Assembly (NCBI GenBank): GCA_029261855.1
Contig: JAJDAN010000048.1
Span: 62,001 to 126,000 of the forward strand
Direction: 5' to 3'
Source: Deltaproteobacteria bacterium
GTDB lineage: Bacteria; Myxococcota_A; UBA9160; UBA4427
DNA length: 64,000 nt
The notes under the pieces were generated by a model. That model had not been told where the DNA came from and searched no databases. It was given only the letters and a program-made list of their open reading frames with translations. This document shows positions 1 through 64,000 of the stretch, one piece after another (within the stretch, counting starts at the first letter, position 1; each line of letters begins with the position of its first letter). Made by a program: the position numbers and the translations under genes.

Positions 1-2
1 AC

Positions 3-1226
3 GGCGGCGAAGCGCTCGACGGGGTGGACGCCTACGAGGACGTGGTCGCAGGGACCGACCCGGCGCCGCGCATCGCGCGTTCCGAGGACGACGTCTACAT
101 GTTGTACACCGGTGGCACCACGGGCATGCCCAAGGGCGTCATGTACAACATGGGCGGCATGACCCAGAGCTTCGTCTCCACGGTCTTCCCCGTGGTCGGG
201 CTCCCGGTCCCCGACGACCTGGCGGAGGTGGCGGGCCTGGTTGCCGAAGCCCAGAAGGCCGGGAACACCGTCGTGTCCGTCCCGACTTGTCCGATGATGC
301 ACGGCACCGGAGGCTGGGTGGGGATGATGATGCCTCATTGCGCCGGTGCCACGGTGGTGTCCCTCGAAGGGCGTCATCTCGACGGACACGAGATCTGGCA
401 GACCGTGCAGCGCGAGAAGGCCACCCAGCTCGTGATCGTCGGAGACGCGTTCGCGAAGCCGATGTTGCGCGCCCTCGAAGAGGGTCGCGATCGCGGCACT
501 CCCTATGACACGTCGTCGGTGAGGTTCGTCGTTTCCTCGGGCGTGATGTGGACGTCCGAGGTGAAGCAGCAGCTGCTCGACTGGGGCGAGTTCATCCTGA
601 TCGACGCCATGGGCTCCACGGAAGGCAGCATGGGGACCCAGATCACCACTCGCGGCAACGTTGGCGAGACGGCGCGTTTCACCATGTCGCCGACCACCAA
701 GGTCTTCACGGAAGACGGGCGACTGGTGACGCCCGGCTCCGGCGAGACCGGGATGGTGGCCGCCGGGGGCAACGTGCCGTTCGGCTATTACAAGGACGCG
801 GCGAAGTCCGAGGCGACGTTCCGCACCATCGACGGCGTGCGGTACTCGTTCCCGGGCGACTGGGCCCGAGTCGAGGACGACGGCAGCCTGACCCTGCTGG
901 GGCGCGGGTCTCAGTGCATCAACTCCGCGGGAGAGAAGATCTACCCCGAGGAAGTGGAAGAGGCCGTCAAGCTGCACGAAGGCATCGTCGACTGCCTGGT
1001 CGTCGGCGTTCCCGATGAGAAGTTCGGCGAGCGGGTGACCGCGGTGGCCTCGCGCGCGGCAGGTGCGTCGGTGACCGAGGACGAGCTGCGCGCCTTCACG
1101 AAGGAGCGACTCGCGCACTTCAAAGTGCCCAAGCGCGTCCACCTCGTGGACCAGGTGCAGCGCGCGCCCAACGGCAAGGCCGACTACAAGTGGGCCAAGC
1201 AGGTCGTGCTGGACGCGGAAGCCTGA
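3..1226 (+). CDS. Acyl-CoA synthetase (AMP-forming), 5' end missing
   Basis: The reading frame is open to the left window edge, so the N-terminal part (roughly 130-150 residues compared with the usual 530-550) lies outside. The visible part has the ATP/AMP-binding P-loop YTGGTTGMPKG near its start, the adenylate motif MGSTEGS in the middle, the hinge region GDWARVEDDGSLTLLGRG and, at the C-terminus, PNGKADYKWAK with the catalytic lysine. These define the ANL superfamily, which activates a carboxylic acid to acyl-AMP and then acyl-CoA. The KADYKWAK ending resembles the FadD19/FadD3-like branch seen in actinobacterial steroid and branched-acid catabolism, but the substrate cannot be read from sequence. 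The downstream thioesterase gene starts directly after the stop codon, so the two are probably one transcript. Confidence 0.93.
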   Translation, partial: GGEALDGVDAYEDVVAGTDPAPRIARSEDDVYMLYTGGTTGMPKGVMYNMGGMTQSFVSTVFPVVGLPVPDDLAEVAGLVAEAQKAGNTVVSVPTCPMMHGTGGWVGMMMPHCAGATVVSLEGRHLDGHEIWQTVQREKATQLVIVGDAFAKPMLRALEEGRDRGTPYDTSSVRFVVSSGVMWTSEVKQQLLDWGEFILIDAMGSTEGSMGTQITTRGNVGETARFTMSPTTKVFTEDGRLVTPGSGETGMVAAGGNVPFGYYKDAAKSEATFRTIDGVRYSFPGDWARVEDDGSLTLLGRGSQCINSAGEKIYPEEVEEAVKLHEGIVDCLVVGVPDEKFGERVTAVASRAAGASVTEDELRAFTKERLAHFKVPKRVHLVDQVQRAPNGKADYKWAKQVVLDAEA

Positions 1227-1889
1227 GTGGGTGCGCAGCCGTCCCGAGGTCTCGAGCTGGTCGCCGAGTTGCGTCGCGCCATCGGGTTGTTGGTCGACGA
1301 AGAGGCCTCTCCGGAAGCGCTGGCACGTGCCGAGCAGCTGGCGAAGTCCCTGTGCGACGAGCTGTCGGGCGAGCGCAGACCGCGCTGGTACGAAGGCGAC
1401 TCGCCCGCGACGGATCCCGGCGCGGCGGCACGTCGCGCCTACCTGGAACAGAGCCCCATCCGCGGGAAGCTGAACCCCATCGCTCCACCCCTGTCCGTCG
1501 AAGGCTGGCTCGACCGGGAGGACGGGCGTCGCGTCCTGCGGGCGACCGCCGTCCTCGGGCCCGCCTACGAGGGACCTCCCCACGGAGTGCACGGTGGCTG
1601 GGTGGCCGCGCTGTTCGACGATCTGCTCGGGCAAGCCCAGCAAGCCGTCGCCAAGGCCGGGGTCACCGCCGCGCTCAGTGTGCGTTACCGGCACGTGACG
1701 CCCCTCGACGAGGCGCTCCAGCTGGACGCTTGGATCCACGAGGACCGGGGCCGCAGGGTGACGGTGCGGGCCACCTGCCACGCGGGTGACACCTTGACGG
1801 CGGACGCGGAGGCGATCTTCCTCGGCGTCGACTTCGAGGAAGTACGAGGCCGGATGCTGTCGCGGAAGTCTCCGGATTCGAGCCGCTGA
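1227..1889 (+). CDS. PaaI-family hotdog-fold thioesterase
   Basis: A 220-residue protein starting with GTG immediately after the acyl-CoA synthetase stop. The C-terminal two thirds form a single hotdog domain with the motif GPPHGVHGGWVAALFDD (about residues 116-132), where HGG and the following acidic residues match the PaaI/YbgC-type active site. The N-terminal 80 residues are helical and typical of the longer actinobacterial PaaI proteins that sit beside FadD genes. It should hydrolyse acyl-CoA thioesters, releasing CoA or proof-reading the product of the neighbouring ligase. Family assignment is firm and the substrate is unknown. Confidence 0.85.
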   Translation: MGAQPSRGLELVAELRRAIGLLVDEEASPEALARAEQLAKSLCDELSGERRPRWYEGDSPATDPGAAARRAYLEQSPIRGKLNPIAPPLSVEGWLDREDGRRVLRATAVLGPAYEGPPHGVHGGWVAALFDDLLGQAQQAVAKAGVTAALSVRYRHVTPLDEALQLDAWIHEDRGRRVTVRATCHAGDTLTADAEAIFLGVDFEEVRGRMLSRKSPDSSR

Positions 1890-1969
1890 GCGACTTCCTC
1901 CCCGTGTGATACGTTCTGCGCGAGCCATCCGCTGAAACGGCATTTGGCTCTCGTTCTTGGGGGGGAACG

Positions 1970-3034
1970 ATGACACCTCGCACTGCGTCTCGATCGGCGC
2001 TCATTCGTCTTTCAGCAAGCGCCTTCGCATTCGCGCTTGCCGGCCTGGCCGGCGGAGCGGCGCCCGCGGCGGCCGATCCCGACGGCTGGCGGGCCGTGCC
2101 CGCGGTCCCGGAACTGCACGTCCGCTTCGAGGATTCGGAACACGGCGCTCCGTGCGCTCCATTGGGCACGACCCCGACGCCCGCCGCGGTGGAATGCTGG
2201 GCGGCCTACGTCGACCGGGCCGTGTCCAAGCGCTCGTCGCCCCTGACCACCGAGATCAATCTCGCCTGCGTGGCGAAGTGGGAGGACACCGGGCCGGGGC
2301 AGGGCGGTTGTCCGGGGGATGCCGCGCGCTGCGTGCGACCCGCACTGGGAATCTTCGAGCGGGTGCCCGAGGACCTGCCCATCGACACGAACATCTCGGC
2401 GACCTGGGCGCTGGCCACGGACCTGGCCCGGGAGTACACCGCCTTCCAGACCCTGCGCAGCGGCCACGCCCTGAACCCGCATCGCCCGCGGATCGCCGGC
2501 CTGGCGGTGTCCCAGGGGATGCTCGTGCTGTACCGCGCGTACGCGATCACGGCACTCCGCAGGCAGCTGGAAGCCGAGACCTGCGGCCGCGACCACCTCC
2601 AGCCGTACTTCGACCTGGCCCGCCAGGTCACGCAGGAACTCGGCGGGTCCGACGTCCCCGAGATCCTCGACAGCTATCCGGCGCCCGGTCAGCTCTGGGC
2701 GCGACGCTTCTACCGGGTCCAGCTCGAGGTGCTCGGTCGCGCCGACGGGATCCGACCGGCCCAGGACTGGAAGCAGGACTGCGAGAAGGCCGCCGAGGTC
2801 GGGCGCCGGGTCGGTCGCCTCGATGCGGACCTGAACGTGTGGTGCGGCTACGCGTACGAGCTGCTCGGCCAGTCCGACGAGGCCTTCATCCACTGGCAGC
2901 TCGCGCGACGCAGCCCGAATCACCCCGAAGCGTCCAGCTTTGCAAAGCGGCGCCTGGAGGTCGAAGGGCGAGCCGCCGCCAAGACCGCCCAGACCGCCAA
3001 GACCGCCGAGAACGCCGCGGAGGTTCGCCCGTGA
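1970..3034 (+). CDS. Secreted protein of unknown function with helical repeats
   Basis: A 354-residue protein beginning with a signal peptide (Arg/Ser-rich start, a hydrophobic stretch around residues 12-32 and an AAA-type cleavage site before ADPDG). A run of G bases just upstream (GGGGGGGAA) acts as the ribosome site for the ATG. The mature part contains paired cysteines and helical, TPR-like segments, for example the region ending in YELLGQSDEAFIHWQLARR (about residues 300-320). The last 25 residues are an Ala/Lys/Thr-rich tail. No family was recognised. Its stop overlaps the GTG of the downstream lipoprotein gene, so the two are translationally coupled and likely act together in the envelope. 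Confidence 0.75.
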   Translation: MTPRTASRSALIRLSASAFAFALAGLAGGAAPAAADPDGWRAVPAVPELHVRFEDSEHGAPCAPLGTTPTPAAVECWAAYVDRAVSKRSSPLTTEINLACVAKWEDTGPGQGGCPGDAARCVRPALGIFERVPEDLPIDTNISATWALATDLAREYTAFQTLRSGHALNPHRPRIAGLAVSQGMLVLYRAYAITALRRQLEAETCGRDHLQPYFDLARQVTQELGGSDVPEILDSYPAPGQLWARRFYRVQLEVLGRADGIRPAQDWKQDCEKAAEVGRRVGRLDADLNVWCGYAYELLGQSDEAFIHWQLARRSPNHPEASSFAKRRLEVEGRAAAKTAQTAKTAENAAEVRP

Positions 3035-4020
3035 GCGGCTCGAAGTCGCTTCGACGCCTGTCGGCTTTCCGGCAGCCCGCCCTCTGTCCCGGGCTCGCCG
3101 CACTGGGACTCGCATTGGTCTCCGGGCTCGGTTGTCAGACCGTCGGCCGAACGGTGGCGATGCCCGAGGGTCAGCCCCCGCTCGCCGAGCTGGTGGCGCC
3201 CCCCGCGTACCTGACGCCGCGTTCCCAGCGCTACCGGATCGCAGTGCGACCGTTCGTGGACCAGACCGGACAGGCGGCGGACGTCGCCGAGGTCGGTGCG
3301 GAAGTGTTGATGACGGCCCTGCACGCACGCGACCGGTTCTCCCTCTTCGATGCGGGTGAGTTCGACGTGCGCGCTCTGGCGGAGATCCGGACGTCGCCGG
3401 CGGCGGTCTCGGCACCTGGGACGGATGTCGAACCGGCACCTCACTCGCTCCTGCGACCCGGCGCGACGGACGTCTACCAGCAGTTCCAGGGCATGGTGGA
3501 CGGTGTCCTCGAGGGCTACGTCACGGCGATCCGGCGCGACAAGAAGGGCAACGGCCACTTCGAGGTCGACTACCGCGTCGTCGATCCGTACTCGCGCATG
3601 GTCGTGACCAGCGGGAACGCGCGCATCGGATTGGCGGGTGGCACGGTGGTACGCCGCGACTTCCAGCAGCTTGCCCTCGCGGTCAGCCGTTCGTTCATCG
3701 ACCCGGTCGTGATGGCCCAGTACGAGCTGAAGGTTCGCGAGATCAGTCTCGAGGGCAACGAGGTGACCCTGACCCTCGACGGGGGGAGCGAGAAGAAAGT
3801 CGAGCGCGGCGCCGTGGGTTTCGTGGTCGAGAGTGATCGCGTGGCGCGGGTCGATCGCTACCTCGCCAAGTTCGTGGTGGTGACCGTGTTCCCCGAGGCG
3901 GCCGTGGGTGTGGTCGTCGAGCACTGCAATGCGGTCGGGCGTTGTCCGGCCGGGTCGGGGGTCGTGCCCGTCGAGCAGGCGCTCAACGTGCACCCCGGAG
4001 CCGAGGTCCGCTTCAAGTAG
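3031..4020 (+). CDS. CsgG/FlgT-like outer membrane lipoprotein
   Basis: A 329-residue protein. The frame is open far upstream, but the GTG at 3031 is chosen because it overlaps the preceding stop by four bases and is followed directly by a lipoprotein signal (hydrophobic stretch ending LVSGLGC, lipid-modified Cys about residue 32). The domain beginning YRIAVRPFVDQTGQ and continuing with an ALHARDRFSLFD element resembles the start of CsgG/GNA1162-type proteins, which assemble periplasmic rings or secretion pores. A C-terminal beta-rich part (ELKVREISLEGNEVTLTLDG and onward) resembles the C-terminal domain of FlgT-like proteins. CsgG-like function is inferred; no curli subunit gene is visible nearby. 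Confidence 0.7.
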   Translation: MSGSKSLRRLSAFRQPALCPGLAALGLALVSGLGCQTVGRTVAMPEGQPPLAELVAPPAYLTPRSQRYRIAVRPFVDQTGQAADVAEVGAEVLMTALHARDRFSLFDAGEFDVRALAEIRTSPAAVSAPGTDVEPAPHSLLRPGATDVYQQFQGMVDGVLEGYVTAIRRDKKGNGHFEVDYRVVDPYSRMVVTSGNARIGLAGGTVVRRDFQQLALAVSRSFIDPVVMAQYELKVREISLEGNEVTLTLDGGSEKKVERGAVGFVVESDRVARVDRYLAKFVVVTVFPEAAVGVVVEHCNAVGRCPAGSGVVPVEQALNVHPGAEVRFK

Positions 4021-4067
4021 CGTGTCGCGTCACGCGCTTGCGTCCCGCTAAGCTCCCGCCCACCAAC

Positions 4068-4877
4068 ATGAACAGCGAGCCTTCCACTCCCGTGTGGGTC
4101 GACCAGGACATGAGCGAGCCCGTCCACGTGCCGCTCCCCCGTGGCGAGGCCTGGGTGTATTCCCGTCGCTGTCCCGGCAAGGAGGAGAACCAGGACGCCG
4201 TCGGCTGCTTCGTGCTCGACGGCGGAGGCGTGCTGGTGGTGGCCGACGGCATGGGCGGGCAGGCCGGTGGCGCCAGCGCGTCGCGCATCGCCCTGGAGTG
4301 CCTCGCGACTCGGCTGTCCGAGCCGTCCGCGGGGAGCGGCGGGGTCCGAGCGGCGATCCTCGATGCCACCGAGGAGGCGAACCGACGCGTGCTCGAACTC
4401 GGGATCGGAGCGGGTACGACCCTCGCCGCCGCCGAAGTCCTGGCGGACACCCTGCGGCCATATCACGTGGGGGACTCCGAGATCCTCGTGTGTGGACAGC
4501 GGGGTCGCATCTACCTGCAGACCGTCTCCCATTCGCCGGTCGGGTATGCGGTCGAGGCGGGCATGCTGGACGGCGAGGAGGCGATCCACCACGACGAACG
4601 CCACCTGGTCTCGAACGTCGTCGGCACCAACGAAATGCGGATCGAGGTCGGGAGCCCCTTGAGCCTGAATCGCTACGACACCGTGATGCTGGCGACCGAC
4701 GGCGTGCACGACAACCTGCACCACCGCGAGATCGTCGAGGCGATCCGCACGGGGCCGTTGAGGACTGCAGCCGCGACCCTGGCCGAAAAGGCCGTCGCCC
4801 GCATGGAAGCACCCATCGAGGGCCAGCCCTCGAAGCCCGACGACCTCACCTTCGTCCTCTACCGCCGCACTTCCTAG
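4068..4877 (+). CDS. PP2C-type Ser/Thr protein phosphatase
   Basis: A 269-residue soluble protein. The ATG at 4068 is preferred over an upstream start inside the previous gene because homology begins only after it. The ENQDA motif (residues 40-44) and VVADGMGG (58-64) carry the metal-binding aspartates of PPM/PP2C phosphatases. A GTTLAAAEV segment, a HVGDSEIL motif, LATDGVHDNL and the terminal PDDLTFVLYR complete the fold. It dephosphorylates Ser/Thr in the cytoplasm. It faces a Ser/Thr kinase gene on the other strand, and the two probably write and erase the same phosphorylation. No sensor or membrane domain is attached. Confidence 0.92.
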   Translation: MNSEPSTPVWVDQDMSEPVHVPLPRGEAWVYSRRCPGKEENQDAVGCFVLDGGGVLVVADGMGGQAGGASASRIALECLATRLSEPSAGSGGVRAAILDATEEANRRVLELGIGAGTTLAAAEVLADTLRPYHVGDSEILVCGQRGRIYLQTVSHSPVGYAVEAGMLDGEEAIHHDERHLVSNVVGTNEMRIEVGSPLSLNRYDTVMLATDGVHDNLHHREIVEAIRTGPLRTAAATLAEKAVARMEAPIEGQPSKPDDLTFVLYRRTS

Positions 4878-4882
4878 GAACC

Positions 4883-5018
4883 GAGCCCTCAGCGGGTCTT
4901 TGTAGGAGCCTTCAGCTGCCCTCCGAGGGAGCCCTCAGCGGGTCTTTGTAGAGCCTTCAGCTGTCCTTCAAGGGAGCCCTCAGCGGGTCTTTGTAGGAGC
5001 CTTCAGCTGCTCTTCAAG
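4883..5018. repeat. Three-copy ~46 bp tandem repeat overlapping the kinase 3' end
   Basis: Three near-identical units start at 4883, 4929 and 4974, each opening GAGCCCTCAGCGGGTCTTTG. The third copy runs into the last codons and stop of the minus-strand kinase gene, so copies one and two look like duplications of that gene end. Each unit itself holds two half-units beginning GAGCC(C/T)TCAGC about 23 bp apart, indicating an older duplication. The block sits exactly between two converging genes and could form hairpins that end both transcripts. Confidence 0.9.
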
Positions 5019-6340
5019 AACGTCCCGGCCCGGGGTTCCCGCCGTCCGCACCAGGGGCAGAAGCGCCAGGAGTGCTTCGACACGGGCCAGCGGCAGCGCG
5101 GGCAGCGGTCGGGCAGGTGGCTGTGGGACCACAGGCGTTTCGGCTTCTGCTTGCAGCAGGGGCAGTAGCGCATGAAGGGTTGCAGCTCCCCCGAGCATCC
5201 CTTGCGGGGGCAATCGCGTTCGGCCAGCGGGTCCGGGCGCGGGGGCTTGCCGTTGCCCTCGAAGCGACCGGGATAGCACCAGGGACAGCAGGTCCACTCG
5301 GGCATGACGCCCCGCTCGCAGTGGGGGCAGAAGAGCGGGTAGCTGGTCACCTCGCGCAGGGAGTTGTCACCCGACCCGCACCAGGGGCAGTGGAGCATCG
5401 GCTCGGAGATCGGTCCGTCGCAGCGATGGCAGCTGTAACGCATCCCGAGGGCCGACCCGTGCCGCCGCTTGAACTGCGTCGCTTCGAGGTCGAGGGCGGA
5501 CTTGTGGGGCTTCGGCGCCGTGCGTCGGGCGACCCGCCGTCGTGTCGGGGCCGGCGCTACCTGGCGGAACGCGTTCTCGAGGGCTCCGTGGAAGGCAATC
5601 GCGTCCGAGTAGCGGCGGCTCGGCTCGAACTCCGCCGCCTTGCGAAGCACCGGCTGCAGCGGCCCGGGCACGCGTTCCCAGAAGCGGTCCACGTTTTCCG
5701 GGGGCCATTCGAAGGGCCAGGTGGGCAGCACGCCCGTCAGGAGCTGATAGCCGATCAGGCCAAGGGAGAATACGTCCGAGGTGAGCTTGGGACGGCCGTA
5801 GGCCTGCTCTGGCGCCATGTAGCCGAGGGTTCCGGCCTCGGTGTAGGTCGCGGTGGCGTTGCGGGCGAAGCGGGACACGCCGAAGTCCGTGAGGGCCGCG
5901 CGTCGATTGGCGAACAGGAGGATGTTGTCGGGCTTCACGTCCCGGTGGAGCACGTTCTTCGAGTGCGCGTAGGCGAGGCCGGCTGCGACATCGCGGATCA
6001 CCTGCAACGCGAGGGGGCCGGACCGCCGAATGCCCGGCGCGTCGGCGAGGCACTTCTCGGCCAGATCCGTCGCCATGACAAAGCGTCCGTCGACCCAGTC
6101 CGCGTTGCGGACGGTCACGATGTTCGGGTGGTCGAGGCGGCTGGCGATGCGCGCTTCGTGCTCGACGGCCTCGGGGCCCCACTCGTCGATGACCTCGGGG
6201 TGGGCGACCTTCAGCGCGACGCGACGGTTCTCCACCGTATCGCGGGCCTTCCAGACCGTCGCGAAGCTCCCGGATCCGAGCTTCTTCTCGAGTGCGTACT
6301 TCCCGAGGCGGGAGCCTCGTCGGAGGGTTGCGGGAGGCAT
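5003..6340 (-). CDS. Ser/Thr protein kinase with C-terminal zinc-ribbon array
   Basis: A 445-residue cytoplasmic protein. The kinase domain (about residues 14-260) has the glycine loop GSGSFA at 22-27, the ATP lysine K44, HRDVKPDN with catalytic D134, DFG at 152-154 and APE at 176-178, so it should be active. A basic Pro/Arg linker (262-295) leads to a region with about eight Cx(2-4)C knuckles (C304/C307, C318/C321, C338/C341, C352/C355, C377/C382, C393/C396, C413/C416, C428/C431), enough for four zinc ribbons. There is no transmembrane helix, unlike PASTA kinases. The zinc array probably binds a protein or nucleic acid partner. The converging PP2C gene is the likely antagonist. Confidence 0.93.
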   Translation of the reverse strand: MPPATLRRGSRLGKYALEKKLGSGSFATVWKARDTVENRRVALKVAHPEVIDEWGPEAVEHEARIASRLDHPNIVTVRNADWVDGRFVMATDLAEKCLADAPGIRRSGPLALQVIRDVAAGLAYAHSKNVLHRDVKPDNILLFANRRAALTDFGVSRFARNATATYTEAGTLGYMAPEQAYGRPKLTSDVFSLGLIGYQLLTGVLPTWPFEWPPENVDRFWERVPGPLQPVLRKAAEFEPSRRYSDAIAFHGALENAFRQVAPAPTRRRVARRTAPKPHKSALDLEATQFKRRHGSALGMRYSCHRCDGPISEPMLHCPWCGSGDNSLREVTSYPLFCPHCERGVMPEWTCCPWCYPGRFEGNGKPPRPDPLAERDCPRKGCSGELQPFMRYCPCCKQKPKRLWSHSHLPDRCPRCRWPVSKHSWRFCPWCGRREPRAGTFLKSS

Positions 6341-6801
6341 TCGTTCCTAGTGACGGCGGCGCAGATGAAGGCGGAAGCCACTGTGACACCTCGGCCTGGA
6401 TCGTTCAAGAGTCCACCCGACATCGAGGGGCGTTTCAGGCGGTCGGGGTTCAGCTCTGCTTGACAACCGACGATGAGCGGGAAATGCTGCCCGCCATGTT
6501 CACGCCCGAGTCGCATCGCTTCGCCACCGCATTCGAGAGCGCCCATGCGCCTGCGGCCGCGTGTGCGCTCGTGCTCGACGGCCTCTTCTCCCTTCTCTAC
6601 CTCGACCTCTGCCCCGACGTCATTTCGGCGAACTCCGTCCAGATGACCGCGGGAGAATCCTCGGTGTAGCCGGAAGCACCACTTCAAGACCCCTCGAAAG
6701 GCCCTTCCGGCACCACCGGAAGGGCCTTTCGCGTTTCTGGGCTCGCGGGCCTGCGAGCGCGGATGCCAGCAACTCCAGAAGGCCTGAGAGAAGGAGCCCG
6801 T
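6341..6801. other. Intergenic region, no convincing gene
   Basis: About 460 bp between the start of the minus-strand kinase gene and the plus-strand ABC operon. A short plus-strand frame (ATG at 6484, stop at 6669, 61 codons) ends 25 bp before a strong terminator, which is the only hint that it is expressed. Its product has no recognisable family and no ribosome site stands out, so it is not called as a gene. The region must also hold the promoters of both flanking genes, but no clear -35/-10 pair was found. Confidence 0.5.
6695..6731 (+). terminator. Strong hairpin terminator
   Basis: A perfect 16-bp inverted repeat (CGAAAGGCCCTTCCGG at 6695-6710 and its complement at 6716-6731) with a 5-base loop CACCA. 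The right arm is followed by GCGTTTCTGG rather than a long T-run, and the left flank is AC-rich. It isolates the ABC transporter operon from whatever is transcribed upstream. Confidence 0.8.
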
Positions 6802-7836
6802 ATGACCGCCGCCGCCATCGAAGTCAGATCCCTGCACAAGCATTTCCGGGTCAAGGACCGCGCGCCGGGGCTCCGGGGCGCCGTTCGCGGGCTCTTCGGC
6901 TCGCGCGTGCGCGAGGTTCCGGCGGTGGAGGATCTGTCGTTCCGCGTAGAGCCCGGAGAGCGTGTCGCGTTCGTCGGTCCGAACGGGGCCGGCAAATCGA
7001 CGACCATCAAGATCCTGGCGGGCATCCTGCATCCGGACCGGGGCTCGGTGCACGTGCTGGGTCTGACGCCCTGGAAGGACCGGCGCCGCCTCGGATTCCG
7101 GATCGGAACGGTCTTCGGTCAGCGGAGCCAGCTCTGGTACCACCTGCCGGCGCGGGACACCTTCGAGCTGCTCGCCCGCATCTACGAGCAGGACCCGGCA
7201 GAACATCGCCGTCGCACCGCCGCCTATGTCGAGCTGTTCGGCCTGGGAGATCTGCTGTCCCAGCCGGTCCGCCAGCTGTCCCTGGGGCAGCGGATGCGCT
7301 GCGAGGTGGTGGGCAGTCTGTTGCACGCGCCCGAGATCCTGTTCCTCGACGAGCCGACCATTGGCCTGGACGTGACCGCGAAGGCCGTCATCCGGGATCT
7401 CGTGCGCGAGCAGAGCGAGCGCGACGGTCGCACGCTGCTCTTCACGTCTCACGACACCGGGGACATGGAACGCGTGTGCGACCGGGTGATCGTCATCCAT
7501 CGGGGTCGCCTGCTGCTCGACCGCTCGACGAGCGCGCTGCGGAGCGGCTTCATCGAGCGCAAGCGTATGACGGTTCACAGCGCCGCCGAGCGGATCGATC
7601 TGGACGAGCCGGGGGTTCGCGTGACGCGCCGGCGCCCCCACTGCACCGAGCTCGATCTGGACCTGCGCAGGGTGAGTGTCGAGCGCGTCGTCCAGGCCCT
7701 GCTCGCGCAGACAGCCCTCGACGACCTGTCCATCGAGGACCCGCCCATGGAGGAGATCGTGCAGGCCATCTATGCCCGGGCCGAACAGACGCAGGCAGGC
7801 GAGGTCCAGCCCGCTGGAGAGGAGCACGCGCCATGA
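6802..7836 (+). CDS. ABC-2 type transporter ATP-binding protein (first set)
   Basis: A 344-residue ATPase. ATG at 6802 is chosen because GAGAAGGAG lies just upstream. Walker A is GPNGAGKST, the signature is LSLGQRMRCEVVGSL and Walker B is ILFLDEPTIGLD, followed by the switch histidine in FTSHD. A C-terminal extension of about 100 residues is typical of the daunorubicin-type/COG4586 group that works with DUF990-like permeases. Its stop overlaps the start of the first permease gene by four bases. It powers export of an unknown, probably hydrophobic, substrate across the inner membrane. Confidence 0.92.
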   Translation: MTAAAIEVRSLHKHFRVKDRAPGLRGAVRGLFGSRVREVPAVEDLSFRVEPGERVAFVGPNGAGKSTTIKILAGILHPDRGSVHVLGLTPWKDRRRLGFRIGTVFGQRSQLWYHLPARDTFELLARIYEQDPAEHRRRTAAYVELFGLGDLLSQPVRQLSLGQRMRCEVVGSLLHAPEILFLDEPTIGLDVTAKAVIRDLVREQSERDGRTLLFTSHDTGDMERVCDRVIVIHRGRLLLDRSTSALRSGFIERKRMTVHSAAERIDLDEPGVRVTRRRPHCTELDLDLRRVSVERVVQALLAQTALDDLSIEDPPMEEIVQAIYARAEQTQAGEVQPAGEEHAP

Positions 7837-8675
7837 GCGACGCATGGACGGCGGGAGACGTGGGGCCCGCCCACGACAGGGCACCGGCCGCGACGGCTCG
7901 CAAGTACGCCGGCTTCGCGGCCATCGCCATTCGCCAGGGGCTGACGGACCGCGGCGCCCTGCTGGGGCGGCTCGGCTTCTACGCCGTCATCCTGTTCATC
8001 TTCTCGAGACTATGGACGGTGGTCGCCGACAAGGGTGCCTTCCCGGATGCTTCGGCGCGGGACCTGCTGTGGTACCTGGCGGTGACCGAGTGGGTGGTTC
8101 TGTCGCTGCCCTGGATCCACCTGCAGATCGAGAACGATGTGCGCAGCGGCGACATCGCGTATCGCCTGCCGCGGCCGATCTCGTACCTGGGCGGTCGCCT
8201 GGCCGAGTGCGCGGGAGACTTCCTGCTGCGCGCCGTGACCCTGGGGCTGGCCGGCGCCGTCCTCGCCAGCTGGATGGTCGGAGGGCTGCCCGACGATCCG
8301 CGGGGCCTGCTGCTGGTGCTTCCCCTGGGCCTGCTCGCGGGCTGGGCGGGGCTGTGCTTCCACGCCGCCATCGGTCTGTGTGCGGTCTGGTTGCAGGACT
8401 GCTCCCCCGTCTACTGGATCTGGCAGAAGTGCGCGTTCATCCTGGGCGGGCTGCTGCTGCCCCTCGAGATCTACCCGGACTGGCTGCGGGAGTTCGCCCT
8501 GTGGACTCCGTTTGCGGCGATGATGCACGGGCCGGGTCGCATGGCCTTCGGCTGGCAACCCGAAGTGGCCGGGATCGTCGCCCTCAAGCTGCTGTTCTGG
8601 GCGACGGTGGCGACGGTGTTCGTCGTCTGGCTCTACGGTCGCGCCCTGCGCGCCCTCGACGTGAATGGAGGCTGA
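7833..8675 (+). CDS. ABC-2 family permease (first set, subunit A)
   Basis: A 280-residue membrane protein that starts within the stop of the ATPase gene (ATGA overlap). After a 35-residue cytoplasmic start come about six hydrophobic segments, for example LGFYAVILFIFSRLW and GLLLVLPLGLLAGWAGLCF. The motif DVRSGDIAYRLPRPISYL matches the conserved cytoplasmic loop of ABC-2/DUF990-type permeases (NDVRSGDI...LLRP in relatives). Together with the next protein it should form the heterodimeric pore. The substrate is unknown. Confidence 0.85.
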   Translation: MSDAWTAGDVGPAHDRAPAATARKYAGFAAIAIRQGLTDRGALLGRLGFYAVILFIFSRLWTVVADKGAFPDASARDLLWYLAVTEWVVLSLPWIHLQIENDVRSGDIAYRLPRPISYLGGRLAECAGDFLLRAVTLGLAGAVLASWMVGGLPDDPRGLLLVLPLGLLAGWAGLCFHAAIGLCAVWLQDCSPVYWIWQKCAFILGGLLLPLEIYPDWLREFALWTPFAAMMHGPGRMAFGWQPEVAGIVALKLLFWATVATVFVVWLYGRALRALDVNGG

Positions 8676-8676
8676 C

Positions 8677-9462
8677 ATGACGGCGACCTTGAGATTTCTC
8701 GCGGCCCTGGTGTCCATCAACCTGAAGTCCTCTTTCGCCCTGCGCGGTGCCTTCTGGCTCCAGGCCGGCTTCATGGTGGCCAACAACGTCCTTTTCTTCG
8801 TGTTCTGGTGGATCTTCTTCGAGCGATTCGAGCAGATTCGAGGCTGGCGCGTCGCCGACGTGGCGGCGCTGTTCGGAATCGTCGCCATGGGCTTCGGCGT
8901 CGCGGTGGTCTTCGCCGGCGGTATGCGAGATCTGTCGCGCGCGATCGTGGACGGCGATCTCGACGCCTTCCTGACGCAGCCGAAGAGTCCGCTCCTGCAC
9001 CTGACCGCGTCGCGCACCTACGCGTCGGGCTGGGGAGACATCTGCAGCGGGCTCGGCTTCCTGCTGCTGTCGGGTCTCGTCGACTGGCGACTGCTGCCCG
9101 TCGCCGGGGTCGCGGTCTTGTGCAGCGCGACGGTCTTCATCGCGTCGGGCATCATCATTCACAGCCTGGCGTTCTGGCTGGGTCGCATCGAGCCGGTGGC
9201 ACGGCAGCTGTGGGATTTCCTGATCACCTTCAGCACCTACCCCCGCACCTTGTTCGAAGGCGCGCTGAAGCTCGTGCTGTTCACCGTCATCCCGGCGGGA
9301 TTCATCGGCTATCTGCCCGTGGATCTCGTGCGGGACTTCACGTGGACCGGGCTGGCCGCGAGCCTGGCCGGTGCTCTGGGATACGCGTTGCTGTCGGTCG
9401 CGATATTCCGAGCGGGCTTGCGACGCTACGAGAGTGGGAACCGCTTCGGGGTGCGCGTCTGA
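8677..9462 (+). CDS. ABC-2 family permease (first set, subunit B; DUF990-like)
   Basis: A 261-residue protein with about six membrane segments. ATG at 8677 is preferred over ATG at 8665 because GGAGG at 8667-8671 gives good spacing to it. The sequence contains the family loop LSRAIVDGDLDAFLTQPKSPLLHL, in which an arginine or lysine-proline pair follows the conserved GDLD, and a periplasmic YPRTLFEGALKLVLFTVIPAGFI element typical of DUF990/COG3694 permeases. It is the second half of the first transporter and is followed 29 bp later by the second ATPase gene. Confidence 0.85.
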   Translation: MTATLRFLAALVSINLKSSFALRGAFWLQAGFMVANNVLFFVFWWIFFERFEQIRGWRVADVAALFGIVAMGFGVAVVFAGGMRDLSRAIVDGDLDAFLTQPKSPLLHLTASRTYASGWGDICSGLGFLLLSGLVDWRLLPVAGVAVLCSATVFIASGIIIHSLAFWLGRIEPVARQLWDFLITFSTYPRTLFEGALKLVLFTVIPAGFIGYLPVDLVRDFTWTGLAASLAGALGYALLSVAIFRAGLRRYESGNRFGVRV

Positions 9463-9491
9463 GCCCCTGGGTGTAGCCTCGGCGCCAATCC

Positions 9492-10502
9492 GTGCCCCAG
9501 ATCGTCGTCGAGGACCTGGTCAAGACCTTCGCGGTCGCCGAGCGGCGCTCCGGCTTGTGGGGAGCGGTGCGCGGCGTGGTGCGCCGCAAGCTGCGACAGG
9601 TGGAGGCCCTGTCGGGCGTCGGCTTCGAGATCGAGGCGGGTGAGCTCGTCGGATACGTCGGTCCCAACGGCGCGGGCAAGTCCACCACCATCAAGATCCT
9701 GTCGGGCATCCTGGTGCCGGACTCCGGCCGCTGTGAGGTGCTCGGATACGTGCCCTGGCAGCAGCGGTCGGCCTACGTGGGCCGCATTGGCGTCGTCTTC
9801 GGACAGCGCACCCAGCTGTGGTGGGACCTGCCCGTCATCGAGTCGTTCGATCTGCTGCGGCACATCTACCGCGTGCCCGAAGCGGCGTACCGTGCGGCGC
9901 GCGACGAGCTGATCGAGATGCTCGAGATCTCACCCCTGCTCGCTACGCCGGTGCGTCAGCTGTCCCTCGGTCAGCGCATGCGCTGCGACGTGGCCGCAGC
10001 GCTGATCCACGCGCCTCCGTTGCTGTTCCTCGACGAGCCGACCATCGGTCTCGACGCCAGCGCGAAGCTGGCCGTGCGCGACTTCGTGGGCCGTCTGAAT
10101 CGCGAGCGCGGCGTGACCGTGATCCTCACTACGCATGACATGGACGACATCGAAGCGTTGTGTCGCCGGGTGATCGTGATCGGCGACGGGCGCATCCTCG
10201 TGGACGGGCCGCTCGAGGCCTTGCGTGGTCACGGGCTGTCCGAGCGCCGACTCACCCTGGACCTGGTCGACGAGCACGAGCGCGTCGCCGATCCCGCCGT
10301 GCGGCTGATCGGCCGCGAAGGAGCCCGGGTGCGCCTGGCGTTCGACCCCGCGGAGGTGTCGGCCACGGAGCTGATCTCGCGACTGACGGCGCGACACGCA
10401 GTGCGGGACCTCTTCGTCGAGAACCCGCCCATCGAGGAAGTCGTGGCACGGCTGTACCAACGGAACGGCTTCGACGACCCGGACGCCGGGGACGAGCCGT
10501 GA
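9492..10502 (+). CDS. ABC-2 type transporter ATP-binding protein (second set)
   Basis: A 336-residue ATPase starting with GTG. Walker A is GPNGAGKST, the signature LSLGQRMRCDVAAAL and Walker B LLFLDEPTIGLD, nearly identical in design to the ATPase of the first set, including the internal FGQRTQLWWDLP segment. The two are paralogues from a tandem duplication of the whole transporter unit. The stop overlaps the GTG of the following permease gene. Confidence 0.92.
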   Translation: MPQIVVEDLVKTFAVAERRSGLWGAVRGVVRRKLRQVEALSGVGFEIEAGELVGYVGPNGAGKSTTIKILSGILVPDSGRCEVLGYVPWQQRSAYVGRIGVVFGQRTQLWWDLPVIESFDLLRHIYRVPEAAYRAARDELIEMLEISPLLATPVRQLSLGQRMRCDVAAALIHAPPLLFLDEPTIGLDASAKLAVRDFVGRLNRERGVTVILTTHDMDDIEALCRRVIVIGDGRILVDGPLEALRGHGLSERRLTLDLVDEHERVADPAVRLIGREGARVRLAFDPAEVSATELISRLTARHAVRDLFVENPPIEEVVARLYQRNGFDDPDAGDEP

Positions 10503-11323
10503 GCGCATTCTCGCCGTACCGGGCGCTCTTGAGTGCGCGCTACCGCATGCTGCTCCAGTACCGGGCGGCGGCCCTGGCCGGCGCGTTCACCCAGGTGTTC
10601 TGGGGCTTCGTGCGCATCATGATCCTGCTGGCGTTCTACCGCTCGGCGAGCGACGCAGCGCCCATGTCCTTCGCGGACGTCGTCACGTACGTGTGGCTCG
10701 GCCAGGCGTTCCTCGCGTTTCTGCCGTGGACCCACGACGTCGAGCTCGAGGCACAGATCCGCAAGGGCGACGTCGTCTACGAGCTGCTGAGGCCGCTCGA
10801 CCTGTATGCGTTCTGGACCATGCGGATCCTCGCCACGCGCGTCGCGTCGGTGTCCCTGCGCGCGGTCCCGATCTTCGTCCTGGCTGGCGCCGTGATGCCG
10901 TGGCTGGGGTTCGACGACTGGTCGCTGACCGGCCCGGCGTCCGCCGAAGCGGCGGGTCTGTTCGTCCTGGCAATGGTCGTCGCCCTGGGCCTGGGTTGCG
11001 CGATCACGACCCTCGTCCACATTTCCTTGCTGTGGACGATCTCGGGGGACGGCATCGCCCGACTGATGCCCGCTCTGGTGACGGTCTTCTCGGGGATGGT
11101 GATCCCGCTGCCGCTGTTCCCCGAATGGATGCAGCCGTGGCTCTCGCTGCTTCCCTTCCGTGGCCTCGTCGACGTTCCGTTCCGCGTCTACACCGCAGAT
11201 CTCGCCGGGGCGGAAGCCGTCGCTGCCATCGTCCTGTGCGCCGGCTGGTGGGCCGCGCTCGTGTTCACTGGACGCGCGCTGCTCGCTCGGGGCCAGCGCG
11301 TCCTCGTGGTGCAGGGAGGCTGA
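10499..11323 (+). CDS. ABC-2 family permease (second set, subunit A)
   Basis: A 274-residue integral membrane protein, GTG start overlapping the ATPase stop by four bases. About six hydrophobic segments are visible, with the cytoplasmic loop ELEAQIRKGDVVYELLRPLDLY that aligns with the RSGDIAYRLPRP loop of the corresponding protein in the first set. FSGMVIPLPLFPEWMQPWLSLLPFR is the typical periplasmic re-entrant part of ABC-2 permeases. It pairs with the next permease and the ATPase just upstream. Confidence 0.86.
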   Translation: MSAFSPYRALLSARYRMLLQYRAAALAGAFTQVFWGFVRIMILLAFYRSASDAAPMSFADVVTYVWLGQAFLAFLPWTHDVELEAQIRKGDVVYELLRPLDLYAFWTMRILATRVASVSLRAVPIFVLAGAVMPWLGFDDWSLTGPASAEAAGLFVLAMVVALGLGCAITTLVHISLLWTISGDGIARLMPALVTVFSGMVIPLPLFPEWMQPWLSLLPFRGLVDVPFRVYTADLAGAEAVAAIVLCAGWWAALVFTGRALLARGQRVLVVQGG

Positions 11324-11327
11324 GGCA

Positions 11328-12218
11328 ATGTCCATGCCGCCGCAGGCTCCTCTTCAGCCGCGGGCGCTCCCGCCGCAGGCTCCTGTCCCGCCGCAGGCGC
11401 TCCAGCCGCAGGCGCTTCTCGAGCCGCTGGGCTTGTATGGCCGCTACCTCGCCACGTCGGTGCGGGCGCAGATGCAGTACCGGGCGTCCTTCGTCTTCCA
11501 GACTTTGGGACAGTTCTTCATCACGGCGATCGAGTTCCTCGGCGTGTGGGCGCTCTTCGATCGATTCGGCCGCCTAGATGCCTGGACTCTGCCCGAGGTC
11601 GCGCTCTTCTACGGGACGGTGAACGTCTCGATGGCGGTTGCAGACGCGCTCTCCCCCGGCTTCGATCGCTTCTCGGTCTATGTGCGCGACGGAGAGTTCG
11701 ATCGGGTGTTGTTGCGCCCGCGGAGCCCCGTGTTGCAGCTGGCGGGCGCCGAGCTGACCCTCAAGCGACTCGGCAGGCTCTCACAGGGGCTCGTGATCCT
11801 GGTCTGGGCCTCGATCGTGCTCGACGTGGCCTGGGGGCCGGCAAACGCCTCGCTGCTGCTCTTCGCGATCGTCGGGGGCGTGTGCCTCTTCTTCGGGTTG
11901 TTCGTTCTGCGTGCGACCCTGTGCTTCTGGACCACCGAGAGTCTCGAGCTGATGAACACCCTGACCTACGGCGGAGTCGAGAGCGCCCAGTACCCGCTCG
12001 CCATCTACGGGGCGTGGTTCCGGCGCTTCTTTACCTTCGTCGTGCCGCTGGCCTGCGTCTGCTACTTCCCGCTGATCGCGGTCCTCGGCCGCAGCGACCC
12101 CCTGGGCTCGCCGCTGTGGTTCCAGGTCGTCGCCCCCTCAGCGGGTGTCCTCTTCCTGGTGGTTGCAATCCGCATGTTCCGTTTCGGCATCGGTCGCTAC
12201 ACGTCCACGGGGAGCTAG
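11328..12218 (+). CDS. ABC-2 family permease (second set, subunit B) with Pro/Gln-rich N-terminus
   Basis: A 296-residue protein, ATG preceded by GGAGG. Residues 4-34 are a low-complexity Pro/Gln/Ala/Leu tract built from short repeats of PPQA and LQP-type units, encoded by degenerate CCGCCGCAGGC(T/G) repeats; this is absent from its counterpart in the first set. The rest matches DUF990 permeases: the loop VRDGEFDRVLLRPRSPVLQL and a TYGGVESAQYPLAIYGAWFRRFFTF segment. The tract may be a recent expansion in the cytoplasmic N-tail with no transport role. Confidence 0.85.
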   Translation: MSMPPQAPLQPRALPPQAPVPPQALQPQALLEPLGLYGRYLATSVRAQMQYRASFVFQTLGQFFITAIEFLGVWALFDRFGRLDAWTLPEVALFYGTVNVSMAVADALSPGFDRFSVYVRDGEFDRVLLRPRSPVLQLAGAELTLKRLGRLSQGLVILVWASIVLDVAWGPANASLLLFAIVGGVCLFFGLFVLRATLCFWTTESLELMNTLTYGGVESAQYPLAIYGAWFRRFFTFVVPLACVCYFPLIAVLGRSDPLGSPLWFQVVAPSAGVLFLVVAIRMFRFGIGRYTSTGS

Positions 12219-12283
12219 CCCTAGATACAGGGGCCGGTTCCGGTCGCCCGGCGTCTGGATTCGCGCCGGGATAGAATCACGAG

Positions 12284-12871
12284 ATGACCGCGGGAAGACC
12301 GAAGAGCTTCGACGAAGAGGTGGCCCTGGAGCAGGCGATGGACCTGTTCTGGCGTCGCGGCTACAAGGGCGCCGGCATGTCCGATCTGCTGCGACAGATG
12401 GGGATCTCGCGCCAGAGTCTCTACGACACCTTCGGCAACAAACGCGAGCTCTTCGTTCGCGTACTCGAGCACTACAAGTCGACTCGGCTCGCCGCTGCGT
12501 TGGCACTGCTCGAACGCGAAGGCTCCTCCGTGGAGAACGTGAAGGCCGTCGTGCGCTTCTTCCAGGAGCTCGGGCAGGACCGGGAGTGCCGCGGGTGCCT
12601 CGTGGCGAACGCCCTGGTCGAGCTGGGTCCGTCCGAGGACCCTGAGATCTCGGAGCTGCTGCGCACGACCCTGGACCTGCTCCAGGCATCCGTCGAAGGC
12701 GCGCTCGAGGCGGCTCAAGCCAGCGGCGAGCTCGCACCCGGCCGGTCCCCCGCCCAGATCTCCCGGGCGCTCACCAACGCGATGATCGGCATGGCGGTGA
12801 CGGGCAGACTGCAGCTCGGCCACGAGGTCCTCGACGACGTGTACGCCGGGACCCTGAGCATGCTCGACTGA
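12284..12871 (+). CDS. TetR/AcrR family transcriptional regulator
   Basis: A 195-residue protein. The N-terminal 55 residues are a TetR helix-turn-helix: AMDLFWRRGYKGAGMSDLLRQMGISRQSLYDTFGNKRELF. The C-terminal ligand domain contains CRGCLVANALVELG, a Cys-x-x-Cys-containing segment common in a large AcrR-type subgroup (TetR_C_16-like). It lies 65 bp after the second ABC permease gene on the same strand, so it may control the transporter operon or be co-transcribed with it. No operator palindrome could be tied to it. Confidence 0.9.
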   Translation: MTAGRPKSFDEEVALEQAMDLFWRRGYKGAGMSDLLRQMGISRQSLYDTFGNKRELFVRVLEHYKSTRLAAALALLEREGSSVENVKAVVRFFQELGQDRECRGCLVANALVELGPSEDPEISELLRTTLDLLQASVEGALEAAQASGELAPGRSPAQISRALTNAMIGMAVTGRLQLGHEVLDDVYAGTLSMLD

Positions 12872-13067
12872 CGCTCTCCGCACCGGCGGTTGGGAACGCG
12901 AGTTCCACTCGCGCGGAAGCCCGGTTCCGTCCGCATCTGACGGAGCTCGCGTCCCGAAATGCGATATCGACATGAAATCAATGGCTTCCGACAATTTGGA
13001 CCGATTGGTCTGGAAGTTGCACATCCTTCCGTAGCTCGTTGGATCATCTCGGGAAGGAGATGTGCGT

Positions 13068-13892
13068 ATGTCAGGCTGCAGCTGGAGCGTCGTGTCGCCC
13101 GGAGAGTCGATGGGTTCGAGAGATCGCCTCCTTCGAGTCCCGATCCTGCTCCTCGCTCTCTCGGTCGCGTTCCTCGCTACCGGTCCCGCCGCCTGGGCCG
13201 CGCCCATCCCCGAAGGCTTCCTTCTCGACGTCCAGATCACGGACGGAACCCGTACCTGGACCTCGGACGAGACGGCGCTGTCCGAGCTGTTGTCGCTCGT
13301 CGAGAACGGGACCGAGACGACCCTCGCCCTGATGGCGCCGCAGACGGTCCTCGCAGGCGGCTCCACGATTCTCGACTGGGATTCCACCTACGACCCGGAC
13401 CCCTTCGTCACCAACAACTTCGTCGTCGTGAACAACTCGGCGGTCAGCCAGACCTACTTCGTGTCCGTCGTCGCGCCGATCAACCCCGCTTTCCCCGTGA
13501 ATTCGATCGTTCAGTCGAACATCATCCTCACGCTCAACGACGACGACAACTTGAATGGGGCGACGGTCTCCGCCCTGTCGGGCACCTCGGTCTACGAGGC
13601 GTTCCTCAACGGAAGCTCCGCGCTGACCTTCCTGGACGATCCCTTCTCGAACAGCTGCGCGTCTCCTTTCGACTGCACCTTCAACGGTATCTCGGCTGCC
13701 GCCGTGGCGAGCCAGGGGATCGCGGCGACTGCGGCGACGAGCATCGGGATCACGATCCGCTTCGACCTCAGCCCCGGAGACTCGGCGGCGGTGCAGAGTC
13801 GCTTCGAGGTCGTCCCCGAGCCGGCGAGTGCCATGCTCTTCGGGCTGGCGCTGGCCACGGCGCTGGTTTGCGGTCGTCGCGGGCAGCGCTGA
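13068..13892 (+). CDS. PEP-CTERM sorting-signal exported protein
   Basis: A 274-residue protein with a clear ribosome site (GGAAGGAGA, 7 bp before ATG 13068) and an N-terminal signal peptide (LLRVPILLLALSVAFLATGPAAWA). The body is Thr/Ser/Asn-rich and beta-like. The C-terminus is a textbook PEP-CTERM signal: VPEPASAMLFGLALATAL, then a basic end CGRRGQR, which exosortase normally recognises for surface sorting. No exosortase gene is present in this window. In the 196 bp upstream there is a short perfect palindrome GACC-GATT-GGTC at 12999-13010 in an AT-richer patch that may be regulatory. Confidence 0.88.
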   Translation: MSGCSWSVVSPGESMGSRDRLLRVPILLLALSVAFLATGPAAWAAPIPEGFLLDVQITDGTRTWTSDETALSELLSLVENGTETTLALMAPQTVLAGGSTILDWDSTYDPDPFVTNNFVVVNNSAVSQTYFVSVVAPINPAFPVNSIVQSNIILTLNDDDNLNGATVSALSGTSVYEAFLNGSSALTFLDDPFSNSCASPFDCTFNGISAAAVASQGIAATAATSIGITIRFDLSPGDSAAVQSRFEVVPEPASAMLFGLALATALVCGRRGQR

Positions 13893-13898
13893 TCGCCT

Positions 13899-15377
13899 CT
13901 ATCTGGCGGCGCCGTCTGCAAGCCCCGCGTGCCACGTCAGTTGCCCCTGGTGCCAGGTCGCGACGACTGCGCCGGCGTCGAGTGCATCCCGGGCTCGCGA
14001 CCAGGGGCGATCGAGCAGGCACAGGTCGGCGGGCACACCCACGGTCACGTGTCGCGGCGGGCCGCCCGGCGCCTCGGGAGCGCTGGTAAAGAGCGCGAGC
14101 GCTCGTTCCGGCCGCAAGGCGTCTTCTGCGCCGAGCACCGCGCCCGCGGCGGTGCGGCGATCGACCGCCGCCTGCATGGCCGCCCAGGGGTTCGGGTTGC
14201 CGAAGGGCGCGTCGGTGCCGCCCCCGAGTGCCACGCCGGCGTCGAGGAGTCCCTGGCAACGGTAGAGCCAGGGGCGCTCGCTGGGGTCGACGTCCCGGAG
14301 GTAGGCATCGCCCCGTTCGCGTACGAAATTCGGCTGGGTGACCACCGTGACGCCGAGCTGTGCCAGCTGCCGGGCAAGCTCGGGTGGGGCGATCGAAGCG
14401 TGCTCGATGCGATCGTCCGGCCGCGCGCCCACCGCCGCCAGAGCGGCCAGTGCGACGACGAGCTCGGTCCGCGTCACGCAGTGGATGGCAACCGGTCGAT
14501 CGTGCTCGTGCGCGTTGCGAACCGATTCCACGACCGAGTCGGGGTCGATCGCGGTGGTGTCGTCGAGCACCAGCTTGACGGCGCCCCGTTGCAGGCCCGG
14601 CTGCAGGGGAACCGCAAGCGAGGGGAGGCCCATCATCCGGACCGCCAGGGGGAGCCGGGAGGTCGCAATGGCCCCTGCAAAGAGATCGGCCTCGAAGGCG
14701 CCGTTGCCCGGTGTCGCGTCGGTCACGCCCGTCACGCCGTAGCGCGCGAGCATCGCGCCGGTCTCGGCCAGGTCCGGCGGACCCGGGTCCTCGATGAGCT
14801 GTCGCAGCCACGCGTCTGCCCGGAAGAAGCGTCCGGTCGACCGGCCCTGGGCGTCCCGTTCGGCACCGGAAGGCGCATCGTCGGGCAGGCGGTCGGCCAG
14901 TCCCAGGGTTTCCAGCCCGCGCTGGTTGAGGATCCAGAGGGCGCCGCTGCGATGCTGCACACGCACCGGACGGCCTGGCGCGAGCTGCGACAGGGCACCC
15001 GCGTCGAGGTCTCCCGCGACGGACTCGAAGTAGCCGACGCCTCGGATCCACGCGGCGGGGCGTTCGTCCGCGCCCGGTGGGCGGGCAGGAGCGGAAGCAC
15101 CGGCGATCGCCCGGGCGAGGCCCTCGCGGTCGGTGACGTCGGGCGGACCGCAGCGAACGGATCGCGATGCGGCGGCCAGCGCGAGGAGATGGATGTGGTG
15201 GTCGTGGAGACCCGGCAGCAGGGCTCCCCCGGCGCCGTGCACGATCGGTTCGCCCGCCGCCGCCTCGAGGTCGGACCCGATTGCGGCGATGGTCGCGCTT
15301 CCGGGGACTCGTCGGATCCGGACGTCGACCCGCGGCGCGTTCGCCTCGGTGGCGAGCTCGACGTCGCGAATCAGCAC
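13899..15377 (-). CDS. YtcJ-like amidohydrolase
   Basis: A 492-residue metal-dependent hydrolase. The GTG at 15377 overlaps the stop of the upstream CaiB-type gene (GTGCTGA). The HxH metal motif lies in LLPGLHDHHIHLLALA (about residues 55-65), further metal or catalytic elements are VAIHCVTRTELV and RIEHASI, and GGGTDAPFGNPNPWAAMQAAV carries the conserved aspartate. The C-terminal strand VPADLCLLDRPW closes the composite beta domain of the amidohydrolase 3 family. Substrates of such proteins are N-acyl amides or related compounds; here it is unknown. Its stop faces the convergent PEP-CTERM gene. Confidence 0.86.
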   Translation of the reverse strand: MLIRDVELATEANAPRVDVRIRRVPGSATIAAIGSDLEAAAGEPIVHGAGGALLPGLHDHHIHLLALAAASRSVRCGPPDVTDREGLARAIAGASAPARPPGADERPAAWIRGVGYFESVAGDLDAGALSQLAPGRPVRVQHRSGALWILNQRGLETLGLADRLPDDAPSGAERDAQGRSTGRFFRADAWLRQLIEDPGPPDLAETGAMLARYGVTGVTDATPGNGAFEADLFAGAIATSRLPLAVRMMGLPSLAVPLQPGLQRGAVKLVLDDTTAIDPDSVVESVRNAHEHDRPVAIHCVTRTELVVALAALAAVGARPDDRIEHASIAPPELARQLAQLGVTVVTQPNFVRERGDAYLRDVDPSERPWLYRCQGLLDAGVALGGGTDAPFGNPNPWAAMQAAVDRRTAAGAVLGAEDALRPERALALFTSAPEAPGGPPRHVTVGVPADLCLLDRPWSRARDALDAGAVVATWHQGQLTWHAGLADGAAR

Positions 15378-16771
15378 GCGGCGCCCCCTTCGGCGACGAT
15401 CTGGCGGGTGTCGGCACCCAGCTCCGGTGCGCCCCGGCGCGGCCTTTGTGCCCGCGGTGCGCGCGCGACGAGATCCCGGCTGGAGAGCCCACCGTCCGGG
15501 AACGGCACCCCGCGAACCCAACCGGCGACCTCGCTGAGCGCCAGCTCGACCAGGCGCCCGCCGCCACACGACCAGGCGGACAACCCCGCCAGTGCCGCGT
15601 GCAGTCCTGTGAGCGGGTCGGCGATGGCGTCTCCACAGAACCAGGGCTGGCCGTTCGGGCCCGTGGCGAGCAGCCCGCCCGCGGCGGCGGCGTCGTCGCC
15701 GAATGCGACCCAATCGCCCTGGGGAGCACTGCGTCCGTGACCCGTGATGTGGATCCAGGTCGTCCCGCGGCGCGCGATCACGGCTTCGGCGTCGATCCCC
15801 AGCTGCGCGAGCGCGCGCGGGCGGCTCGCCTCGATCACGATGTCCGCGCGTTCGATCAGGGAGGCGAGGGTGCTTTGCCCGTGAGCTTCGCTGAAGGGGA
15901 GGGCGACGCTCTGCTTGTCGCCGTTCAGCAGGTCGAAGAAATCTCGCGCGCCGCGGCGGGCGCCGTCGGGTCGCTCGATGCTCTCGACCTTGACGACTCG
16001 CGCACCCGCGGCAGCGAGAAGCCCGCCGCACAGCGGACCGGCCCAGAGCGACGACAGGTCGATCACGAGGGGAGCCGTTCCTGGGTCTCGCCGTGCCTGC
16101 CGCTCGGGGTGCTCGGGTCCGAGGCGCGTCGTTCGCTGCCAGTCCGGTGGACGCCGTAGATTCGGCGACTGTACGACGGCCGGCGAGACCGCCAGCCCCA
16201 TGATCCGGCCGCGCGCCACGAGTGCATCTCGCGCGCGCTCGGCGCAGATGCGCTCGACCCCGGGCCACACCGGTGCCTCGGGTCGCACTTCGAGCCAGGC
16301 GGGGATCAGGCTTTCGTCGTCGGCGCGGGCGAGGTTCAGCGCGAGCCAGCCATCGGCGCAGCGCACCAGCCGACAGCTGCCACCGGGCGATCGAGCGCCG
16401 GCGCGCGTGAGCGGCGGACGGCTCGTGGCGGCGCGTTCGCCGAGCAGCGCCGCACCGTCGAGGGGGGGCTGCGTAGATCCGAGAGTGGCGCGTGCCAGGG
16501 CTTCGAAGGCGCGCGCGGCTCCGTCCGCGCAGGACGCGATGGGAGCGGGAGCGTGCCGGGGTGGCGCGTCCGCGCATCCGGTCAGTGCCATGGCGCCCGA
16601 GTCCGCCCAGGCTCGCTCGGGGGAGACATCCGGCGGACCCGAGGGGTCCACGACCACGCGCGACCCGAGGGAGTCGAGCAGGTCGGTGGCGTAGCGGGTC
16701 GCCGCCCCGCTCCCCTGGAGCCGCAGCTCTCCGGGTCGGGATACGGCGATGGGGGTTTCCGGCAAAGGCAT
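15371..16771 (-). CDS. CaiB/BaiF-type CoA-transferase protein, rearranged domain order
   Basis: A 466-residue protein; ATG at 16771 is a reasonable start but no ribosome site is visible, and a GTG at 16813 remains possible. The canonical CaiB N-terminal fold (LVIDLSSLWAGPLCGGLLAAAG then VVKVES, DFFDLLNGDKQSVALPF) starts only at about residue 240. The first 240 residues hold elements that normally come after it (SGAMALTG, DGAARAFEALAR, DGWLALNLAR). It thus looks like a half-domain fused in front of a CaiB domain. Family III CoA-transferases move CoA between acids. The transcript continues into the amidohydrolase gene. Confidence 0.82.
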   Translation of the reverse strand: MPLPETPIAVSRPGELRLQGSGAATRYATDLLDSLGSRVVVDPSGPPDVSPERAWADSGAMALTGCADAPPRHAPAPIASCADGAARAFEALARATLGSTQPPLDGAALLGERAATSRPPLTRAGARSPGGSCRLVRCADGWLALNLARADDESLIPAWLEVRPEAPVWPGVERICAERARDALVARGRIMGLAVSPAVVQSPNLRRPPDWQRTTRLGPEHPERQARRDPGTAPLVIDLSSLWAGPLCGGLLAAAGARVVKVESIERPDGARRGARDFFDLLNGDKQSVALPFSEAHGQSTLASLIERADIVIEASRPRALAQLGIDAEAVIARRGTTWIHITGHGRSAPQGDWVAFGDDAAAAGGLLATGPNGQPWFCGDAIADPLTGLHAALAGLSAWSCGGGRLVELALSEVAGWVRGVPFPDGGLSSRDLVARAPRAQRPRRGAPELGADTRQIVAEGGAAC

Positions 16772-16907
16772 GACGAGGAGGCATCGTTGCGCACCCGGTC
16801 GCCGCCCTGCCACCTGGGTGCGGAGCGGCTATCGTCGCTGATCCTTCGAACCCACGGCGCACGTCTGCTGGACGGTCGCCCCGATGCGTGGAGGCAAGGT
16901 CAGGGTC

Positions 16908-17219
16908 ATGGCTCAACTCAAGGCGGGAAGTCGGCTGAAGAGCGCCGTTTGCGATACGGAAGTGATGGTCGTCAAGGCACCGGGAGGTGAAGTGGACCTC
17001 CGCTGCGGCGGCGCCCCGATGGTGGACCTGGGTGGTGACGTCCCGGGTGGGCTGTCCCTGTCCGACGATGCCGCCGAGGGCACGCAGATGGGCAAGCGCT
17101 ACGTCGACGAAGGCGAGTCCCTGGAGCTGCTGTGCACGAAGCCCGGGAAGGGATCGCTGGGCGCGGGCGACGCGCTGCTCGCCGTCAAGGGCGCCAAGCC
17201 GCTGCCGTCCTCGGACTGA
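16908..17219 (+). CDS. Small conserved-looking protein with three cysteines beside a CoA ligase gene
   Basis: A 103-residue protein read from ATG 16908. It has no signal peptide or membrane segment. Cysteines are at 15, 33 and 76 in the contexts SAVCDTEV, DLRCGGAPM and ELLCTKPGKGS. It ends with LLAVKGAKPLPSSD. I recall similar small proteins next to acyl-CoA synthetase genes in actinobacteria, but no function is known to me. It lies 67 bp upstream of the ligase gene, separated by a polypyrimidine stretch (17224-17262), and the two are probably co-transcribed. A metal-binding or thiol role is speculation. Confidence 0.72.
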   Translation: MAQLKAGSRLKSAVCDTEVMVVKAPGGEVDLRCGGAPMVDLGGDVPGGLSLSDDAAEGTQMGKRYVDEGESLELLCTKPGKGSLGAGDALLAVKGAKPLPSSD

Positions 17220-17286
17220 ACCCCGACTCTTTCTCTCTCTCTACTTCCTACTTCTCCCCCCCGAACCGGATCCGAGCGAAGCCCCC

Positions 17287-18813
17287 ATGAACCTGATGAT
17301 GCTGCTCGAGATGGCGTCCTCGAGCTTTGGCGACCGCGTGGCCGTCACGAACGCCGGGCGCTCGTTGACCTACGGCGGTCTGTTCCGCGCGGCCGGTCGT
17401 GCCGCGGCAATCGTCGAAGCCGCGGGCGTCGAACGCGTGGCCATGCTGGACGTGAGCAGCCTCGCGGTCCCGGTCGCACTCTTTGGCAGTGCCTGGTCGG
17501 GGCGACCGTTCGCACCCCTCAACTATCGACTCACTGCGGACGAGGTCGAGCGGCTGGCGTCGCAGATCGCGCCGGCCCTGCTCATCACCGATGCCGAGCG
17601 CGCTCCGGCGCTGTCGAAGATCGACGGGATCCAGGTGGTCGTCCGCGACGAGTGGCTGTCGGAGGTGACCGCAGACGGCTCGCACGATGGATCGGACCCG
17701 AGCACGGAATGGCCGATGGACCCGGAGGAGATCGCCATCCTGCTCTTCACGAGTGGGACCACGGGCGCGCCCAAGGCCGCGGTGCTGCGCCACAAGCACA
17801 TCGTGTCCTACATCCTCGGATCGGTGGAATTCATGGGTGCGGCGGACGACGATGCGGCCCTCATGAGCGTGCCGCCGTATCACATCGCCGGCATGGCAGC
17901 GATCGCGAGCTCGGTCTACTCCGGGCGCCGCATCGTCCAGCTTCCGAACTTCAAGGCGGAAGACTGGGTCTCGCTCGCGCGGGCGGAGGCGGTGACCAAC
18001 GCCTTCGTGGTCCCGACCATGCTTTCGCGCATCGTCGAAGAGCTCGAGGCGGCCAGGTCCACGGGCGCGGACGTCGCGCTGCCGTCGCTGCGCGCGATCT
18101 CGTACGGCGGCGGCAAGATGCCGCAGCCCGTGATCGAGAAGGCCATGCGCTTCTTTCCGTCGACGGACTTCACGAACGCCTACGGGCTCACCGAGACCAG
18201 CTCGACGATCTCGGTGCTCACCCCCGACGATCACCGCGAGGCTGCGGGTAGCGGAGATGACGCGGTGCGGAGGCGATTGATCTCGGTCGGCCGCCCGCTG
18301 CCCGGTCTCGAAGTCCGGATTCTCGACGAAGACGGCAAGGCCGTCGACCCGGGCGAACGCGGTGAGATCTGCGTGCGGGGCGAGCAGGTTTCCGGCGAGT
18401 ATCTCGGTCGCGGGAGCCTGCTTTCGGAAGACGGCTGGTTCGCCACCCGGGATGGCGGGTCCATGGACGCCGAAGGCTATCTGTTCGTGGAAGGCCGCAT
18501 CGACGACGTGATCGTGCGCGGTGGCGAGAACCTGTCTCCGGGCGAGATCGAGGACGTGCTGCTCGATCACGAGGCCGTCTCCGACGCCGCTGTCGTCGGT
18601 ATCCCGGACGAGCAGTGGGGCGAAGGGGTGGCCGCCGCCGTCGTCCTCAAGCGAGGCGCCACGGCTTCGGTCGAAGACCTGCAGAAGTGGGTCAAGGATC
18701 ACCTGCGCTCCTCACGCGTTCCGCAGGTCATCGCGTTCCGCGACGAGCTGCCGTACAACGAGACGGGCAAGCTGCTCCGCCGCGTCGTGCGCGCCGAGCT
18801 CTCGGGAGACTGA
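17287..18813 (+). CDS. Acyl-CoA synthetase (AMP-forming)
   Basis: A 508-residue ANL-superfamily ligase, full length. P-loop LLFTSGTTGAPKAAVLRHKH (about residues 154-173), adenylation motif NAYGLTETSSTIS, hinge VEGRIDDVIVRGGENLSPGEIEDVL and catalytic lysine in YNETGKLLRR close to the C-terminus are all present. The frame is open upstream, but ATG 17287 fits the usual N-terminus (MNLMMLLEMASSSFGDRVAV). It is four bases from the enoyl-CoA hydratase gene, so ligation and hydration of an acyl chain are probably made together. Confidence 0.93.
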   Translation: MNLMMLLEMASSSFGDRVAVTNAGRSLTYGGLFRAAGRAAAIVEAAGVERVAMLDVSSLAVPVALFGSAWSGRPFAPLNYRLTADEVERLASQIAPALLITDAERAPALSKIDGIQVVVRDEWLSEVTADGSHDGSDPSTEWPMDPEEIAILLFTSGTTGAPKAAVLRHKHIVSYILGSVEFMGAADDDAALMSVPPYHIAGMAAIASSVYSGRRIVQLPNFKAEDWVSLARAEAVTNAFVVPTMLSRIVEELEAARSTGADVALPSLRAISYGGGKMPQPVIEKAMRFFPSTDFTNAYGLTETSSTISVLTPDDHREAAGSGDDAVRRRLISVGRPLPGLEVRILDEDGKAVDPGERGEICVRGEQVSGEYLGRGSLLSEDGWFATRDGGSMDAEGYLFVEGRIDDVIVRGGENLSPGEIEDVLLDHEAVSDAAVVGIPDEQWGEGVAAAVVLKRGATASVEDLQKWVKDHLRSSRVPQVIAFRDELPYNETGKLLRRVVRAELSGD

Positions 18814-18817
18814 GGCG

Positions 18818-19864
18818 GTGGCGGACGCCGCCTCGGTCCCGGCGCTGCCGCTGGACGGGGCGCTACGACTGGTGGAAGCCCTCGAGGTCGTACCGTCTCC
18901 GTATGCGCTCGAACGATTCTCGCCCCTGACCGGCCAGTCGTTCCTGCTGGTGGACTTCGCGGACGACGGCGACGATCCGGGCCCCGTGCAGACACCCGCG
19001 TTTCGGGAGGCGCTCGAACGCCTGCCGTGTCCGACCATCGCGATCTGCCCGGACGAGACCGACGCGACCGCAGCACTCGCCGATCGCTTCGACGTCGTGG
19101 TCGCGGACCCGGCGGAGGCGCTGGCGGTGATCACGGGCATCGAGCGCTCGCCTCTCGCGGCCATGGCGCTCGTGCAGTTGCTGCGCCAGGGCGACTATCT
19201 GGACTGGCACCACGCACTCATCGCCGAGAGCCTCGTCTATTCGACCCTGCAGTCGGGTCCGGACTTCGCGGCTTGGCTCGCCCAGCGGCCCGCTCCAAAG
19301 GCGTCCGAGCCCGAATCAGGCCCTGCTGTGCGCCTCGAACGCTGGGACCACGAGCTGGTGATGAGCCTGAACCGGCCGCGTCGCCACAACGCGTTCTCCG
19401 TCGAGATGCGCGATGCCCTGGTCGAGGCGCTGCAGCTCGCGGTGTCGGACGTGTCCATCGAGCGGATCGTGTTGCGCGGCGAGGGCCCGTCCTTCTCGAG
19501 TGGCGGCGACCTCTCCGAGTTTGGCGAGCTTCCGGATCCGACGACGGCGCACGGCGTGCGTTCCACGCGTCACCCGGCGCGCCTGCTGATTCGCTGTGCC
19601 GATCGCGTCGAGGCGCGGGTGCACGGGGCCTGCATCGGCGCGGGCATCGAGTTGCCGGCGTTCGTCTCGCGAATCGTGGCGGCGCCCGACGCCTTCTTCC
19701 AGCTGCCCGAGCTGTCCATGGGGCTCGTGCCCGGCGCCGGCGGGACGGCGAGCCTGCCGCGCCGCATCGGTCGCCACCGGACCGCGTGGCTCGCGATCAC
19801 GGGCAAGCAGGTGGACGTCGATGCGGCTCTTCGCTGGGGGCTGGTGGACGAGGTCCGGTCCTGA
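18818..19864 (+). CDS. Enoyl-CoA hydratase/isomerase with N-terminal extension
   Basis: A 348-residue protein starting with GTG 18818. The C-terminal 240 residues are a crotonase fold: VMSLNRPRRHNAFSVEMRDAL, the first oxyanion-hole loop PSFSSGGDLSEFG, the second ACIGAGIELPAFVSRI, and LPELSMGLVPGAGGTASLPRRIG with the catalytic glutamate position. About 105 residues at the N-terminus are not part of the standard domain and include a degenerate partial crotonase-like segment. It acts in beta-oxidation-like hydration of 2-enoyl-CoA, presumably on the product of the upstream ligase. Confidence 0.88.
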   Translation: MADAASVPALPLDGALRLVEALEVVPSPYALERFSPLTGQSFLLVDFADDGDDPGPVQTPAFREALERLPCPTIAICPDETDATAALADRFDVVVADPAEALAVITGIERSPLAAMALVQLLRQGDYLDWHHALIAESLVYSTLQSGPDFAAWLAQRPAPKASEPESGPAVRLERWDHELVMSLNRPRRHNAFSVEMRDALVEALQLAVSDVSIERIVLRGEGPSFSSGGDLSEFGELPDPTTAHGVRSTRHPARLLIRCADRVEARVHGACIGAGIELPAFVSRIVAAPDAFFQLPELSMGLVPGAGGTASLPRRIGRHRTAWLAITGKQVDVDAALRWGLVDEVRS

Positions 19865-19940
19865 GTCGGTGGTCGCGTCGCCTGGAGTCGCCGCAAGTGA
19901 GCCAGCGTGAGATCGGTGAGCAGGTGAGGAAGGTCAGCAC

Positions 19941-21284
19941 GTGAGCGCCTTCGAACCGCAGCCGGCGATGCCCGCGCGGGGGTTGCCCTGGGCGGGATCG
20001 GGCTTCGGACTGCTGCGCGACCCGACACGCTTCCTGCAGGCACGCCGGACACAGCTGGGGGACACCTTCGCGCTCGACGTGTTTGGCCGTGCCGTGCTGT
20101 TCGTCTTCTCGCCGGCGGGCGTCCGCGACCTCTGGGCCCTCCCGGAAGCGAAGGCCAGCAAGGGCCTCGCCGACTTCGCGCTCCTGCGCCACAAGGTTCC
20201 CGACGAGCTCTTCGCGGGCCGACGCACTTTCCCGCACGGCTTGTTCGCGCGCGACGACGTCGAGGACTACCTCGTCAACCTGGAGGAAGCGATCGCCTGG
20301 CAGATCGACGAGCTCGGCGGCGCCGGCGAGTTCGAGGTCTTTGCCCTGGCGCGCAGGCTCACCCATCGAATGGGGCTCGCGTCCTGGGGCGGCAGCCTGG
20401 CCGCTTCGCCGCGCTTCCTGGACCGCCTGATCCCGTTGCTCGACCGGCTCGACAGCTCCGAGTCCTTCGTGCATCCGCACAAGATGTTCTGGACCCTGCT
20501 CACGCAGAAGCGGTCCGAACGGCGCGCCCTGCGCGCCTTCGATGCCGTGTTCGCGGAGCTGCTGGCGGCGCACGCGCGCAACGCGCGAAAGGGAGAGCCT
20601 CGCGACGACCTCTTCGCGAGAATCTGCGCCGCCTGGCATGACGTTCCCAGCCCCGACCGGGAACAGGGCATCGGGCGGGACGTGCTGCTCGTCCAGATGG
20701 CTTCGCAATCGAATCTGTTCGCCGCGATGGGCTGGACTCTCGTCCATCTGCTTGAGCGCCCGGAGTTGTTGGCCGCGGTGCGCGCGGGGGATGTCGACCT
20801 GCTCGATCGCTGCGCGCTCGAATCGATCCGACTGCGCCAGCGGTCGATCGTGCTGCGCCGGGTGCTCGCGCCCTGCGAGCTCGCGGATGAGCACACCCGC
20901 TACCGCCTCAGCCCTGGAAGCTTCGCGGCCACGATGCTGTCCCTGACCAACCCCACGGCGCTACCGGGACTCGACGGCTTCGACCCGGACCACTATCTCG
21001 ATCGCCGCTTTCAACGCACGCGGGAGCTGTCCGCTCGCGAGCTGGTCACGACCTTCGGACACGGCAAGCACAGCTGTCCCGCCCAGGCATTCTCGATCCG
21101 GTCGATCCGCTGCGCGGTGCTGGCGTTGTTGCAGACCTTCGACCTGCGCCCCGCGTTCGAGGCGCCGCGTCCCTTGCGGCGTCAGATCGGAGGCGTCGCC
21201 CGGGCAGATCGCCCGTGCCGCGTCCGCTACGAGAGACGAGCCGCGCAAGCGACCCGATCGGACTCCTGGCCCGGATCCGCATGA
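19941..21284 (+). CDS. Cytochrome P450 with CYP7/CYP8-like I-helix
   Basis: A 447-residue soluble P450 with GTG start. The heme loop is FGHGKHSCPAQ with thiolate C379; the ExxR motif is E294-S-I-R297. The usual oxygen-activating AG(A/G)xT segment in the I-helix is replaced by MASQSNLFAAMGW (about residues 253-265), which resembles the ASQANTIPATFW of vertebrate cholesterol 7alpha-hydroxylase CYP7A1. The N-terminus GLPWAGSGFGLLRDPTRFLQ lacks a membrane anchor. Reading from this, a sterol or oxylipin-like substrate is possible but not proven. The redox partner is not encoded nearby. Confidence 0.9.
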   Translation: MSAFEPQPAMPARGLPWAGSGFGLLRDPTRFLQARRTQLGDTFALDVFGRAVLFVFSPAGVRDLWALPEAKASKGLADFALLRHKVPDELFAGRRTFPHGLFARDDVEDYLVNLEEAIAWQIDELGGAGEFEVFALARRLTHRMGLASWGGSLAASPRFLDRLIPLLDRLDSSESFVHPHKMFWTLLTQKRSERRALRAFDAVFAELLAAHARNARKGEPRDDLFARICAAWHDVPSPDREQGIGRDVLLVQMASQSNLFAAMGWTLVHLLERPELLAAVRAGDVDLLDRCALESIRLRQRSIVLRRVLAPCELADEHTRYRLSPGSFAATMLSLTNPTALPGLDGFDPDHYLDRRFQRTRELSARELVTTFGHGKHSCPAQAFSIRSIRCAVLALLQTFDLRPAFEAPRPLRRQIGGVARADRPCRVRYERRAAQATRSDSWPGSA

Positions 21285-21510
21285 CGGATCAGGGCTAGCC
21301 CCAATGCGTCATTGGCTTGGCTTCGAGCGCGCGGAGTTCCGGGTAGAACCCTTCGGAACCGGCTTCGCGAGCGGATGCGGCTGGAACGGGAGGATCTCAC
21401 TAGTGCGAGATCCTGTCGGCAGTCTCCGGATGCCGCGCGGGCCGCCCTGTCATGCGCTCCCGGCCGCGCATTGGAGTCGCGCCCCGATCCGCATGACGGA
21501 TCAGGGCTAG
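21274..21510. repeat. Pair of 25-bp direct repeats in the gap after the P450 gene
   Basis: The sequence GATCCGCATGACGGATCAGG followed by GCTAG occurs at 21274-21298 and again at 21486-21510. Each copy contains a GATCCG-CATGA-CGGATC hairpin. The first copy includes the P450 stop codon. The roughly 190 bp between them contain no credible gene; the second copy ends 64 bp before the CaiB gene. The arrangement looks like a local duplication or two copies of a small dispersed element. The hairpins may help terminate the P450 transcript. Confidence 0.8.
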
Positions 21511-21574
21511 ACTCCACGCGTTTCAGCGCGACGAGTTCGAAGGCGGGCTCGAGCGATAGAGTGAGGAGGGCGGC

Positions 21575-22780
21575 ATGCCGGGTCCCATGGAAGGTGTGAA
21601 GGTGGTCGAACTCGGCGTCTGGGTCGCGGGCCCTGCCGCGGGTGGGATCCTGTCGGACTGGGGGGCCGACGTCGTGAAGATCGAGCCTCCCGGAATCGGT
21701 GACCCCGCGCGCACCTTCCAGCGCATGCTCGGCGCGGACCTGCCCTTCAACCCGGTCTTCGAGAACGACAATCGCAGCAAGCGCAGCATCGTCATCGACC
21801 TGAGCACCGAACGCGGCAAAGGCCTCGCCCTCGAGCTGCTCGACGACGCAGACGTCTTCGTCACCAACGTGCGGCAGAAGGCGCTCGCCCGTCTCGGCCT
21901 CGATTCGGATTCACTGCTAGCGCGCAACCCGCGCCTCGTCTACGGCATGATCACCGGCTACGGGCTCGAGGGTCCCGACGCCGATCGCGCCGCCTACGAC
22001 ATCGCGGGCTTCTGGGCTCGGTCCGGCATCGCCGCGAGCCTGACCTCGCCGGGCCACCACCCGCCGTTCCAGCGCGGGGGCATGGGCGACCACAACGCCG
22101 GTCTCGCTGCTGCCGGCGCCATCTCGGCCGCGCTCTTCTCGCGCGAGAAGACGGGCAAAGGGCAGATGGTGAGCACGTCGCTCCTGCGCGAGGGCATCTA
22201 CACCCTGAGCTTCGATCTTTCCCTGGCCGCGCGCTTCGGCGTGCCGCTGCAGGTGGCCGACCGCAAGTCCATGGGCAACCCGTGCATCAACAACTACTCG
22301 GACAAGGACGGTCGCTGGTTCTGGATCGTCGGGCTCGAGGCGGAACGCCATTGGCCGCCCCTGGCGCGTGTCGCGGGTCACCCGGAATGGATCGACGACC
22401 CGCGTTTCGCGACCGCCGCCGACCGGGCCCAGAACGCGGCGGTGTTGATCGCCGAACTCGACGCCATCTTCGCCACCCGGACTCGTGAGGAATGGAGCAA
22501 GGTCTTCGATACCGAGGAGGACTTCTGGTGGGCGCCGGTGCAGACGACGGAGGAAGTCCTGGCGGACCCCCAGGTGCTCGCGTCCGGCGGCCTCGTGGCC
22601 GTCCCGGATGGCGACGGTACGACCCTGCTGCCGGCGACACCGTGCGACTTCCAAGGCACGCCGTGGGCACCGCGGGCCATGGCGCCGGGACACGGCGAGC
22701 ACAGCGACGAGATCCTGCGCGAGCTCGGCCGGTCGGACGACGAGATCGCCGCGCTGCGCGCGGAGTCGATCGTCGCATGA
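21575..22780 (+). CDS. CaiB/BaiF family III CoA-transferase
   Basis: A 401-residue single-domain CoA-transferase, ATG preceded by GAGGAGGGC. The N-terminus VKVVELGVWVAGPAAGGILSD, VVKIEPP, the segment ENDNRSKRSIVIDL and the GMGDHNAG motif with the likely catalytic aspartate define the family. Members form interlocked dimers and move CoA between carboxylic acids without free energy cost. The TGA stop overlaps the ATG of the following secreted SBP56-like gene, an unusual coupling of a cytosolic CoA enzyme to an exported protein. Confidence 0.92.
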   Translation: MPGPMEGVKVVELGVWVAGPAAGGILSDWGADVVKIEPPGIGDPARTFQRMLGADLPFNPVFENDNRSKRSIVIDLSTERGKGLALELLDDADVFVTNVRQKALARLGLDSDSLLARNPRLVYGMITGYGLEGPDADRAAYDIAGFWARSGIAASLTSPGHHPPFQRGGMGDHNAGLAAAGAISAALFSREKTGKGQMVSTSLLREGIYTLSFDLSLAARFGVPLQVADRKSMGNPCINNYSDKDGRWFWIVGLEAERHWPPLARVAGHPEWIDDPRFATAADRAQNAAVLIAELDAIFATRTREEWSKVFDTEEDFWWAPVQTTEEVLADPQVLASGGLVAVPDGDGTTLLPATPCDFQGTPWAPRAMAPGHGEHSDEILRELGRSDDEIAALRAESIVA

Positions 22781-24093
22781 AGCCCGGGGCGTGGGTGCCG
22801 AGACAGGCCGTCGTCGTGGTCGCGATGCTCGCCGCAGCGCTCGCTGTGGTCGGGGTGGGAGGCGCTGTCCACGCGGACGAGGTGGGTCAGTCACCGTATG
22901 TTCCCAACATCGTCGGTCAGGAGGACTTCCTCTACGTCTGGACCCAGGGCGTGGACGGGCTGGGCGACGGGTCGGACAAGCTCGTGACCCTGGGCGCCAA
23001 TCCCGACCTGCCGCACTACGGCGAGGTGATCGCGTCGGTGTCTGTTGGCGGGCGGCACGGGGCGCATCACGGCGGCTTTACCGACGATCGACGCCAGCTG
23101 TGGGTGGGGGGCGTGGAAGACAGTCGCATCTTCATCTTCGACGTCGCGAGCGACCCCGCGAATCCGGAGCTGCTGCACAGCATCGTCGACTTCCCCGAGC
23201 GCAGCGGCGGAGTGGTCGGCCCGTATACCTTTCTCGCTCTGCCCGGGTCGATGTTGATCAGTGGCCTGTCGAACACCCGGGACGGCGGCGTGAAGACCGG
23301 ACTCGTCGAGTTCACGAATCGCGGGGAGTTCGTTCGCACCACCTGGATGCCCGAGGGAGCCGTGCACGGCGCCGACGTGGCCGTCAACCCGCGCCTCAAC
23401 CGGATGCTCACGGGGTCCTTCACCGGTCGCAGCACCTACACGCGAGACCTGCGCGAGCTGATGGCGAACCCCGATTTGCTGGAGAGCTTCGGAAGCACGG
23501 TGGTCGTGTGGGATCTCCACGTCCGCAAGCCCGTGCAGATCCTCGAAGTGCCGGGTGCGGCCGTGGAGATTCGTTGGGCGCTGCGGCCGCGCCACGATTA
23601 CGCCTTCGCCGTGACCGCGCTCGGATCACAGCTGTGGGGCGTCTTCCGTCAGACCGACGGCACCTTTCGGGCGAAGCGGCTCGCCGACATCGGAGACCCG
23701 TCGAGCCGCCCGCTTCCCGTTGACCTGAGCCTGTCGTCCAACGATCGCTACCTGTTCGTGGCGAGCTTCCGCGACGGGGGAGTGCGGGTGTTCGACGTCT
23801 CGGACCCGGACGAGCCGGAAAAGATCCTGGCGCAGAAGATCGGGTCCCAGCTGGGCAGCGTCGCGCAGAGCTGGGATGGCGAGCGTGTCTACTTCTCGTC
23901 TTCGCTACTGCCCAACTGGGACGGACGCGGCGAGTCCGAGGAGCAGTTCGTGCGCGCCTTCTCCTTCGACGGCGAGGATCTCGAGCCGCTGTTCTCCGTC
24001 GACTTCGCGAGGCTGGGCCTGGGCAATCCGCACGGGATGTACTTCGGCTCGCTCTCGTTGTACAAGGGACGGGTGGCGGGTGTGAGCCGCTAG
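22777..24093 (+). CDS. Exported selenium-binding protein 56 / methanethiol oxidase homologue
   Basis: A 438-residue protein with an N-terminal signal peptide (VVVVAMLAAALAVVGVGGAVHADE). The mature part is a seven-bladed propeller of the SBP56 family: DFLYVWT, the HGAHHGGFTDDRRQLWVGG segment, LPVDLSLSSNDRYLFVASF with GGVRVFDVSDPDEPEKI, and QSWDGERVYFSSSLLPNWD near the end. Bacterial members include periplasmic copper methanethiol oxidase. Unlike human SELENBP1, which is named for a reactive cysteine, this protein contains no cysteine at all. Role in sulfur compound oxidation is possible; a different oxidase activity cannot be excluded. Confidence 0.8.
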   Translation: MKPGAWVPRQAVVVVAMLAAALAVVGVGGAVHADEVGQSPYVPNIVGQEDFLYVWTQGVDGLGDGSDKLVTLGANPDLPHYGEVIASVSVGGRHGAHHGGFTDDRRQLWVGGVEDSRIFIFDVASDPANPELLHSIVDFPERSGGVVGPYTFLALPGSMLISGLSNTRDGGVKTGLVEFTNRGEFVRTTWMPEGAVHGADVAVNPRLNRMLTGSFTGRSTYTRDLRELMANPDLLESFGSTVVVWDLHVRKPVQILEVPGAAVEIRWALRPRHDYAFAVTALGSQLWGVFRQTDGTFRAKRLADIGDPSSRPLPVDLSLSSNDRYLFVASFRDGGVRVFDVSDPDEPEKILAQKIGSQLGSVAQSWDGERVYFSSSLLPNWDGRGESEEQFVRAFSFDGEDLEPLFSVDFARLGLGNPHGMYFGSLSLYKGRVAGVSR

Positions 24094-24130
24094 GACGATA
24101 CACCCCGAGGGGGTAGGTCGGAGACGAAGT

Positions 24131-24147
24131 GTGGGCTAATTTCCCAC
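24131..24147. promoter_or_regulatory. Operator-like palindrome at the start of the DUF6502 gene
   Basis: GTGGGCTAATTTCCCAC, matching the GTGGGAA-N3-TTCCCAC palindromes at 26821 and 26854 in 15 of 17 positions against the latter. It ends four bases before the ATG at 24152, so a bound protein would block transcription or translation start. No separate Shine-Dalgarno is visible, suggesting a short or leaderless mRNA. Confidence 0.7.
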
Positions 24148-24151
24148 GCCG

Positions 24152-25003
24152 ATGCCTGCCACTCCTCAGCCGCGTCCGGGCCCGACCCCGCACCCCGAGC
24201 CGCCTCCGGCCCTGGTGTCCGCCCTGCGGCGGATGCTCGTGCCCCTCGCGCGTCTGCTGCTGGCCCACGGCGTCACCCAGCCCTTCCTCGCCGGTCTGCT
24301 CAAGGGTGTCTACGTCGAGGTCGCCGAGCGCGAGTTCGCCATCGAAGGGCGCCCGCAGACCACCAGCCGCTTGAGCCTGCTCACCGGGATCCACCGCAAG
24401 GACGTGAAGCGCTTGCGCGAGGCGCCCGGCGAGTCCGTTGGCGTTCCGCGGTCCGTCTCCCTGGGTGCGCAGCTGGTGTCGCGTTGGGTGGGGCTCGACG
24501 CCTACCGGGACGAGAGTGGACCGCTGCCGTTGCCCCGTCAGATCCCGGCCGACGGGGGGCCGTCGTTCGAGGGTCTGGTGGCCTCGGTGAGCAAGGACAT
24601 CCGGCCCCGGGCGATTCTCGACGAGTGGCTGCGGCTCGGTGTCGCGACCCTCGACGAGGCCGACCGGGTCAGTCTGAACACCCGCGCCTTCGTGCCCGAG
24701 AAGGGGTTCGACGAGAAGGCCCACTATCTCGGGCGCAGCCTCGCGGACCATGTGGCGGCCGCGGGCCGGAACCTCACGGGCGGACAACCCCCGCTGCTCG
24801 AACGCAGCGTCTACTACGACGAGCTCCGGGAAGAATCGGTCGCCGAGCTGGCGGCGCTCGCCCGCCGGCTGGGCGAGCAGGCGCTCGAGACCGTCAATCG
24901 CCGAGCGCTCGAGCTGCAACAAGGCGACGCCGCGACGGACGCGGCCCGCCGCCGCATGCGCTTCGGGGTCTACTTCTACGAAGAGGGCGACGGCGATGAT
25001 TGA
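24152..25003 (+). CDS. DUF6502 family protein, candidate transcription regulator
   Basis: A 283-residue cytoplasmic protein. After a Pro-rich start it reads LLLAHGVTQPFLAGLLKGVYVEVAEREF and then RLSLLTGIHRKDVKRLRE (about residues 40-92), which looks like a helix-turn-helix with a recognition helix at TGIHRKDVKRLRE. The C-terminal part, with RAFVPEKGFDEKAHYLGRSLADH and ends FGVYFYEE, matches what I know of DUF6502 proteins. No activity has been assigned to the family to my knowledge. The gene overlaps the next (DUF5666) gene by eight bases and carries a palindrome at its own start that recurs twice in a promoter 2.7 kb downstream, so autoregulation and control of the neighbours are inferred. 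Confidence 0.8.
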   Translation: MPATPQPRPGPTPHPEPPPALVSALRRMLVPLARLLLAHGVTQPFLAGLLKGVYVEVAEREFAIEGRPQTTSRLSLLTGIHRKDVKRLREAPGESVGVPRSVSLGAQLVSRWVGLDAYRDESGPLPLPRQIPADGGPSFEGLVASVSKDIRPRAILDEWLRLGVATLDEADRVSLNTRAFVPEKGFDEKAHYLGRSLADHVAAAGRNLTGGQPPLLERSVYYDELREESVAELAALARRLGEQALETVNRRALELQQGDAATDAARRRMRFGVYFYEEGDGDD

Positions 25004-25859
25004 TCGCGGGATCGTCGTCTTCGTTGCCGCGCGGCGGGGGTGGATGGGTCTCCCGGTGGCGGCGATCCTTGCAGCCACCGTGCTTCTCGCGTTGGCTGCG
25101 CCGGGCGCCCGGGCCGCCGACGCGGGCTGCGGCGACGCGGGCTGGACCGAGGAGATCGTGTCCGCCAGCGGCGACGAGTCTGGACTGGGTGGAACGGGTG
25201 CGCGAGGCGACGATTCGGGGCTCGGCGGAAGCGGCGCTCGCGGCGACGACAGTGGCATCGGCGGTACCGGCGTGTTCGGGACCCTCTCGGCCGTGGGGAG
25301 CGTCTGCGTCAACGGGCAGCGCATCGGATTCGACGAGAACGTCGAGGTGGTGCTCGAGAAGGGCGTCGCGATCGGCGCCGCAAACCTGGCTGTCGGCCAG
25401 ACCGTATGGCTCGTCGCGCATCCGGCCGAAGCGGGACTCACGACGTCGAAGGTCTGGGTGCTGCCGGACGGCGTGGCGGGCGCGGCCGCTCACGCCTGGC
25501 TCGAGAGCCGCATCGACGCGTCCCCGGATCTCGCGTTCCTGTCCATCGAGGGTGTCGTGTCGAGCTGGCCCGACGGCGACCGCTTCGAACTCGAAGGAGT
25601 GCTCGTCGACGCGACAGCATCGCGCGAGCTGCGCGGGGCACTGGATGTCGCCGCACGGGTGCGGGTCAGCGGCGCGATCTCGCGCGATGGGCTGTTGCGT
25701 CCAGAGCGCATTTCCGTGCGGGTTCGACCGCCGGAACGCCCGTCCCGTCCCGTCGATCGGGCGCCTCGGATCGAGCGACCGCCGACCCAGGACCGGCCGA
25801 CACGGCCCGACTCGTCGGTGCGGCCGAATCGCCGGGACCGGGTGTCGCCGACGCCCTAG
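24996..25859 (+). CDS. Exported DUF5666 protein with Gly-Asp repeats
   Basis: A 287-residue protein starting inside the 3' end of the DUF6502 gene (ATG 24996). A signal peptide (WMGLPVAAILAATVLLALAAPGARAA) leads into three repeats of the form G(D/A)(D/R)SG(L/I)GG(T/S)G (about residues 58-90), then beta-rich DUF5666-like modules (GSVCVNGQRIGFDENVEVV; LSIEGVVSSWPDGDRFELEGVLVD). The tail is Pro/Arg-rich. DUF5666 modules resemble small OB-like beta barrels in secreted proteins. The GGTG repeats could bind calcium or act as a flexible linker. Co-occurrence with DUF6502 is, from memory, common. Confidence 0.8.
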   Translation: MIDRGIVVFVAARRGWMGLPVAAILAATVLLALAAPGARAADAGCGDAGWTEEIVSASGDESGLGGTGARGDDSGLGGSGARGDDSGIGGTGVFGTLSAVGSVCVNGQRIGFDENVEVVLEKGVAIGAANLAVGQTVWLVAHPAEAGLTTSKVWVLPDGVAGAAAHAWLESRIDASPDLAFLSIEGVVSSWPDGDRFELEGVLVDATASRELRGALDVAARVRVSGAISRDGLLRPERISVRVRPPERPSRPVDRAPRIERPPTQDRPTRPDSSVRPNRRDRVSPTP

Positions 25860-25872
25860 ACGCCCGCCGCGA

Positions 25873-26751
25873 TCAATCGCCGGACGGGGGCCGCACGGGT
25901 AGGGCGATCTGGATCTGGAAGCCGAACGCATAGTCCGGACTGCCATTCGAGAGGCCGGCGACCGCGTAGGGTGACAGGCGCAGGTCTCCGACGACTCCCG
26001 ATGACATCGCGGCAGACCCGAAGAACGACAGCTCGTGCCCGTCGTCCGCGCGCACCAGACCGTCACTGCCGGCGCGCTTCGAGATCGACTGTCGCCAGTC
26101 GTAGCCGACGCCGAGGCTCCATCCCGGGGACGGAATCCAGCTGACGCCGGCGGACGCGACGGCCCCGTTGCGCAGGTCGTAGGCGTTGGTGTCCTGCCCG
26201 ATGAACCGATATCCCCCGGACCCGTAGGGGACGAAGTCGCCGATGCGCTGGAACAGGGTTGCTTCCAGGCTCACGTCGGTCTCGCCGGTGCCGAGGCGGT
26301 GGCGCTCGCTGGCGGTGGGCACCTTGACCTGGACACCCCACTCGCTCGCCGGAAGCCAGGATGTGCGCGGATAGTAGAGGTAGGCGGCGCCGAGCAGGAT
26401 GTCCCCTAGGCCGCTCTCGCGTTCGGTTCCCGACACGCCGGACGTCAGCACGCCGTCGACGTAGACGAAAGGAACGATCGCGCGCAGTTCGAGCTGGTCT
26501 CGTGGCGTGGGGGTGGGCGCGAAGTCGTCGAACACGTACGCCAGGGAGAACGGCGCGTAGACCATCTCCGTCGCCTTGTCTTCGCCGTAGTCGCCCCGGC
26601 TGTAGTCGACGCCGAGCCCCACCCGCAGCTCTCCCTGGAGCCACCGGCCGAGTGGGTCGAGGGCGCTCGGGGTGTCGGCATCGGCGAAGGCCCGCCCGGA
26701 GCCCGCCAACGAGAGCGACCAGACGGCGACGAGCAGCAGGAGGCGGGTCAC
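25873..26751 (-). CDS. Outer membrane beta-barrel protein (phenol-degradation MetA-like transporter fold)
   Basis: A 292-residue protein with a signal peptide (LLLLVAVWSLSLAGSGRAFA) and GTG start. The remainder is alternating beta-strand sequence (ELRVGLGVDYSRGDY, LGDILLGAAYLYYP, WGVQVKVPTASER, SLGVGYDWRQSIS) that ends in a strand FGFQIQIALPV, as in the PF13557-type transporter or outer membrane channels. It is divergent from the small secreted protein at 26905, and the shared upstream region holds two operator-like palindromes. It may be the channel for whatever the locus handles. Confidence 0.78.
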   Translation of the reverse strand: MTRLLLLVAVWSLSLAGSGRAFADADTPSALDPLGRWLQGELRVGLGVDYSRGDYGEDKATEMVYAPFSLAYVFDDFAPTPTPRDQLELRAIVPFVYVDGVLTSGVSGTERESGLGDILLGAAYLYYPRTSWLPASEWGVQVKVPTASERHRLGTGETDVSLEATLFQRIGDFVPYGSGGYRFIGQDTNAYDLRNGAVASAGVSWIPSPGWSLGVGYDWRQSISKRAGSDGLVRADDGHELSFFGSAAMSSGVVGDLRLSPYAVAGLSNGSPDYAFGFQIQIALPVRPPSGD

Positions 26752-26815
26752 GGGGCAGGGTCCATTGGCAGAGAGAGGCGTTGGAGGCAGGTGGCAGCCC
26801 GAGGTCAGAAATCGC

Positions 26816-26870
26816 TTGACGTGGGAAAATTTCCCTCATAGTCTGGCATAGAGGTGGGAATATTTCCCAC
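26816..26870 (+). promoter_or_regulatory. Promoter with two operator palindromes
   Basis: A -35-like TTGACG (26816-26821) and a -10-like TAGTCT (26839-26844) are 17 bp apart and point to the gene at 26905. GTGGGAAAATTTCCCTC (26821-26837) fills the spacer and GTGGGAATATTTCCCAC (26854-26870) covers the likely start of the transcript. Site starts are 33 bp apart, about three helical turns, so two dimers could bind on the same face. The same motif lies at 24131. The layout predicts repression, possibly of the divergent barrel gene too. Confidence 0.72.
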
Positions 26871-26904
26871 GCATTGCATCTCGAGAAGCACAGAGGAGCC
26901 CCTC

Positions 26905-27411
26905 ATGCGTACTACCCATCCCATCCTGTTGCGAGCTGCCGGCGGCTTGCTGGCGTCCTTCCTGGTCTGCGTCTGCCTGCCGGCGACGAGCGCCGCACAG
27001 GAAGCCGTCGAGATTCCCGCGATGGTCGATTTCGAGCGATCGGCCGCCGAGCTGCGCGACCGGATCGAACGTCCGCCGGTGGACCCGGACCGGGCCGACA
27101 CCGCGGTGGTCCTCACCAACAGCGGCAATACCCGCGCCTACGCGATCTGCTGGGCGTTCGATGACGATGGCAAGCCCCTCGGTCGCACGCGCATCAAGAT
27201 CCCGCCGCTCGGCTTGCGTTGGGTGCTGGCGTCGGACCTGTCCAACGACCAGGACTTCATCGGCAGCGTGCGTTGCTACGTGTCGGGCAACCTGCACGGC
27301 AGTGCCGTGTTCTTCGGTCCGGGCATCACCGATCTACCGGTGCGGCCGGTCCCGCAGGTCGCCACCGCAACGGGGCACCGCATCGAGTTCCCGCTCGTCG
27401 CCCACTACTGA
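26905..27411 (+). CDS. Small exported protein of unknown function
   Basis: A 168-residue protein; ATG 26905 with AGAGGAG upstream. A signal peptide (LLRAAGGLLASFLVCVCLPATSAAQ) is followed by a beta-sandwich-like domain: TAVVLTNSGNTRAYAICWAFDDDGKPLGRTRIKIPPLGLRWVL (split in blocks here) and GSVRCYVSGNLHGSAVFFGPGITDLPV. The pattern resembles secreted proteins that display a cohesin or cupredoxin-like sandwich, but no family was named with certainty. It stands directly behind the double operator, so it is likely the main regulated output of the DUF6502 locus. Confidence 0.72.
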   Translation: MRTTHPILLRAAGGLLASFLVCVCLPATSAAQEAVEIPAMVDFERSAAELRDRIERPPVDPDRADTAVVLTNSGNTRAYAICWAFDDDGKPLGRTRIKIPPLGLRWVLASDLSNDQDFIGSVRCYVSGNLHGSAVFFGPGITDLPVRPVPQVATATGHRIEFPLVAHY

Positions 27412-27521
27412 GATCCGGCCGCTAGGCACGGTCGCGGCGCAGCACGGCCCGGCGCCTGTGGGCGAGCTTCTCGCCCCGGGTGGCCGGGCTCATGCGCGGC
27501 TTCGAGTCGGCAGGGCGTCTT

Positions 27522-30500
27522 CTAGAAGGGCATCCGGAACGTCGCGAGGACGGTGTGCGCGGTGGTCCGGTCTCCCACGAATGCGTCGTAGGCGATCTCG
27601 ATGCTGTTGCGGGTGCCGAAGGGCTGGAAGCTGACGCGGCCGCCGACGTTCGCGCCGTATTGGGCGTCCTCGCTGCGGACCCGAAGCTTCGGGGTCGTCG
27701 AGGGCGCACCCGTCAGACGGGCGTCGAAGTCCCGGTCGTAGCCGGTCCAGACCTGGCGCCAGCCGGCCTGGACCTGCGGGCGCCAGACGCCGTCCGCCCA
27801 TTCGAGCCAGTCCCCCATGTAGGCGTACTTGACGAGGGTCATGCCGATGCGAGCACCGGTGTCGGTGGCGACGAAGGACGTCGAGCGCGAGTCGATGTCG
27901 AGTCGCACGACGCCGGCGTTCGATTCCTGGATCGATTCCTGGAAGAGGTAGGTGTATTCGACGGCTGCGACGGGCTCGACCTCGAAGCCGACCAGCGAGA
28001 AGACATGGCCGACCTCGCCCGCGACCGTCACGCGGTCGCTGTCGTGGCTGCTGAGCGCGAGCCGGGAGAAGCCCGGGTACGACACGTCCCGATGCGTGGT
28101 GTGCCAGCCGTGCCCGTAGCCGACGCTCGCGCGCAGATGGGTGCCGCCGCTGTGATTCCAGGCGGCACCGAGGCCCAGCTCGAAGCTGGTGTAGGAACCG
28201 TCGCCATCGTTGTCGAGATCGAGAGCCGAGCGGCTCGTTCCGAGCAGCCCCGAAACGAGAAAGCCATCGCCGAAGCGCTGGTCCACGCCGAAGGCGATGC
28301 CGCCCCCGGCATGCGAGTAGTCGGGTTGACCCGCGCTGCCGTTGCGGTCGGCGAAGAGTCCGAAGCCGGCGACCCAGGGTGTGAGTCCGCGCGGTCCGCA
28401 GGGCGAGCGGGAAGCCTCGTCGGGTCGGTAGGGCGACACCAGCCGCTCGCAGCGCGGGGGTCGCTGGGCCAGCAGGTGCGCGTAGCGGGTGGCGGTGGCC
28501 AGGGCCGTGCTCGTCTGCGCGTCGTAGGCAGCGCCGTGCAACGAGTCGAGGGCATCTGCAGCCTGGTCGTTGGTGAGGGCGGGGAAGGTGTCGAGGAGGG
28601 ACTGGAAGTCCGGGCTGACACCGGCGGCGACGGCGTCGTCCAGATACTGCCCGACCCGGTGCTCGTCCGCGGAACGGCCGATGGGCTCGAAGCGTCTCGT
28701 CAGCTGAACGTCGACGAAATGGCCGGCGCCGGACCCGTAGGTCGGGATCCCGCGCAGGAAGGGCGAGGTCCCGTTGACGATCTCGACGTCGCCGAAGCGT
28801 CCGGCTCGCCCCGCGGAGGCGGTGAGCACCCGGTAGATGGGCTCGCCTGCGATGGGGCCCGGATCCGTCTTGACGAGCTGGAGCAGGCTCTGGGACCCGA
28901 GTGTCAGATTGCCGTCCACGTCCAGGCGCTCGTTGCTTCCGGCGCTGAACTCGGCTTCGACGACTCCGCCCTGGAAGTCGGCGTCGCCCTGCAGGCCGTT
29001 GATGCCGTCGAGCACGACGATGCCGGTGTCCGCGGTGCGGAGCGGAAGCGTGACGTCTGCCCCGGGCGCGTACAAGGCGCGGCCGTCTTCGACGCGTACG
29101 CCATTCGGCAGCGTCACGCCGTCTTCCAGGTGCAGCAGCCCGCCGTTCACGATGATCTCGTCCGCGACGTTCGCGGCGAGGTCGATGCGCAACTCTCCGT
29201 GGCTCGCGAAGATGCCGTCCGTGTAGCTTCCCGTGCCCGTCAAGGTCCACGTGTTCGTGTCGCCGGGGATTCCGACCACCAGATCCTCGAAGCCGACGCT
29301 GTTGCCGAGGTCGAAGCTCGCATTGACGGGGGCATCCGGGTCCGACTGCACGAGGAACAGCTGGTCGTCGCCGCCTTCGCCGTCGAGCGCACCGCCTACG
29401 TTGCTGCCGTCGCCCCAGCCGAATGCGTCGTTGCCGTCGCCCAGCAACACGTCGCCCTGGATGTCGCCGCGGTTGGTGACGGCGTCGATGGCGGTGCCAC
29501 CGCGGACGGCCACGCCGCCGGCGGACTCGATCAAGCCACCGGCAAGGTTCAAGGCGCTGCGCGTTTCGGGGTTCGTGGTGGATGACGCGTCGGCGAAGGC
29601 AATGCCCGCACCGACACCCGTACCGCCGCGAATGATGCCGCTGTTGCGGACGGTGGACTCGTCGCCGACGAGGCGAACGCCGACGCCGTCGGGCGAAGCG
29701 GTCGCGTCGAGAAGTCCTTCGTTCTCGATATCGACGCCGGCCGTGGCGAAGGCCGCGGCCGTGGCGTCGCCGGTGACTGTGACGGTGCCGGTGTTGATCA
29801 GCCGGGTGACCAACGTGGAGTCATTGCTCTGGCCGAAGAGCCCGCCGCCGTCCGCTCCGGCGACCGTGACCTGGCCCTCGTTTCGCGCGATGCCCCCCGC
29901 GTTCGCGACCAGGCCTGCCGAGCTGTCGCCGCTGACCGTGACGCTCCCGCTCGCTGCGTTGACGACCTCCCCCCCGGCGGCACCTAGGATGCCCGCCGTG
30001 AAGTCGCCCTGGACATCGACGACCCCCTGGTTGGTGGCGATGAGCGCTGCGCGCAGGCCGATGGATCCGTCGCCGGTCACCGTCGTCGTGCCGCTGTGGT
30101 CGAGGGTCTGGGCGGCGATGCCGATGGCTCCCGCACCGTTCACCTGTACGCTGCCCGAGGAGTTCGCGGTGGCTCCCGCCGCCGTCGCGCTGATGCCGAT
30201 CGCCGCGTCGCCCGTAGCCGTCGTGGTGCCGCTGTGGTCGACGGTCTGGGCGGCGATGCCGATGGCTCCCGCACCGTTCACCTGTACGCTGCCCGACGAG
30301 TTCGCGGTGCTTTGCGCCGCCGTCGCACTGATGCCGATTGCCGCGTCCCCCACCGCGCTGACGAGACCGTCGTTCACCACCGATCCGTTGGCACCCACCT
30401 GGATGCCGACCGCGTCGCCGCCGGTGATGCCTGGCGCCGCCAGCACCTGCCCGGTCGCCTCGTTGACGACCTCCCCGAAGCTGCGGAGGACGATGCCGCG

Positions 30501-30932
30501 GGATCCGCTGCCCGACGCGGAGAGGATGCCCGCGTTGGTCACGAGGTTGCGCCGGATCGGGTCTCCCGCCACACCGGACGCGCCCGAGATCGCTGTCTGG
30601 CCCCCCGTCGACGTGACGCTGCCGTTCTGCTCGATGACGACGACGTTGTTCTGCAGCAGCGCGATGGTCGCGCCAGAGCCGCCGGGGTTCTCGACGAGTG
30701 CGCCGGACTCGACCGTGATGTTCAGGTCATCGTCGGTCGGCGGGCGGACGTCCGGGAAGCCGTCGGAATCGGTCCCGGTACAGGTCACGTCGCTGCCGAC
30801 CTGTACGCACTGTGCGGACGCCGACATCGGCAACCCGGCGGCGATGAAGAGGATCGCCGCCGCCGATGCGCCTGCGCATCCTCTCGAGATTCTCGCCAAG
30901 ATCGGGGCTCTCCGTGCTGGACCTGCGGACAC
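27522..30932 (-). CDS. Autotransporter with repeated beta-helix passenger
   Basis: A type Va secreted protein of about 1136 residues. The frame is open further upstream; GTG 30932 gives a good signal peptide (basic start, then ASAAAILFIAAGLPMSASA), while ATG 31025 would add 31 residues. Neither has a clear ribosome site. The passenger (to about residue 800) is Gly/Ala/Val/Thr-rich with many G-x-(T/V)-T-x-(T/S)GD turns typical of a beta-helix, including two 46-residue repeats. The last 280 or so residues are the autotransporter barrel (TPWVAGFGLFADRNGS onwards) ending in the C-terminal Phe needed for BAM insertion. Probable surface adhesin. Confidence 0.87.
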   Translation of the reverse strand: MSAGPARRAPILARISRGCAGASAAAILFIAAGLPMSASAQCVQVGSDVTCTGTDSDGFPDVRPPTDDDLNITVESGALVENPGGSGATIALLQNNVVVIEQNGSVTSTGGQTAISGASGVAGDPIRRNLVTNAGILSASGSGSRGIVLRSFGEVVNEATGQVLAAPGITGGDAVGIQVGANGSVVNDGLVSAVGDAAIGISATAAQSTANSSGSVQVNGAGAIGIAAQTVDHSGTTTATGDAAIGISATAAGATANSSGSVQVNGAGAIGIAAQTLDHSGTTTVTGDGSIGLRAALIATNQGVVDVQGDFTAGILGAAGGEVVNAASGSVTVSGDSSAGLVANAGGIARNEGQVTVAGADGGGLFGQSNDSTLVTRLINTGTVTVTGDATAAAFATAGVDIENEGLLDATASPDGVGVRLVGDESTVRNSGIIRGGTGVGAGIAFADASSTTNPETRSALNLAGGLIESAGGVAVRGGTAIDAVTNRGDIQGDVLLGDGNDAFGWGDGSNVGGALDGEGGDDQLFLVQSDPDAPVNASFDLGNSVGFEDLVVGIPGDTNTWTLTGTGSYTDGIFASHGELRIDLAANVADEIIVNGGLLHLEDGVTLPNGVRVEDGRALYAPGADVTLPLRTADTGIVVLDGINGLQGDADFQGGVVEAEFSAGSNERLDVDGNLTLGSQSLLQLVKTDPGPIAGEPIYRVLTASAGRAGRFGDVEIVNGTSPFLRGIPTYGSGAGHFVDVQLTRRFEPIGRSADEHRVGQYLDDAVAAGVSPDFQSLLDTFPALTNDQAADALDSLHGAAYDAQTSTALATATRYAHLLAQRPPRCERLVSPYRPDEASRSPCGPRGLTPWVAGFGLFADRNGSAGQPDYSHAGGGIAFGVDQRFGDGFLVSGLLGTSRSALDLDNDGDGSYTSFELGLGAAWNHSGGTHLRASVGYGHGWHTTHRDVSYPGFSRLALSSHDSDRVTVAGEVGHVFSLVGFEVEPVAAVEYTYLFQESIQESNAGVVRLDIDSRSTSFVATDTGARIGMTLVKYAYMGDWLEWADGVWRPQVQAGWRQVWTGYDRDFDARLTGAPSTTPKLRVRSEDAQYGANVGGRVSFQPFGTRNSIEIAYDAFVGDRTTAHTVLATFRMPF
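30091..30366. repeat. Two 138-bp tandem repeats inside the autotransporter gene
   Basis: The block beginning CCGCTGTGGTCG at 30091 recurs at 30229 with only a few differences. Each unit encodes 46 residues with the core SSGSVQVNGAGAIGIAAQT. It adds whole rungs to the predicted passenger beta-helix and is a candidate for length variation between strains. Confidence 0.85.
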
Positions 30933-31111
30933 GGAGCGAGGGCTCCGCTGACTCGTGGGTGGCCTCGGAGTGGGGCTTGGAGTCAACCCTTGGGCACGGT
31001 TGCTGGGGAGGGCGGACTCTACCATAGGGCCGGAGCGGTCCCGGGTGGCTTCGCGCGCAGCAGAGAAGAAGGCGCTGTGCAGTCGATGCGCAGAGTGGAG
31101 ATCGGCCGCCC

Positions 31112-33574
31112 TCACAGGAAGCTCGGTCGGTCCCCCACCACCTTCGCTTCGCGCAGGGCTGCGCGTTCGTCTTCCGACAGACCCAGCTCGTCGCCGAGGA
31201 CTTCGTCGTTGTGCTGTCCGAGGGTCGGCGGAGGGGACCGGTGCAGGTTGGGACCGAAGGCCGAGAAGCGCATGGGGAAGCCGGGGTAGCGGGTGCTGCC
31301 CGTCTCCGGATGGATCAGCGTCTGATAGAAGCCGCGCGCCTCGAGCTGCGGGTTGGGCATGACCCGATGCGCGTTGATGACCTCGGCCGCGGGTACGCCC
31401 GCAGCGACCAGCAGGTCCGCGGCGTCTCGTCGCGATCGGTCCGCGAGCCAGGCGTCGAGTCGGGCGTCGATCTCGTCGTGGCGCGCGCGCCTGCCCTGGG
31501 CGTGAGACAGATCGTCGTCCCCGGCCCACGCGGGGTCACCCAGGGCATCGCGCAGGCACTGCCATTGCGCGTCGTTCGCGATCGCGATCGCCACGTACTG
31601 CTCGTCGTCTTCTCCGTCGGGCGCGCAGCGATAGACGCCCTGGGGTGCGGCGCCGGGGCCGCGGTTCTCCTGTCGCGTGAGAAGGGTTCCGTAGGCCGAG
31701 TGCTCGATGACCTGTTCGGCGGCGATGTTGAGCGCGTTCTCGATCAGCGGGACTTCGACGAGCTGTCCGCGCCCGGTGCGACGTCGGTCCTCGAGGGCCA
31801 TGAGCAACGCGAACACGGCCTGCATGCCGCCGGCGGGGTCGCAGGCGCCTCGGACCACCAGGGGCAGGTCCTCGTAGCCGGTGATCCAGGCCAGGCCGCT
31901 CGCCTGCTCGATGGTCATGGCGAAGCCCGTGCGGTCGCGCCACGGTCCGTCGAGCCCGAACGCGGGCATGCGCACCATGATGACGCGATCACTGAGCGCC
32001 CGGACATCGTCCCAGCCGAGGCCGAAGTTCTCGAGCACGCGGACCGAGTAGTTCTCGAGCACGACGTCCGCTTCGGCGATCAGCTGCTTCAGCAGCTGCA
32101 TGCCGCGTTCGCTGTCGAGCTGCAGCGTCACGTCGCGCTTGCCCGGATTGGCTCCAGCGAACACCGGCGACCATTCCCACAGCTTTTCTTTGGGGACGGC
32201 GCCCGCGAACCGCATGCCGTCCGGACGCTGGATGGATTCGATCTTGACGACGTCAGCGCCGAGATCTGCCAGATAGCAGGTGGCGAAGGGGCCGGCCCAG
32301 AAGGCGGTGAGGTCGACGATCCGAAGGCCAGCGAGGGGAAGCTCGGGTGCCGGTGCCCCGACCGCGGACTCGGCGTCGTGCTCCGCTGCCGACGCCCGGA
32401 CGGTCGCGCCGTCCGCATCGAGAGCGGGGGCCGGACCGAAGGGCCGTGTCGGCTGCGGGTCGGCGGCGCGCGCGTGAAGCCGGTAGGGGACCCGCGGCTG
32501 CAGGAAGCCACCGGCGGCCTTGGTGTAGACGCCCCGCGCGACCAGGTGGTCGACGTCCGGGAGGGTGCGGCCGTTGCCGACCGGCGCGACGGGAATGCGC
32601 AGCAGGCTTGCGAGCTCGACGATCTCGTCCACGCTGCGCTCGCGGGTCCAGCCCTGGATGATCTGGCGCATGAAGGGCAGGTGGTTCATGCGTCGACGGC
32701 CGTCGAGGTAGCTGTCGTCTTCGGCGACCTCGGGCTGGCCGATCAACGCGCAGAAGTCCTTCCATTGCTGACCGGTGATCGTGCAGAAGCCCACCCAGCC
32801 GTCTCGCGCCGGCTCGATGGACGGGATTTCCACGGACCGCGCCAGGTCTCCTCCGACCCACTGGCCGTTCAGATCGTGGTAGACGGTCATCGAGAGCAGG
32901 ATCGATTCGAACATCGAGACGTCGACATGCTGCCCGGCGCCTCCCGCCCGCGCCGCCAGCCACGCGGAAACGCTCCCGACGCCGGCGTAGATGCCCGCGA
33001 GCCACTCCCCGATGCGCCCGCCCGCGGCCACGGGTCGGCGGTCTCGCAGGCCCCGGTACCCGACGGACCCGGTCGCCGCCTGCAGGGTGAATTCGGTACT
33101 GGGTCGCTCGGCCCAGGGTCCGGTTGCGCCCCAGGCCGTGACCGACGTGACGCACAGTCGTGGATTCACGGTGTGGAGACTGTCGAAGTCGAGCCCGCGC
33201 GCCGCGGCACCCGCATGCGTCCAGTCGTGAACCAGCAGGTCGGCGTCGCGGGCGAGGTCGAGCAGCAGGCGGCGGTCGTCTGCGTTCGATACGTCCACCA
33301 CGGCGCTCTTCTTCGACGCATTCAGGAACTGGAAGAGGGCACCGTCCTGGCCCGGCGCCAGCTCCGTATCCGATGCGGTCCAGTGGCGTAGGGGGTCGCC
33401 GGCGGGCGTCTCGAGCTTCGTGACGTCGGCGCCGGCATCGACGAGGAGCTTCGTCGCGTAGGGGCCGGCGATCTGCTCGCTCAGGTCGAGAACCCGGAGT
33501 CCGGTCAGCGGCCAGGCGCCTTCGTTCGAGACGTTCTCTTTCGAGTCAGCATTCCCACCGGCCATGGGAGTCAT
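31112..33574 (-). CDS. Tandem double CaiB/BaiF CoA-transferase
   Basis: An 820-residue protein with two complete family III CoA-transferase domains in a row. The first starts at about residue 24 (VLDLSEQIAGPYATKLLVDAG, VTKLETP, FLNASKKSAVVD) and the second at about 415 (GLRIVDLTAFWAGPFATCYLADLG, VVKIES, KRDVTLQL). A Pro/Ala linker separates them. Family III enzymes normally form interlaced homodimers, so this single chain could make an internal pseudo-dimer. The usual catalytic Asp position differs between halves (GGRIGEWLAG in the first; CDPAGGMQAVF in the second), so possibly only one half is active. It begins 59 bp from the divergent receiver gene. Confidence 0.88.
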   Translation of the reverse strand: MTPMAGGNADSKENVSNEGAWPLTGLRVLDLSEQIAGPYATKLLVDAGADVTKLETPAGDPLRHWTASDTELAPGQDGALFQFLNASKKSAVVDVSNADDRRLLLDLARDADLLVHDWTHAGAAARGLDFDSLHTVNPRLCVTSVTAWGATGPWAERPSTEFTLQAATGSVGYRGLRDRRPVAAGGRIGEWLAGIYAGVGSVSAWLAARAGGAGQHVDVSMFESILLSMTVYHDLNGQWVGGDLARSVEIPSIEPARDGWVGFCTITGQQWKDFCALIGQPEVAEDDSYLDGRRRMNHLPFMRQIIQGWTRERSVDEIVELASLLRIPVAPVGNGRTLPDVDHLVARGVYTKAAGGFLQPRVPYRLHARAADPQPTRPFGPAPALDADGATVRASAAEHDAESAVGAPAPELPLAGLRIVDLTAFWAGPFATCYLADLGADVVKIESIQRPDGMRFAGAVPKEKLWEWSPVFAGANPGKRDVTLQLDSERGMQLLKQLIAEADVVLENYSVRVLENFGLGWDDVRALSDRVIMVRMPAFGLDGPWRDRTGFAMTIEQASGLAWITGYEDLPLVVRGACDPAGGMQAVFALLMALEDRRRTGRGQLVEVPLIENALNIAAEQVIEHSAYGTLLTRQENRGPGAAPQGVYRCAPDGEDDEQYVAIAIANDAQWQCLRDALGDPAWAGDDDLSHAQGRRARHDEIDARLDAWLADRSRRDAADLLVAAGVPAAEVINAHRVMPNPQLEARGFYQTLIHPETGSTRYPGFPMRFSAFGPNLHRSPPPTLGQHNDEVLGDELGLSEDERAALREAKVVGDRPSFL

Positions 33575-33633
33575 CGTATACCCTTTGACCGTCCTGCGGG
33601 ACTGGGCTCTGGACAGGAGGGACGGCGGAAGAC

Positions 33634-34011
33634 ATGGGCGCTTCGATCCTGCTCGTCGAGGACGAACCGGGCATTCAGCTGGCGATTCGCGGCTTGCTCC
33701 GGCGGGAGGGACACGCCGCCGAGGTCGCGAGCACGGGCTCCGAAGCCGTGGAGCTGATCACCGACGGTTCCTTCGACCTGGTCCTGACGGACCTGTCGCT
33801 GCCCGACGACGTCAGCGGCTTGGACCTGGTGCGGCACGTCCACGCCCAGAGCCCCGGCACCCCCGTCATCCTGATCACCGCCTACGGGTCCGAGCACATC
33901 GCGAAGGAAGCCGTGAGTGCCGGTGCCTTCGACTACGTCCCGAAGCCCTTCAACAACGACGAGCTGCGCGCCGCCGTCCGACGGGCGCTGGCGAGTGGCG
34001 ATCAGCTCTGA
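33634..34011 (+). CDS. Single-domain response regulator (receiver only)
   Basis: A 125-residue CheY-like protein. The acidic pair D10-E11, phospho-acceptor D53 in VLTDLSLPD, T82 and K104 in PKPF are all present, so it should be phosphorylated normally. No output domain follows. The receiver resembles those of NtrC-type regulators (GSEHIAKEAVSAGAFDYVPKPF). No histidine kinase gene lies in the window, so the partner is encoded elsewhere. Its 3' end overlaps the convergent acyl-CoA dehydrogenase gene by 10 bp. Confidence 0.92.
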   Translation: MGASILLVEDEPGIQLAIRGLLRREGHAAEVASTGSEAVELITDGSFDLVLTDLSLPDDVSGLDLVRHVHAQSPGTPVILITAYGSEHIAKEAVSAGAFDYVPKPFNNDELRAAVRRALASGDQL

Positions 34012-35249
34012 GGGCCGGTGGGGACGTCCTTGAAGGCGAGGTTTTTGTCCACGCGTTGCTCGGGCGGTAGGCCGAGCACGCGTTCGGCGATGATGTTGCG
34101 CATCACCTCGTCGGTGCCTCCCGCCAGTCGTCCGCCCGGCGCGCCCAGGTAGGCGGTCTGCCAGGCGGCTTCGTCTTCGCTCCACGCCGGGTCGAGCAGC
34201 GCGCCACAGCCCGCCTGCAGCTCGAGCGCGAAGGCTGCCATCTGCTGGCGCATGGCCGCCCCGATGAGCTTGCTCATCGAGCTCTCGGGCCCTGGCGTCT
34301 GTCCCCGGGAGATCGCGGTGAGGGTCCGGTAGCCCGAGTACTGCAGGCCCTTGGTGCGGGTGTAGAAGTCCGCCAGGCGCTCGCGAACCGCGCTGTCTTC
34401 GATCGCGGGAGCGCCGTTCAGCTCCAGCCGTTCCGCCAGTCGCAGCAGGTCCTCGTAGGTCGGGCCGCCGGCTCCGCCGGCGCCGATGGAGGCGCGCTCG
34501 TTCATCAGCGTCGTGATGGCGCCGCGCCAGCCGTCGTTGACCGCGCCGACGCGGTTCGCGTCCGGCACGCGCACGCCGCTGAAGAAGACCTCGTTGAAAT
34601 TCGTTGCACCGTTGATCTGCCGAATGGGGCGGATCTCGACACCCGGGGCCTGCATGTCCACCACGAAGTACGTGATGCCCGCGTGCTTCGCCGCGTCGGG
34701 ATCGCTGCGGGTGACGATCATGCCCCACTTGCAATACTGGGCGCCGCTCGTCCAGATCTTCTGGCCGTCGAGGATCCAGTCACCACTCGACCCGTCCCGC
34801 GTGGCGCGAGTGCGAAGCCCGGCCAGGTCGGACCCGGCGCTCGGCTCGCTGAAGAGCTGGCACCAGATCTCTTCGCCGCGGAGCATCTTCTCGAGGTAGC
34901 GCTGCTTCTGCTCGTCCGTGCCGTGCACCATCAGCGTGGGGCCGAGCATTCCCTGCCCGATGGTGAAGATGTTCGGCGGGACGGCGTAGCGGGACTCTTC
35001 CTGCTTCCAGATGACGTTCTGGATGGGCGTCGCGTCGCGACCGCCGAACTCCGTCGGCCAGGTGATGCACGCCCAGCGGCCGTCGGCCTTGCGGCCCTGC
35101 CATTCCTGGGCCTTGGCCACCTGCTCGGCGCGGTCATCCGCGAGGGAGAGCGGGCGTTCGCCAGCAGCGAGCGGGCGCGCGTTGGCGTCGAGCCAGGTCC
35201 GGGCCTCGTTGCGAAAGGCGGCTTCTTCGGGGGTGTCGTTGAAGTCCAT
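34002..35249 (-). CDS. Acyl-CoA dehydrogenase
   Basis: A 415-residue flavoprotein. The FAD and substrate motifs CQLFSEPSAGSDLAGLRTRA and DWILDGQKIWTSGAQYCKWGM are followed by a C-terminal helical bundle ending GGTDEVMRNIIAERVLGLP, as in the large actinobacterial FadE family. It introduces the alpha,beta double bond into an acyl-CoA thioester and passes electrons to ETF. The catalytic glutamate cannot be placed with certainty by eye. It lies in tandem with the downstream-strand SDR gene (same strand, 64 bp upstream), forming a small minus-strand unit. Confidence 0.93.
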   Translation of the reverse strand: MDFNDTPEEAAFRNEARTWLDANARPLAAGERPLSLADDRAEQVAKAQEWQGRKADGRWACITWPTEFGGRDATPIQNVIWKQEESRYAVPPNIFTIGQGMLGPTLMVHGTDEQKQRYLEKMLRGEEIWCQLFSEPSAGSDLAGLRTRATRDGSSGDWILDGQKIWTSGAQYCKWGMIVTRSDPDAAKHAGITYFVVDMQAPGVEIRPIRQINGATNFNEVFFSGVRVPDANRVGAVNDGWRGAITTLMNERASIGAGGAGGPTYEDLLRLAERLELNGAPAIEDSAVRERLADFYTRTKGLQYSGYRTLTAISRGQTPGPESSMSKLIGAAMRQQMAAFALELQAGCGALLDPAWSEDEAAWQTAYLGAPGGRLAGGTDEVMRNIIAERVLGLPPEQRVDKNLAFKDVPTGPQS

Positions 35250-35313
35250 GGGGGGCCCTCGGCGGTACGGGAATGCAGTGGAAGACGGCGGTAGACAGGG
35301 GAACAGTACGACT

Positions 35314-36138
35314 TCAGTGCATCTGGACCACGTTGCCCGTGACGAAGCGGCCCTGGTGCGAAGCCAGGAAGACGATCACCTCTGCGACCTCGTCTGGCTG
35401 CCCCACGTGGGGCAGGGGGCTGCTGGCGAGGATCGATTTCTCGACGGCGTCCGTCACCCAGCCCGTGTCCGTGGCCGGCGGGTGGACCAGGTTCGCGGTG
35501 ACACCGAAGCGCCCGAGCTCGAGCGCCGCAGACTTCACGTAGCTCTCGAGGGCCGCCTTCGCGGCGCCGTAGGACACCTCGCCCGGGAAGCCGCTTCGCC
35601 CCGATGACGTCATGGCGAGTACGCGGCCCCAGTCTGCGCCTCGCGCCCGGTGGCGCGCGGCGTACTCGGCAATCAGGGCGCCGCCGGCTCGGGCGTCCAC
35701 GGCGAACTGGCGGTCGTGGGAGTCGCCGCTGACGCCTTCGATGTCGCGATCGAAACGATCGCCGGCGTCGGGCACGAAACTGTCCGCCAACCAGCTGCTC
35801 GCGTTGAGGACGAGGATCTCGACGGGCCCGAGTTCGGCCTCCACGTGGTCGAAGACCGCCGGCAGCTGCGCGACGTCCGACAGGTCGGCCTCGATCGCGG
35901 TGGAGCGGCCGCCGGCGTCGCGGATGGCGGCGGCCACATCTTCTCCCGAACGAGCGCGTTCGACGCTGTAGCGCTCCGGCAGTCCCGGGTCGTTCGCGTG
36001 TCGCGCGGGGTTCATCCGCAGGTAGGCGACGGCCACGGCGGCGCCCTGGGCGGACAATCCGCGGGCGATCGCCTCGCCGATCCCGCAGTTGCCACCTGTG
36101 ACGAGAGCTACGCGTCCGTCGAGTCCGGGATCGATCAT
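35314..36138 (-). CDS. Short-chain dehydrogenase/reductase (SDR)
   Basis: A 274-residue Rossmann enzyme read from ATG 36138. The cofactor loop is TGGNCGIG (14-21), NAS is at 112-114, and the catalytic residues S178/S179, Y190 and K194 lie in MTSSGRSGFPGEVSYGAAK. The C-terminus QGRFVTGNVVQMH is typical of FabG-like enzymes. It reduces or oxidises a carbonyl/hydroxyl group with NAD(P)H, possibly on the same pathway as the acyl-CoA dehydrogenase that follows. The frame is open upstream but the residues before MIDPG do not fit an SDR. Confidence 0.9.
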   Translation of the reverse strand: MIDPGLDGRVALVTGGNCGIGEAIARGLSAQGAAVAVAYLRMNPARHANDPGLPERYSVERARSGEDVAAAIRDAGGRSTAIEADLSDVAQLPAVFDHVEAELGPVEILVLNASSWLADSFVPDAGDRFDRDIEGVSGDSHDRQFAVDARAGGALIAEYAARHRARGADWGRVLAMTSSGRSGFPGEVSYGAAKAALESYVKSAALELGRFGVTANLVHPPATDTGWVTDAVEKSILASSPLPHVGQPDEVAEVIVFLASHQGRFVTGNVVQMH

Positions 36139-36176
36139 GCTCGACGAGCGTAGCGTCGCGATACACTCACGCGCCC

Positions 36177-37478
36177 ATGGCCCGTCCCGGACGAATCGCC
36201 CTCCGCAGCCTGCGCCGTCTGGCGACGTGGTGTGGGGTCTGGCTCGCTGCAGCCGCCTGCGCGAGCCCGGTCGCCGAGCGTCCGCTGCTGCGGGTCGGGA
36301 CCAGTGGCGACTACGCGCCGTTCTCCGAGCGCGGTCCGGCACCAGACGCGGGCTATCGGGGACTCGATGTCGACGTCGCCCGTGCCTTTGCGGCGGACAC
36401 GGGCCTCGCGCTTCGCTTCGTTCCGTTTCGCTGGCCGGAGCTGACCGCCGACCTGGGCGCGGGCCGCTTCGACGTGGCCATGAGCGGCGTGACCGTTCGG
36501 CCCGAGCGTTCCGTCGCGGGGCGCTTCACCGTTCCCGTCACGCAGACCGGCGCCGTACTCATCGTTCGCGCGAGCGAGCACGCGTCCCGCGCGAAGGGCG
36601 GCGCGTTCGACGTTGCGGGGCTTCGCATCGCGGTGAACGCAGGCGGTCACCTGGAACGAGTGACCCGCGCGAGCTTTCCGTCGGCGGAGATCCTCGCGGT
36701 CCCCGACAACGCCGCGGTCCCGACGCGGCTCGCGACGTCTGCCGTCGACGCCGTGGTGACGGACACCCTGGAGGCTCCTCACTGGCTCGGCTCCCTGTCC
36801 GAAGTCGTCGTGATCGGCCCGTTCACCCGCGACTTCAAGGCGTACTGGCTCCCGCCCGGCAACGAAGCCCTGGCCCAGCGTCTCGACGCGTGGCTGCTGG
36901 CCCGGGAGGCCGACGGCACCCTGGCTCGGCTGCGTGCGGAATGGCTGTCTAGCGTACCCAGCCCGGAGACAGCGCTTCCGCGCGCCGCACTGCTCGCGGC
37001 CTGCGACGAGCGGCTCGCGCTGATGCCCTTCGTGGCAGGCTTCAAGCGCGCAGCCGGGTTGCCCGTGGTGGACCCGGCGCGGGAGGAGACCGTCCTCGCT
37101 GCCGGGATGCGCGCCGTCCTGCGGGCGGCGGCCGAGCGCGGAGTCGCGCCGCCGCCCGCCGACGCGGTGCGCGCCTTCTACCGGGCGCAGATCGATGCGG
37201 CCGTCGAGATCCAGGAAGCGACTCTCGGCGCTCTGGACGACCCGGCGCTGGCGGAGTTCGACCTGGCGACCGAGCTGCGCCCGGCCCTGATCCGGATCGG
37301 AGATCGCATGGCGGGCCTGATCGTCGAGACCACTTCGCGCGCCGCCAGTGAAGACTCGTCTGGCACGGACGTCCCCGGCGAGGTCGACGTCGTGCTGGCC
37401 CGTCACGCCCTGTCGCCGGAACGGCGTGCCGCCATCGCGGCCGCCGTCGCCGCTCTCGCGTATGCTGACGCCCGATGA
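36177..37478 (+). CDS. Exported PheC-AroQ-gamma fusion (cyclohexadienyl dehydratase + chorismate mutase)
   Basis: A 433-residue protein with an export signal ending in a lipobox-like LAAAAC (C28). Residues about 36-265 form a periplasmic binding protein fold (LRVGTSGDYAPFSERG, RGLDVDVARAFA, RFDVAMSGVTVRPERS), as in PheC-type cyclohexadienyl dehydratases. Residues about 272-430 match the secreted gamma class of AroQ chorismate mutase: ERLALMPFVAGFKRAAGLPV, DPAREETVL and FYRAQIDAAVEIQ. If both are active, chorismate would be turned into prephenate and then phenylpyruvate outside the cytoplasm. Its stop overlaps the start of the PhyH gene by four bases. Confidence 0.85.
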   Translation: MARPGRIALRSLRRLATWCGVWLAAAACASPVAERPLLRVGTSGDYAPFSERGPAPDAGYRGLDVDVARAFAADTGLALRFVPFRWPELTADLGAGRFDVAMSGVTVRPERSVAGRFTVPVTQTGAVLIVRASEHASRAKGGAFDVAGLRIAVNAGGHLERVTRASFPSAEILAVPDNAAVPTRLATSAVDAVVTDTLEAPHWLGSLSEVVVIGPFTRDFKAYWLPPGNEALAQRLDAWLLAREADGTLARLRAEWLSSVPSPETALPRAALLAACDERLALMPFVAGFKRAAGLPVVDPAREETVLAAGMRAVLRAAAERGVAPPPADAVRAFYRAQIDAAVEIQEATLGALDDPALAEFDLATELRPALIRIGDRMAGLIVETTSRAASEDSSGTDVPGEVDVVLARHALSPERRAAIAAAVAALAYADAR

Positions 37479-38302
37479 GTGAGACACCGACGCTCCACCC
37501 CTTCAACGACGCCTTTGCCTGGCGCCCGTCGCCGGTCGCGGGTCGCCTCTCGGCGGAGCAGCGAGAACGCTTCGATCGCGACGGCTTCCTGCTCTACCCG
37601 GGCGCTTTCTCCTCGAGCCAGATCGCCGAGGTCATCCGGACGATCGATCCCTTCGAGAAGAAGGTCGAGGACTTCCTGAAGACGCGAGAGGGCGGCCGGC
37701 TCTTCATCGCCCGCGCGGGTGAGATTACCTTCTCGACGCATCTGGTCGCGCAGTCTCGCTTGTTGCGCGACATGAGCGCTGCCCCGGCGATCCTGGATCT
37801 GTGCCACGACCTGATCGGCCCGGACGTGCGGCTCTACTGGGACCAGGCGGTCTACAAGAAGCCCGGCAATCCTCAGGAGTTCCCGTTTCATCAGGACAAC
37901 GGGTACACCTACGTCGAGCCCCAGCAGTACCTCACCTGCTGGGTGGCGCTGACCGACACGGACGAGAGCAACGGCTGCCCCTGGGTGCTGCCGGGCTGGC
38001 ATCGACGGGGCACGCTGCAGCACGAGGCGACGGATCTCGGCTGGCGCTGCGTGGCATCGTCTCCGGAAGCCGTCGCGGTCCCGGCGCGAGCGGGGGACAT
38101 CGTCGTGTTCTCGTCGCTGACGCCCCATCGGACGGGACCCAACCAGACGGACCGCGTCCGCAAGTCCTACATCCTGCAGTACGCGCCCGACGGCGCGCGT
38201 GTCCGAACGGAAGCGGATCGCGGCAGGGCCGGCTTGCAGGACGATCCGGGCCGTCAGTACCCGGTCCTCCGAGGCGGAGAGCCGGTTCCGGTGCCGGCGT
38301 GA
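37475..38302 (+). CDS. Phytanoyl-CoA dioxygenase (PhyH) family protein
   Basis: A 275-residue Fe(II)/2-oxoglutarate-dependent oxygenase. The facial triad is visible as HQD in FPFHQDNGYTY and the distal histidine in TPHRTGPN, with R in VRKSYILQY probably binding 2-oxoglutarate. ALTDTDESNGCPWVLPGWHRRG is the typical core of the PhyH family. It hydroxylates an unactivated carbon, often next to a carboxyl or thioester. It is coupled by ATGA to the upstream PheC-AroQ gene, which is curious as the latter is exported and this one is cytoplasmic. Confidence 0.88.
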   Translation: MSETPTLHPFNDAFAWRPSPVAGRLSAEQRERFDRDGFLLYPGAFSSSQIAEVIRTIDPFEKKVEDFLKTREGGRLFIARAGEITFSTHLVAQSRLLRDMSAAPAILDLCHDLIGPDVRLYWDQAVYKKPGNPQEFPFHQDNGYTYVEPQQYLTCWVALTDTDESNGCPWVLPGWHRRGTLQHEATDLGWRCVASSPEAVAVPARAGDIVVFSSLTPHRTGPNQTDRVRKSYILQYAPDGARVRTEADRGRAGLQDDPGRQYPVLRGGEPVPVPA

Positions 38303-38327
38303 CGCCCGGCGCGGCGAGGGAGGCACG

Positions 38328-38678
38328 GTGAACGTTACGCGTATCTACTCCGGCGACGACGGCGAGTCGCACTTCGAGGACGTCGAGATTCCGTTGAAGG
38401 ACCTCGGTGCCATCGGGATGATCTCGAAGCTGCAGGAGGCGAGCGGGGTGGTGTTCCGCGAGACGGCCGGCGACTACGACTTCGACTTCCATTGTGCGCC
38501 GAGGCGGCAGTACGTCGTGAATCTCGACGCGTCCGTCGAGATCGAGATCGGCGACGGCACGAAGCGCGTGCTCGGGCCGGGCTCCATCCTGCTCGCCGAG
38601 GACACCACGGGCCGCGGGCATCGCAGTCGTTCGGTGGACGGCAAGCCCCGGCGATCGCTCTTCGTCACCCTCGACTAG
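38328..38678 (+). CDS. Small cupin-domain protein
   Basis: A 116-residue protein; GTG 38328 is chosen because GAGGGAGG lies just before it. The sequence is one small beta barrel: DFDFHCAPRRQYVVNLDASVEIEIGDGTKRVLGPGSILLAEDTTGRGHRS (cut in motifs: HCAPRRQYV, GPGSILLAEDTTG, GHRS). One metal histidine pattern is partial, so binding is uncertain. Such proteins often occur with oxygenases. It probably shares a transcript with the PhyH gene 25 bp upstream. Confidence 0.75.
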   Translation: MNVTRIYSGDDGESHFEDVEIPLKDLGAIGMISKLQEASGVVFRETAGDYDFDFHCAPRRQYVVNLDASVEIEIGDGTKRVLGPGSILLAEDTTGRGHRSRSVDGKPRRSLFVTLD

Positions 38679-38766
38679 GAGCGTGACCCAAGACGCAGTC
38701 TTGGGACGCGACGACGCAAAGGTCGCTGACCGCAGCTAGGAGCGTGACCCAAGACTCTGTCTTGGG
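38675..38766. repeat. Two 31-bp direct repeats, each a hairpin
   Basis: CTAGGAGCGTGACCCAAGAC, three variable bases (GCA or TCT) and GTCTTGGG occur at 38675-38705 and 38736-38766. The 8-bp perfect stems CCCAAGAC/GTCTTGGG keep their pairing in both copies while the loop differs. The first copy includes the cupin stop codon. They lie between the cupin gene and a convergent methyltransferase gene and probably act as terminators or a REP-like element. Confidence 0.85.
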
Positions 38767-38767
38767 A

Positions 38768-38810
38768 CTTCGGCTTCCGTCGTAAGCGAAGCCTCTGGCT
38801 TCGCCAGCTA
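38768..38810. repeat. Dispersed hairpin element, copy 1
   Basis: CTTCGGCTTCCGTCGTAAGC followed by an 8-bp stem GCGAAGCC-TCT-GGCTTCGC (38786-38804) and CAGCTAG. A related copy lies at 58014-58057, where both stem arms change together (GAAGCC to GGAGCC and GGCTTC to GGCTCC). It overlaps the 3' end of the minus-strand methyltransferase gene, whose stop is at 38808. Confidence 0.7.
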
Positions 38811-39713
38811 GAGAGTCGGGGCGGCCTTCTCGAAGAACGCGATCAGGACGTCGAAGCTCCAGATCGGAATGTCATCTCCGGGCCACAGCGCCAGGAAGAA
38901 CGGCTCGAAGCCGAACTGCAGGGCGAACTGGGTCCGCACGTAGCGCTTCGGCAGGTAGAGCCAGTAGTTCTCGTAGCGGCCGCTGAGGCCGCGATCTCCG
39001 AAGAGCTTCGCGAGGGAGCGCTCGGTCCAGTAGAAGAGGTGTTCGGGCGGCTTCATCAGGCGCCAGCGGCGGCCGAGCAGGCGGGCCAGGGCGGCGTCGA
39101 AATCGACTGTCGTGACGACGAGCGCGCCGCCCGGCGCCAGTACGGAGCTCAGGCGGTCGGCGACCCGGACCGGGTCGCGCACGTGCTCGAGCGCGTCGCC
39201 CATGAACACGAGGTCGTAGTGTCCTTCGGGCAGCGCCACGTCCTCGACGAAGCCGCGATGGAACGCGTAGCCGCGCTCGCGGATGGTCTCGGCTTCGGGC
39301 GTGACGTCGAGCCCGACGAGTTCGTCGGGAGCGAGTCGTTCGCGCGCGACGTCCAGGAAGTAACCGTACGCACAGCCGACGTCGAGCACGCGCCGGAAGC
39401 GCTTGCCCGGATGCTGTTTCTCGAGCCGGTCGATGAAGTCGCCATACATCCGCTTGAGCCCGGGCTCGAGCTCGGTGTAGGCCGTGTGGTAGCCGAGCCC
39501 GCCGCTCCGCTCGGCGGATTCGGGGTCGTAGTAGTGGTCGGCGTAGAAGCGCGCGAGGGCGTCGGGGGACGGCAGGTCCGAGACGAAGCCCAGACCGCAG
39601 CCGCGGCAGCGGTGAACCTGGTGGCCGCCCTTCTCGTAGAGGTGGCGACCGACTTCCCCGCAGACGGGGCAGTGCGCCGGGGCCGCGTTCGGGACTGTCG
39701 GCGCCTGTGTCAA
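38808..39713 (-). CDS. SAM-dependent methyltransferase with N-terminal zinc ribbon
   Basis: A 301-residue protein starting with TTG. An N-terminal zinc ribbon (CPVCG...CRGCG, residues about 15-40) precedes a class I methyltransferase domain: motif I VLDVGCAYGYFLDVA, DALEHVRDP and VLAPGGALVVTTVD. Such zinc-ribbon methyltransferases are common in polysaccharide and lipid biosynthesis clusters and usually methylate small molecules or sugars. The C-terminal 70 residues after RRWRLMKPPEHLFYWTERSLAKLF are typical of the Methyltransf_23 group. No neighbours point to a particular substrate. Confidence 0.86.
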   Translation of the reverse strand: MTQAPTVPNAAPAHCPVCGEVGRHLYEKGGHQVHRCRGCGLGFVSDLPSPDALARFYADHYYDPESAERSGGLGYHTAYTELEPGLKRMYGDFIDRLEKQHPGKRFRRVLDVGCAYGYFLDVARERLAPDELVGLDVTPEAETIRERGYAFHRGFVEDVALPEGHYDLVFMGDALEHVRDPVRVADRLSSVLAPGGALVVTTVDFDAALARLLGRRWRLMKPPEHLFYWTERSLAKLFGDRGLSGRYENYWLYLPKRYVRTQFALQFGFEPFFLALWPGDDIPIWSFDVLIAFFEKAAPTL

Positions 39714-39752
39714 TGGGGACAGGTCAACGTGAGGCGGGTCAACGTGCGGCGA

Positions 39753-40523
39753 TCAGTGAAGCGGCGTGAACCAGCGCTCGAAGCGCGGCCGGTAGCTCCG
39801 CTCCGGGTCGACGGACAACGCCACGTGCGTGGCCCGGCCGTAGATCTCGTCACGGGCCGCGAAGCCGATGAAGCGCGAGTCGAAGGACTGGTCGCGGTTG
39901 TCGCCCAGGAAGAAGTAGCTGTCTTCCGGTACGACGAGCTCGGCGAAGGAATCCAGCCCGATGAGACCCGGGGTGAACGCGACGTCGTGTGCGTTGCCCG
40001 GCAAGTCTTCGGTGGCCACGAGCATGCGCAGGGCGCGCCCGTCCGGGGCGGGACGGGAGCCTGCTTCGTCCACGTCGTCGTAGCGCAAGGGCTCGCCGTT
40101 CAGGATGAGCTCGTTGTCCCGCATCGCGATGCGGTCACCGGGGATCGCGATGACGCGCTTGACCAGCCGGATGCCGTCCTTGGGTGAAGCGAAGGTGATG
40201 ATGTCGCCGCGAGTGGGTTCATCCCACTGCTGCAGCCAGAGCGTCGTGAACGGCACGCGCAGGCCGTAGGCCAGCTTGTCGACGAAGATGCGATCGCCCT
40301 CGAGAATCGTGGGCCACATGGACCCGCTCGGGACGTCGTTCCAGTCGGCGACCGCGGAACGCAGAGGCAGGATCACGACGACCGCCAGCAGCGCGGGCAG
40401 CAGCCAGGCGCCGAAGGCGACCAGGGGGTGGCGCTTGGCGCCGCCCGGGTCGGGGCTGGCAGGCGAACGGTCGGGAGCGTGTTCTCGAGGCTGGGTCACG
40501 GGGGCGGAGTGTAGCGGCTTCAC
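39753..40523 (-). CDS. lepB: Signal peptidase I
   Basis: A 256-residue membrane protease. GTG 40523 is chosen because AGGAG lies 11 bp upstream; GTG 40499 is also possible. One membrane helix (LVAFGAWLLPALLAVVVILPL) is followed by the catalytic serine in PSGSMWPTILEGD and the general base lysine in RLVKRVIAIPGDRI. The late motifs GDNRDQSFDSRFIGF complete the family. It removes signal peptides of exported proteins, many of which are encoded here. The gene follows the IMPDH-like gene on the same strand. Confidence 0.94.
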   Translation of the reverse strand: MKPLHSAPVTQPREHAPDRSPASPDPGGAKRHPLVAFGAWLLPALLAVVVILPLRSAVADWNDVPSGSMWPTILEGDRIFVDKLAYGLRVPFTTLWLQQWDEPTRGDIITFASPKDGIRLVKRVIAIPGDRIAMRDNELILNGEPLRYDDVDEAGSRPAPDGRALRMLVATEDLPGNAHDVAFTPGLIGLDSFAELVVPEDSYFFLGDNRDQSFDSRFIGFAARDEIYGRATHVALSVDPERSYRPRFERWFTPLH

Positions 40524-40540
40524 GGCGCTGCCGGCTCCTG

Positions 40541-42019
40541 TCACGCCGGCAGGTCGCGTGGCTCCATGCCCCGCACCGCGGCGACGGCGAGGCTGGCGGG
40601 CGACTGCGGCTCGAGGACGGCCCGCTCCTGCAGCTCGGCCAGGGTCCTGCAACCCGCCGTGGAGAGCGCAGATCGCAGCGCGCGCGCCAGCAGCGGCAGC
40701 CCGTCGTAGACCGACCCCTCGTGGGGGACCCAGCCTTCGATGCCCTCTTCGAAGAAGCCGGCGCGCGTCTGGGCGTAGCGGCGCGCATTGGCTGCACGTG
40801 CGCTGCCTTCCATCCAGTACTCCTTGAAGTCCTGGCCGCTGCGGTTCCGCACGATCCGCCCGGGGCTCTCACTGAAGCGCGCCAGCAGGTTGCCGAGCAT
40901 CACGCAGTCGGCGCCGAGGGCCAGCGCGACGACGATCTCGGCCGGGCCGCTGATGCCGCCGTCCGCGATCAGCGGCAGGCGTTGTCCCGTGCGTTCGGCA
41001 TGACGGTCGCGCGCTGCAGCGACGTCCATCAGCGCCGTCGCCTGTCCGCGGCCCGTGCCCTTCATGGCCTGGGTCGTGCAGCCCGACCCGACGCCCATGC
41101 CGACCTTGACGGCGGCCGCGCCGGCTTCGGCCAGGAACTCGAAGCCGTCGGCGGTCACGACGTTGCCCGCGACGACGGGCACGTCCCGCACGCGCCGGAT
41201 GGTCTCGAGCATCTCCGCCTGGTACGCGGTGTGTCCGTCGCTCGCGTCGAGGACCAGCACGTCGGCGCCGTGCTCGAGCAGCGCCTGGACGCGTTCCCGG
41301 TCTTCGGGGTGGGTCGACACCGCTGCAGCGACGCGCAGGCGCCGTTGGGAGTCCACGGTCTCTGCGGGATGTCGCAGGTGCTTGTCCCGGTCCTTCTTGA
41401 AAACGACCGAGAGCAGGGTGCCCTCTTCGGACACGATCGGCAGGAAGCCGCGTCCGGTCTCCACCATCAGTCGGTTGGCTTCTCGCAGGTCACGGGTCGC
41501 GACGCCGACCTGGACGTCCTTGCGCATGCGGTCGGCCACGCGGAAGCCGAGATCGCTGTGGGGGTCGAAGTCGTTGTCCGTGAGGACACCCAGGAGCCGG
41601 CCGTGGAAGATGCCGGTATCGGTGACCGGAAAGCGCGTATGCCCCGTGCGCTCCATCAATGCTGCGACTTCGGACAGCGACTGGCCGGGAGAGAGCGTGA
41701 CCAGATCCGTCTGGAAACCCGCCTTGAAGCGCTTGACGGCGGCGACCGTCTGGCATTGAGCCTCGACGGACTGGCTGACGGGGACGACGCCGATGCCCCC
41801 GAGTTGTGCGATGGCCACGGCCATGTCGCGGCCGGTTACCGCCTGCATGGCGGCGCTCACGAACGGACTCGTCAAGCCGATCGTGGCGCCTTCGCCCGTT
41901 GGAGACCGACACAGGGACGTCGCGAGGGACACGTCCGGGGCGCTGGCGTCCGCCGGGGTGAGGGCGGGAAGCAGTCGGAATTCCCGAAGGCTGCGAGACG
42001 GGTGATCGAGAACGCGCAT
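40541..42019 (-). CDS. IMP dehydrogenase/GMP reductase-type enzyme with CBS domains
   Basis: A 492-residue TIM-barrel protein with a good ribosome site (AGGAGG). Two CBS domains lie at about residues 100-225. The catalytic loop is [26 protein letters not shown], in which the cysteine sits where IMPDH has GSICTT; the phosphate site [30 protein letters not shown] and the flap region [17 protein letters not shown] are also present. It probably oxidises IMP to XMP, but GSG instead of GSI and the shortened flap make it a divergent member, so another purine substrate is possible. It lies divergent from a LysR gene that could regulate it. Confidence 0.87.
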
Positions 42020-42196
42020 GGACTTCCTCCTGGGATCGTCGAGTGGCGCGCACGGTAGGGGTGAGGCATCTATTGGTCCAATTCATAATTCAGATCAGTT
42101 TCATTCGTTCTGAATATGATGAGAGTCCGTCATGAGAGTCCGTCATGAGAGCCCGTCACGAGAGTCCGTCTCGTGAGTGCATGAGGAGGGCGCGAC
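42020..42196. promoter_or_regulatory. Divergent control region with AT-rich box and four 13-bp tandem repeats
   Basis: Between the IMPDH-like and LysR genes an unusually AT-rich patch (CCAATTCATAATTCAGATC, 42079-42097, and TTCATTCGTTCTGAATATG) is typical of LysR binding sites and promoters. It is followed by four tandem 13-bp units TGAGAGTCCGTCA at 42120, 42133, 42146 and 42159, the last two with point changes. The repeats end 25 bp before the LysR start. Their period is slightly over one helical turn. Confidence 0.8.
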
Positions 42197-43117
42197 ATGG
42201 AGATTCCGTACGAGGCCCTGCGCGTCTTCGCGGTGGTGGCGCGACTGGGCAGCTTCTCCCGGGCGGGCGAGGAGCTGCTGCGGTCCCAGTCCGCGGTGAG
42301 TCTGCAGGTGGCGAAGCTCGAGGACGTCGTCGGGCGGCGATTGCTCGACCGCACCACGAAGCGCGTGGACCTCACCGAGGCCGGGCGGGTGCTGCTGGGC
42401 TACGTGGGACAGACCGAGGCGTTGCTCGAGCAGGCCGGCCAGGAACTCGAAGATCTGGACCGGCTCGCTCGCGGACGCCTCGTCATCCAGACCTCCGACA
42501 CGACCGGCTGCTACCGGCTGCCCGCCATCCTGCAGGGCTATCGCGCGCGTCACCCGGGCATCGAGATCGTGATCCGCAACGCGACGTCGCCGCGAACCGT
42601 CCAGGCCGTTCTCGACCACGAGGTGGACCTCGGGATCGTCACCCTCACCGGCTTGCCCGAAGGTCTCGAGTCCGTCCCGTTGTTCCGTCGGCGGGACCTG
42701 TTGATCTGTCATCCCGATCACCGCCTGGCGCGCCGACGGCGCATCCTGCTCAAGGATCTCGAGCGCGACGCGTTCATCCTGCTCGACGACAAGTGCTCGT
42801 CCCGACGGCTGCTGGACGCACTCTGCGCCGAGGCGCGCGTGCGGCTGCCCGTGGCCATGGAACTCTCGTCCATCGAGGTGATCAAACGTTTCGTGCGGAT
42901 CGACGCGGGTCTGTCGGTGGTGCCCGAGGTCGCCGTGCGCGAAGAAGTGGCGAACGGAAGCCTGGCGGCGGTCGACATCACGGACATGGAACGGGCGCCG
43001 AAGGTGGAGATGGGCGCGATCTACAAGCAGGGCCGCTACCTGACCCTGGCGGCGCGCAGCTTCCTCGACGCGCTTCGCGATTTCCCGTTTCAGTCCGCCC
43101 CCGGGCTCGGCGGCTGA
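42197..43117 (+). CDS. LysR family transcriptional regulator
   Basis: A 306-residue regulator with GAGGAGGG before ATG. The N-terminal winged helix is classical: EALRVFAVVARLGSFSRAGEELLRSQSAVSLQVAKLEDVVG (about residues 6-46), and the C-terminal part is a periplasmic-binding-like effector domain. LysR proteins usually autoregulate and control the divergent gene, here the IMPDH-like enzyme. The 3' end overlaps the convergent lipoprotein gene by 28 bp. Confidence 0.93.
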   Translation: MEIPYEALRVFAVVARLGSFSRAGEELLRSQSAVSLQVAKLEDVVGRRLLDRTTKRVDLTEAGRVLLGYVGQTEALLEQAGQELEDLDRLARGRLVIQTSDTTGCYRLPAILQGYRARHPGIEIVIRNATSPRTVQAVLDHEVDLGIVTLTGLPEGLESVPLFRRRDLLICHPDHRLARRRRILLKDLERDAFILLDDKCSSRRLLDALCAEARVRLPVAMELSSIEVIKRFVRIDAGLSVVPEVAVREEVANGSLAAVDITDMERAPKVEMGAIYKQGRYLTLAARSFLDALRDFPFQSAPGLGG

Positions 43118-43746
43118 GGGCTCGGCGGCTGGGAGCTCGGTTGCTCAGCTGTCAGCGGAAAGGCGAGTCCCAGGATCGGGCAGGGCGCGGTCACGCTCCC
43201 GAGCCAGACGACGTTCTCGTTCCAGCGCTTGTACTGCATGTTCGCGCCGCCCTGGGCGATGGCGGGCTCGCAGGCTGGCGAGTTGGGCAGAAAGGCCACC
43301 GCGTCGCGCCCGCTGTGGAAGTAGACGAGCCCCGCCAGCGGGAAGCTGCCGCGTACCAACACGAAGTGGGCGTCACGATGGATCTCTCGGAAGTGGGCCG
43401 GGAGGCTCGGCAGGATCGGGAGGTCCCGGGGCGTGGGGTTGCGCCGGGCCCAGGCGCGCAGCTGGCCGATGCCGATGGGCACGCAGTCGCGATCGTCCTG
43501 GGCGACGGTTCCCAGCGGACCCCGCTGCTCGTAGAAGATCTCCGCGCTGTTTCGGAGGATCGCGCGACAGTCGCCGCTGGGCGCGAAGAAGAAGCCCAGG
43601 GTCTCGTCGTCCCGGGTGAAGGTCGCGCTCAGGTAGCCGTCGACCTCGGTCACGTCGTTCACGGTCCACGGCCTCGGGGTGCGGAACAAGAAGCAGCCTT
43701 CGAGCCCGAGTGCGAGCACCAGCAGGGCGGCGACCCCTATTCGCAT
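43090..43746 (-). CDS. Hypothetical lipoprotein
   Basis: A 218-residue protein. ATG 43746 is selected because a lipoprotein signal (MRIGVAALLVLALGLEGC, lipobox LEGC) follows at once; the upstream open frame belongs to the antisense of the neighbouring gene. The mature part has a YLSATFTRDDETLGFFFAPSGDC region and several cysteines (GDC, DDRDC, PACEP, APCPI) that may pair. The C-terminus is a short SSQPPSPQPPSP repeat. No family was recognised. Confidence 0.68.
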   Translation of the reverse strand: MRIGVAALLVLALGLEGCFLFRTPRPWTVNDVTEVDGYLSATFTRDDETLGFFFAPSGDCRAILRNSAEIFYEQRGPLGTVAQDDRDCVPIGIGQLRAWARRNPTPRDLPILPSLPAHFREIHRDAHFVLVRGSFPLAGLVYFHSGRDAVAFLPNSPACEPAIAQGGANMQYKRWNENVVWLGSVTAPCPILGLAFPLTAEQPSSQPPSPQPPSPGAD

Positions 43747-43756
43747 GCCCACGGGC

Positions 43757-44965
43757 TCAGTCGAGCCCGAACAGGCGCCGGCGAGTGCTGTCGTCGACGG
43801 GCTGGTCGGGTCCCGAAATTGGCGTGTCGGGCAAGCGGGTCGGGTCTTCGAGGATGCGGGGGAGGGCGACGCTGCGGCGGGCGTCCGCTTCGGGGCCCGG
43901 CTCGAGCAGCAGGTCGGTGTACCAGTTGTCGCACTGGTGACAGGCCGCGTAGCCCCGGTCGTGCTCTTCCGCGAAGGCGTGGCCCGCGACGTCCCAGCTC
44001 TCGTGCCCGAGCAGACTCTCACTGAGGACTCGGACGTCGCGCGCCGTGAGGGACATGCCCTGGCCCCAGGTCGGGTCGCTCGTGGTTGCGGCGTCGCCGA
44101 TCAGCGCGACGCCGTCCCGGTAGGGGTGCTCGACCCAGTTGTCCGTTGCGTCGAAGGTCGCAAGCGGTCCGGCCGGGCGACATCCGTCGAAGTACTCCTT
44201 GGGAACGCCGAGAGCGACCGAGGTCTCGATGAAGCGTGCGAGACCTCTCTTGCCCGACAAGGGCTCGTCGCTCGAGCGCGAATCGAAGCCCACGTAGGCG
44301 CGCACGCGATCGTTGCCCTGGGGAAAGAGCCAACTCATCCGTCCTTCGGAAGGCGAGAAGCGGGAATGCATGGTGTCGTCCGGGGCGGGCATGTCGTCGA
44401 GCAGCACGCCCGCGAACGCGCGCCGTTCCGGATCCGTCTGCACCGCGAAGCCGCCCCAGCGACGCAGGGATGACCCGCGACCGTCGGCCCCGACGACCAG
44501 TCGCGCGGTGGCATCGCGGGCCTGGCCGTCCTGCTCGAAGCGCACCGCTGGTGTCTGCCCGGGCGTCACATCCACGACCGTCGCGCCCCGCCGGACCTCA
44601 GCGCCGTCCGCGATGGCCCGGTCGAGCATCAGGCACTGCATGTCGGGGTGGAAGAAGGTGATCACCGGCAGTCCCAGGTCCGAGTCCGCGACCAGGTCTC
44701 GCCGGACCGCGGGAACGCCGCCGAGGTCGACCGCCCAGTAGCGCAGCGGGTGCCCGAGGTCGTCCCGAAGCGCATCGAAGAGACCGAGCTTGTCGACTTC
44801 TGCACAGCCCCAGGGAACGAGCACCTCCCCGCGCACGCGGTCCTTGAAGTCGCGACTGCGCTCGAGCACCAGCACGCGCGCGCCCGCGCGGCTCATGACA
44901 CTGGCGAGGGCGGCGCCGCCCAGTCCGCCGCCGACGGTGATCAGGTCGTAGTGCGTGTCGCTCAA
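43757..44965 (-). CDS. FAD-dependent monooxygenase (group A flavoprotein)
   Basis: A 402-residue protein with a TTG start. The FAD fold is visible in DLITVGGGLGGAALASVMSRAG (GGGLGG 12-17), VVGADGRGSSLRRWGG and the GD motif VALIGDAATTSDPTWGQGMSLT. The layout (DG and GD motifs, no NADPH Rossmann insertion) is that of geranylgeranyl-reductase/PHBH-like or styrene-monooxygenase-like enzymes. The next gene upstream in the operon, 15 bp away, encodes a styrene-oxide-isomerase-like membrane protein. That pairing suggests epoxidation of a C=C bond followed by isomerisation; this is an inference. Confidence 0.85.
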   Translation of the reverse strand: MSDTHYDLITVGGGLGGAALASVMSRAGARVLVLERSRDFKDRVRGEVLVPWGCAEVDKLGLFDALRDDLGHPLRYWAVDLGGVPAVRRDLVADSDLGLPVITFFHPDMQCLMLDRAIADGAEVRRGATVVDVTPGQTPAVRFEQDGQARDATARLVVGADGRGSSLRRWGGFAVQTDPERRAFAGVLLDDMPAPDDTMHSRFSPSEGRMSWLFPQGNDRVRAYVGFDSRSSDEPLSGKRGLARFIETSVALGVPKEYFDGCRPAGPLATFDATDNWVEHPYRDGVALIGDAATTSDPTWGQGMSLTARDVRVLSESLLGHESWDVAGHAFAEEHDRGYAACHQCDNWYTDLLLEPGPEADARRSVALPRILEDPTRLPDTPISGPDQPVDDSTRRRLFGLD

Positions 44966-44980
44966 GGCTCTGCTCCCGAA

Positions 44981-45445
44981 CTACTCGCGATAGCGCGCCC
45001 AGGCGCCCCGGACGATCAGGGGCAAGGCGATGAAGATCGCGACGATGGCGATCATGAACAACAAGAAAACGACGCTGTTCCAGCTGAGCCCCGTGAAGGA
45101 CAGGCCGCGCACGCCCGTCAGCGGGCCGATGAAGCTGGCGACGATGTTCCCCCAGCCGCACACGATCAACGATCCGACGATCCAGCGGTTCGCACGCTCG
45201 CTCCCGCGCAGCAGCGAACCCCCTGCGGCGACGCCCATCAACAGCAGCCCGTTCAGGATTCCCTCGAGATGCGCCATGCGCCAGCCGCGATAGTCGCCGG
45301 GCATCTGGATGTCGAGTGCGCCGGGGATCGGCCACAGTTCGACCCGGCCGAGGATGTGAAAGGCGAACGGGAAGCCCGCGAGCATTCCGGCGAGGAAGAG
45401 CAGGCCCCCGTGTGCGAGCAGCAAGGATCGAAGGCGATCGCTCAT
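44981..45445 (-). CDS. Styrene oxide isomerase-like membrane protein
   Basis: A 154-residue protein with four hydrophobic segments (about residues 8-30, 62-80, 88-108 and 122-146). The segments IQMPGDYRGWRMAHLEGILNG and IVGSLIVCGWGNIVASF with PLTGVRGLSF align by eye with StyC-type styrene oxide isomerases, including H59 and N65 spaced as the heme-linked histidine and asparagine known for that enzyme (from memory). Two other positions that are Asp and Tyr in StyC appear as Cys96 and Ser/Phe. StyC opens epoxides to aldehydes by a Meinwald rearrangement. Its gene precedes the flavin monooxygenase gene in the same operon. Confidence 0.72.
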   Translation of the reverse strand: MSDRLRSLLLAHGGLLFLAGMLAGFPFAFHILGRVELWPIPGALDIQMPGDYRGWRMAHLEGILNGLLLMGVAAGGSLLRGSERANRWIVGSLIVCGWGNIVASFIGPLTGVRGLSFTGLSWNSVVFLLFMIAIVAIFIALPLIVRGAWARYRE

Positions 45446-45540
45446 GCCGTCGAGCTTAGCCCGTGTCACTCTTGGGATGTTTCCCGCTCGCAAGGCGCCC
45501 ATCCGGTCTAGACTCGTCCCGTCGATCCCAGGAGGAAGTC

Positions 45541-47298
45541 ATGCGACTCATCCGCGCGCTGCTCTGTGTGTCCGTCTTGTCGATTTTCCCGAGCGTGAGT
45601 CTTGCGGCGGAGCCGATGTCCGAGCCCGCCGAGATCGTGCTCGACCCGCTTCCGACCCATTGGATCGCCCCCAAGCCCGTCGGCGGGAGCGCGGGCCCGG
45701 TCACCCAGGCCATGCTCGACACGCCCTTCGCCAAGGGGTCGCGTTGGCTCCACTACGGCGGCGACTATCGGAACCTGCGGCACAGCCCGCTGACCCAGCT
45801 GAACCCGAAGACCGTGCCCAAGCTGCAGGTCGCCTGGGCGTTCAGCACCGGCACCACGGGGCAGTTCGAAGTCTCACCGGTGCTCTACGACGGCGTGCTC
45901 TACGTCACGTCGTCCTACAACCGGCTGTTCGCACTCGACGCCAGGACAGGCGAGCTGTTGTGGCGCTACGACCACCAGAACGGAAGAAATCTTCCCCTGT
46001 GCTGCGGCCCGGCCAATCGCGGTGCGGCGATCACCGGCGACCTGGTCCTGATGGCAACGCTCGACGCGCACCTGATCGCCTTCGATCGGAAGACCGGCGC
46101 GATCGCGTGGGACACCGAGATCATCGACTACACGAAGGGCTATACGGCGACCTCCGCGCCGCTCGTGGTCGGCGACCTCGCCTACATCGGCATCGCGGGC
46201 GGCGAGTACGGGATCCGCGGCTTCATGGACGCGTACGACACGAAGACCGGGAAGCGCGTCTATCGCCACTACACCGTGCCGACGGCAGGGGAGCCGGGTG
46301 TCGAGACGTGGGCGGGAGACTCGTACGCGCGAGGCGGCTCGCCGGCCTGGACCACGGGGGCCTACGACGCAGAGACGGACACGCTCTTCTGGACGACCGG
46401 GAACCCGTCCCCGGACTGGAACGGTGACGAGCGGCTCGGCGACAACCTGTATTCGAACAGCCTCCTCGCTCTCGACCCCAAGACCGGCAAGCGCAAGTGG
46501 CACTTCCAGTTCACTCCCCACGACGTCTGGGACTACGACGGCAACAGCCACATCTTCCTGGTCGACACCAAAGTCGACGGAAAACCGCGCAAGCTGATCG
46601 TCCAGGCGAACCGAAACGGCTTCTTCTACATGATCGACCGGATGACGGGCGAGTTCGTGAAGGGCAAGCCGTACCTCGAGCAGGTCAACTGGGCGACCCT
46701 CGACGCGAAGGGCCGCCCGGTCGTGAATCCGAAGGCGATGCCGGCGGAAGACACGCTCGAGCGGACCTGCCCGAGCAATCTCGGTGGCACCAACGGGTCG
46801 TACACGGGTGCCTATGACCCGGACCTGGGTCTCGTCTTCACGGCGACCATCGAGTCGTGCCAGGCCTTCGCGAAGGGCATCAGCGTGTTCGTCGAGGGCA
46901 TGCCCTATCTGGGAGGGCTGCCGGAGCTGGTCGATGCCGAGGCCGGCAAGTCGTACGGGAACTTCGTCGCCATCGACGCGTCGACGGGTGAGGTGCGCTG
47001 GCGCCACCGGGAGGCGCATCCGATGATGGCCGGCTCGCTGACGACCAAGGGCGGCGTGGTGTTCAGCGGGACCCTCGGCGGAGAGGCCGTGGCCTACGAG
47101 TCGAAGACCGGGAAGCAGCTATGGCGCTTCCGGATGGGAGGTGGTGTGCGCAGCCAGCCCGTCGCCTACGAGCTCGACGGCCGGACCTACGTCGTCTACG
47201 GGTCGGGCAGCTTCGCTTCGATGGACGACTTTGCGGGCGGACCGGATCGCATCCCGGAAGGGGGCCACTTGTTCGTGTTCGTCCTGCCCGAAGGTTGA
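45541..47298 (+). CDS. PQQ-dependent dehydrogenase (quinoprotein, lanthanide-type motif)
   Basis: A 585-residue periplasmic protein; ATG 45541 follows CAGGAGGAAG. A signal peptide (LIRALLCVSVLSIFPSVSLAAE) leads into an eight-bladed propeller with W-motifs (for example ALDARTGELLWRYDHQ). The vicinal C154-C155 pair in LPLCCGP matches the disulfide ring of PQQ enzymes. The catalytic aspartate D331 in VWDYDG is followed at +2 by D333, the extra acid that marks lanthanide-dependent enzymes such as XoxF and PedH. It would oxidise an alcohol or aldehyde in the periplasm and reduce the cytochrome encoded next. Confidence 0.88.
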   Translation: MRLIRALLCVSVLSIFPSVSLAAEPMSEPAEIVLDPLPTHWIAPKPVGGSAGPVTQAMLDTPFAKGSRWLHYGGDYRNLRHSPLTQLNPKTVPKLQVAWAFSTGTTGQFEVSPVLYDGVLYVTSSYNRLFALDARTGELLWRYDHQNGRNLPLCCGPANRGAAITGDLVLMATLDAHLIAFDRKTGAIAWDTEIIDYTKGYTATSAPLVVGDLAYIGIAGGEYGIRGFMDAYDTKTGKRVYRHYTVPTAGEPGVETWAGDSYARGGSPAWTTGAYDAETDTLFWTTGNPSPDWNGDERLGDNLYSNSLLALDPKTGKRKWHFQFTPHDVWDYDGNSHIFLVDTKVDGKPRKLIVQANRNGFFYMIDRMTGEFVKGKPYLEQVNWATLDAKGRPVVNPKAMPAEDTLERTCPSNLGGTNGSYTGAYDPDLGLVFTATIESCQAFAKGISVFVEGMPYLGGLPELVDAEAGKSYGNFVAIDASTGEVRWRHREAHPMMAGSLTTKGGVVFSGTLGGEAVAYESKTGKQLWRFRMGGGVRSQPVAYELDGRTYVVYGSGSFASMDDFAGGPDRIPEGGHLFVFVLPEG

Positions 47299-47303
47299 AA
47301 CCC

Positions 47304-47678
47304 GTGCGGCTCGCCGCGGCGCTCGCGTCGGTCGGGATGGCGGTTGGCTGCGCGATCGGCGACGCCGAGCCGCCGCCGAGCCCGGCCGCGATCTACGAGC
47401 AGGACCCGGCCGCAGTCCGTCGCGGCCGGCTGCTGTTCACCGGAACTTGCGGTGGCTATTGCCACTCCACGTCCCCGGGCAATCGGGACGCCCCCTACCT
47501 CTTCGATTGCACCTGGAAGCACGGGGGCAGCGACCAGGAAGTCTTCATCTCCATCGCCGAGGGCGTCCCGGACACGCGCATGCCCGCGTGGCAGGGCAAG
47601 ATGCCCGAAGGAGACGACGACCTCTGGAAGCTGGTCGCGTACCTGCGGTCCAAGCGGAGCTGCAACGAAGGCAGCTGA
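47304..47678 (+). CDS. Small lipoprotein c-type cytochrome with CX3CH motif
   Basis: A 124-residue protein with GTG start, five bases after the quinoprotein stop. A short lipobox-like signal (ASVGMAVGC, C16) is followed by one heme segment GTCGGYCHS, in which C49, C53 and H54 are separated by three residues instead of two. A likely axial methionine is M93 in DTRMPAW, and LFDCTW holds an extra cysteine C69. It should accept electrons from the PQQ enzyme. CX3CH heme attachment is rare, and how the maturation system handles it is unclear. Confidence 0.8.
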   Translation: MRLAAALASVGMAVGCAIGDAEPPPSPAAIYEQDPAAVRRGRLLFTGTCGGYCHSTSPGNRDAPYLFDCTWKHGGSDQEVFISIAEGVPDTRMPAWQGKMPEGDDDLWKLVAYLRSKRSCNEGS

Positions 47679-47685
47679 GCGCCCC

Positions 47686-49197
47686 TCAGCTCGCTTGCGC
47701 GAGCTGCCCCGAGTCGCCGCGTTTCAGGTCGTGGAGCGGAACCTGCTCGTAGACCGACAGGTCGGTGCGACGGGTCATCCACCAGTAGCGGATCGTGCTG
47801 CCCGACCAGTTGTTGGTGATGCGACCGGACTGGTTCTTGTACCAGCTGTGGTCCGTGGTGGCCCACACCGAGGTCGAGAGCTCGCGCTGGATCCGGTCGT
47901 TGTACGCCTGCATGACGTCCGGGCGCAGGTCGATGGTTCCGATTCGCTGGTCGAAGACCTGACGGATGGCCGACACGATGTGGTTGGCCTGGCATTCGAT
48001 CATGAAGATGATCGAGTTGTGGCCGAGATTGGTGTTGGGGCCATACAGCATGAAGAAGTTCGGGAAACCGGAGACGGTCATGCCCATGTAGGCGACGGGC
48101 TCGTCCCTCCAGTCGTCGCGCAGGGAGCGCCCGCCGAGGCCCACGATTTCCATGGGGCTCAAGAAGGCCGTCGACTCGAAGCCGGTCGCGAGGATCAGCG
48201 CGTCGACCGGGTGGCGCGCGCCGTCTCGGGTGACCACCGCGTCGGCCTCGACGCGTTCGATCTGCGAGGTCACGAGATGGACGTTGTCCCGGGTGAGCGC
48301 CGGGTAGTAGTCGTCCGCGAACAGGATCCGCTTGCCGCCGATGGGGTAGGTGGGGGTCAGAGCCTTGCGCAACTCCGGGTCGTGGATGTGGGTCTTCAGG
48401 TCGTCGAGGGAGGTCTGGGTCATCTTCGCCGAGGCGCGCGGGCGCTGGCGGAAGACGGGGAACATCCTCTCGTACTGCAACCAGGTCTTCCAACGGGCCA
48501 GCCGAGCCAGCCAGGGGAACCGCGCGAAGCGCTGTTTTTCGGTGTCGGTGTACTCCCGGTCGCCCTTGGGGACCATCCAGTTGGCACTGCGCTGGAAGAT
48601 GTCCAGCCGGCCGACCTTCTTCGCGATCTCGGGGATGAACTGGATCGCGCTGGCCGCGTTGCCGATGACCCCGACCCGCTTGCCCGTGAGGTCGTAGTCG
48701 TGATTCCAACGGGCGGAGTGGAAACGCTCGCCCTGGAAGGATTCGAGCCCGGGGATGACCGGGACATGCGGGTGGTTGAGCTGCCCGACGCCGCTCACCA
48801 GCACGTCGGCGCGAATCTCGTCGCCCGCGGAGGTCCGGACCTGCCATTGCCCGGACTCGGCATCGAAGTGCGCGCTCTCGAGTGCGGTGCTGTACCGGAT
48901 GTGCGGAACGAGGCCGTTCTTCTCTGCGCACTGGTCCATGTAGGCGAGGATCTCGTCGTGGGGGGACCACAAGCGCGACCAGTCGGTCTTCTGCTCGAAG
49001 GAGAAGCAGTAGGAGATCGAGGGAACGTCGCAGGCGGCGCCCGGGTAGGTGTTCTCGCGCCACGTGCCCCCGAGGCGCGGGGCCTTCTCGAGGATGGTGA
49101 AGGAATGGATCCCGGCCTGCTTGAGCTTGATGCCGAGGCAGATCCCCGAGAAGCCCGACCCCACGATCACGATCTGTCGCTCGTTGTCGTTCGACAT
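47686..49197 (-). CDS. Baeyer-Villiger-type flavin monooxygenase
   Basis: A 503-residue FAD/NADPH enzyme; ATG 49197 with AGGAGG upstream. FAD site GSGFSGICLG (13-22), the NADPH site GVIGNAASAIQFIPE, and between them the BVMO fingerprint FQGERFHSARWNHDYD (FxGxxxHxxxW). The ATG site ILATGFES is also present. BVMOs insert oxygen next to a ketone to make an ester or lactone. The following HSL-type hydrolase gene (57 bp away, same strand) could open such esters. Substrate is unknown; steroid or terpenoid ketones are typical for relatives. Confidence 0.92.
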   Translation of the reverse strand: MSNDNERQIVIVGSGFSGICLGIKLKQAGIHSFTILEKAPRLGGTWRENTYPGAACDVPSISYCFSFEQKTDWSRLWSPHDEILAYMDQCAEKNGLVPHIRYSTALESAHFDAESGQWQVRTSAGDEIRADVLVSGVGQLNHPHVPVIPGLESFQGERFHSARWNHDYDLTGKRVGVIGNAASAIQFIPEIAKKVGRLDIFQRSANWMVPKGDREYTDTEKQRFARFPWLARLARWKTWLQYERMFPVFRQRPRASAKMTQTSLDDLKTHIHDPELRKALTPTYPIGGKRILFADDYYPALTRDNVHLVTSQIERVEADAVVTRDGARHPVDALILATGFESTAFLSPMEIVGLGGRSLRDDWRDEPVAYMGMTVSGFPNFFMLYGPNTNLGHNSIIFMIECQANHIVSAIRQVFDQRIGTIDLRPDVMQAYNDRIQRELSTSVWATTDHSWYKNQSGRITNNWSGSTIRYWWMTRRTDLSVYEQVPLHDLKRGDSGQLAQAS

Positions 49198-49253
49198 GCT
49201 GACCTCCTGGGGTCCTTGCTTGCTGCGGGTGCGCGGCCGTCTGCCGCGCGCTG

Positions 49254-50213
49254 CTAGGCGAGTGCCTTGCGGATCGCCGTGGCTGCCTCGCCGAGCAGCC
49301 GCCGTGCGTCGCCGCTGATCGGTCCCAGCTGGAAGAACATGTGCGGCATTCCGTCGAAGCGTGTGAGTGTCGTCGGGACGCCGGCCTTCTCGAGAGCGGC
49401 CGCGTAGGCCTCCCCCTCGTCGCGGAGAGGGTCGAGTTCGGCAGTGATCACCCACGCAGGCGGCAGGCCTGCCAGCGAGGGGGCGAGCAGGGGCGACGCC
49501 TTGACTTCCCGACGCCCGGCGTCGCCTGGGCCCGCGCCATCCGTGCCCTCGAAGTAGTGTCGCTCGAACCACTCCATGACGTCGAGAGTGAGGAAGGGTC
49601 CTTCCTCGTTTTCCTTGCGCGACGCGAAGCCGCTCGGCGATCGCAGGTCCACGACGGGATACACGAGGAGCTGCAGGCGCAGCGCTGGACCTCCGGCGTC
49701 GCGCGCGAGCAGCGCGACGACGGCGGCGAGGTTTCCGCCGGCGCTGTCGCCACCGACGGCGATGCGCTCCGGGTCGCCGCTGATCTCTGCAGCGTGCGCC
49801 GAGATCCACTCCAGCGCAGCGAAGGCGTCGTCCGCCGCGGCGGGGTAGGGGTGCTCGGGCGCGAGCCGGTAGTCGACGGAAACGACGAGACAGCCGGCGT
49901 CCGTACAGAGCGCACGGCATTCCTTGTCATGGGTGTCGAGGTCGCCGATCACCCAGCCGCCGCCGTGATAGAACACGAAGACGCCAAAGGGTCCATCACC
50001 GACGGGTGTATAGACGCGGACCGGGATCGCGCCGACCGGACCCGGGATCTCGATGTCGCGCACAGACGCGACATCGGGACCGGGGCCGAACATCGCGCCG
50101 ACGGCACGGTAGAACTCACGGGCCTGCTGTGGAGTGGACGCGGCGATGTCGAGGGCGTTGGGGTCATCGGCCATCTGGTCGACGAGCGACTGAATCTCGG
50201 GATGAAGCGGCAA
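49254..50213 (-). CDS. HSL-family alpha/beta hydrolase (esterase)
   Basis: A 319-residue serine esterase. It starts with TTG 50213, preceded by GGGAGG. The HGGG oxyanion motif is at residues 83-86 in FYHGGGWVIGD, the nucleophile S157 in GGDSAGG, with an acid near ELDPLRDEG and the histidine in MPHMFF. This is the hormone-sensitive-lipase type, active on short to medium acyl esters. It is transcribed ahead of the Baeyer-Villiger monooxygenase gene and would hydrolyse its ester products. Confidence 0.92.
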   Translation of the reverse strand: MPLHPEIQSLVDQMADDPNALDIAASTPQQAREFYRAVGAMFGPGPDVASVRDIEIPGPVGAIPVRVYTPVGDGPFGVFVFYHGGGWVIGDLDTHDKECRALCTDAGCLVVSVDYRLAPEHPYPAAADDAFAALEWISAHAAEISGDPERIAVGGDSAGGNLAAVVALLARDAGGPALRLQLLVYPVVDLRSPSGFASRKENEEGPFLTLDVMEWFERHYFEGTDGAGPGDAGRREVKASPLLAPSLAGLPPAWVITAELDPLRDEGEAYAAALEKAGVPTTLTRFDGMPHMFFQLGPISGDARRLLGEAATAIRKALA

Positions 50214-50310
50214 GGCGGCCTCCCGTTTCCCATGAGGGGATGGCGCGACCGATCATATCAGGTGTCCGGGGACTCCCGGATCGCATTGTCTCCATACGGG
50301 AACAGTAATG

Positions 50311-50328
50311 ACAATATATGTCTATTGT
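50311..50328. promoter_or_regulatory. Palindrome in an AT-rich promoter-like patch
   Basis: ACAATA-TATGTC-TATTGT, a perfect 6-bp inverted repeat with a 6-base spacer, in one of the most AT-rich stretches of the window. It lies 98 bp from the TTG start of the esterase gene and 56 bp from the ATG of the secreted protein at 50384, so it could be an operator for either or both divergent genes. No copy was noticed elsewhere. Confidence 0.5.
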
Positions 50329-50383
50329 ACCCATAGAGTCGGGGTCCGATGATCCTCCTGCGCCCGCCGAATCAGGAGATCCA

Positions 50384-50833
50384 ATGGAATACCGAACCCC
50401 GTCCCGCCGCCTTCAGGTCCTGGCGACTCTCTTTGGAATCGTTGCCTTCGTTCTCGTCCAGCCCGCATTCGCTGCCCCCGTCGAACCCACCGCGTCGCCG
50501 GTTTCGTCGTTGGCGGTTCCTGCAATCACCGTTACGGAGCAGGGCCTTGCACCCAACGACGCGGTGACTGGCAACGGACACGCCTTTGTTCTGGAGAGCG
50601 GCGTTTCGTCCCTGGTGGTCGTCTCATTCGCGCTCCAAGCCGGTCAGCGTGTGGCGTGTGCCGCACCGGGGCGCACACCGAGATTGGCGCGCGTGTTCGC
50701 ACTGACCCCGGGCGCCACGCTCGTCTGTCACGCGATGCCCGGACGCTACGCGTTCACCGCCAACCACCCGTTGCAATTGGCCTCAGGTGATGTCGCCTCG
50801 AGTCGGGTCAGCGGTTGGATCGAAATTTCCTGA
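50384..50833 (+). CDS. Small exported protein of unknown function
   Basis: A 149-residue protein; ATG 50384 with AGGAG upstream. A signal peptide (VLATLFGIVAFVLVQPAFAA) precedes a beta-rich domain with two cysteines (VACAAPG and LVCHAMPG) that could pair. The LVCHAMPGRYAF loop superficially resembles a cupredoxin copper loop but lacks the full ligand set. Its codon use is less GC-biased than its neighbours. It lies in front of the DUF1302 gene, separated by 262 bp that hold that gene's promoter. Confidence 0.62.
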   Translation: MEYRTPSRRLQVLATLFGIVAFVLVQPAFAAPVEPTASPVSSLAVPAITVTEQGLAPNDAVTGNGHAFVLESGVSSLVVVSFALQAGQRVACAAPGRTPRLARVFALTPGATLVCHAMPGRYAFTANHPLQLASGDVASSRVSGWIEIS

Positions 50834-51095
50834 CACCGCGGTACTTCCCATCGGCGGTTAGGCGTGGGTCTGAATCGCCACGTAGCGTACACGCTTCGAT
50901 CGGCTCCCATTGGAGACGCCAGAAGTGGCCGCGACCCGTCCGGTGTCGCGGTCGCGGCTCATACTGGAGTCGCAACAAGACGGATAATTGCTTGTTCTCC
51001 AAGCCATCTCGTGAAATGATGGTCGATATCGGTGCGCATGGATCAGCGCACTGTCCGTCGGACCGCCAGTCGCCAGTGGTAAGGAGAACGCCGCA

Positions 51096-53615
51096 ATGCG
51101 TTTCGTCTCGCTTGGCAAGTCACGGTCGTTTGGATGCATCGTCGCCGTCGCGCTCGGGCTGTTCCTGGGAGGTTCGTCGGTACGGGCTGAATCAATGGGG
51201 GACTGGTTCAGCGAGAACTTCGAAACCCACGGCTTCGTGCGTTCGAACGTCTACTTCCGGAGCCCGAACTTCGAGAACCAGGTGCAGACGACGAGCTGGC
51301 GCAACGAGCTGAACCTCGAGTCCAGTCTGCGCCTGTACGACCAGGGCGATCTCAGCGTCGGCATGTTCAGTGTGTTGCGGCCGACGTATGACGCCATCTA
51401 CGAGGTCCAGGGAGATCTCTACGGCGCGCACCTGCAGGGTGGTGACTTCGGCACGGCGCCCGCGTACCCGGACGATCCGGTCGCCGGCGCGGGTTTCGCG
51501 CCGCCCGGGAGTTTGCGTTCCTTCGCGACGGTATCGGCCACCGGCAGGGGTGGCGAAGCGACCTGTGCCGCGGCTGGCCTGCCGCAAGAGTGCTTTGGCG
51601 CCCGCATCAGCGGTGAGGTCACATACATCAACTCGGACACCGGGACGCTCTTCAGCGGCAAGCTCACGCCCGCGGTGTCCATCGACAACGTGGTGTTCTT
51701 CGGCCGTGTAACCGCGCCGATCGTGCCGCGCAGCAGCGGTCAGACCAACATCGGTGGCAACGCGGACGGCAACACCTACCGCGACCTGCAGAACAACTTT
51801 CCGGCGCCCAATGGCGGACTCGCGCCTGGAACGGGTCTCGATGCGTCCCTCAATCTGGCGGAAGCCAACGGCACCACGCTCGACACGGCTCTCAACTCCT
51901 ACCAGGGCGGGATCGGCAGCGCAGGCTCCCTCAAGCGCGGCTCCGTGGACATCAACCGCCGCGAGACCAATCTGGCCTTCGACTGCGTGGACAACGCGCA
52001 TCCCTGGTGCTTCGTGCGCGAGCTCTACATGGAGGTCGACTACAAGAACACCTTCATCCGGGTCGGCAAGCAGCAGATCGTCTGGGGCAAGACCGACGCC
52101 TTCCGGTTGCAGGACAAGATCAATCCCATCGATCTCGGCTACCACAACGTCTTCCCGGACCTCGAGGAGCGCCGCATTCCGCAGCTCGCTCTCGACGTGA
52201 TCCAGAGCTTCGGCGAGGTCGGTCCGCTTCAGGACGTATCCCTCGAGTTCGCCTGGGTGTTCGATCAGTTCATCCCGGACCAGTTCGGTCAGTGCGGTGA
52301 GGCGTACGCGTTCACCGCGGCCTGCGAGGCCCGCGCGGATGCGGGTGGCCACCAGCTCTTCAACTTCTCGCTGGCGCGCGTCGACAAGCGTGACTGGGCG
52401 ATCAAGAACACCGAGCCGGGCATGCGCCTCGAGTTCCGCATCCCCGAGCCCTCGATCGCCTTCTCCCTGTCGACCTTCTACACCTTCCAGGACATTCCGG
52501 TCGCGGAGTTCGAGAACCACTACTCGACCGAGAATCCGAACCCCGCCGTCCTGCTGTTCTTGCAGGGGCTGGCGACGGGCGGAGGACCGGTCGCTGGTAC
52601 GATCGATGCCCTCGCGCAGGCGGGTGTTCCGGCGAACGGCGGGCCCTTCGCCTATAGCGGCGGTGTCTGGCTCAGTGGCTTCGACCCCTATCTGCACAGC
52701 ACCGCCCAGACAGTGATCGGCAACGACCCGGGCGCCCAGAGCGGCCGGGCACCGATGGGATCCCTGCAGGCCGCCAACGAGGATCTGCAGAATGCCTGGT
52801 TCGCCCTGTGGAACCTCGTGCCGACGGCCGGTGGTGGCTGCGCCGATGCCGGCGCCCCGGGCAACATCTCCGTCGCCCAGTGCGGTGGCGCCATTTCGAT
52901 CTTCGGCCTGCCCTGGTCCGCCAGCGAAGCGACGCTGAAGTATCCGCGCATCTGGACGCTCGGCGGCTCCGCCGACTACCAGATCCCGGGCATCGATACG
53001 GTGCTGCGCGTCGAGATGGCCTTCGACTTCGACACTTCGATCCAGGACACGTCGAAGCGCAATGGCATCTCGAAGAGCACGGTCTTCCAGATGGCGGTTG
53101 GCCTCGACCGGTCGACCTTCATCCCGTTCCTGAACTCGAAGCGCACGGCGTTCCTGTCGGCGCAGACCTTCCTGGCGCACATCATGGATTACCGGGAAAA
53201 GGGCTCTGGCGAGATGGTCCCGGACGAAACCCAGGTCATCTCGACGGTGTTCATGCAGAACTACTGGCGCAACGACTCGATCACCTTGACGAGCTTCGCG
53301 GCGGTGGACTGGCGCTCTCAGGCCGTCATCATCGGGCCGTCCCTGCGGTACACCTACAACGAGCACCTGTTGTTCGACGTCGGGTTCAACATGCTGTGGG
53401 GCAGCAATCGCAAGCAGAACATCCGCGACGTCTGCTCGAACCAGACCCTGAGTTGCATCACCGACCCGACCAGCTGGCAGGATGGCAACTGGCAGACCCT
53501 GAACGCGGGTCTCGAGCAGCAGTCCGCGTCTCCCTTCTTTGGCAAGGAATCCTTCGCCGACCGCTTCATGCGGGACCGCGACGAGTTCTGGATGGGCGTC
53601 ACCTATCAGTTCTAG
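51096..53615 (+). CDS. DUF1302 family outer membrane protein
   Basis: An 839-residue protein with a good ribosome site (TAAGGAGAACG). A signal peptide (FGCIVAVALGLFLGGSSVRAE) is followed by beta-strand-rich sequence throughout, with family motifs FETHGFVRSNVYFRSPN, LREFYMEVDYKNTFIRVGKQQIVWGKTD-like text (here RELYMEVDYKNTFIRVGKQ) and LQDKINPIDLGYHNVF. It ends in a Phe after FWMGVTYQ, as barrels do. DUF1302 proteins accompany DUF1329 and RND exporters in organisms degrading steroids, terpenes and hydrocarbons, and probably form the outer membrane passage. Confidence 0.92.
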   Translation: MRFVSLGKSRSFGCIVAVALGLFLGGSSVRAESMGDWFSENFETHGFVRSNVYFRSPNFENQVQTTSWRNELNLESSLRLYDQGDLSVGMFSVLRPTYDAIYEVQGDLYGAHLQGGDFGTAPAYPDDPVAGAGFAPPGSLRSFATVSATGRGGEATCAAAGLPQECFGARISGEVTYINSDTGTLFSGKLTPAVSIDNVVFFGRVTAPIVPRSSGQTNIGGNADGNTYRDLQNNFPAPNGGLAPGTGLDASLNLAEANGTTLDTALNSYQGGIGSAGSLKRGSVDINRRETNLAFDCVDNAHPWCFVRELYMEVDYKNTFIRVGKQQIVWGKTDAFRLQDKINPIDLGYHNVFPDLEERRIPQLALDVIQSFGEVGPLQDVSLEFAWVFDQFIPDQFGQCGEAYAFTAACEARADAGGHQLFNFSLARVDKRDWAIKNTEPGMRLEFRIPEPSIAFSLSTFYTFQDIPVAEFENHYSTENPNPAVLLFLQGLATGGGPVAGTIDALAQAGVPANGGPFAYSGGVWLSGFDPYLHSTAQTVIGNDPGAQSGRAPMGSLQAANEDLQNAWFALWNLVPTAGGGCADAGAPGNISVAQCGGAISIFGLPWSASEATLKYPRIWTLGGSADYQIPGIDTVLRVEMAFDFDTSIQDTSKRNGISKSTVFQMAVGLDRSTFIPFLNSKRTAFLSAQTFLAHIMDYREKGSGEMVPDETQVISTVFMQNYWRNDSITLTSFAAVDWRSQAVIIGPSLRYTYNEHLLFDVGFNMLWGSNRKQNIRDVCSNQTLSCITDPTSWQDGNWQTLNAGLEQQSASPFFGKESFADRFMRDRDEFWMGVTYQF

Positions 53616-53690
53616 GGCCAGTTCCAGGGGCCGGTTCCAGGGCGAGCCCTCTGAACGTCTGATGATTTGATCGAGGAGCCACGCGCGCGA

Positions 53691-54818
53691 ATGGGTATCG
53701 GGGTCCGGCGGCTGCCGCTTCGGTTGATGGGGGCTGGTCCGCTGCCCCTGATGCTTGCTCTGTCGCTGCCTGGCTTCCTGGGGTGCGCGAGCGATTCCCC
53801 CAGTGAGCCCACCGTGATCTCGTCCATGGACGAGGAGGTGCGCTTCGAAGAGCCCAAGGAACGCGCTCCGGTCCCGACCGCCGGCCCGGTCCGGCTGCCG
53901 TACAAGGGCCCGAGCAAGGGCGGCGACGCCTACCGCATCGTCCTCGAGATCAGCGGCGACTGGTATGTGTCCGACCCCGGTGAGCCCGCCGACAAGCCCC
54001 CGCTGTCTGAATCCCACCTCCTCGAGCTCGAGTACCGGGAGATCCCCACCGAGGGGACGGGAGATGGCCGCGACGCCTACCTGTTGGGCCTCGACGCGAT
54101 CCACTACGAGCTGTTGCAGCAGAACCCGTCGGCGCAGCGGGAGATCGAGCTGGGAGAGGACCGTATCCGGGTTCACGCCGATGGCAACGAGGTCATGGAC
54201 CTGCGCGGCGCGCAGCCGAAAGAAGACCTGACGCCCCAGAAGCTGCTCGGCCGGATCTTCGGCGTGCTCGTCCACGACGAGTTCGGCAATCCCCTCGCGA
54301 TCGCGCCTCGCGGTGTGCCGGTGGCGCGCGACTTCATCTCACCTCTCTACGTGAAGGAAGCGATCGGCTACTCGCGCTTCTCGCTACCCCAGGTGGAGAT
54401 CAGCCCCGGTGCCCACTGGCGCGCACGTCGCTTCCCCGCGAGCCGTGCGGGTGCACTGGGCTTCAGCATGGACGTCCAGTACTCACTGGCGGGCTACGAG
54501 GTGATCGACGGCGTTCGCTGCGCGCTCATCCTGATGCGCGCGAACGCTGACGGCGAGAACGTCAAGAGTGCGACCGGCCTAGAGTTCGACCGGGTTCTCG
54601 CGAAGATGACGGGCACCGCCTGGGTCGAACTCGAGACCTCACGCGTCCGTCGGTTGGTGCTCGAGGACGAGGTACGCGTGGCCTTGCATCGCGGCAAGGA
54701 GCCGTTGGTTCAGAGCAGCAGAATGCGTCACGCCACCCGCATGCTGCTCGAGCTGCGCGACCCGGATGTCACGCCGGAGAGGTGGGCGGACGGCAGCGAA
54801 CGCTTCGGAAAGCGCTGA
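53691..54818 (+). CDS. Hypothetical lipoprotein in the DUF1302 cluster
   Basis: A 375-residue protein; ATG 53691 with GAGGAG 12 bp before, while a TTG at 53667 is a weaker choice. Signal with lipobox PGFLGC. The mature part begins with a Pro/Glu linker and then a beta-sheet domain (YRIVLEISGDWYVSD, HLLELEYREIPTEG, IHYELLQQNPSAQREIELGED) that repeats in design around residues 225-340 (FSMDVQYSLAGYEVIDGVRCALILM). It could be a periplasmic chaperone-like carrier in the transport machine, but no family was recognised. Confidence 0.75.
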   Translation: MGIGVRRLPLRLMGAGPLPLMLALSLPGFLGCASDSPSEPTVISSMDEEVRFEEPKERAPVPTAGPVRLPYKGPSKGGDAYRIVLEISGDWYVSDPGEPADKPPLSESHLLELEYREIPTEGTGDGRDAYLLGLDAIHYELLQQNPSAQREIELGEDRIRVHADGNEVMDLRGAQPKEDLTPQKLLGRIFGVLVHDEFGNPLAIAPRGVPVARDFISPLYVKEAIGYSRFSLPQVEISPGAHWRARRFPASRAGALGFSMDVQYSLAGYEVIDGVRCALILMRANADGENVKSATGLEFDRVLAKMTGTAWVELETSRVRRLVLEDEVRVALHRGKEPLVQSSRMRHATRMLLELRDPDVTPERWADGSERFGKR

Positions 54819-54860
54819 GCCTTTCCCGCTCGGCGCTGGCTCGGCCCTCGCTGCTGCGGC

Positions 54861-55229
54861 TCAGTCCCGAGGTGCCGGCCCTTCCTGGATGCGCTCCCCG
54901 ATGCGTCCGCCCGCGAGTCCGCACAGCAATCCGAACGCCAGGGCAACGGGGACGGTGACGTAGAAGCCGTCTCCGAAGTGCAGCAGTCGGACTGCCAGAC
55001 CCACGGTGCCCAGTGCCGCGAGCACGCTCGCGAAGCCGGCTTCCCAGAGCGTGTAGCCCGGGGACATCCAGCCGATCACGCCGCCGCCGATCAGGAAGGC
55101 GACGGTCGTCGCGAACAGGAAGACGCCGAGCGAGGCCACGTCCTGGCCGAACGCGGCGAGGGTCGCACCGATCAGGGTCTCCAGACCGAGGACGATGAGT
55201 GCTCCGACGAGCACCCATCGCCACTCCAT
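54861..55229 (-). CDS. Small four-helix membrane protein
   Basis: A 122-residue protein read from ATG 55229 (TGGAG upstream). Four hydrophobic stretches: VLVGALIVLGLETLIGATLAAF, LGVFLFATTVAFLIGGGVIGW, FASVLAALGTVGLAVRLLHF and VTVPVALAFGLLCGLAGG. Short loops contain conserved-looking glycines. No family was recognised; it is convergent with the lipoprotein gene and follows the DUF1329 gene on the minus strand. Confidence 0.72.
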   Translation of the reverse strand: MEWRWVLVGALIVLGLETLIGATLAAFGQDVASLGVFLFATTVAFLIGGGVIGWMSPGYTLWEAGFASVLAALGTVGLAVRLLHFGDGFYVTVPVALAFGLLCGLAGGRIGERIQEGPAPRD

Positions 55230-55266
55230 CCGGTCTCCAGAATAGATGTCCTGTCGTCGCGCGATG

Positions 55267-56637
55267 TCAGCGCCCCTGCCGCTTGAGCTTGGTCGTGTCG
55301 TAGTACTTCCGGCTCTCGGCAACACTGAACTCGCCCGCGTTCGCGTTGTCGAACTGGATCGTGTGCGAGTTGTCGTTCTGGACGTTGACGATCAGGATGT
55401 GCGCGTAGTTGTTGACGAACTTGCCCTCGTTGGCGGGGCTGTTCGTGTCTTCGCTCCACTTGAAGATGCTGTTGATGATCCGGTACGGCTTGCCGGCCCG
55501 GTCGTACATCAGCGAATACAGCGGCATCAACGTTTCCTTGTCGTACCAGATCTTCTTGCGGCTGTACGGGTGTCCCTTCTGGCGCGGGACGTCGTCGAGC
55601 TGGAAGACCTGCCGCTTCTGGTAGGACTCACCGTCGAAGGCGAGGGCGCCGTAGGGACCGAAGCTGCAGTGGAACCACTGCTCTTCATCGCCGAGCTCGG
55701 TCATTCCCGTGGTCAGGACTGCTTCTTCCGGGCCCATGATCGAGGGGAAGCAGGTGCGCTTGGAGTTCAGCGCTGCCAGCTTGACCGACTCTCCCTGGAA
55801 CTCCCACTGGTGGTCCCAGACGTACCCGGCGAAGATGTAGAAGTCCTCGAGGGTGAACTCGGTGCCGAGCAGGGAGTCGGACTTCTGGGTTGCTGCGATG
55901 CGCCGAACGCGCCGCAGAGCCGGGATGTAGGCCCAGGTGTCGTCTTCCTTCTCCGTGACGTAGCGGTACAGAAGGAACATGGTTCCGCGCAGATCGAAGG
56001 GCGTCTTCACGTCGAAGAACTCCGCCCACTCGACCTCGGTGTCGTCCTGCAGCTTCGTGGTCTCGGGCAGCAGGTCCGCGCGGTGACTGAAGTAGGTGCG
56101 CCGATATTCGCCCTGGGCGAGTCGCCACATCTCCTTTCCGCTGTTGCGCATGTTGCTGCTGCCCCAGTGCGGAAGATTCAGTCCCGATCCACCCTGCCAG
56201 CGGTAGTTGATGTTCCAGGCCAGCTTGAGGGCGAACTGCGGATCATCGGGCTTGAGATCGCAGGCGTGATTCGTGGCTTCCTTCGCCCACTCGGAATACG
56301 GGAAGGGCTGCCCCGCCGTGTAGTTGGTGATGACCCCCTTGTCGTTGAGCGATGCCTGGCACGCGTACTTGACCGTCGCTTCGAGGTACTTCGGATGGAC
56401 CGGGTACTTCTCAACCTCCACGATATCCATCTCGAGATCCGGGAAGCTCTCCGCAACGAACGGATACAGCTCATCCGGGATGAGGCCCTTTACCTTCTCC
56501 TTGTTCTGGGCCGTGATCTTGTCGCCGGGAGCCACGTCGCCCCAGGCCGCGCCGGAAGAGACGATCATTCCGGCTGAGATCAACGCGGAGACGGCGACGG
56601 CTACGCACCGACGGTTCAGACGAAGGCTCGAGTACAT
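55267..56637 (-). CDS. DUF1329 family exported protein
   Basis: A 456-residue protein; ATG 56637 with GAGAGGAG upstream. Signal peptide CVAVAVSALISAGMIVSSGAAWGD. Family features are the start APGDKITAQNKEKVKGLIPDELYP, the central EEFFDVKTPFDLRG-like strand (here AEFFDVKTPFDLRGTMFLLYRY) and WAYIPALRRVRRIAATQKSDSLLGTEFTLEDFY. DUF1329 is thought to have a LolA/LolB-like fold and to carry lipids or lipid-like substrates through the periplasm. Usually paired with DUF1302 proteins, as here. Divergent from the YCF48 gene. Confidence 0.93.
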   Translation of the reverse strand: MYSSLRLNRRCVAVAVSALISAGMIVSSGAAWGDVAPGDKITAQNKEKVKGLIPDELYPFVAESFPDLEMDIVEVEKYPVHPKYLEATVKYACQASLNDKGVITNYTAGQPFPYSEWAKEATNHACDLKPDDPQFALKLAWNINYRWQGGSGLNLPHWGSSNMRNSGKEMWRLAQGEYRRTYFSHRADLLPETTKLQDDTEVEWAEFFDVKTPFDLRGTMFLLYRYVTEKEDDTWAYIPALRRVRRIAATQKSDSLLGTEFTLEDFYIFAGYVWDHQWEFQGESVKLAALNSKRTCFPSIMGPEEAVLTTGMTELGDEEQWFHCSFGPYGALAFDGESYQKRQVFQLDDVPRQKGHPYSRKKIWYDKETLMPLYSLMYDRAGKPYRIINSIFKWSEDTNSPANEGKFVNNYAHILIVNVQNDNSHTIQFDNANAGEFSVAESRKYYDTTKLKRQGR

Positions 56638-56837
56638 GGACGCTCCTCTCATCAGCTTGCGGACGATTCTCGTGATTGACGCGGTACCAGCATGCGTGTG
56701 AGTATACGACGGAACGGGGGCAGTTCGTCTCACTGATCTCACGAGGTTGCACAGTCTCTTGCCGGGTGACACCCGCCCGGCAAGAGATCGACAGCGTGGG
56801 GATGGAGAATGCCCCCCACCCTTGGACGGGAGGGGAC

Positions 56838-57980
56838 ATGGCGCTGGCACGGGTCCGGAACGTCCTGCGAGTGTGGTGGTTGCTCCCCGCTTTGGGCCTC
56901 GCTCTCGCCGCGGCGACGACGCAGGGGGCTCTGGAGTTCGAGCCCGCGGATCCTGCGGCCTGGCAGCTCCCGCGGAGCGACCTGTACGGCGTAGCTGCGG
57001 CGGGGGACCTGGTACTGGCTGTCGGATACTGGGGAACGGTCCTGCGGTCCGTCGACGGGGGACAGATCTGGTCGCATCAGCCGACACCGACCGATCGAAC
57101 CCTCTATGCGGTGTCGCTAGGCGATGAGAGCCGCGGCTGGGCCGTGGGGGCGGGAGGAACGCTCCTCCAGACCACCGACGGCGGCGTCAGCTGGCACAAG
57201 CTCGAAGTGGAGCTGCCCGCGACCGAGTTCGACGACGCCCGGCCCCTGGATACGCCGCTCTTCGACGTGTCGGCCATCTCCCCCTACGAAGCGTGGGCGG
57301 TGGGTGATTTCGGGACCATTCTGCACACCCGGGACGGGTCACAATGGGAGGTCGTTGTCATTCCTCCCGAGGCCTTCGGTGACGAGAACATTCCGGACCG
57401 CATCCTCAACGCGGTCCACTTCCGCGATCGCGATCACGGCTGGATCGTCGGCGAGTTCGGGACGACGCTCCGAACGTCCGATGGCGGAGCGACCTGGACG
57501 GGTGAACGGAGCTTCACCGGTGCCGTCGAGGACGTGTACCTGATGGATCTCGCGGCCGCCGGAGATCAGGCGGTCGCCGGTGGCACCGGCGGCGTCGTGA
57601 TCGAGACCGCCGACGGAGGTCTCACCTGGGACTCCGCGAGGCTGCCGACCACCGCGGGCCTCTTCGGCGCGGCCTGGCAGAACGGATCCGTGTTGCTCGT
57701 CGGCGATCGCGGCGTGATGTTCCGCAGCGATGACGGCGGTGCGACGTGGAAGACGCCGAAAGCTCCTCGTCTGTTCAACTGGTTCCGAGCCGCTGCCTTT
57801 GGCAGCGATGGTCAGGCCTATGTGGTCGGGCAGAACGGGATCATCTTGCGGTCCGTGGACTCGGGCGCGTCGTGGGCGCAGTCCGCCGGCGGTGAGCCTC
57901 CCCCACTCGATGGTGTGTCGTCGCCTGGCGCCTCCTCCAGTCCTCCGGCGGCCGAGCCGGAGGCAAGGCCGGAGCACTGA
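56838..57980 (+). CDS. YCF48-type beta-propeller exported protein
   Basis: A 380-residue protein; ATG 56838 with GGGAGGGG just before. Signal peptide VWWLLPALGLALAAATTQGA. Seven or so blades of the sialidase/HCF136 type follow with the signature G(T/I)(V/L)LRS(V/T)DGGxxW, for example GTVLRSVDGGQIW, GTLLQTTDGGVSW, GTTLRTSDGGATW and GVMFRSDDGGATW. The C-terminal tail is Ser/Pro-rich. Such proteins commonly sit beside MMPL exporters together with DUF1302 and DUF1329, where they may bridge periplasmic parts. Its gene is 150 bp upstream of the exporter gene. Confidence 0.92.
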   Translation: MALARVRNVLRVWWLLPALGLALAAATTQGALEFEPADPAAWQLPRSDLYGVAAAGDLVLAVGYWGTVLRSVDGGQIWSHQPTPTDRTLYAVSLGDESRGWAVGAGGTLLQTTDGGVSWHKLEVELPATEFDDARPLDTPLFDVSAISPYEAWAVGDFGTILHTRDGSQWEVVVIPPEAFGDENIPDRILNAVHFRDRDHGWIVGEFGTTLRTSDGGATWTGERSFTGAVEDVYLMDLAAAGDQAVAGGTGGVVIETADGGLTWDSARLPTTAGLFGAAWQNGSVLLVGDRGVMFRSDDGGATWKTPKAPRLFNWFRAAAFGSDGQAYVVGQNGIILRSVDSGASWAQSAGGEPPPLDGVSSPGASSSPPAAEPEARPEH

Positions 57981-58013
57981 CTCTCGACCGCGCACCCAGG
58001 AGGCCGATCCCGG

Positions 58014-58057
58014 TTTCGGCTTCCGTCGCAAGCGGAGCCGTCGGGCTCCGTGCGCTA
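58014..58057. repeat. Dispersed hairpin element, copy 2
   Basis: TTCGGCTTCCGTCGCAAGCG, then a stem CGGAGCC-GTCG-GGCTCCG (58033-58050) and GTGCGCTAG. It matches the element at 38768-38810 in its first 16 bases and its end, while the stem bases differ by compensating changes. It lies in the 150 bp between the YCF48 and RND genes and may modulate read-through from one to the other. Confidence 0.68.
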
Positions 58058-58130
58058 GCCATCGGCTCGCGTCGGTCGCGGCCCCGCGCCGTTGAGCCGT
58101 TTCGAGCACCGCCAAGCATAGAGGGTACGA

Positions 58131-61100
58131 ATGGATGAATTGAGCCTCCGGTTCTCGCGCTTCTTCATCCGGCATCGAAGGATCAACATCATCCTGATCG
58201 GTGCTGCGACCGCGTACTTCGGTTACGAGGCGCTGCAGCTCCAGGTCTTCAGCCAGTTCATCGACCTGCTCCCGCGGAACCACCCGTACATCCAGGTCTA
58301 CGAGAACTACAACCGTCAGTTCGGCAGCGCCAACATCGTGACGGCTGCCATCGTCGCGCAGGATGGCTCGATCTACGACGAGGACGTTCTCGAGAAGATC
58401 TACGGCTTCACGGACCAGATCGACAAGCTCGACGGCGTCGATCACGGCCAGGTGTCTTCGATCACGAGCATCGGCATCCGCAACCAGGAGGTCGATCGGG
58501 AAGGGGTCCTGCGGTCCCAGCAGATCGTGGGAGAGGAAGCCCTGGCCCTGCTGGAGGCGCAGTTCTTCACGCGCCGGGCCGTCCGACGCGCACTGGATGG
58601 CGGAGCGCCGGCGTTCGCAAGCCTGCGCGACTTCGAGGCCGCGGTCAGCGACCGCAAGGCCGAGTTGGTGGTCACACTCTCCGATTCCGCCGCACTGCGT
58701 CTCGAGAAGATGGAAGATCGCGAGCAAGCGGCGTCGATCCAGGCGCTGCGCGAGGAGGCGGCCGAGCTCGAGTTCCTGGCGCTTCGCCTCGGCGAGCTGC
58801 CCGACGGCTACACGCTCGACGGGGACCAGCTGACAGGACCCGAAGGCACCCTGGTCCCGAAGGCAAAGATCAAGTCGCTGCCCGACCGCATCCACCAGAA
58901 CAAGCAGGTCTACGGCCGCCTCGTCTCCCTCGATGACACCGCGGCGCTGGTGACCGCGGGCTTCCTCGAAGGACGGCTCGACTACGAGCAGATATTCAAT
59001 CGCATCTACGAACTGAAGACCGAGCTCGAGTCGGACGGCAAGGTCGTCGTTCATCTCACCGGCCAGCCCATCCTGATCGGATGGACCTTCTTCTATGCAG
59101 TCGAGATCATCCTGATCCTGCTGCTGAGCCTCGGCATCCTCGTCGTGCTGCTGGGGATCTACTTCCGGCATTGGTACGGCATCGTGATGCCCCTCTCGGG
59201 CGCCATCGTTTCGGCCATCTGGGGGCTCGGGTTCATCTCGATCATGGGGTATCAGCTCGAGCCACTGGTGCTCGTGATCCCGATGCTCATTACCGCGCGA
59301 GCGGTGTCGCACTCGGTCCAGTTCGTCGAGCGCTTCTACGAGGAATACGAGCGCCTCGAAAACAAGGAGGAGGCCGTCATCTCGTCGATGGCCGAGCTGC
59401 TGCTCCCCGGCACCCTGGCCATCGTGACCGACGCGTTCGGAATCCTGGTGATCGGTGTTTCGTCCATCGCGCTGATGAAGAAGGTCGCGATCTTCGGCGC
59501 CTTCTGGGCGCTCTCCATTGCGGTGACCGAGATGCTGCTGAACCGGCTGCTGATCGTGTACTTCCCGGCGCCGAAGAACTTCAAGCACTACACGCCCCCG
59601 GCGGTGAAGACCTTCTTGAAGGCGACCGCGCGCGTCGCGACCGGCGAGCGGTCGGCCCGCATCATCCTGGTCATCTGGCTGGTCGTCGTCGTGTCCAGCT
59701 TCTTCGCGGCCTACCAGGTCGAGGTGGGCGAGTCCCGTCCCGGCACGCCGATCCTGTGGGACGACAGCGAGTTCAATCAGTCCGCGCGGGTCATCAGCAG
59801 CAAGTTCTTCGGTGCCGACGACTTCATGGTGATCGTCGAAACCGAGCAGGCCGTCGGGATCCACCGGCCCGAGGTGATGCGCGAGATCGAGGCCTTCCAG
59901 CGCTACATGGAGCAGGACCCGAAGGTCGGTGGCTCGATCTCCATCGTGGACTTCCTCAAGGCCATCAACCGCACCTTCCACAACGGGGATCCACGCTGGT
60001 TCCGGGTTCCCGCCACCGATCAGGAGATCGGCGGCCTGCTCTATCTCTACGAGGCGGGCTCGCCGGACCCGCGCATCCTGAATCCCTATCGCGACCAGGA
60101 GGCCCGGAACGCCGCGGTCCGCATCTTCTACGGCGATCACCAGGGAGAGACGATTCGGCAGGCGGTCGCGCGGGCCGAGGAGTACATCGAGAAGAACCCG
60201 ACCGGCAACGTCTCGATCCGCCTCGCCACAGACCGCAAGGGCTTCGTCGGCGAGGTCCTGAAACGACTGGGCCCGTTGATTCCGCCCGCGAGCGCCGAGC
60301 TCGAGGTCCAGGTGCGGGACGAGGACGGCACCTATCAACGACAGGAAGTCGTGCTATCCGGCCGGCGCGAGCCGCCGCCCGAGGACTCGGCTCGCTGGAT
60401 CCTCACCTTGCCGCGGATGACGAAGGAGCTGGCGAACGTCCTGAAGGACGCCGGCTACGACAACGTCCAGAAGATTGCGGATGCCGATCTCGAGGAGCTG
60501 GCCGAGCTCGAAGGCTACGACCTGGTGACCGCGTATGCGCTTCAGAACGCGGCCGAGCTCGACCGCCGCCACTACACGGTTCGCGCGGAATGGTCTCGTG
60601 AGAGCGACGGTGGCGAGATCCTCGCCGAGATCCGGCGGCGCGGTCTGTACGAAGCCGACGAGCTCTGGGTCAAGTATCACGGCGGCGCCTGGGAGCGTCG
60701 GAAGTCGAGTCAATGGGCAGAGGGGCCGAGCTACGCCCTGGCGTCCGGCTTGATGGGCGTGCTCGGGGCGAGCAATGACGAGGTCGAAGGCAGCAACAAT
60801 GCGACGTTGATCGCGTCCTTCGCGACCGTGTTCGTGGTCATCCTCATCTCGTACCGTTCGCTCTCCATCGGCCTGCTGCTGGTCATGTCCCTGGGTTCGG
60901 CGGCGCTGGTGTCCCTGGCATTCATGTTCTTCGCCCGGATCGGATTCGACGTGAACACCCTGCCGGTACAGGCGTTGGGGGTGGGAGTCGGGGTCGACTA
61001 CGCGCTGTACATCATGGACCGCGTGGTGCACGAAAGGAAACGCGGGCACAATCTCGAGGAATCCGTATCGATCGCCATCCAGACGACGGGAATGGCGGTC

Positions 61101-61334
61101 TTCTTCACCGGTTCGACACTCGTGGGCGGGATCATCTTCTGGTACTTCATCAGCAGTCTGCGTTTCGCCGCGGACATGAGCCTGTTGCTCTCGATCCTGC
61201 TCCTCGCGAACATGGTGGGTGCGATCCTGGTGGTTCCGGCATTCACCACCGTCTTCAAGCCGCGCTTCGCCCAGGCAGTCGGGGACGAGGGCTACAAGGG
61301 ATCCGACGGTGCGGGGGGAGACGACAGCGGATGA
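58131..61334 (+). CDS. RND/MMPL superfamily exporter with a helix-hairpin-helix-like insertion
   Basis: A 1067-residue inner membrane transporter; GAGGGTACGA precedes ATG. Membrane helix 1 lies near residues 17-40 and a group at about 318-500; helix 7 (ARIILVIWLVVVVSSFFAAYQV) is at 508-529 and the final group at about 900-1050. Large periplasmic loops follow helices 1 and 7. In the second loop, residues 770-812 (LKDAGYDNVQKIADADLEEL and AELEGYDLVTAYALQNAAEL) look like a helix-hairpin-helix pair. The family uses proton flow to move lipids or hydrophobic molecules. It overlaps the lipoprotein gene by four bases. Confidence 0.92.
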   Translation: MDELSLRFSRFFIRHRRINIILIGAATAYFGYEALQLQVFSQFIDLLPRNHPYIQVYENYNRQFGSANIVTAAIVAQDGSIYDEDVLEKIYGFTDQIDKLDGVDHGQVSSITSIGIRNQEVDREGVLRSQQIVGEEALALLEAQFFTRRAVRRALDGGAPAFASLRDFEAAVSDRKAELVVTLSDSAALRLEKMEDREQAASIQALREEAAELEFLALRLGELPDGYTLDGDQLTGPEGTLVPKAKIKSLPDRIHQNKQVYGRLVSLDDTAALVTAGFLEGRLDYEQIFNRIYELKTELESDGKVVVHLTGQPILIGWTFFYAVEIILILLLSLGILVVLLGIYFRHWYGIVMPLSGAIVSAIWGLGFISIMGYQLEPLVLVIPMLITARAVSHSVQFVERFYEEYERLENKEEAVISSMAELLLPGTLAIVTDAFGILVIGVSSIALMKKVAIFGAFWALSIAVTEMLLNRLLIVYFPAPKNFKHYTPPAVKTFLKATARVATGERSARIILVIWLVVVVSSFFAAYQVEVGESRPGTPILWDDSEFNQSARVISSKFFGADDFMVIVETEQAVGIHRPEVMREIEAFQRYMEQDPKVGGSISIVDFLKAINRTFHNGDPRWFRVPATDQEIGGLLYLYEAGSPDPRILNPYRDQEARNAAVRIFYGDHQGETIRQAVARAEEYIEKNPTGNVSIRLATDRKGFVGEVLKRLGPLIPPASAELEVQVRDEDGTYQRQEVVLSGRREPPPEDSARWILTLPRMTKELANVLKDAGYDNVQKIADADLEELAELEGYDLVTAYALQNAAELDRRHYTVRAEWSRESDGGEILAEIRRRGLYEADELWVKYHGGAWERRKSSQWAEGPSYALASGLMGVLGASNDEVEGSNNATLIASFATVFVVILISYRSLSIGLLLVMSLGSAALVSLAFMFFARIGFDVNTLPVQALGVGVGVDYALYIMDRVVHERKRGHNLEESVSIAIQTTGMAVFFTGSTLVGGIIFWYFISSLRFAADMSLLLSILLLANMVGAILVVPAFTTVFKPRFAQAVGDEGYKGSDGAGGDDSG

Positions 61335-62062
61335 GCCACAGCTACCGTCGTCTGGCCCGGGTGTCTGTGGGGCTGGTCCTTCTCATCGGGGTGGCGGGCT
61401 GCCAGCCGGACAACCGCACCGCCCAGAGTCCGGAAAGCGGCGACTACTTTCCCCTGGTCACCGACGGGCGTTGGTTGTACGCGGTGCGAGCGAATCTCGG
61501 CGAGTTCGAGGTCGAGGTCACCGCGCGCAAGGCGATGGCGGTGCCGGGCGCGAGCGAGCCGATCTTCGTGATGGACGAACGCAACCTCGGTCGCAGCCTC
61601 GGTTTCGCTGTGGTCTCACCCGTCGGGTACGTGAAGCGAGAGGGCTACATGGCCCGGGTGTCCGGGATCGATTACGTGGGATCGGATCCGAAATCCGGCA
61701 AGTTGTTGCTGCTGGGTCGCTACGAGCCGACCTACATGTTCCCCGACGACCCGAAGCCGGGGCAGACCTGGGTACAGCAGACGGACATGTTCGGGAACAA
61801 GGAGCACCGCGGCGCCATGATGGGCTGGAGCGGCACAGTCCGGGAGTTGACGAGCCTGCACGTTCCGGCGGGTGACTTCGAGGACGTGCTCGAGATCGAG
61901 ACCCACTACCGCGACGCGTCCGAGGGGAGCCTGGAGCCGAAGGCCATCTACCGCGACTACTACGCGCGCGGCGTCGGCCTGATCCGCAGCGTCGTGGAAG
62001 ACCCTTCGGGCAACCCGGACAACCGCATCGAGCAGGTGCTGCTCGAGTACGCGATCCCCTGA
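61331..62062 (+). CDS. Lipoprotein coupled to the RND exporter
   Basis: A 243-residue protein whose ATG overlaps the exporter stop (ATGA). Lipoprotein signal VSVGLVLLIGVAGC with Cys24. The mature part is one beta-rich domain: YFPLVTDGRWLYAVRANLGEFEVEV, GLLLLGRYEPTYMFPDDPKPGQTW and a C-terminal DYYARGVGLIRSVVED strand. This architecture recalls lipoproteins that follow a LolA/LolB-like pattern of a half-barrel around a lipid cavity, but no named family was certain. A periplasmic handover partner of the exporter is the likely role. Confidence 0.75.
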   Translation: MSHSYRRLARVSVGLVLLIGVAGCQPDNRTAQSPESGDYFPLVTDGRWLYAVRANLGEFEVEVTARKAMAVPGASEPIFVMDERNLGRSLGFAVVSPVGYVKREGYMARVSGIDYVGSDPKSGKLLLLGRYEPTYMFPDDPKPGQTWVQQTDMFGNKEHRGAMMGWSGTVRELTSLHVPAGDFEDVLEIETHYRDASEGSLEPKAIYRDYYARGVGLIRSVVEDPSGNPDNRIEQVLLEYAIP

Positions 62063-62067
62063 GACGC

Positions 62068-62913
62068 GTGCGCGGGGTCCGGGTCAGCTCGCGAGTCGAG
62101 CGCGTCGTTCTCGGTCTGTGCGTCGCAGGGGTGGCGCTCGCCGCCGACTGCGGTCGGGAGCGCCTGCTGCCGCGGCCCGAGCCCATGGCCGTGCACGAGG
62201 ACGCGGGCCTCGGCATCTGGGAGCAGCGGAAGCTGGCGGATATCCGCCGCTTCCTGCCGCCCGCGGAGCAGGCTTTGCTCGAGCAGACGCTTCTCAATCT
62301 CGAGACCGATTCGCGGCTCTCCCAGGAAGGGACGCGCGCGGCGCTCAAGCGTGCGCTGTCGGGGCTCCCGACTTCGGCCGGCTTCTGCGAAGCACTCTCT
62401 GACGAGCTGAGCTCGCTGCGACTCACGGGAAGTCCCGTCCCCGATCCGCCCGCCGAGGTCGGGACCGCGGTGAGCCTGCTCGACGCGCACGAGAACTGGC
62501 TCAGCGCGGCGGGCCGGCGTCGCTATCCCGAGCCCCTCGACCTCGGACGCGCCATCCGCGATGACGAGCTGGGCGACTGGCAGGATGTCTTCGATCTCGC
62601 TGCGCCGCTGGCGGGAGAGGGCCAGGTCTTCTTCGTGACGGACGCCGATTCACTCGCGCAGCGTTCTCCGACCCCGGCCCAGGGGCTCTGCCTCGGGGGC
62701 GCACCGGCGCCCAGCTATGTGGTCGTCACCCTCGAGACGGCAGAACTCGGCGCGCCTCTGCGGATCCCGACCGCGGCGGATGCCGTGTGTCGTCCGAAGT
62801 TCGTCCTGCCGCCAGCGAATGCAACGCGCGGGCAGACCTGCGCCGGTCTGCCGGAGTACGTCACCGCGCCGCAGCCTGTCGGAAAGGTGCGCGTCTTTCG
62901 ATTGTCCCGCTGA
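62068..62913 (+). CDS. Exported protein of unknown function
   Basis: A 281-residue protein with GTG start, five bases after the preceding stop. The N-terminal signal (VVLGLCVAGVALAADC) could be cleaved before or after the cysteine, so it may be a lipoprotein. The next 90 residues are helical (KLADIRRFLPPAEQALLEQTLLNLETDSRLSQ, shown in parts), then a beta domain with paired cysteines (GLCLGG, AVCRPKF, QTCAGL). No family was recognised. Position suggests it belongs to the RND operon. Confidence 0.68.
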   Translation: MRGVRVSSRVERVVLGLCVAGVALAADCGRERLLPRPEPMAVHEDAGLGIWEQRKLADIRRFLPPAEQALLEQTLLNLETDSRLSQEGTRAALKRALSGLPTSAGFCEALSDELSSLRLTGSPVPDPPAEVGTAVSLLDAHENWLSAAGRRRYPEPLDLGRAIRDDELGDWQDVFDLAAPLAGEGQVFFVTDADSLAQRSPTPAQGLCLGGAPAPSYVVVTLETAELGAPLRIPTAADAVCRPKFVLPPANATRGQTCAGLPEYVTAPQPVGKVRVFRLSR

Positions 62914-62981
62914 GCCACAGTGGCACGACCCGCCGAGGCGCGGGGTAGCGGCCCGCACGCTGGGCAGGCGATCATCGCGAC

Positions 62982-64000
62982 ATGAGAGGAGAATCGGGCT
63001 GGTTCGGAAGGCGCGTCCCGATGCTCGTCTCGCTCCTGATTCACGCCGTGTTGTTCTTCTCATTCTTGTTCTTCGGCCGCTTCTTGTTCCCCAGTTCCCC
63101 CGTCCGGGAGATCCTCATCCCGATCACCCTCGTTGGCGAAGAAGTGGATGAGAGCACGGAATACGAGCTGTCCCCGGAAATCCTCCACTTTCGCAAGAAG
63201 ACGCATCCCCGGGTGCGCGAGGTGATCCCCGAGGAGAGCGATGTCCGCGCTCTGGCACCGCCACCGGAGGAGATCGCGCTCACCGCCGACGCCAGCGGCG
63301 GCGGCTTCTCGTTCCAGCTGAAGGATTCCGGAAAGCTCGAGGGCTTCGTGTTCGGTGGCACGCACGGGGGCACGGCGGCCACGGGGGCTGGGGGCGGCAA
63401 CAGTACGGGCACCGTCGGCACCTTCGAGGAGTACGTCGGCGGCCTGCGCCAGATCGGGCTCGAGGTGGTGTTCGTGATCGACGCCACCGGGTCCATGGGG
63501 TGGCTGATCCAGAGCGTCAAGGACCGCGTTCGCACCTTATCGGAATGGATCCGCGAGCTGGTGCCGGTGACCCGCTTCGGCGTGGTCGCCTACCGCGACG
63601 ACGACGATCCCGAGTTCCTCACGCGGGTGCAGCCACTTACGCTCAGCGTCGGCAAGCTGCGGCGCTTCCTGGGGGATCTCGAGCCGCGCGGCGGCGGAGA
63701 CGTGCCGGAGGGCGTGACGGCTGGATTGCGCGCGGCCATCGAGAAGGCCGGCTGGACCCGCGACACCAAGAAAGTCATCGTGATCATCGGAGATGCGCCG
63801 CCGCACCCGGAAGAGTTGCCGGAGGCCCTCGAGTTGGCACGGTCGTTCAAGGCGATGGGCGGTTCGGTGACGACGGTGGACGTGAGCTTCGACGCGAATC
63901 CCGAGCTGGCGGCCGCGCGGATCGGCGTGACCGTCGCCGAGCTCACCACGGTAGGCGCGGGCGGCGTACTCGCCGAGTTCCGCCAGGTCGCGATCGCCGG
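62982..64000 (+). CDS. Membrane-anchored von Willebrand factor A domain protein, 3' end missing
   Basis: The frame from ATG 62982 stays open to the window edge (339 codons seen). After a short basic start there is one hydrophobic helix (MLVSLLIHAVLFFSFLFFGRFL, about residues 14-36), then a linker with SPEILHFRKKTHPRVREV and a Gly/Thr-rich stretch (about residues 125-148). A vWA domain begins near residue 158: its MIDAS motif is DATGSMGW (D167 to W174), with a threonine in TRFGVVAYRDDDD and an aspartate in GDAPPHPEEL. The N-terminal layout is like TonB/ExbD-type anchors. It lies 68 bp after the previous gene of the RND cluster. Confidence 0.85.
   Translation, partial: MRGESGWFGRRVPMLVSLLIHAVLFFSFLFFGRFLFPSSPVREILIPITLVGEEVDESTEYELSPEILHFRKKTHPRVREVIPEESDVRALAPPPEEIALTADASGGGFSFQLKDSGKLEGFVFGGTHGGTAATGAGGGNSTGTVGTFEEYVGGLRQIGLEVVFVIDATGSMGWLIQSVKDRVRTLSEWIRELVPVTRFGVVAYRDDDDPEFLTRVQPLTLSVGKLRRFLGDLEPRGGGDVPEGVTAGLRAAIEKAGWTRDTKKVIVIIGDAPPHPEELPEALELARSFKAMGGSVTTVDVSFDANPELAAARIGVTVAELTTVGAGGVLAEFRQVAIA

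Follow-up and report, generated by a model that had tools for sequence, protein, structure and literature searches.

A conserved palindrome that follows DUF6502 proteins suggests an overlooked family of autoregulating helix-turn-helix repressors

What does a DUF6502 protein do? The question is raised by a locus in a 64,000-nucleotide stretch of bacterial DNA (the window, by which we mean this whole stretch), where one palindrome stands beside a DUF6502 gene and recurs twice in a promoter further downstream. Pfam assigns no function to the family (PF20112), and our literature search found no paper naming DUF6502 or its motif, with reports in subscription journals being possible; this agrees with the earlier note on this DNA, which regarded the protein as having no known function. 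The operator, promoter geometry and regulon are newly proposed here. The features of the locus are as follows.

24131 to 24147, plus strand: operator 1, GTGGGCTAATTTCCCAC, a putative autoregulatory site (shuffle test; orthologous sites upstream of other DUF6502 genes)
24152 to 25003, plus strand: DUF6502 (PF20112) gene, subfamily A, 283 aa, Pfam E 1.7e-36, a proposed helix-turn-helix repressor
24389 to 24421, plus strand: predicted recognition helix IHRKDVKRLRE, residues about 80-90 (model and alignment)
25000 to 25859, plus strand: DUF5666-like exported protein with GDDSGLGGTG repeats, whose gene overlaps the DUF6502 stop codon; the gene pair is conserved
25873 to 26751, minus strand: Phenol_MetA_deg outer-membrane protein (Pfam), divergent from operators 2 and 3
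26816 to 26821, plus strand: -35 element TTGACG, read from the sequence, its last G being the first base of operator 2; the same offset is seen at 37 sites
26821 to 26837, plus strand: operator 2, GTGGGAAAATTTCCCTC, which occupies the whole 17-bp spacer of the promoter
26839 to 26844, plus strand: -10 element TAGTCT, read from the sequence; many promoters with paired sites have TAnnnT in this position
26854 to 26870, plus strand: operator 3, GTGGGAATATTTCCCAC, which covers the expected start site and lies 33 bp from operator 2
26905 to 27411, plus strand: putative target gene behind operators 2 and 3, an exported 168-aa protein with its ATG at 26905

The three palindromes in the window are real and none would be expected by chance. 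The pattern GTGGGMWNNNTTCCCWC was present at 24131, 26821 and 26854 (the last copy matching on both strands), i.e. three times, compared with a mean count of 0.00 in 100 dinucleotide shuffles of the window. A scan of the plus strand with the site matrix reached at least 5 bits at these three places only, with scores of 24.3, 26.7 and 30.6. Whereas the matrix was run on the window and on upstream stretches, the whole 6.96-Mb genome was scanned by pattern matching; perfect GTGGGNWNNNTTCCCWC was found only at the window sites and at one extra copy with a GC-rich centre (C66:31669), and the stricter AT-centred palindrome at 24131 and 26854 only. One-mismatch matches elsewhere in the genome were not clearly above the reversed-pattern control, and two of them (C38:206515 and C84:46107) were indistinguishable from chance. 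The pattern search and shuffles thus bear out the earlier note's placing of a GTGGG-type palindrome at these positions, one copy abutting the DUF6502 start codon (it ends 4 bp before the ATG at 24152); our coordinates also agree with its placing of the other two in the spacer and start region of a TTGACG-N17-TAGTCT promoter, and the motif, which it had asked about, is not common in the genome.

Palindromes are by nature inverted repeats and could be RNA hairpins or terminators, or chance occurrences. However, there was no terminator-like site in the region, operator 2 lies between the -35 and -10 elements and so would not be transcribed from that promoter, and the AT-rich centre, fixed spacing and promoter offset are conserved across two phyla. 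A chance or hairpin origin is contradicted by this conservation, by the shuffles and by the terminator search, and its probability is negligible.

Is the DUF6502 protein a plausible DNA-binding protein? The window protein matches the PF20112 profile over its full length (residues 20-280; 125.9 bits against a curated cut-off of 27). DUF6502 homology starts near residue 17, so the start codon is not certain, and operator 1 may for this reason cover either the promoter or the 5' end of the gene. The structure model of the full-length protein was weak (pLDDT 70, pTM 0.38), with a clear helix-turn-helix at residues 71-90, i.e. two helices (71-78 and 82-90) joined by a short turn, with a pLDDT of about 83-90, in agreement with the helix-turn-helix-like segment proposed previously. 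When the N-terminal 167 residues were modelled alone (mean pLDDT 84.9, pTM 0.50), a second, winged-helix-like unit (helix-helix-strand-strand) appeared, so that a tandem HTH-like arrangement is predicted by the models. Residues of about 41-100 weakly resemble the helix-turn-helix of IclR or sigma region 4, and residues 100-180 a MarR-type winged helix (Z about 6-7); the structures compared were PcaR (8ejv), SlyA (3q5f) and PecS (8ylh), which are IclR- and MarR-type winged-helix regulators. In the fold search with the DUF6502 models no known regulator was matched with confidence (best Z about 7); helix-turn-helix domains from several families were hit, with scores too low to place the protein in any one of them. 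Foldseek gave no E-value under 0.1, and a Pfam scan of 16 DUF6502 members with E up to 1 reported no IclR or MarR family. Searching PDB sequences found no relative of note (best E 0.012, for a stretch of the C-terminal half), and PHROGs nothing useful. As in the class of HTH one-component regulators, a predicted helix-turn-helix and a conserved operator at own and target promoters were both found.

The relatives sampled were fifteen taken from a genome collection and roughly 80 obtained from whole genomes. Upstream of orthologous DUF6502 genes of Myxococcota as well as alpha-, beta- and gammaproteobacteria we found GTGGGAAWWWTTCCCAC; its distance to the gene is 50-160 bp in Rhodospirillaceae, Gallionellaceae and other proteobacteria, where there are often two copies. 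A tree of 78 DUF6502 proteins has two deep subfamilies, A and B, with the window protein in A. Within 400 bp upstream, 40 of 57 subfamily A genes have a site and some A clades have none; for several siteless A genes the palindrome stands farther upstream, where a longer gene cluster begins. Among loci unused in building the matrix, 25 of 26 A-type loci passed (score of at least 10 within 400 bp upstream; L182 was the sole failure) compared with 0 of 520 control stretches. The recurrence near other DUF6502 genes for which the earlier note had suggested searching therefore holds in two phyla. Sites precede DUF6502 in Azospirillum lipoferum 4B, Methylocystis iwaonis and Pseudoroseomonas cervicalis, in all of which RefSeq annotates a DUF6502-DUF5666 pair, and in Microvirga lotononidis. 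In Rhizobium etli no good site precedes the DUF6502 copy, and ATGGGAAAATTTCCCAT stands behind the DUF5666 gene; in strain IE4771 the pair (L199 3935-5865) directly follows the flagellar hook genes flgE and flgK on a plasmid.

A motif conserved next to a gene need not be bound by that gene's product, and the palindrome could belong to an unlinked regulator of which DUF6502 is merely one conserved target. However, the motif tracks the presence of DUF6502 in two separate sets of genomes. Of 118 relatives, 36 have an A-type DUF6502, and 18 of these contain strict sites, compared with 3 of the other 82 (p 8.7e-9); for 199 relatives of a Gallionellaceae genome the figures were 14 of 34 with DUF6502 and 3 of 165 without it (p 6.3e-10); both p-values are too small given the relatedness of the genomes, and the two sets agree. 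The reversed-pattern control was found in 0 genomes of either set, and one of the three exceptions among the 199 is a site in an apparent tRNA gene. No A-type site was found in the seven genomes that have only subfamily B.

Operator and protein also change together. When exact TGGG-Nn-CCCA was counted upstream of DUF6502 genes, we found a spacer of 7 at 20 sites in subfamily A (control 0.96) and of 8 at 12 sites in subfamily B (control 0), with 0-1 sites for each other spacer; the spacer of 8 was seen again in the held-out B loci L167 and L168. The B operator, TTGGG-N8-CCCAA (sites read TTGGGAWWWWWWTCCCAA), thus differs from that of A by one added spacer base and by the outer base, and the predicted recognition helix reads G(V/I)HRKDVKRL in A compared with GLTRKE(A/V)SRL in B. 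Such co-variation of spacer and outer base with subfamily would not be expected of a bystander gene, which argues that DUF6502 itself is the binder; the operator follows the protein, and this is the strongest evidence on the binder's identity. DUF6502 also has the predicted helix-turn-helix. A different binder is rejected because operator and subfamily change together, and we consider it very unlikely. One group of betaproteobacterial A proteins has GTGTG half-sites. The window's own genome has a second DUF6502 gene, of subfamily B (L137, C11:82274-83062; other B loci are L025-L043), with a degenerate site only.

The distance between paired sites is mostly 28-35 bp and peaks at 30 and 33, and a TTGACA-like hexamer stands at an offset of exactly -5 from 37 sites, compared with a mean of 2.0 at other offsets. 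The regular unit is TTGAC-GTGGGAAWWWTTCCCAC-TAnnnT with a second GTGGG...CCCAC coming within the next 6-12 bp or so; the first palindrome exactly fills the 17-bp spacer and the second covers the start site. In the MerR family the operator also lies inside the promoter spacer, as it does here, and DUF6502 might by analogy bind the palindrome but activate, or activate or repress depending on a ligand; several alphaproteobacteria, in which the two sites of a pair are separated by 60-66 bp that include a promoter-like stretch, would fit this. MerR promoters have spacers of 19-20 bp, whereas that of most paired-site promoters, including the window's, is 17 bp and already optimal; a second operator lies over the start, many of the -35 and -10 elements come so close to consensus that no activator is required, and Pfam found no MerR domain in DUF6502. 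We rejected MerR-like activation on the spacer length, and regard it as unlikely.

Repression is the natural reading of the paired sites because polymerase and a protein bound there would exclude each other. We consider it highly likely, from the comparison of sequences, that DUF6502 is a sequence-specific HTH-containing repressor of its own operon and of the gene at 26905, acting via these palindromes; physical binding and the sign of regulation we infer. The protein would bind GTGGGAAWWWTTCCCAC, in the simplest case as a dimer that places a recognition helix in each half-site. At operator 1 it would repress its own operon, in which it is probably cotranscribed with the exported DUF5666-type protein; at operators 2 and 3, about three helical turns apart, it would keep RNA polymerase off the exported-protein gene. 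Cooperativity between the sites, dimerisation and a signal that lifts repression would belong to the same scheme. TetR/tetO and the phage repressors are small repressors that control their own genes, with operator pairs lying over a promoter. The proposed circuit resembles them in its palindromes over the -35/-10 elements and the start, its apparently autoregulated gene and its pairs at about three turns, and differs in that no sequence membership was found for DUF6502 and in that its targets would be exported proteins. Autoregulation with a small regulon is well supported by the genome comparisons as a prediction, and DUF6502 is very probably an overlooked repressor family.

A fuller reading is more tentative, and we give it a fairly low chance: two consecutive HTH-like domains would silence exported, often repeat-rich envelope proteins, the exported DUF5666-type partner on the same transcript would signal back the condition of protein export or the envelope, and at the family split the spacing of the operator (7 or 8 bp) would have been re-set, like its outer base, together with the recognition helix. 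The A/B split would then be a natural experiment on joint change of regulator and operator. More generally, the proposal offers a first testable function for a domain family of at least two phyla that has none assigned and is also present in cultivated bacteria (Azospirillum, Rhizobium, Methylocystis, Microvirga), the proposed site lets regulons be listed by genome scanning, and DUF5666 and several unnamed exported proteins become linked to one putative switch.

Behind paired sites we found DUF6502, 26905 homologues and further exported proteins, many of which carry charged or TPAT-type repeats. The 26905 homologues account for 10 further paired-operator promoters, among them promoters on contigs without DUF6502. 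This family (about 160-180 aa, exported, signature ALVFTN...GLRYxLASDLS...GSAVFxGPGxTDLP; L141, L142, L148, L149 and others) is the commonest paired-operator target and has no Pfam name, a Pfam scan finding no family above threshold. Exported low-complexity repeat proteins (DRREDVRDRRED, PERPDRPERPDR, LRGDGSVDDTQPGATPATPATP) also stand behind the TTGAC-palindrome-TAnnnT unit (L061, L067, L068, L095, L110, L124, L126, L145, L194).

DUF6502 is conserved beside genes of DUF5666, a domain that four papers mention; DUF5666 was matched in relatives of the 25000-25859 protein, the window copy being below detection. At L057, L058, L064, L096 and L108 DUF6502 is followed by a gene for an exported protein with GIGGTG repeats, which is DUF5666 in the tested relatives. 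Operator control of the minus-strand Phenol_MetA_deg gene is uncertain; at L056 a site also precedes its homologue. An SBP56/methanethiol oxidase-like protein lies at 22780-24093 (545.7 bits, curated cut-off 650), and a large autotransporter with repeats in its passenger part lies at 27525-31529 on the minus strand. Elsewhere, a strict site stands at the start of a large exported protein, C25-type peptidase-like by eye (L139 6387 and L140 6090; one sequence, present on two contigs of genome G079 in opposite orientations).
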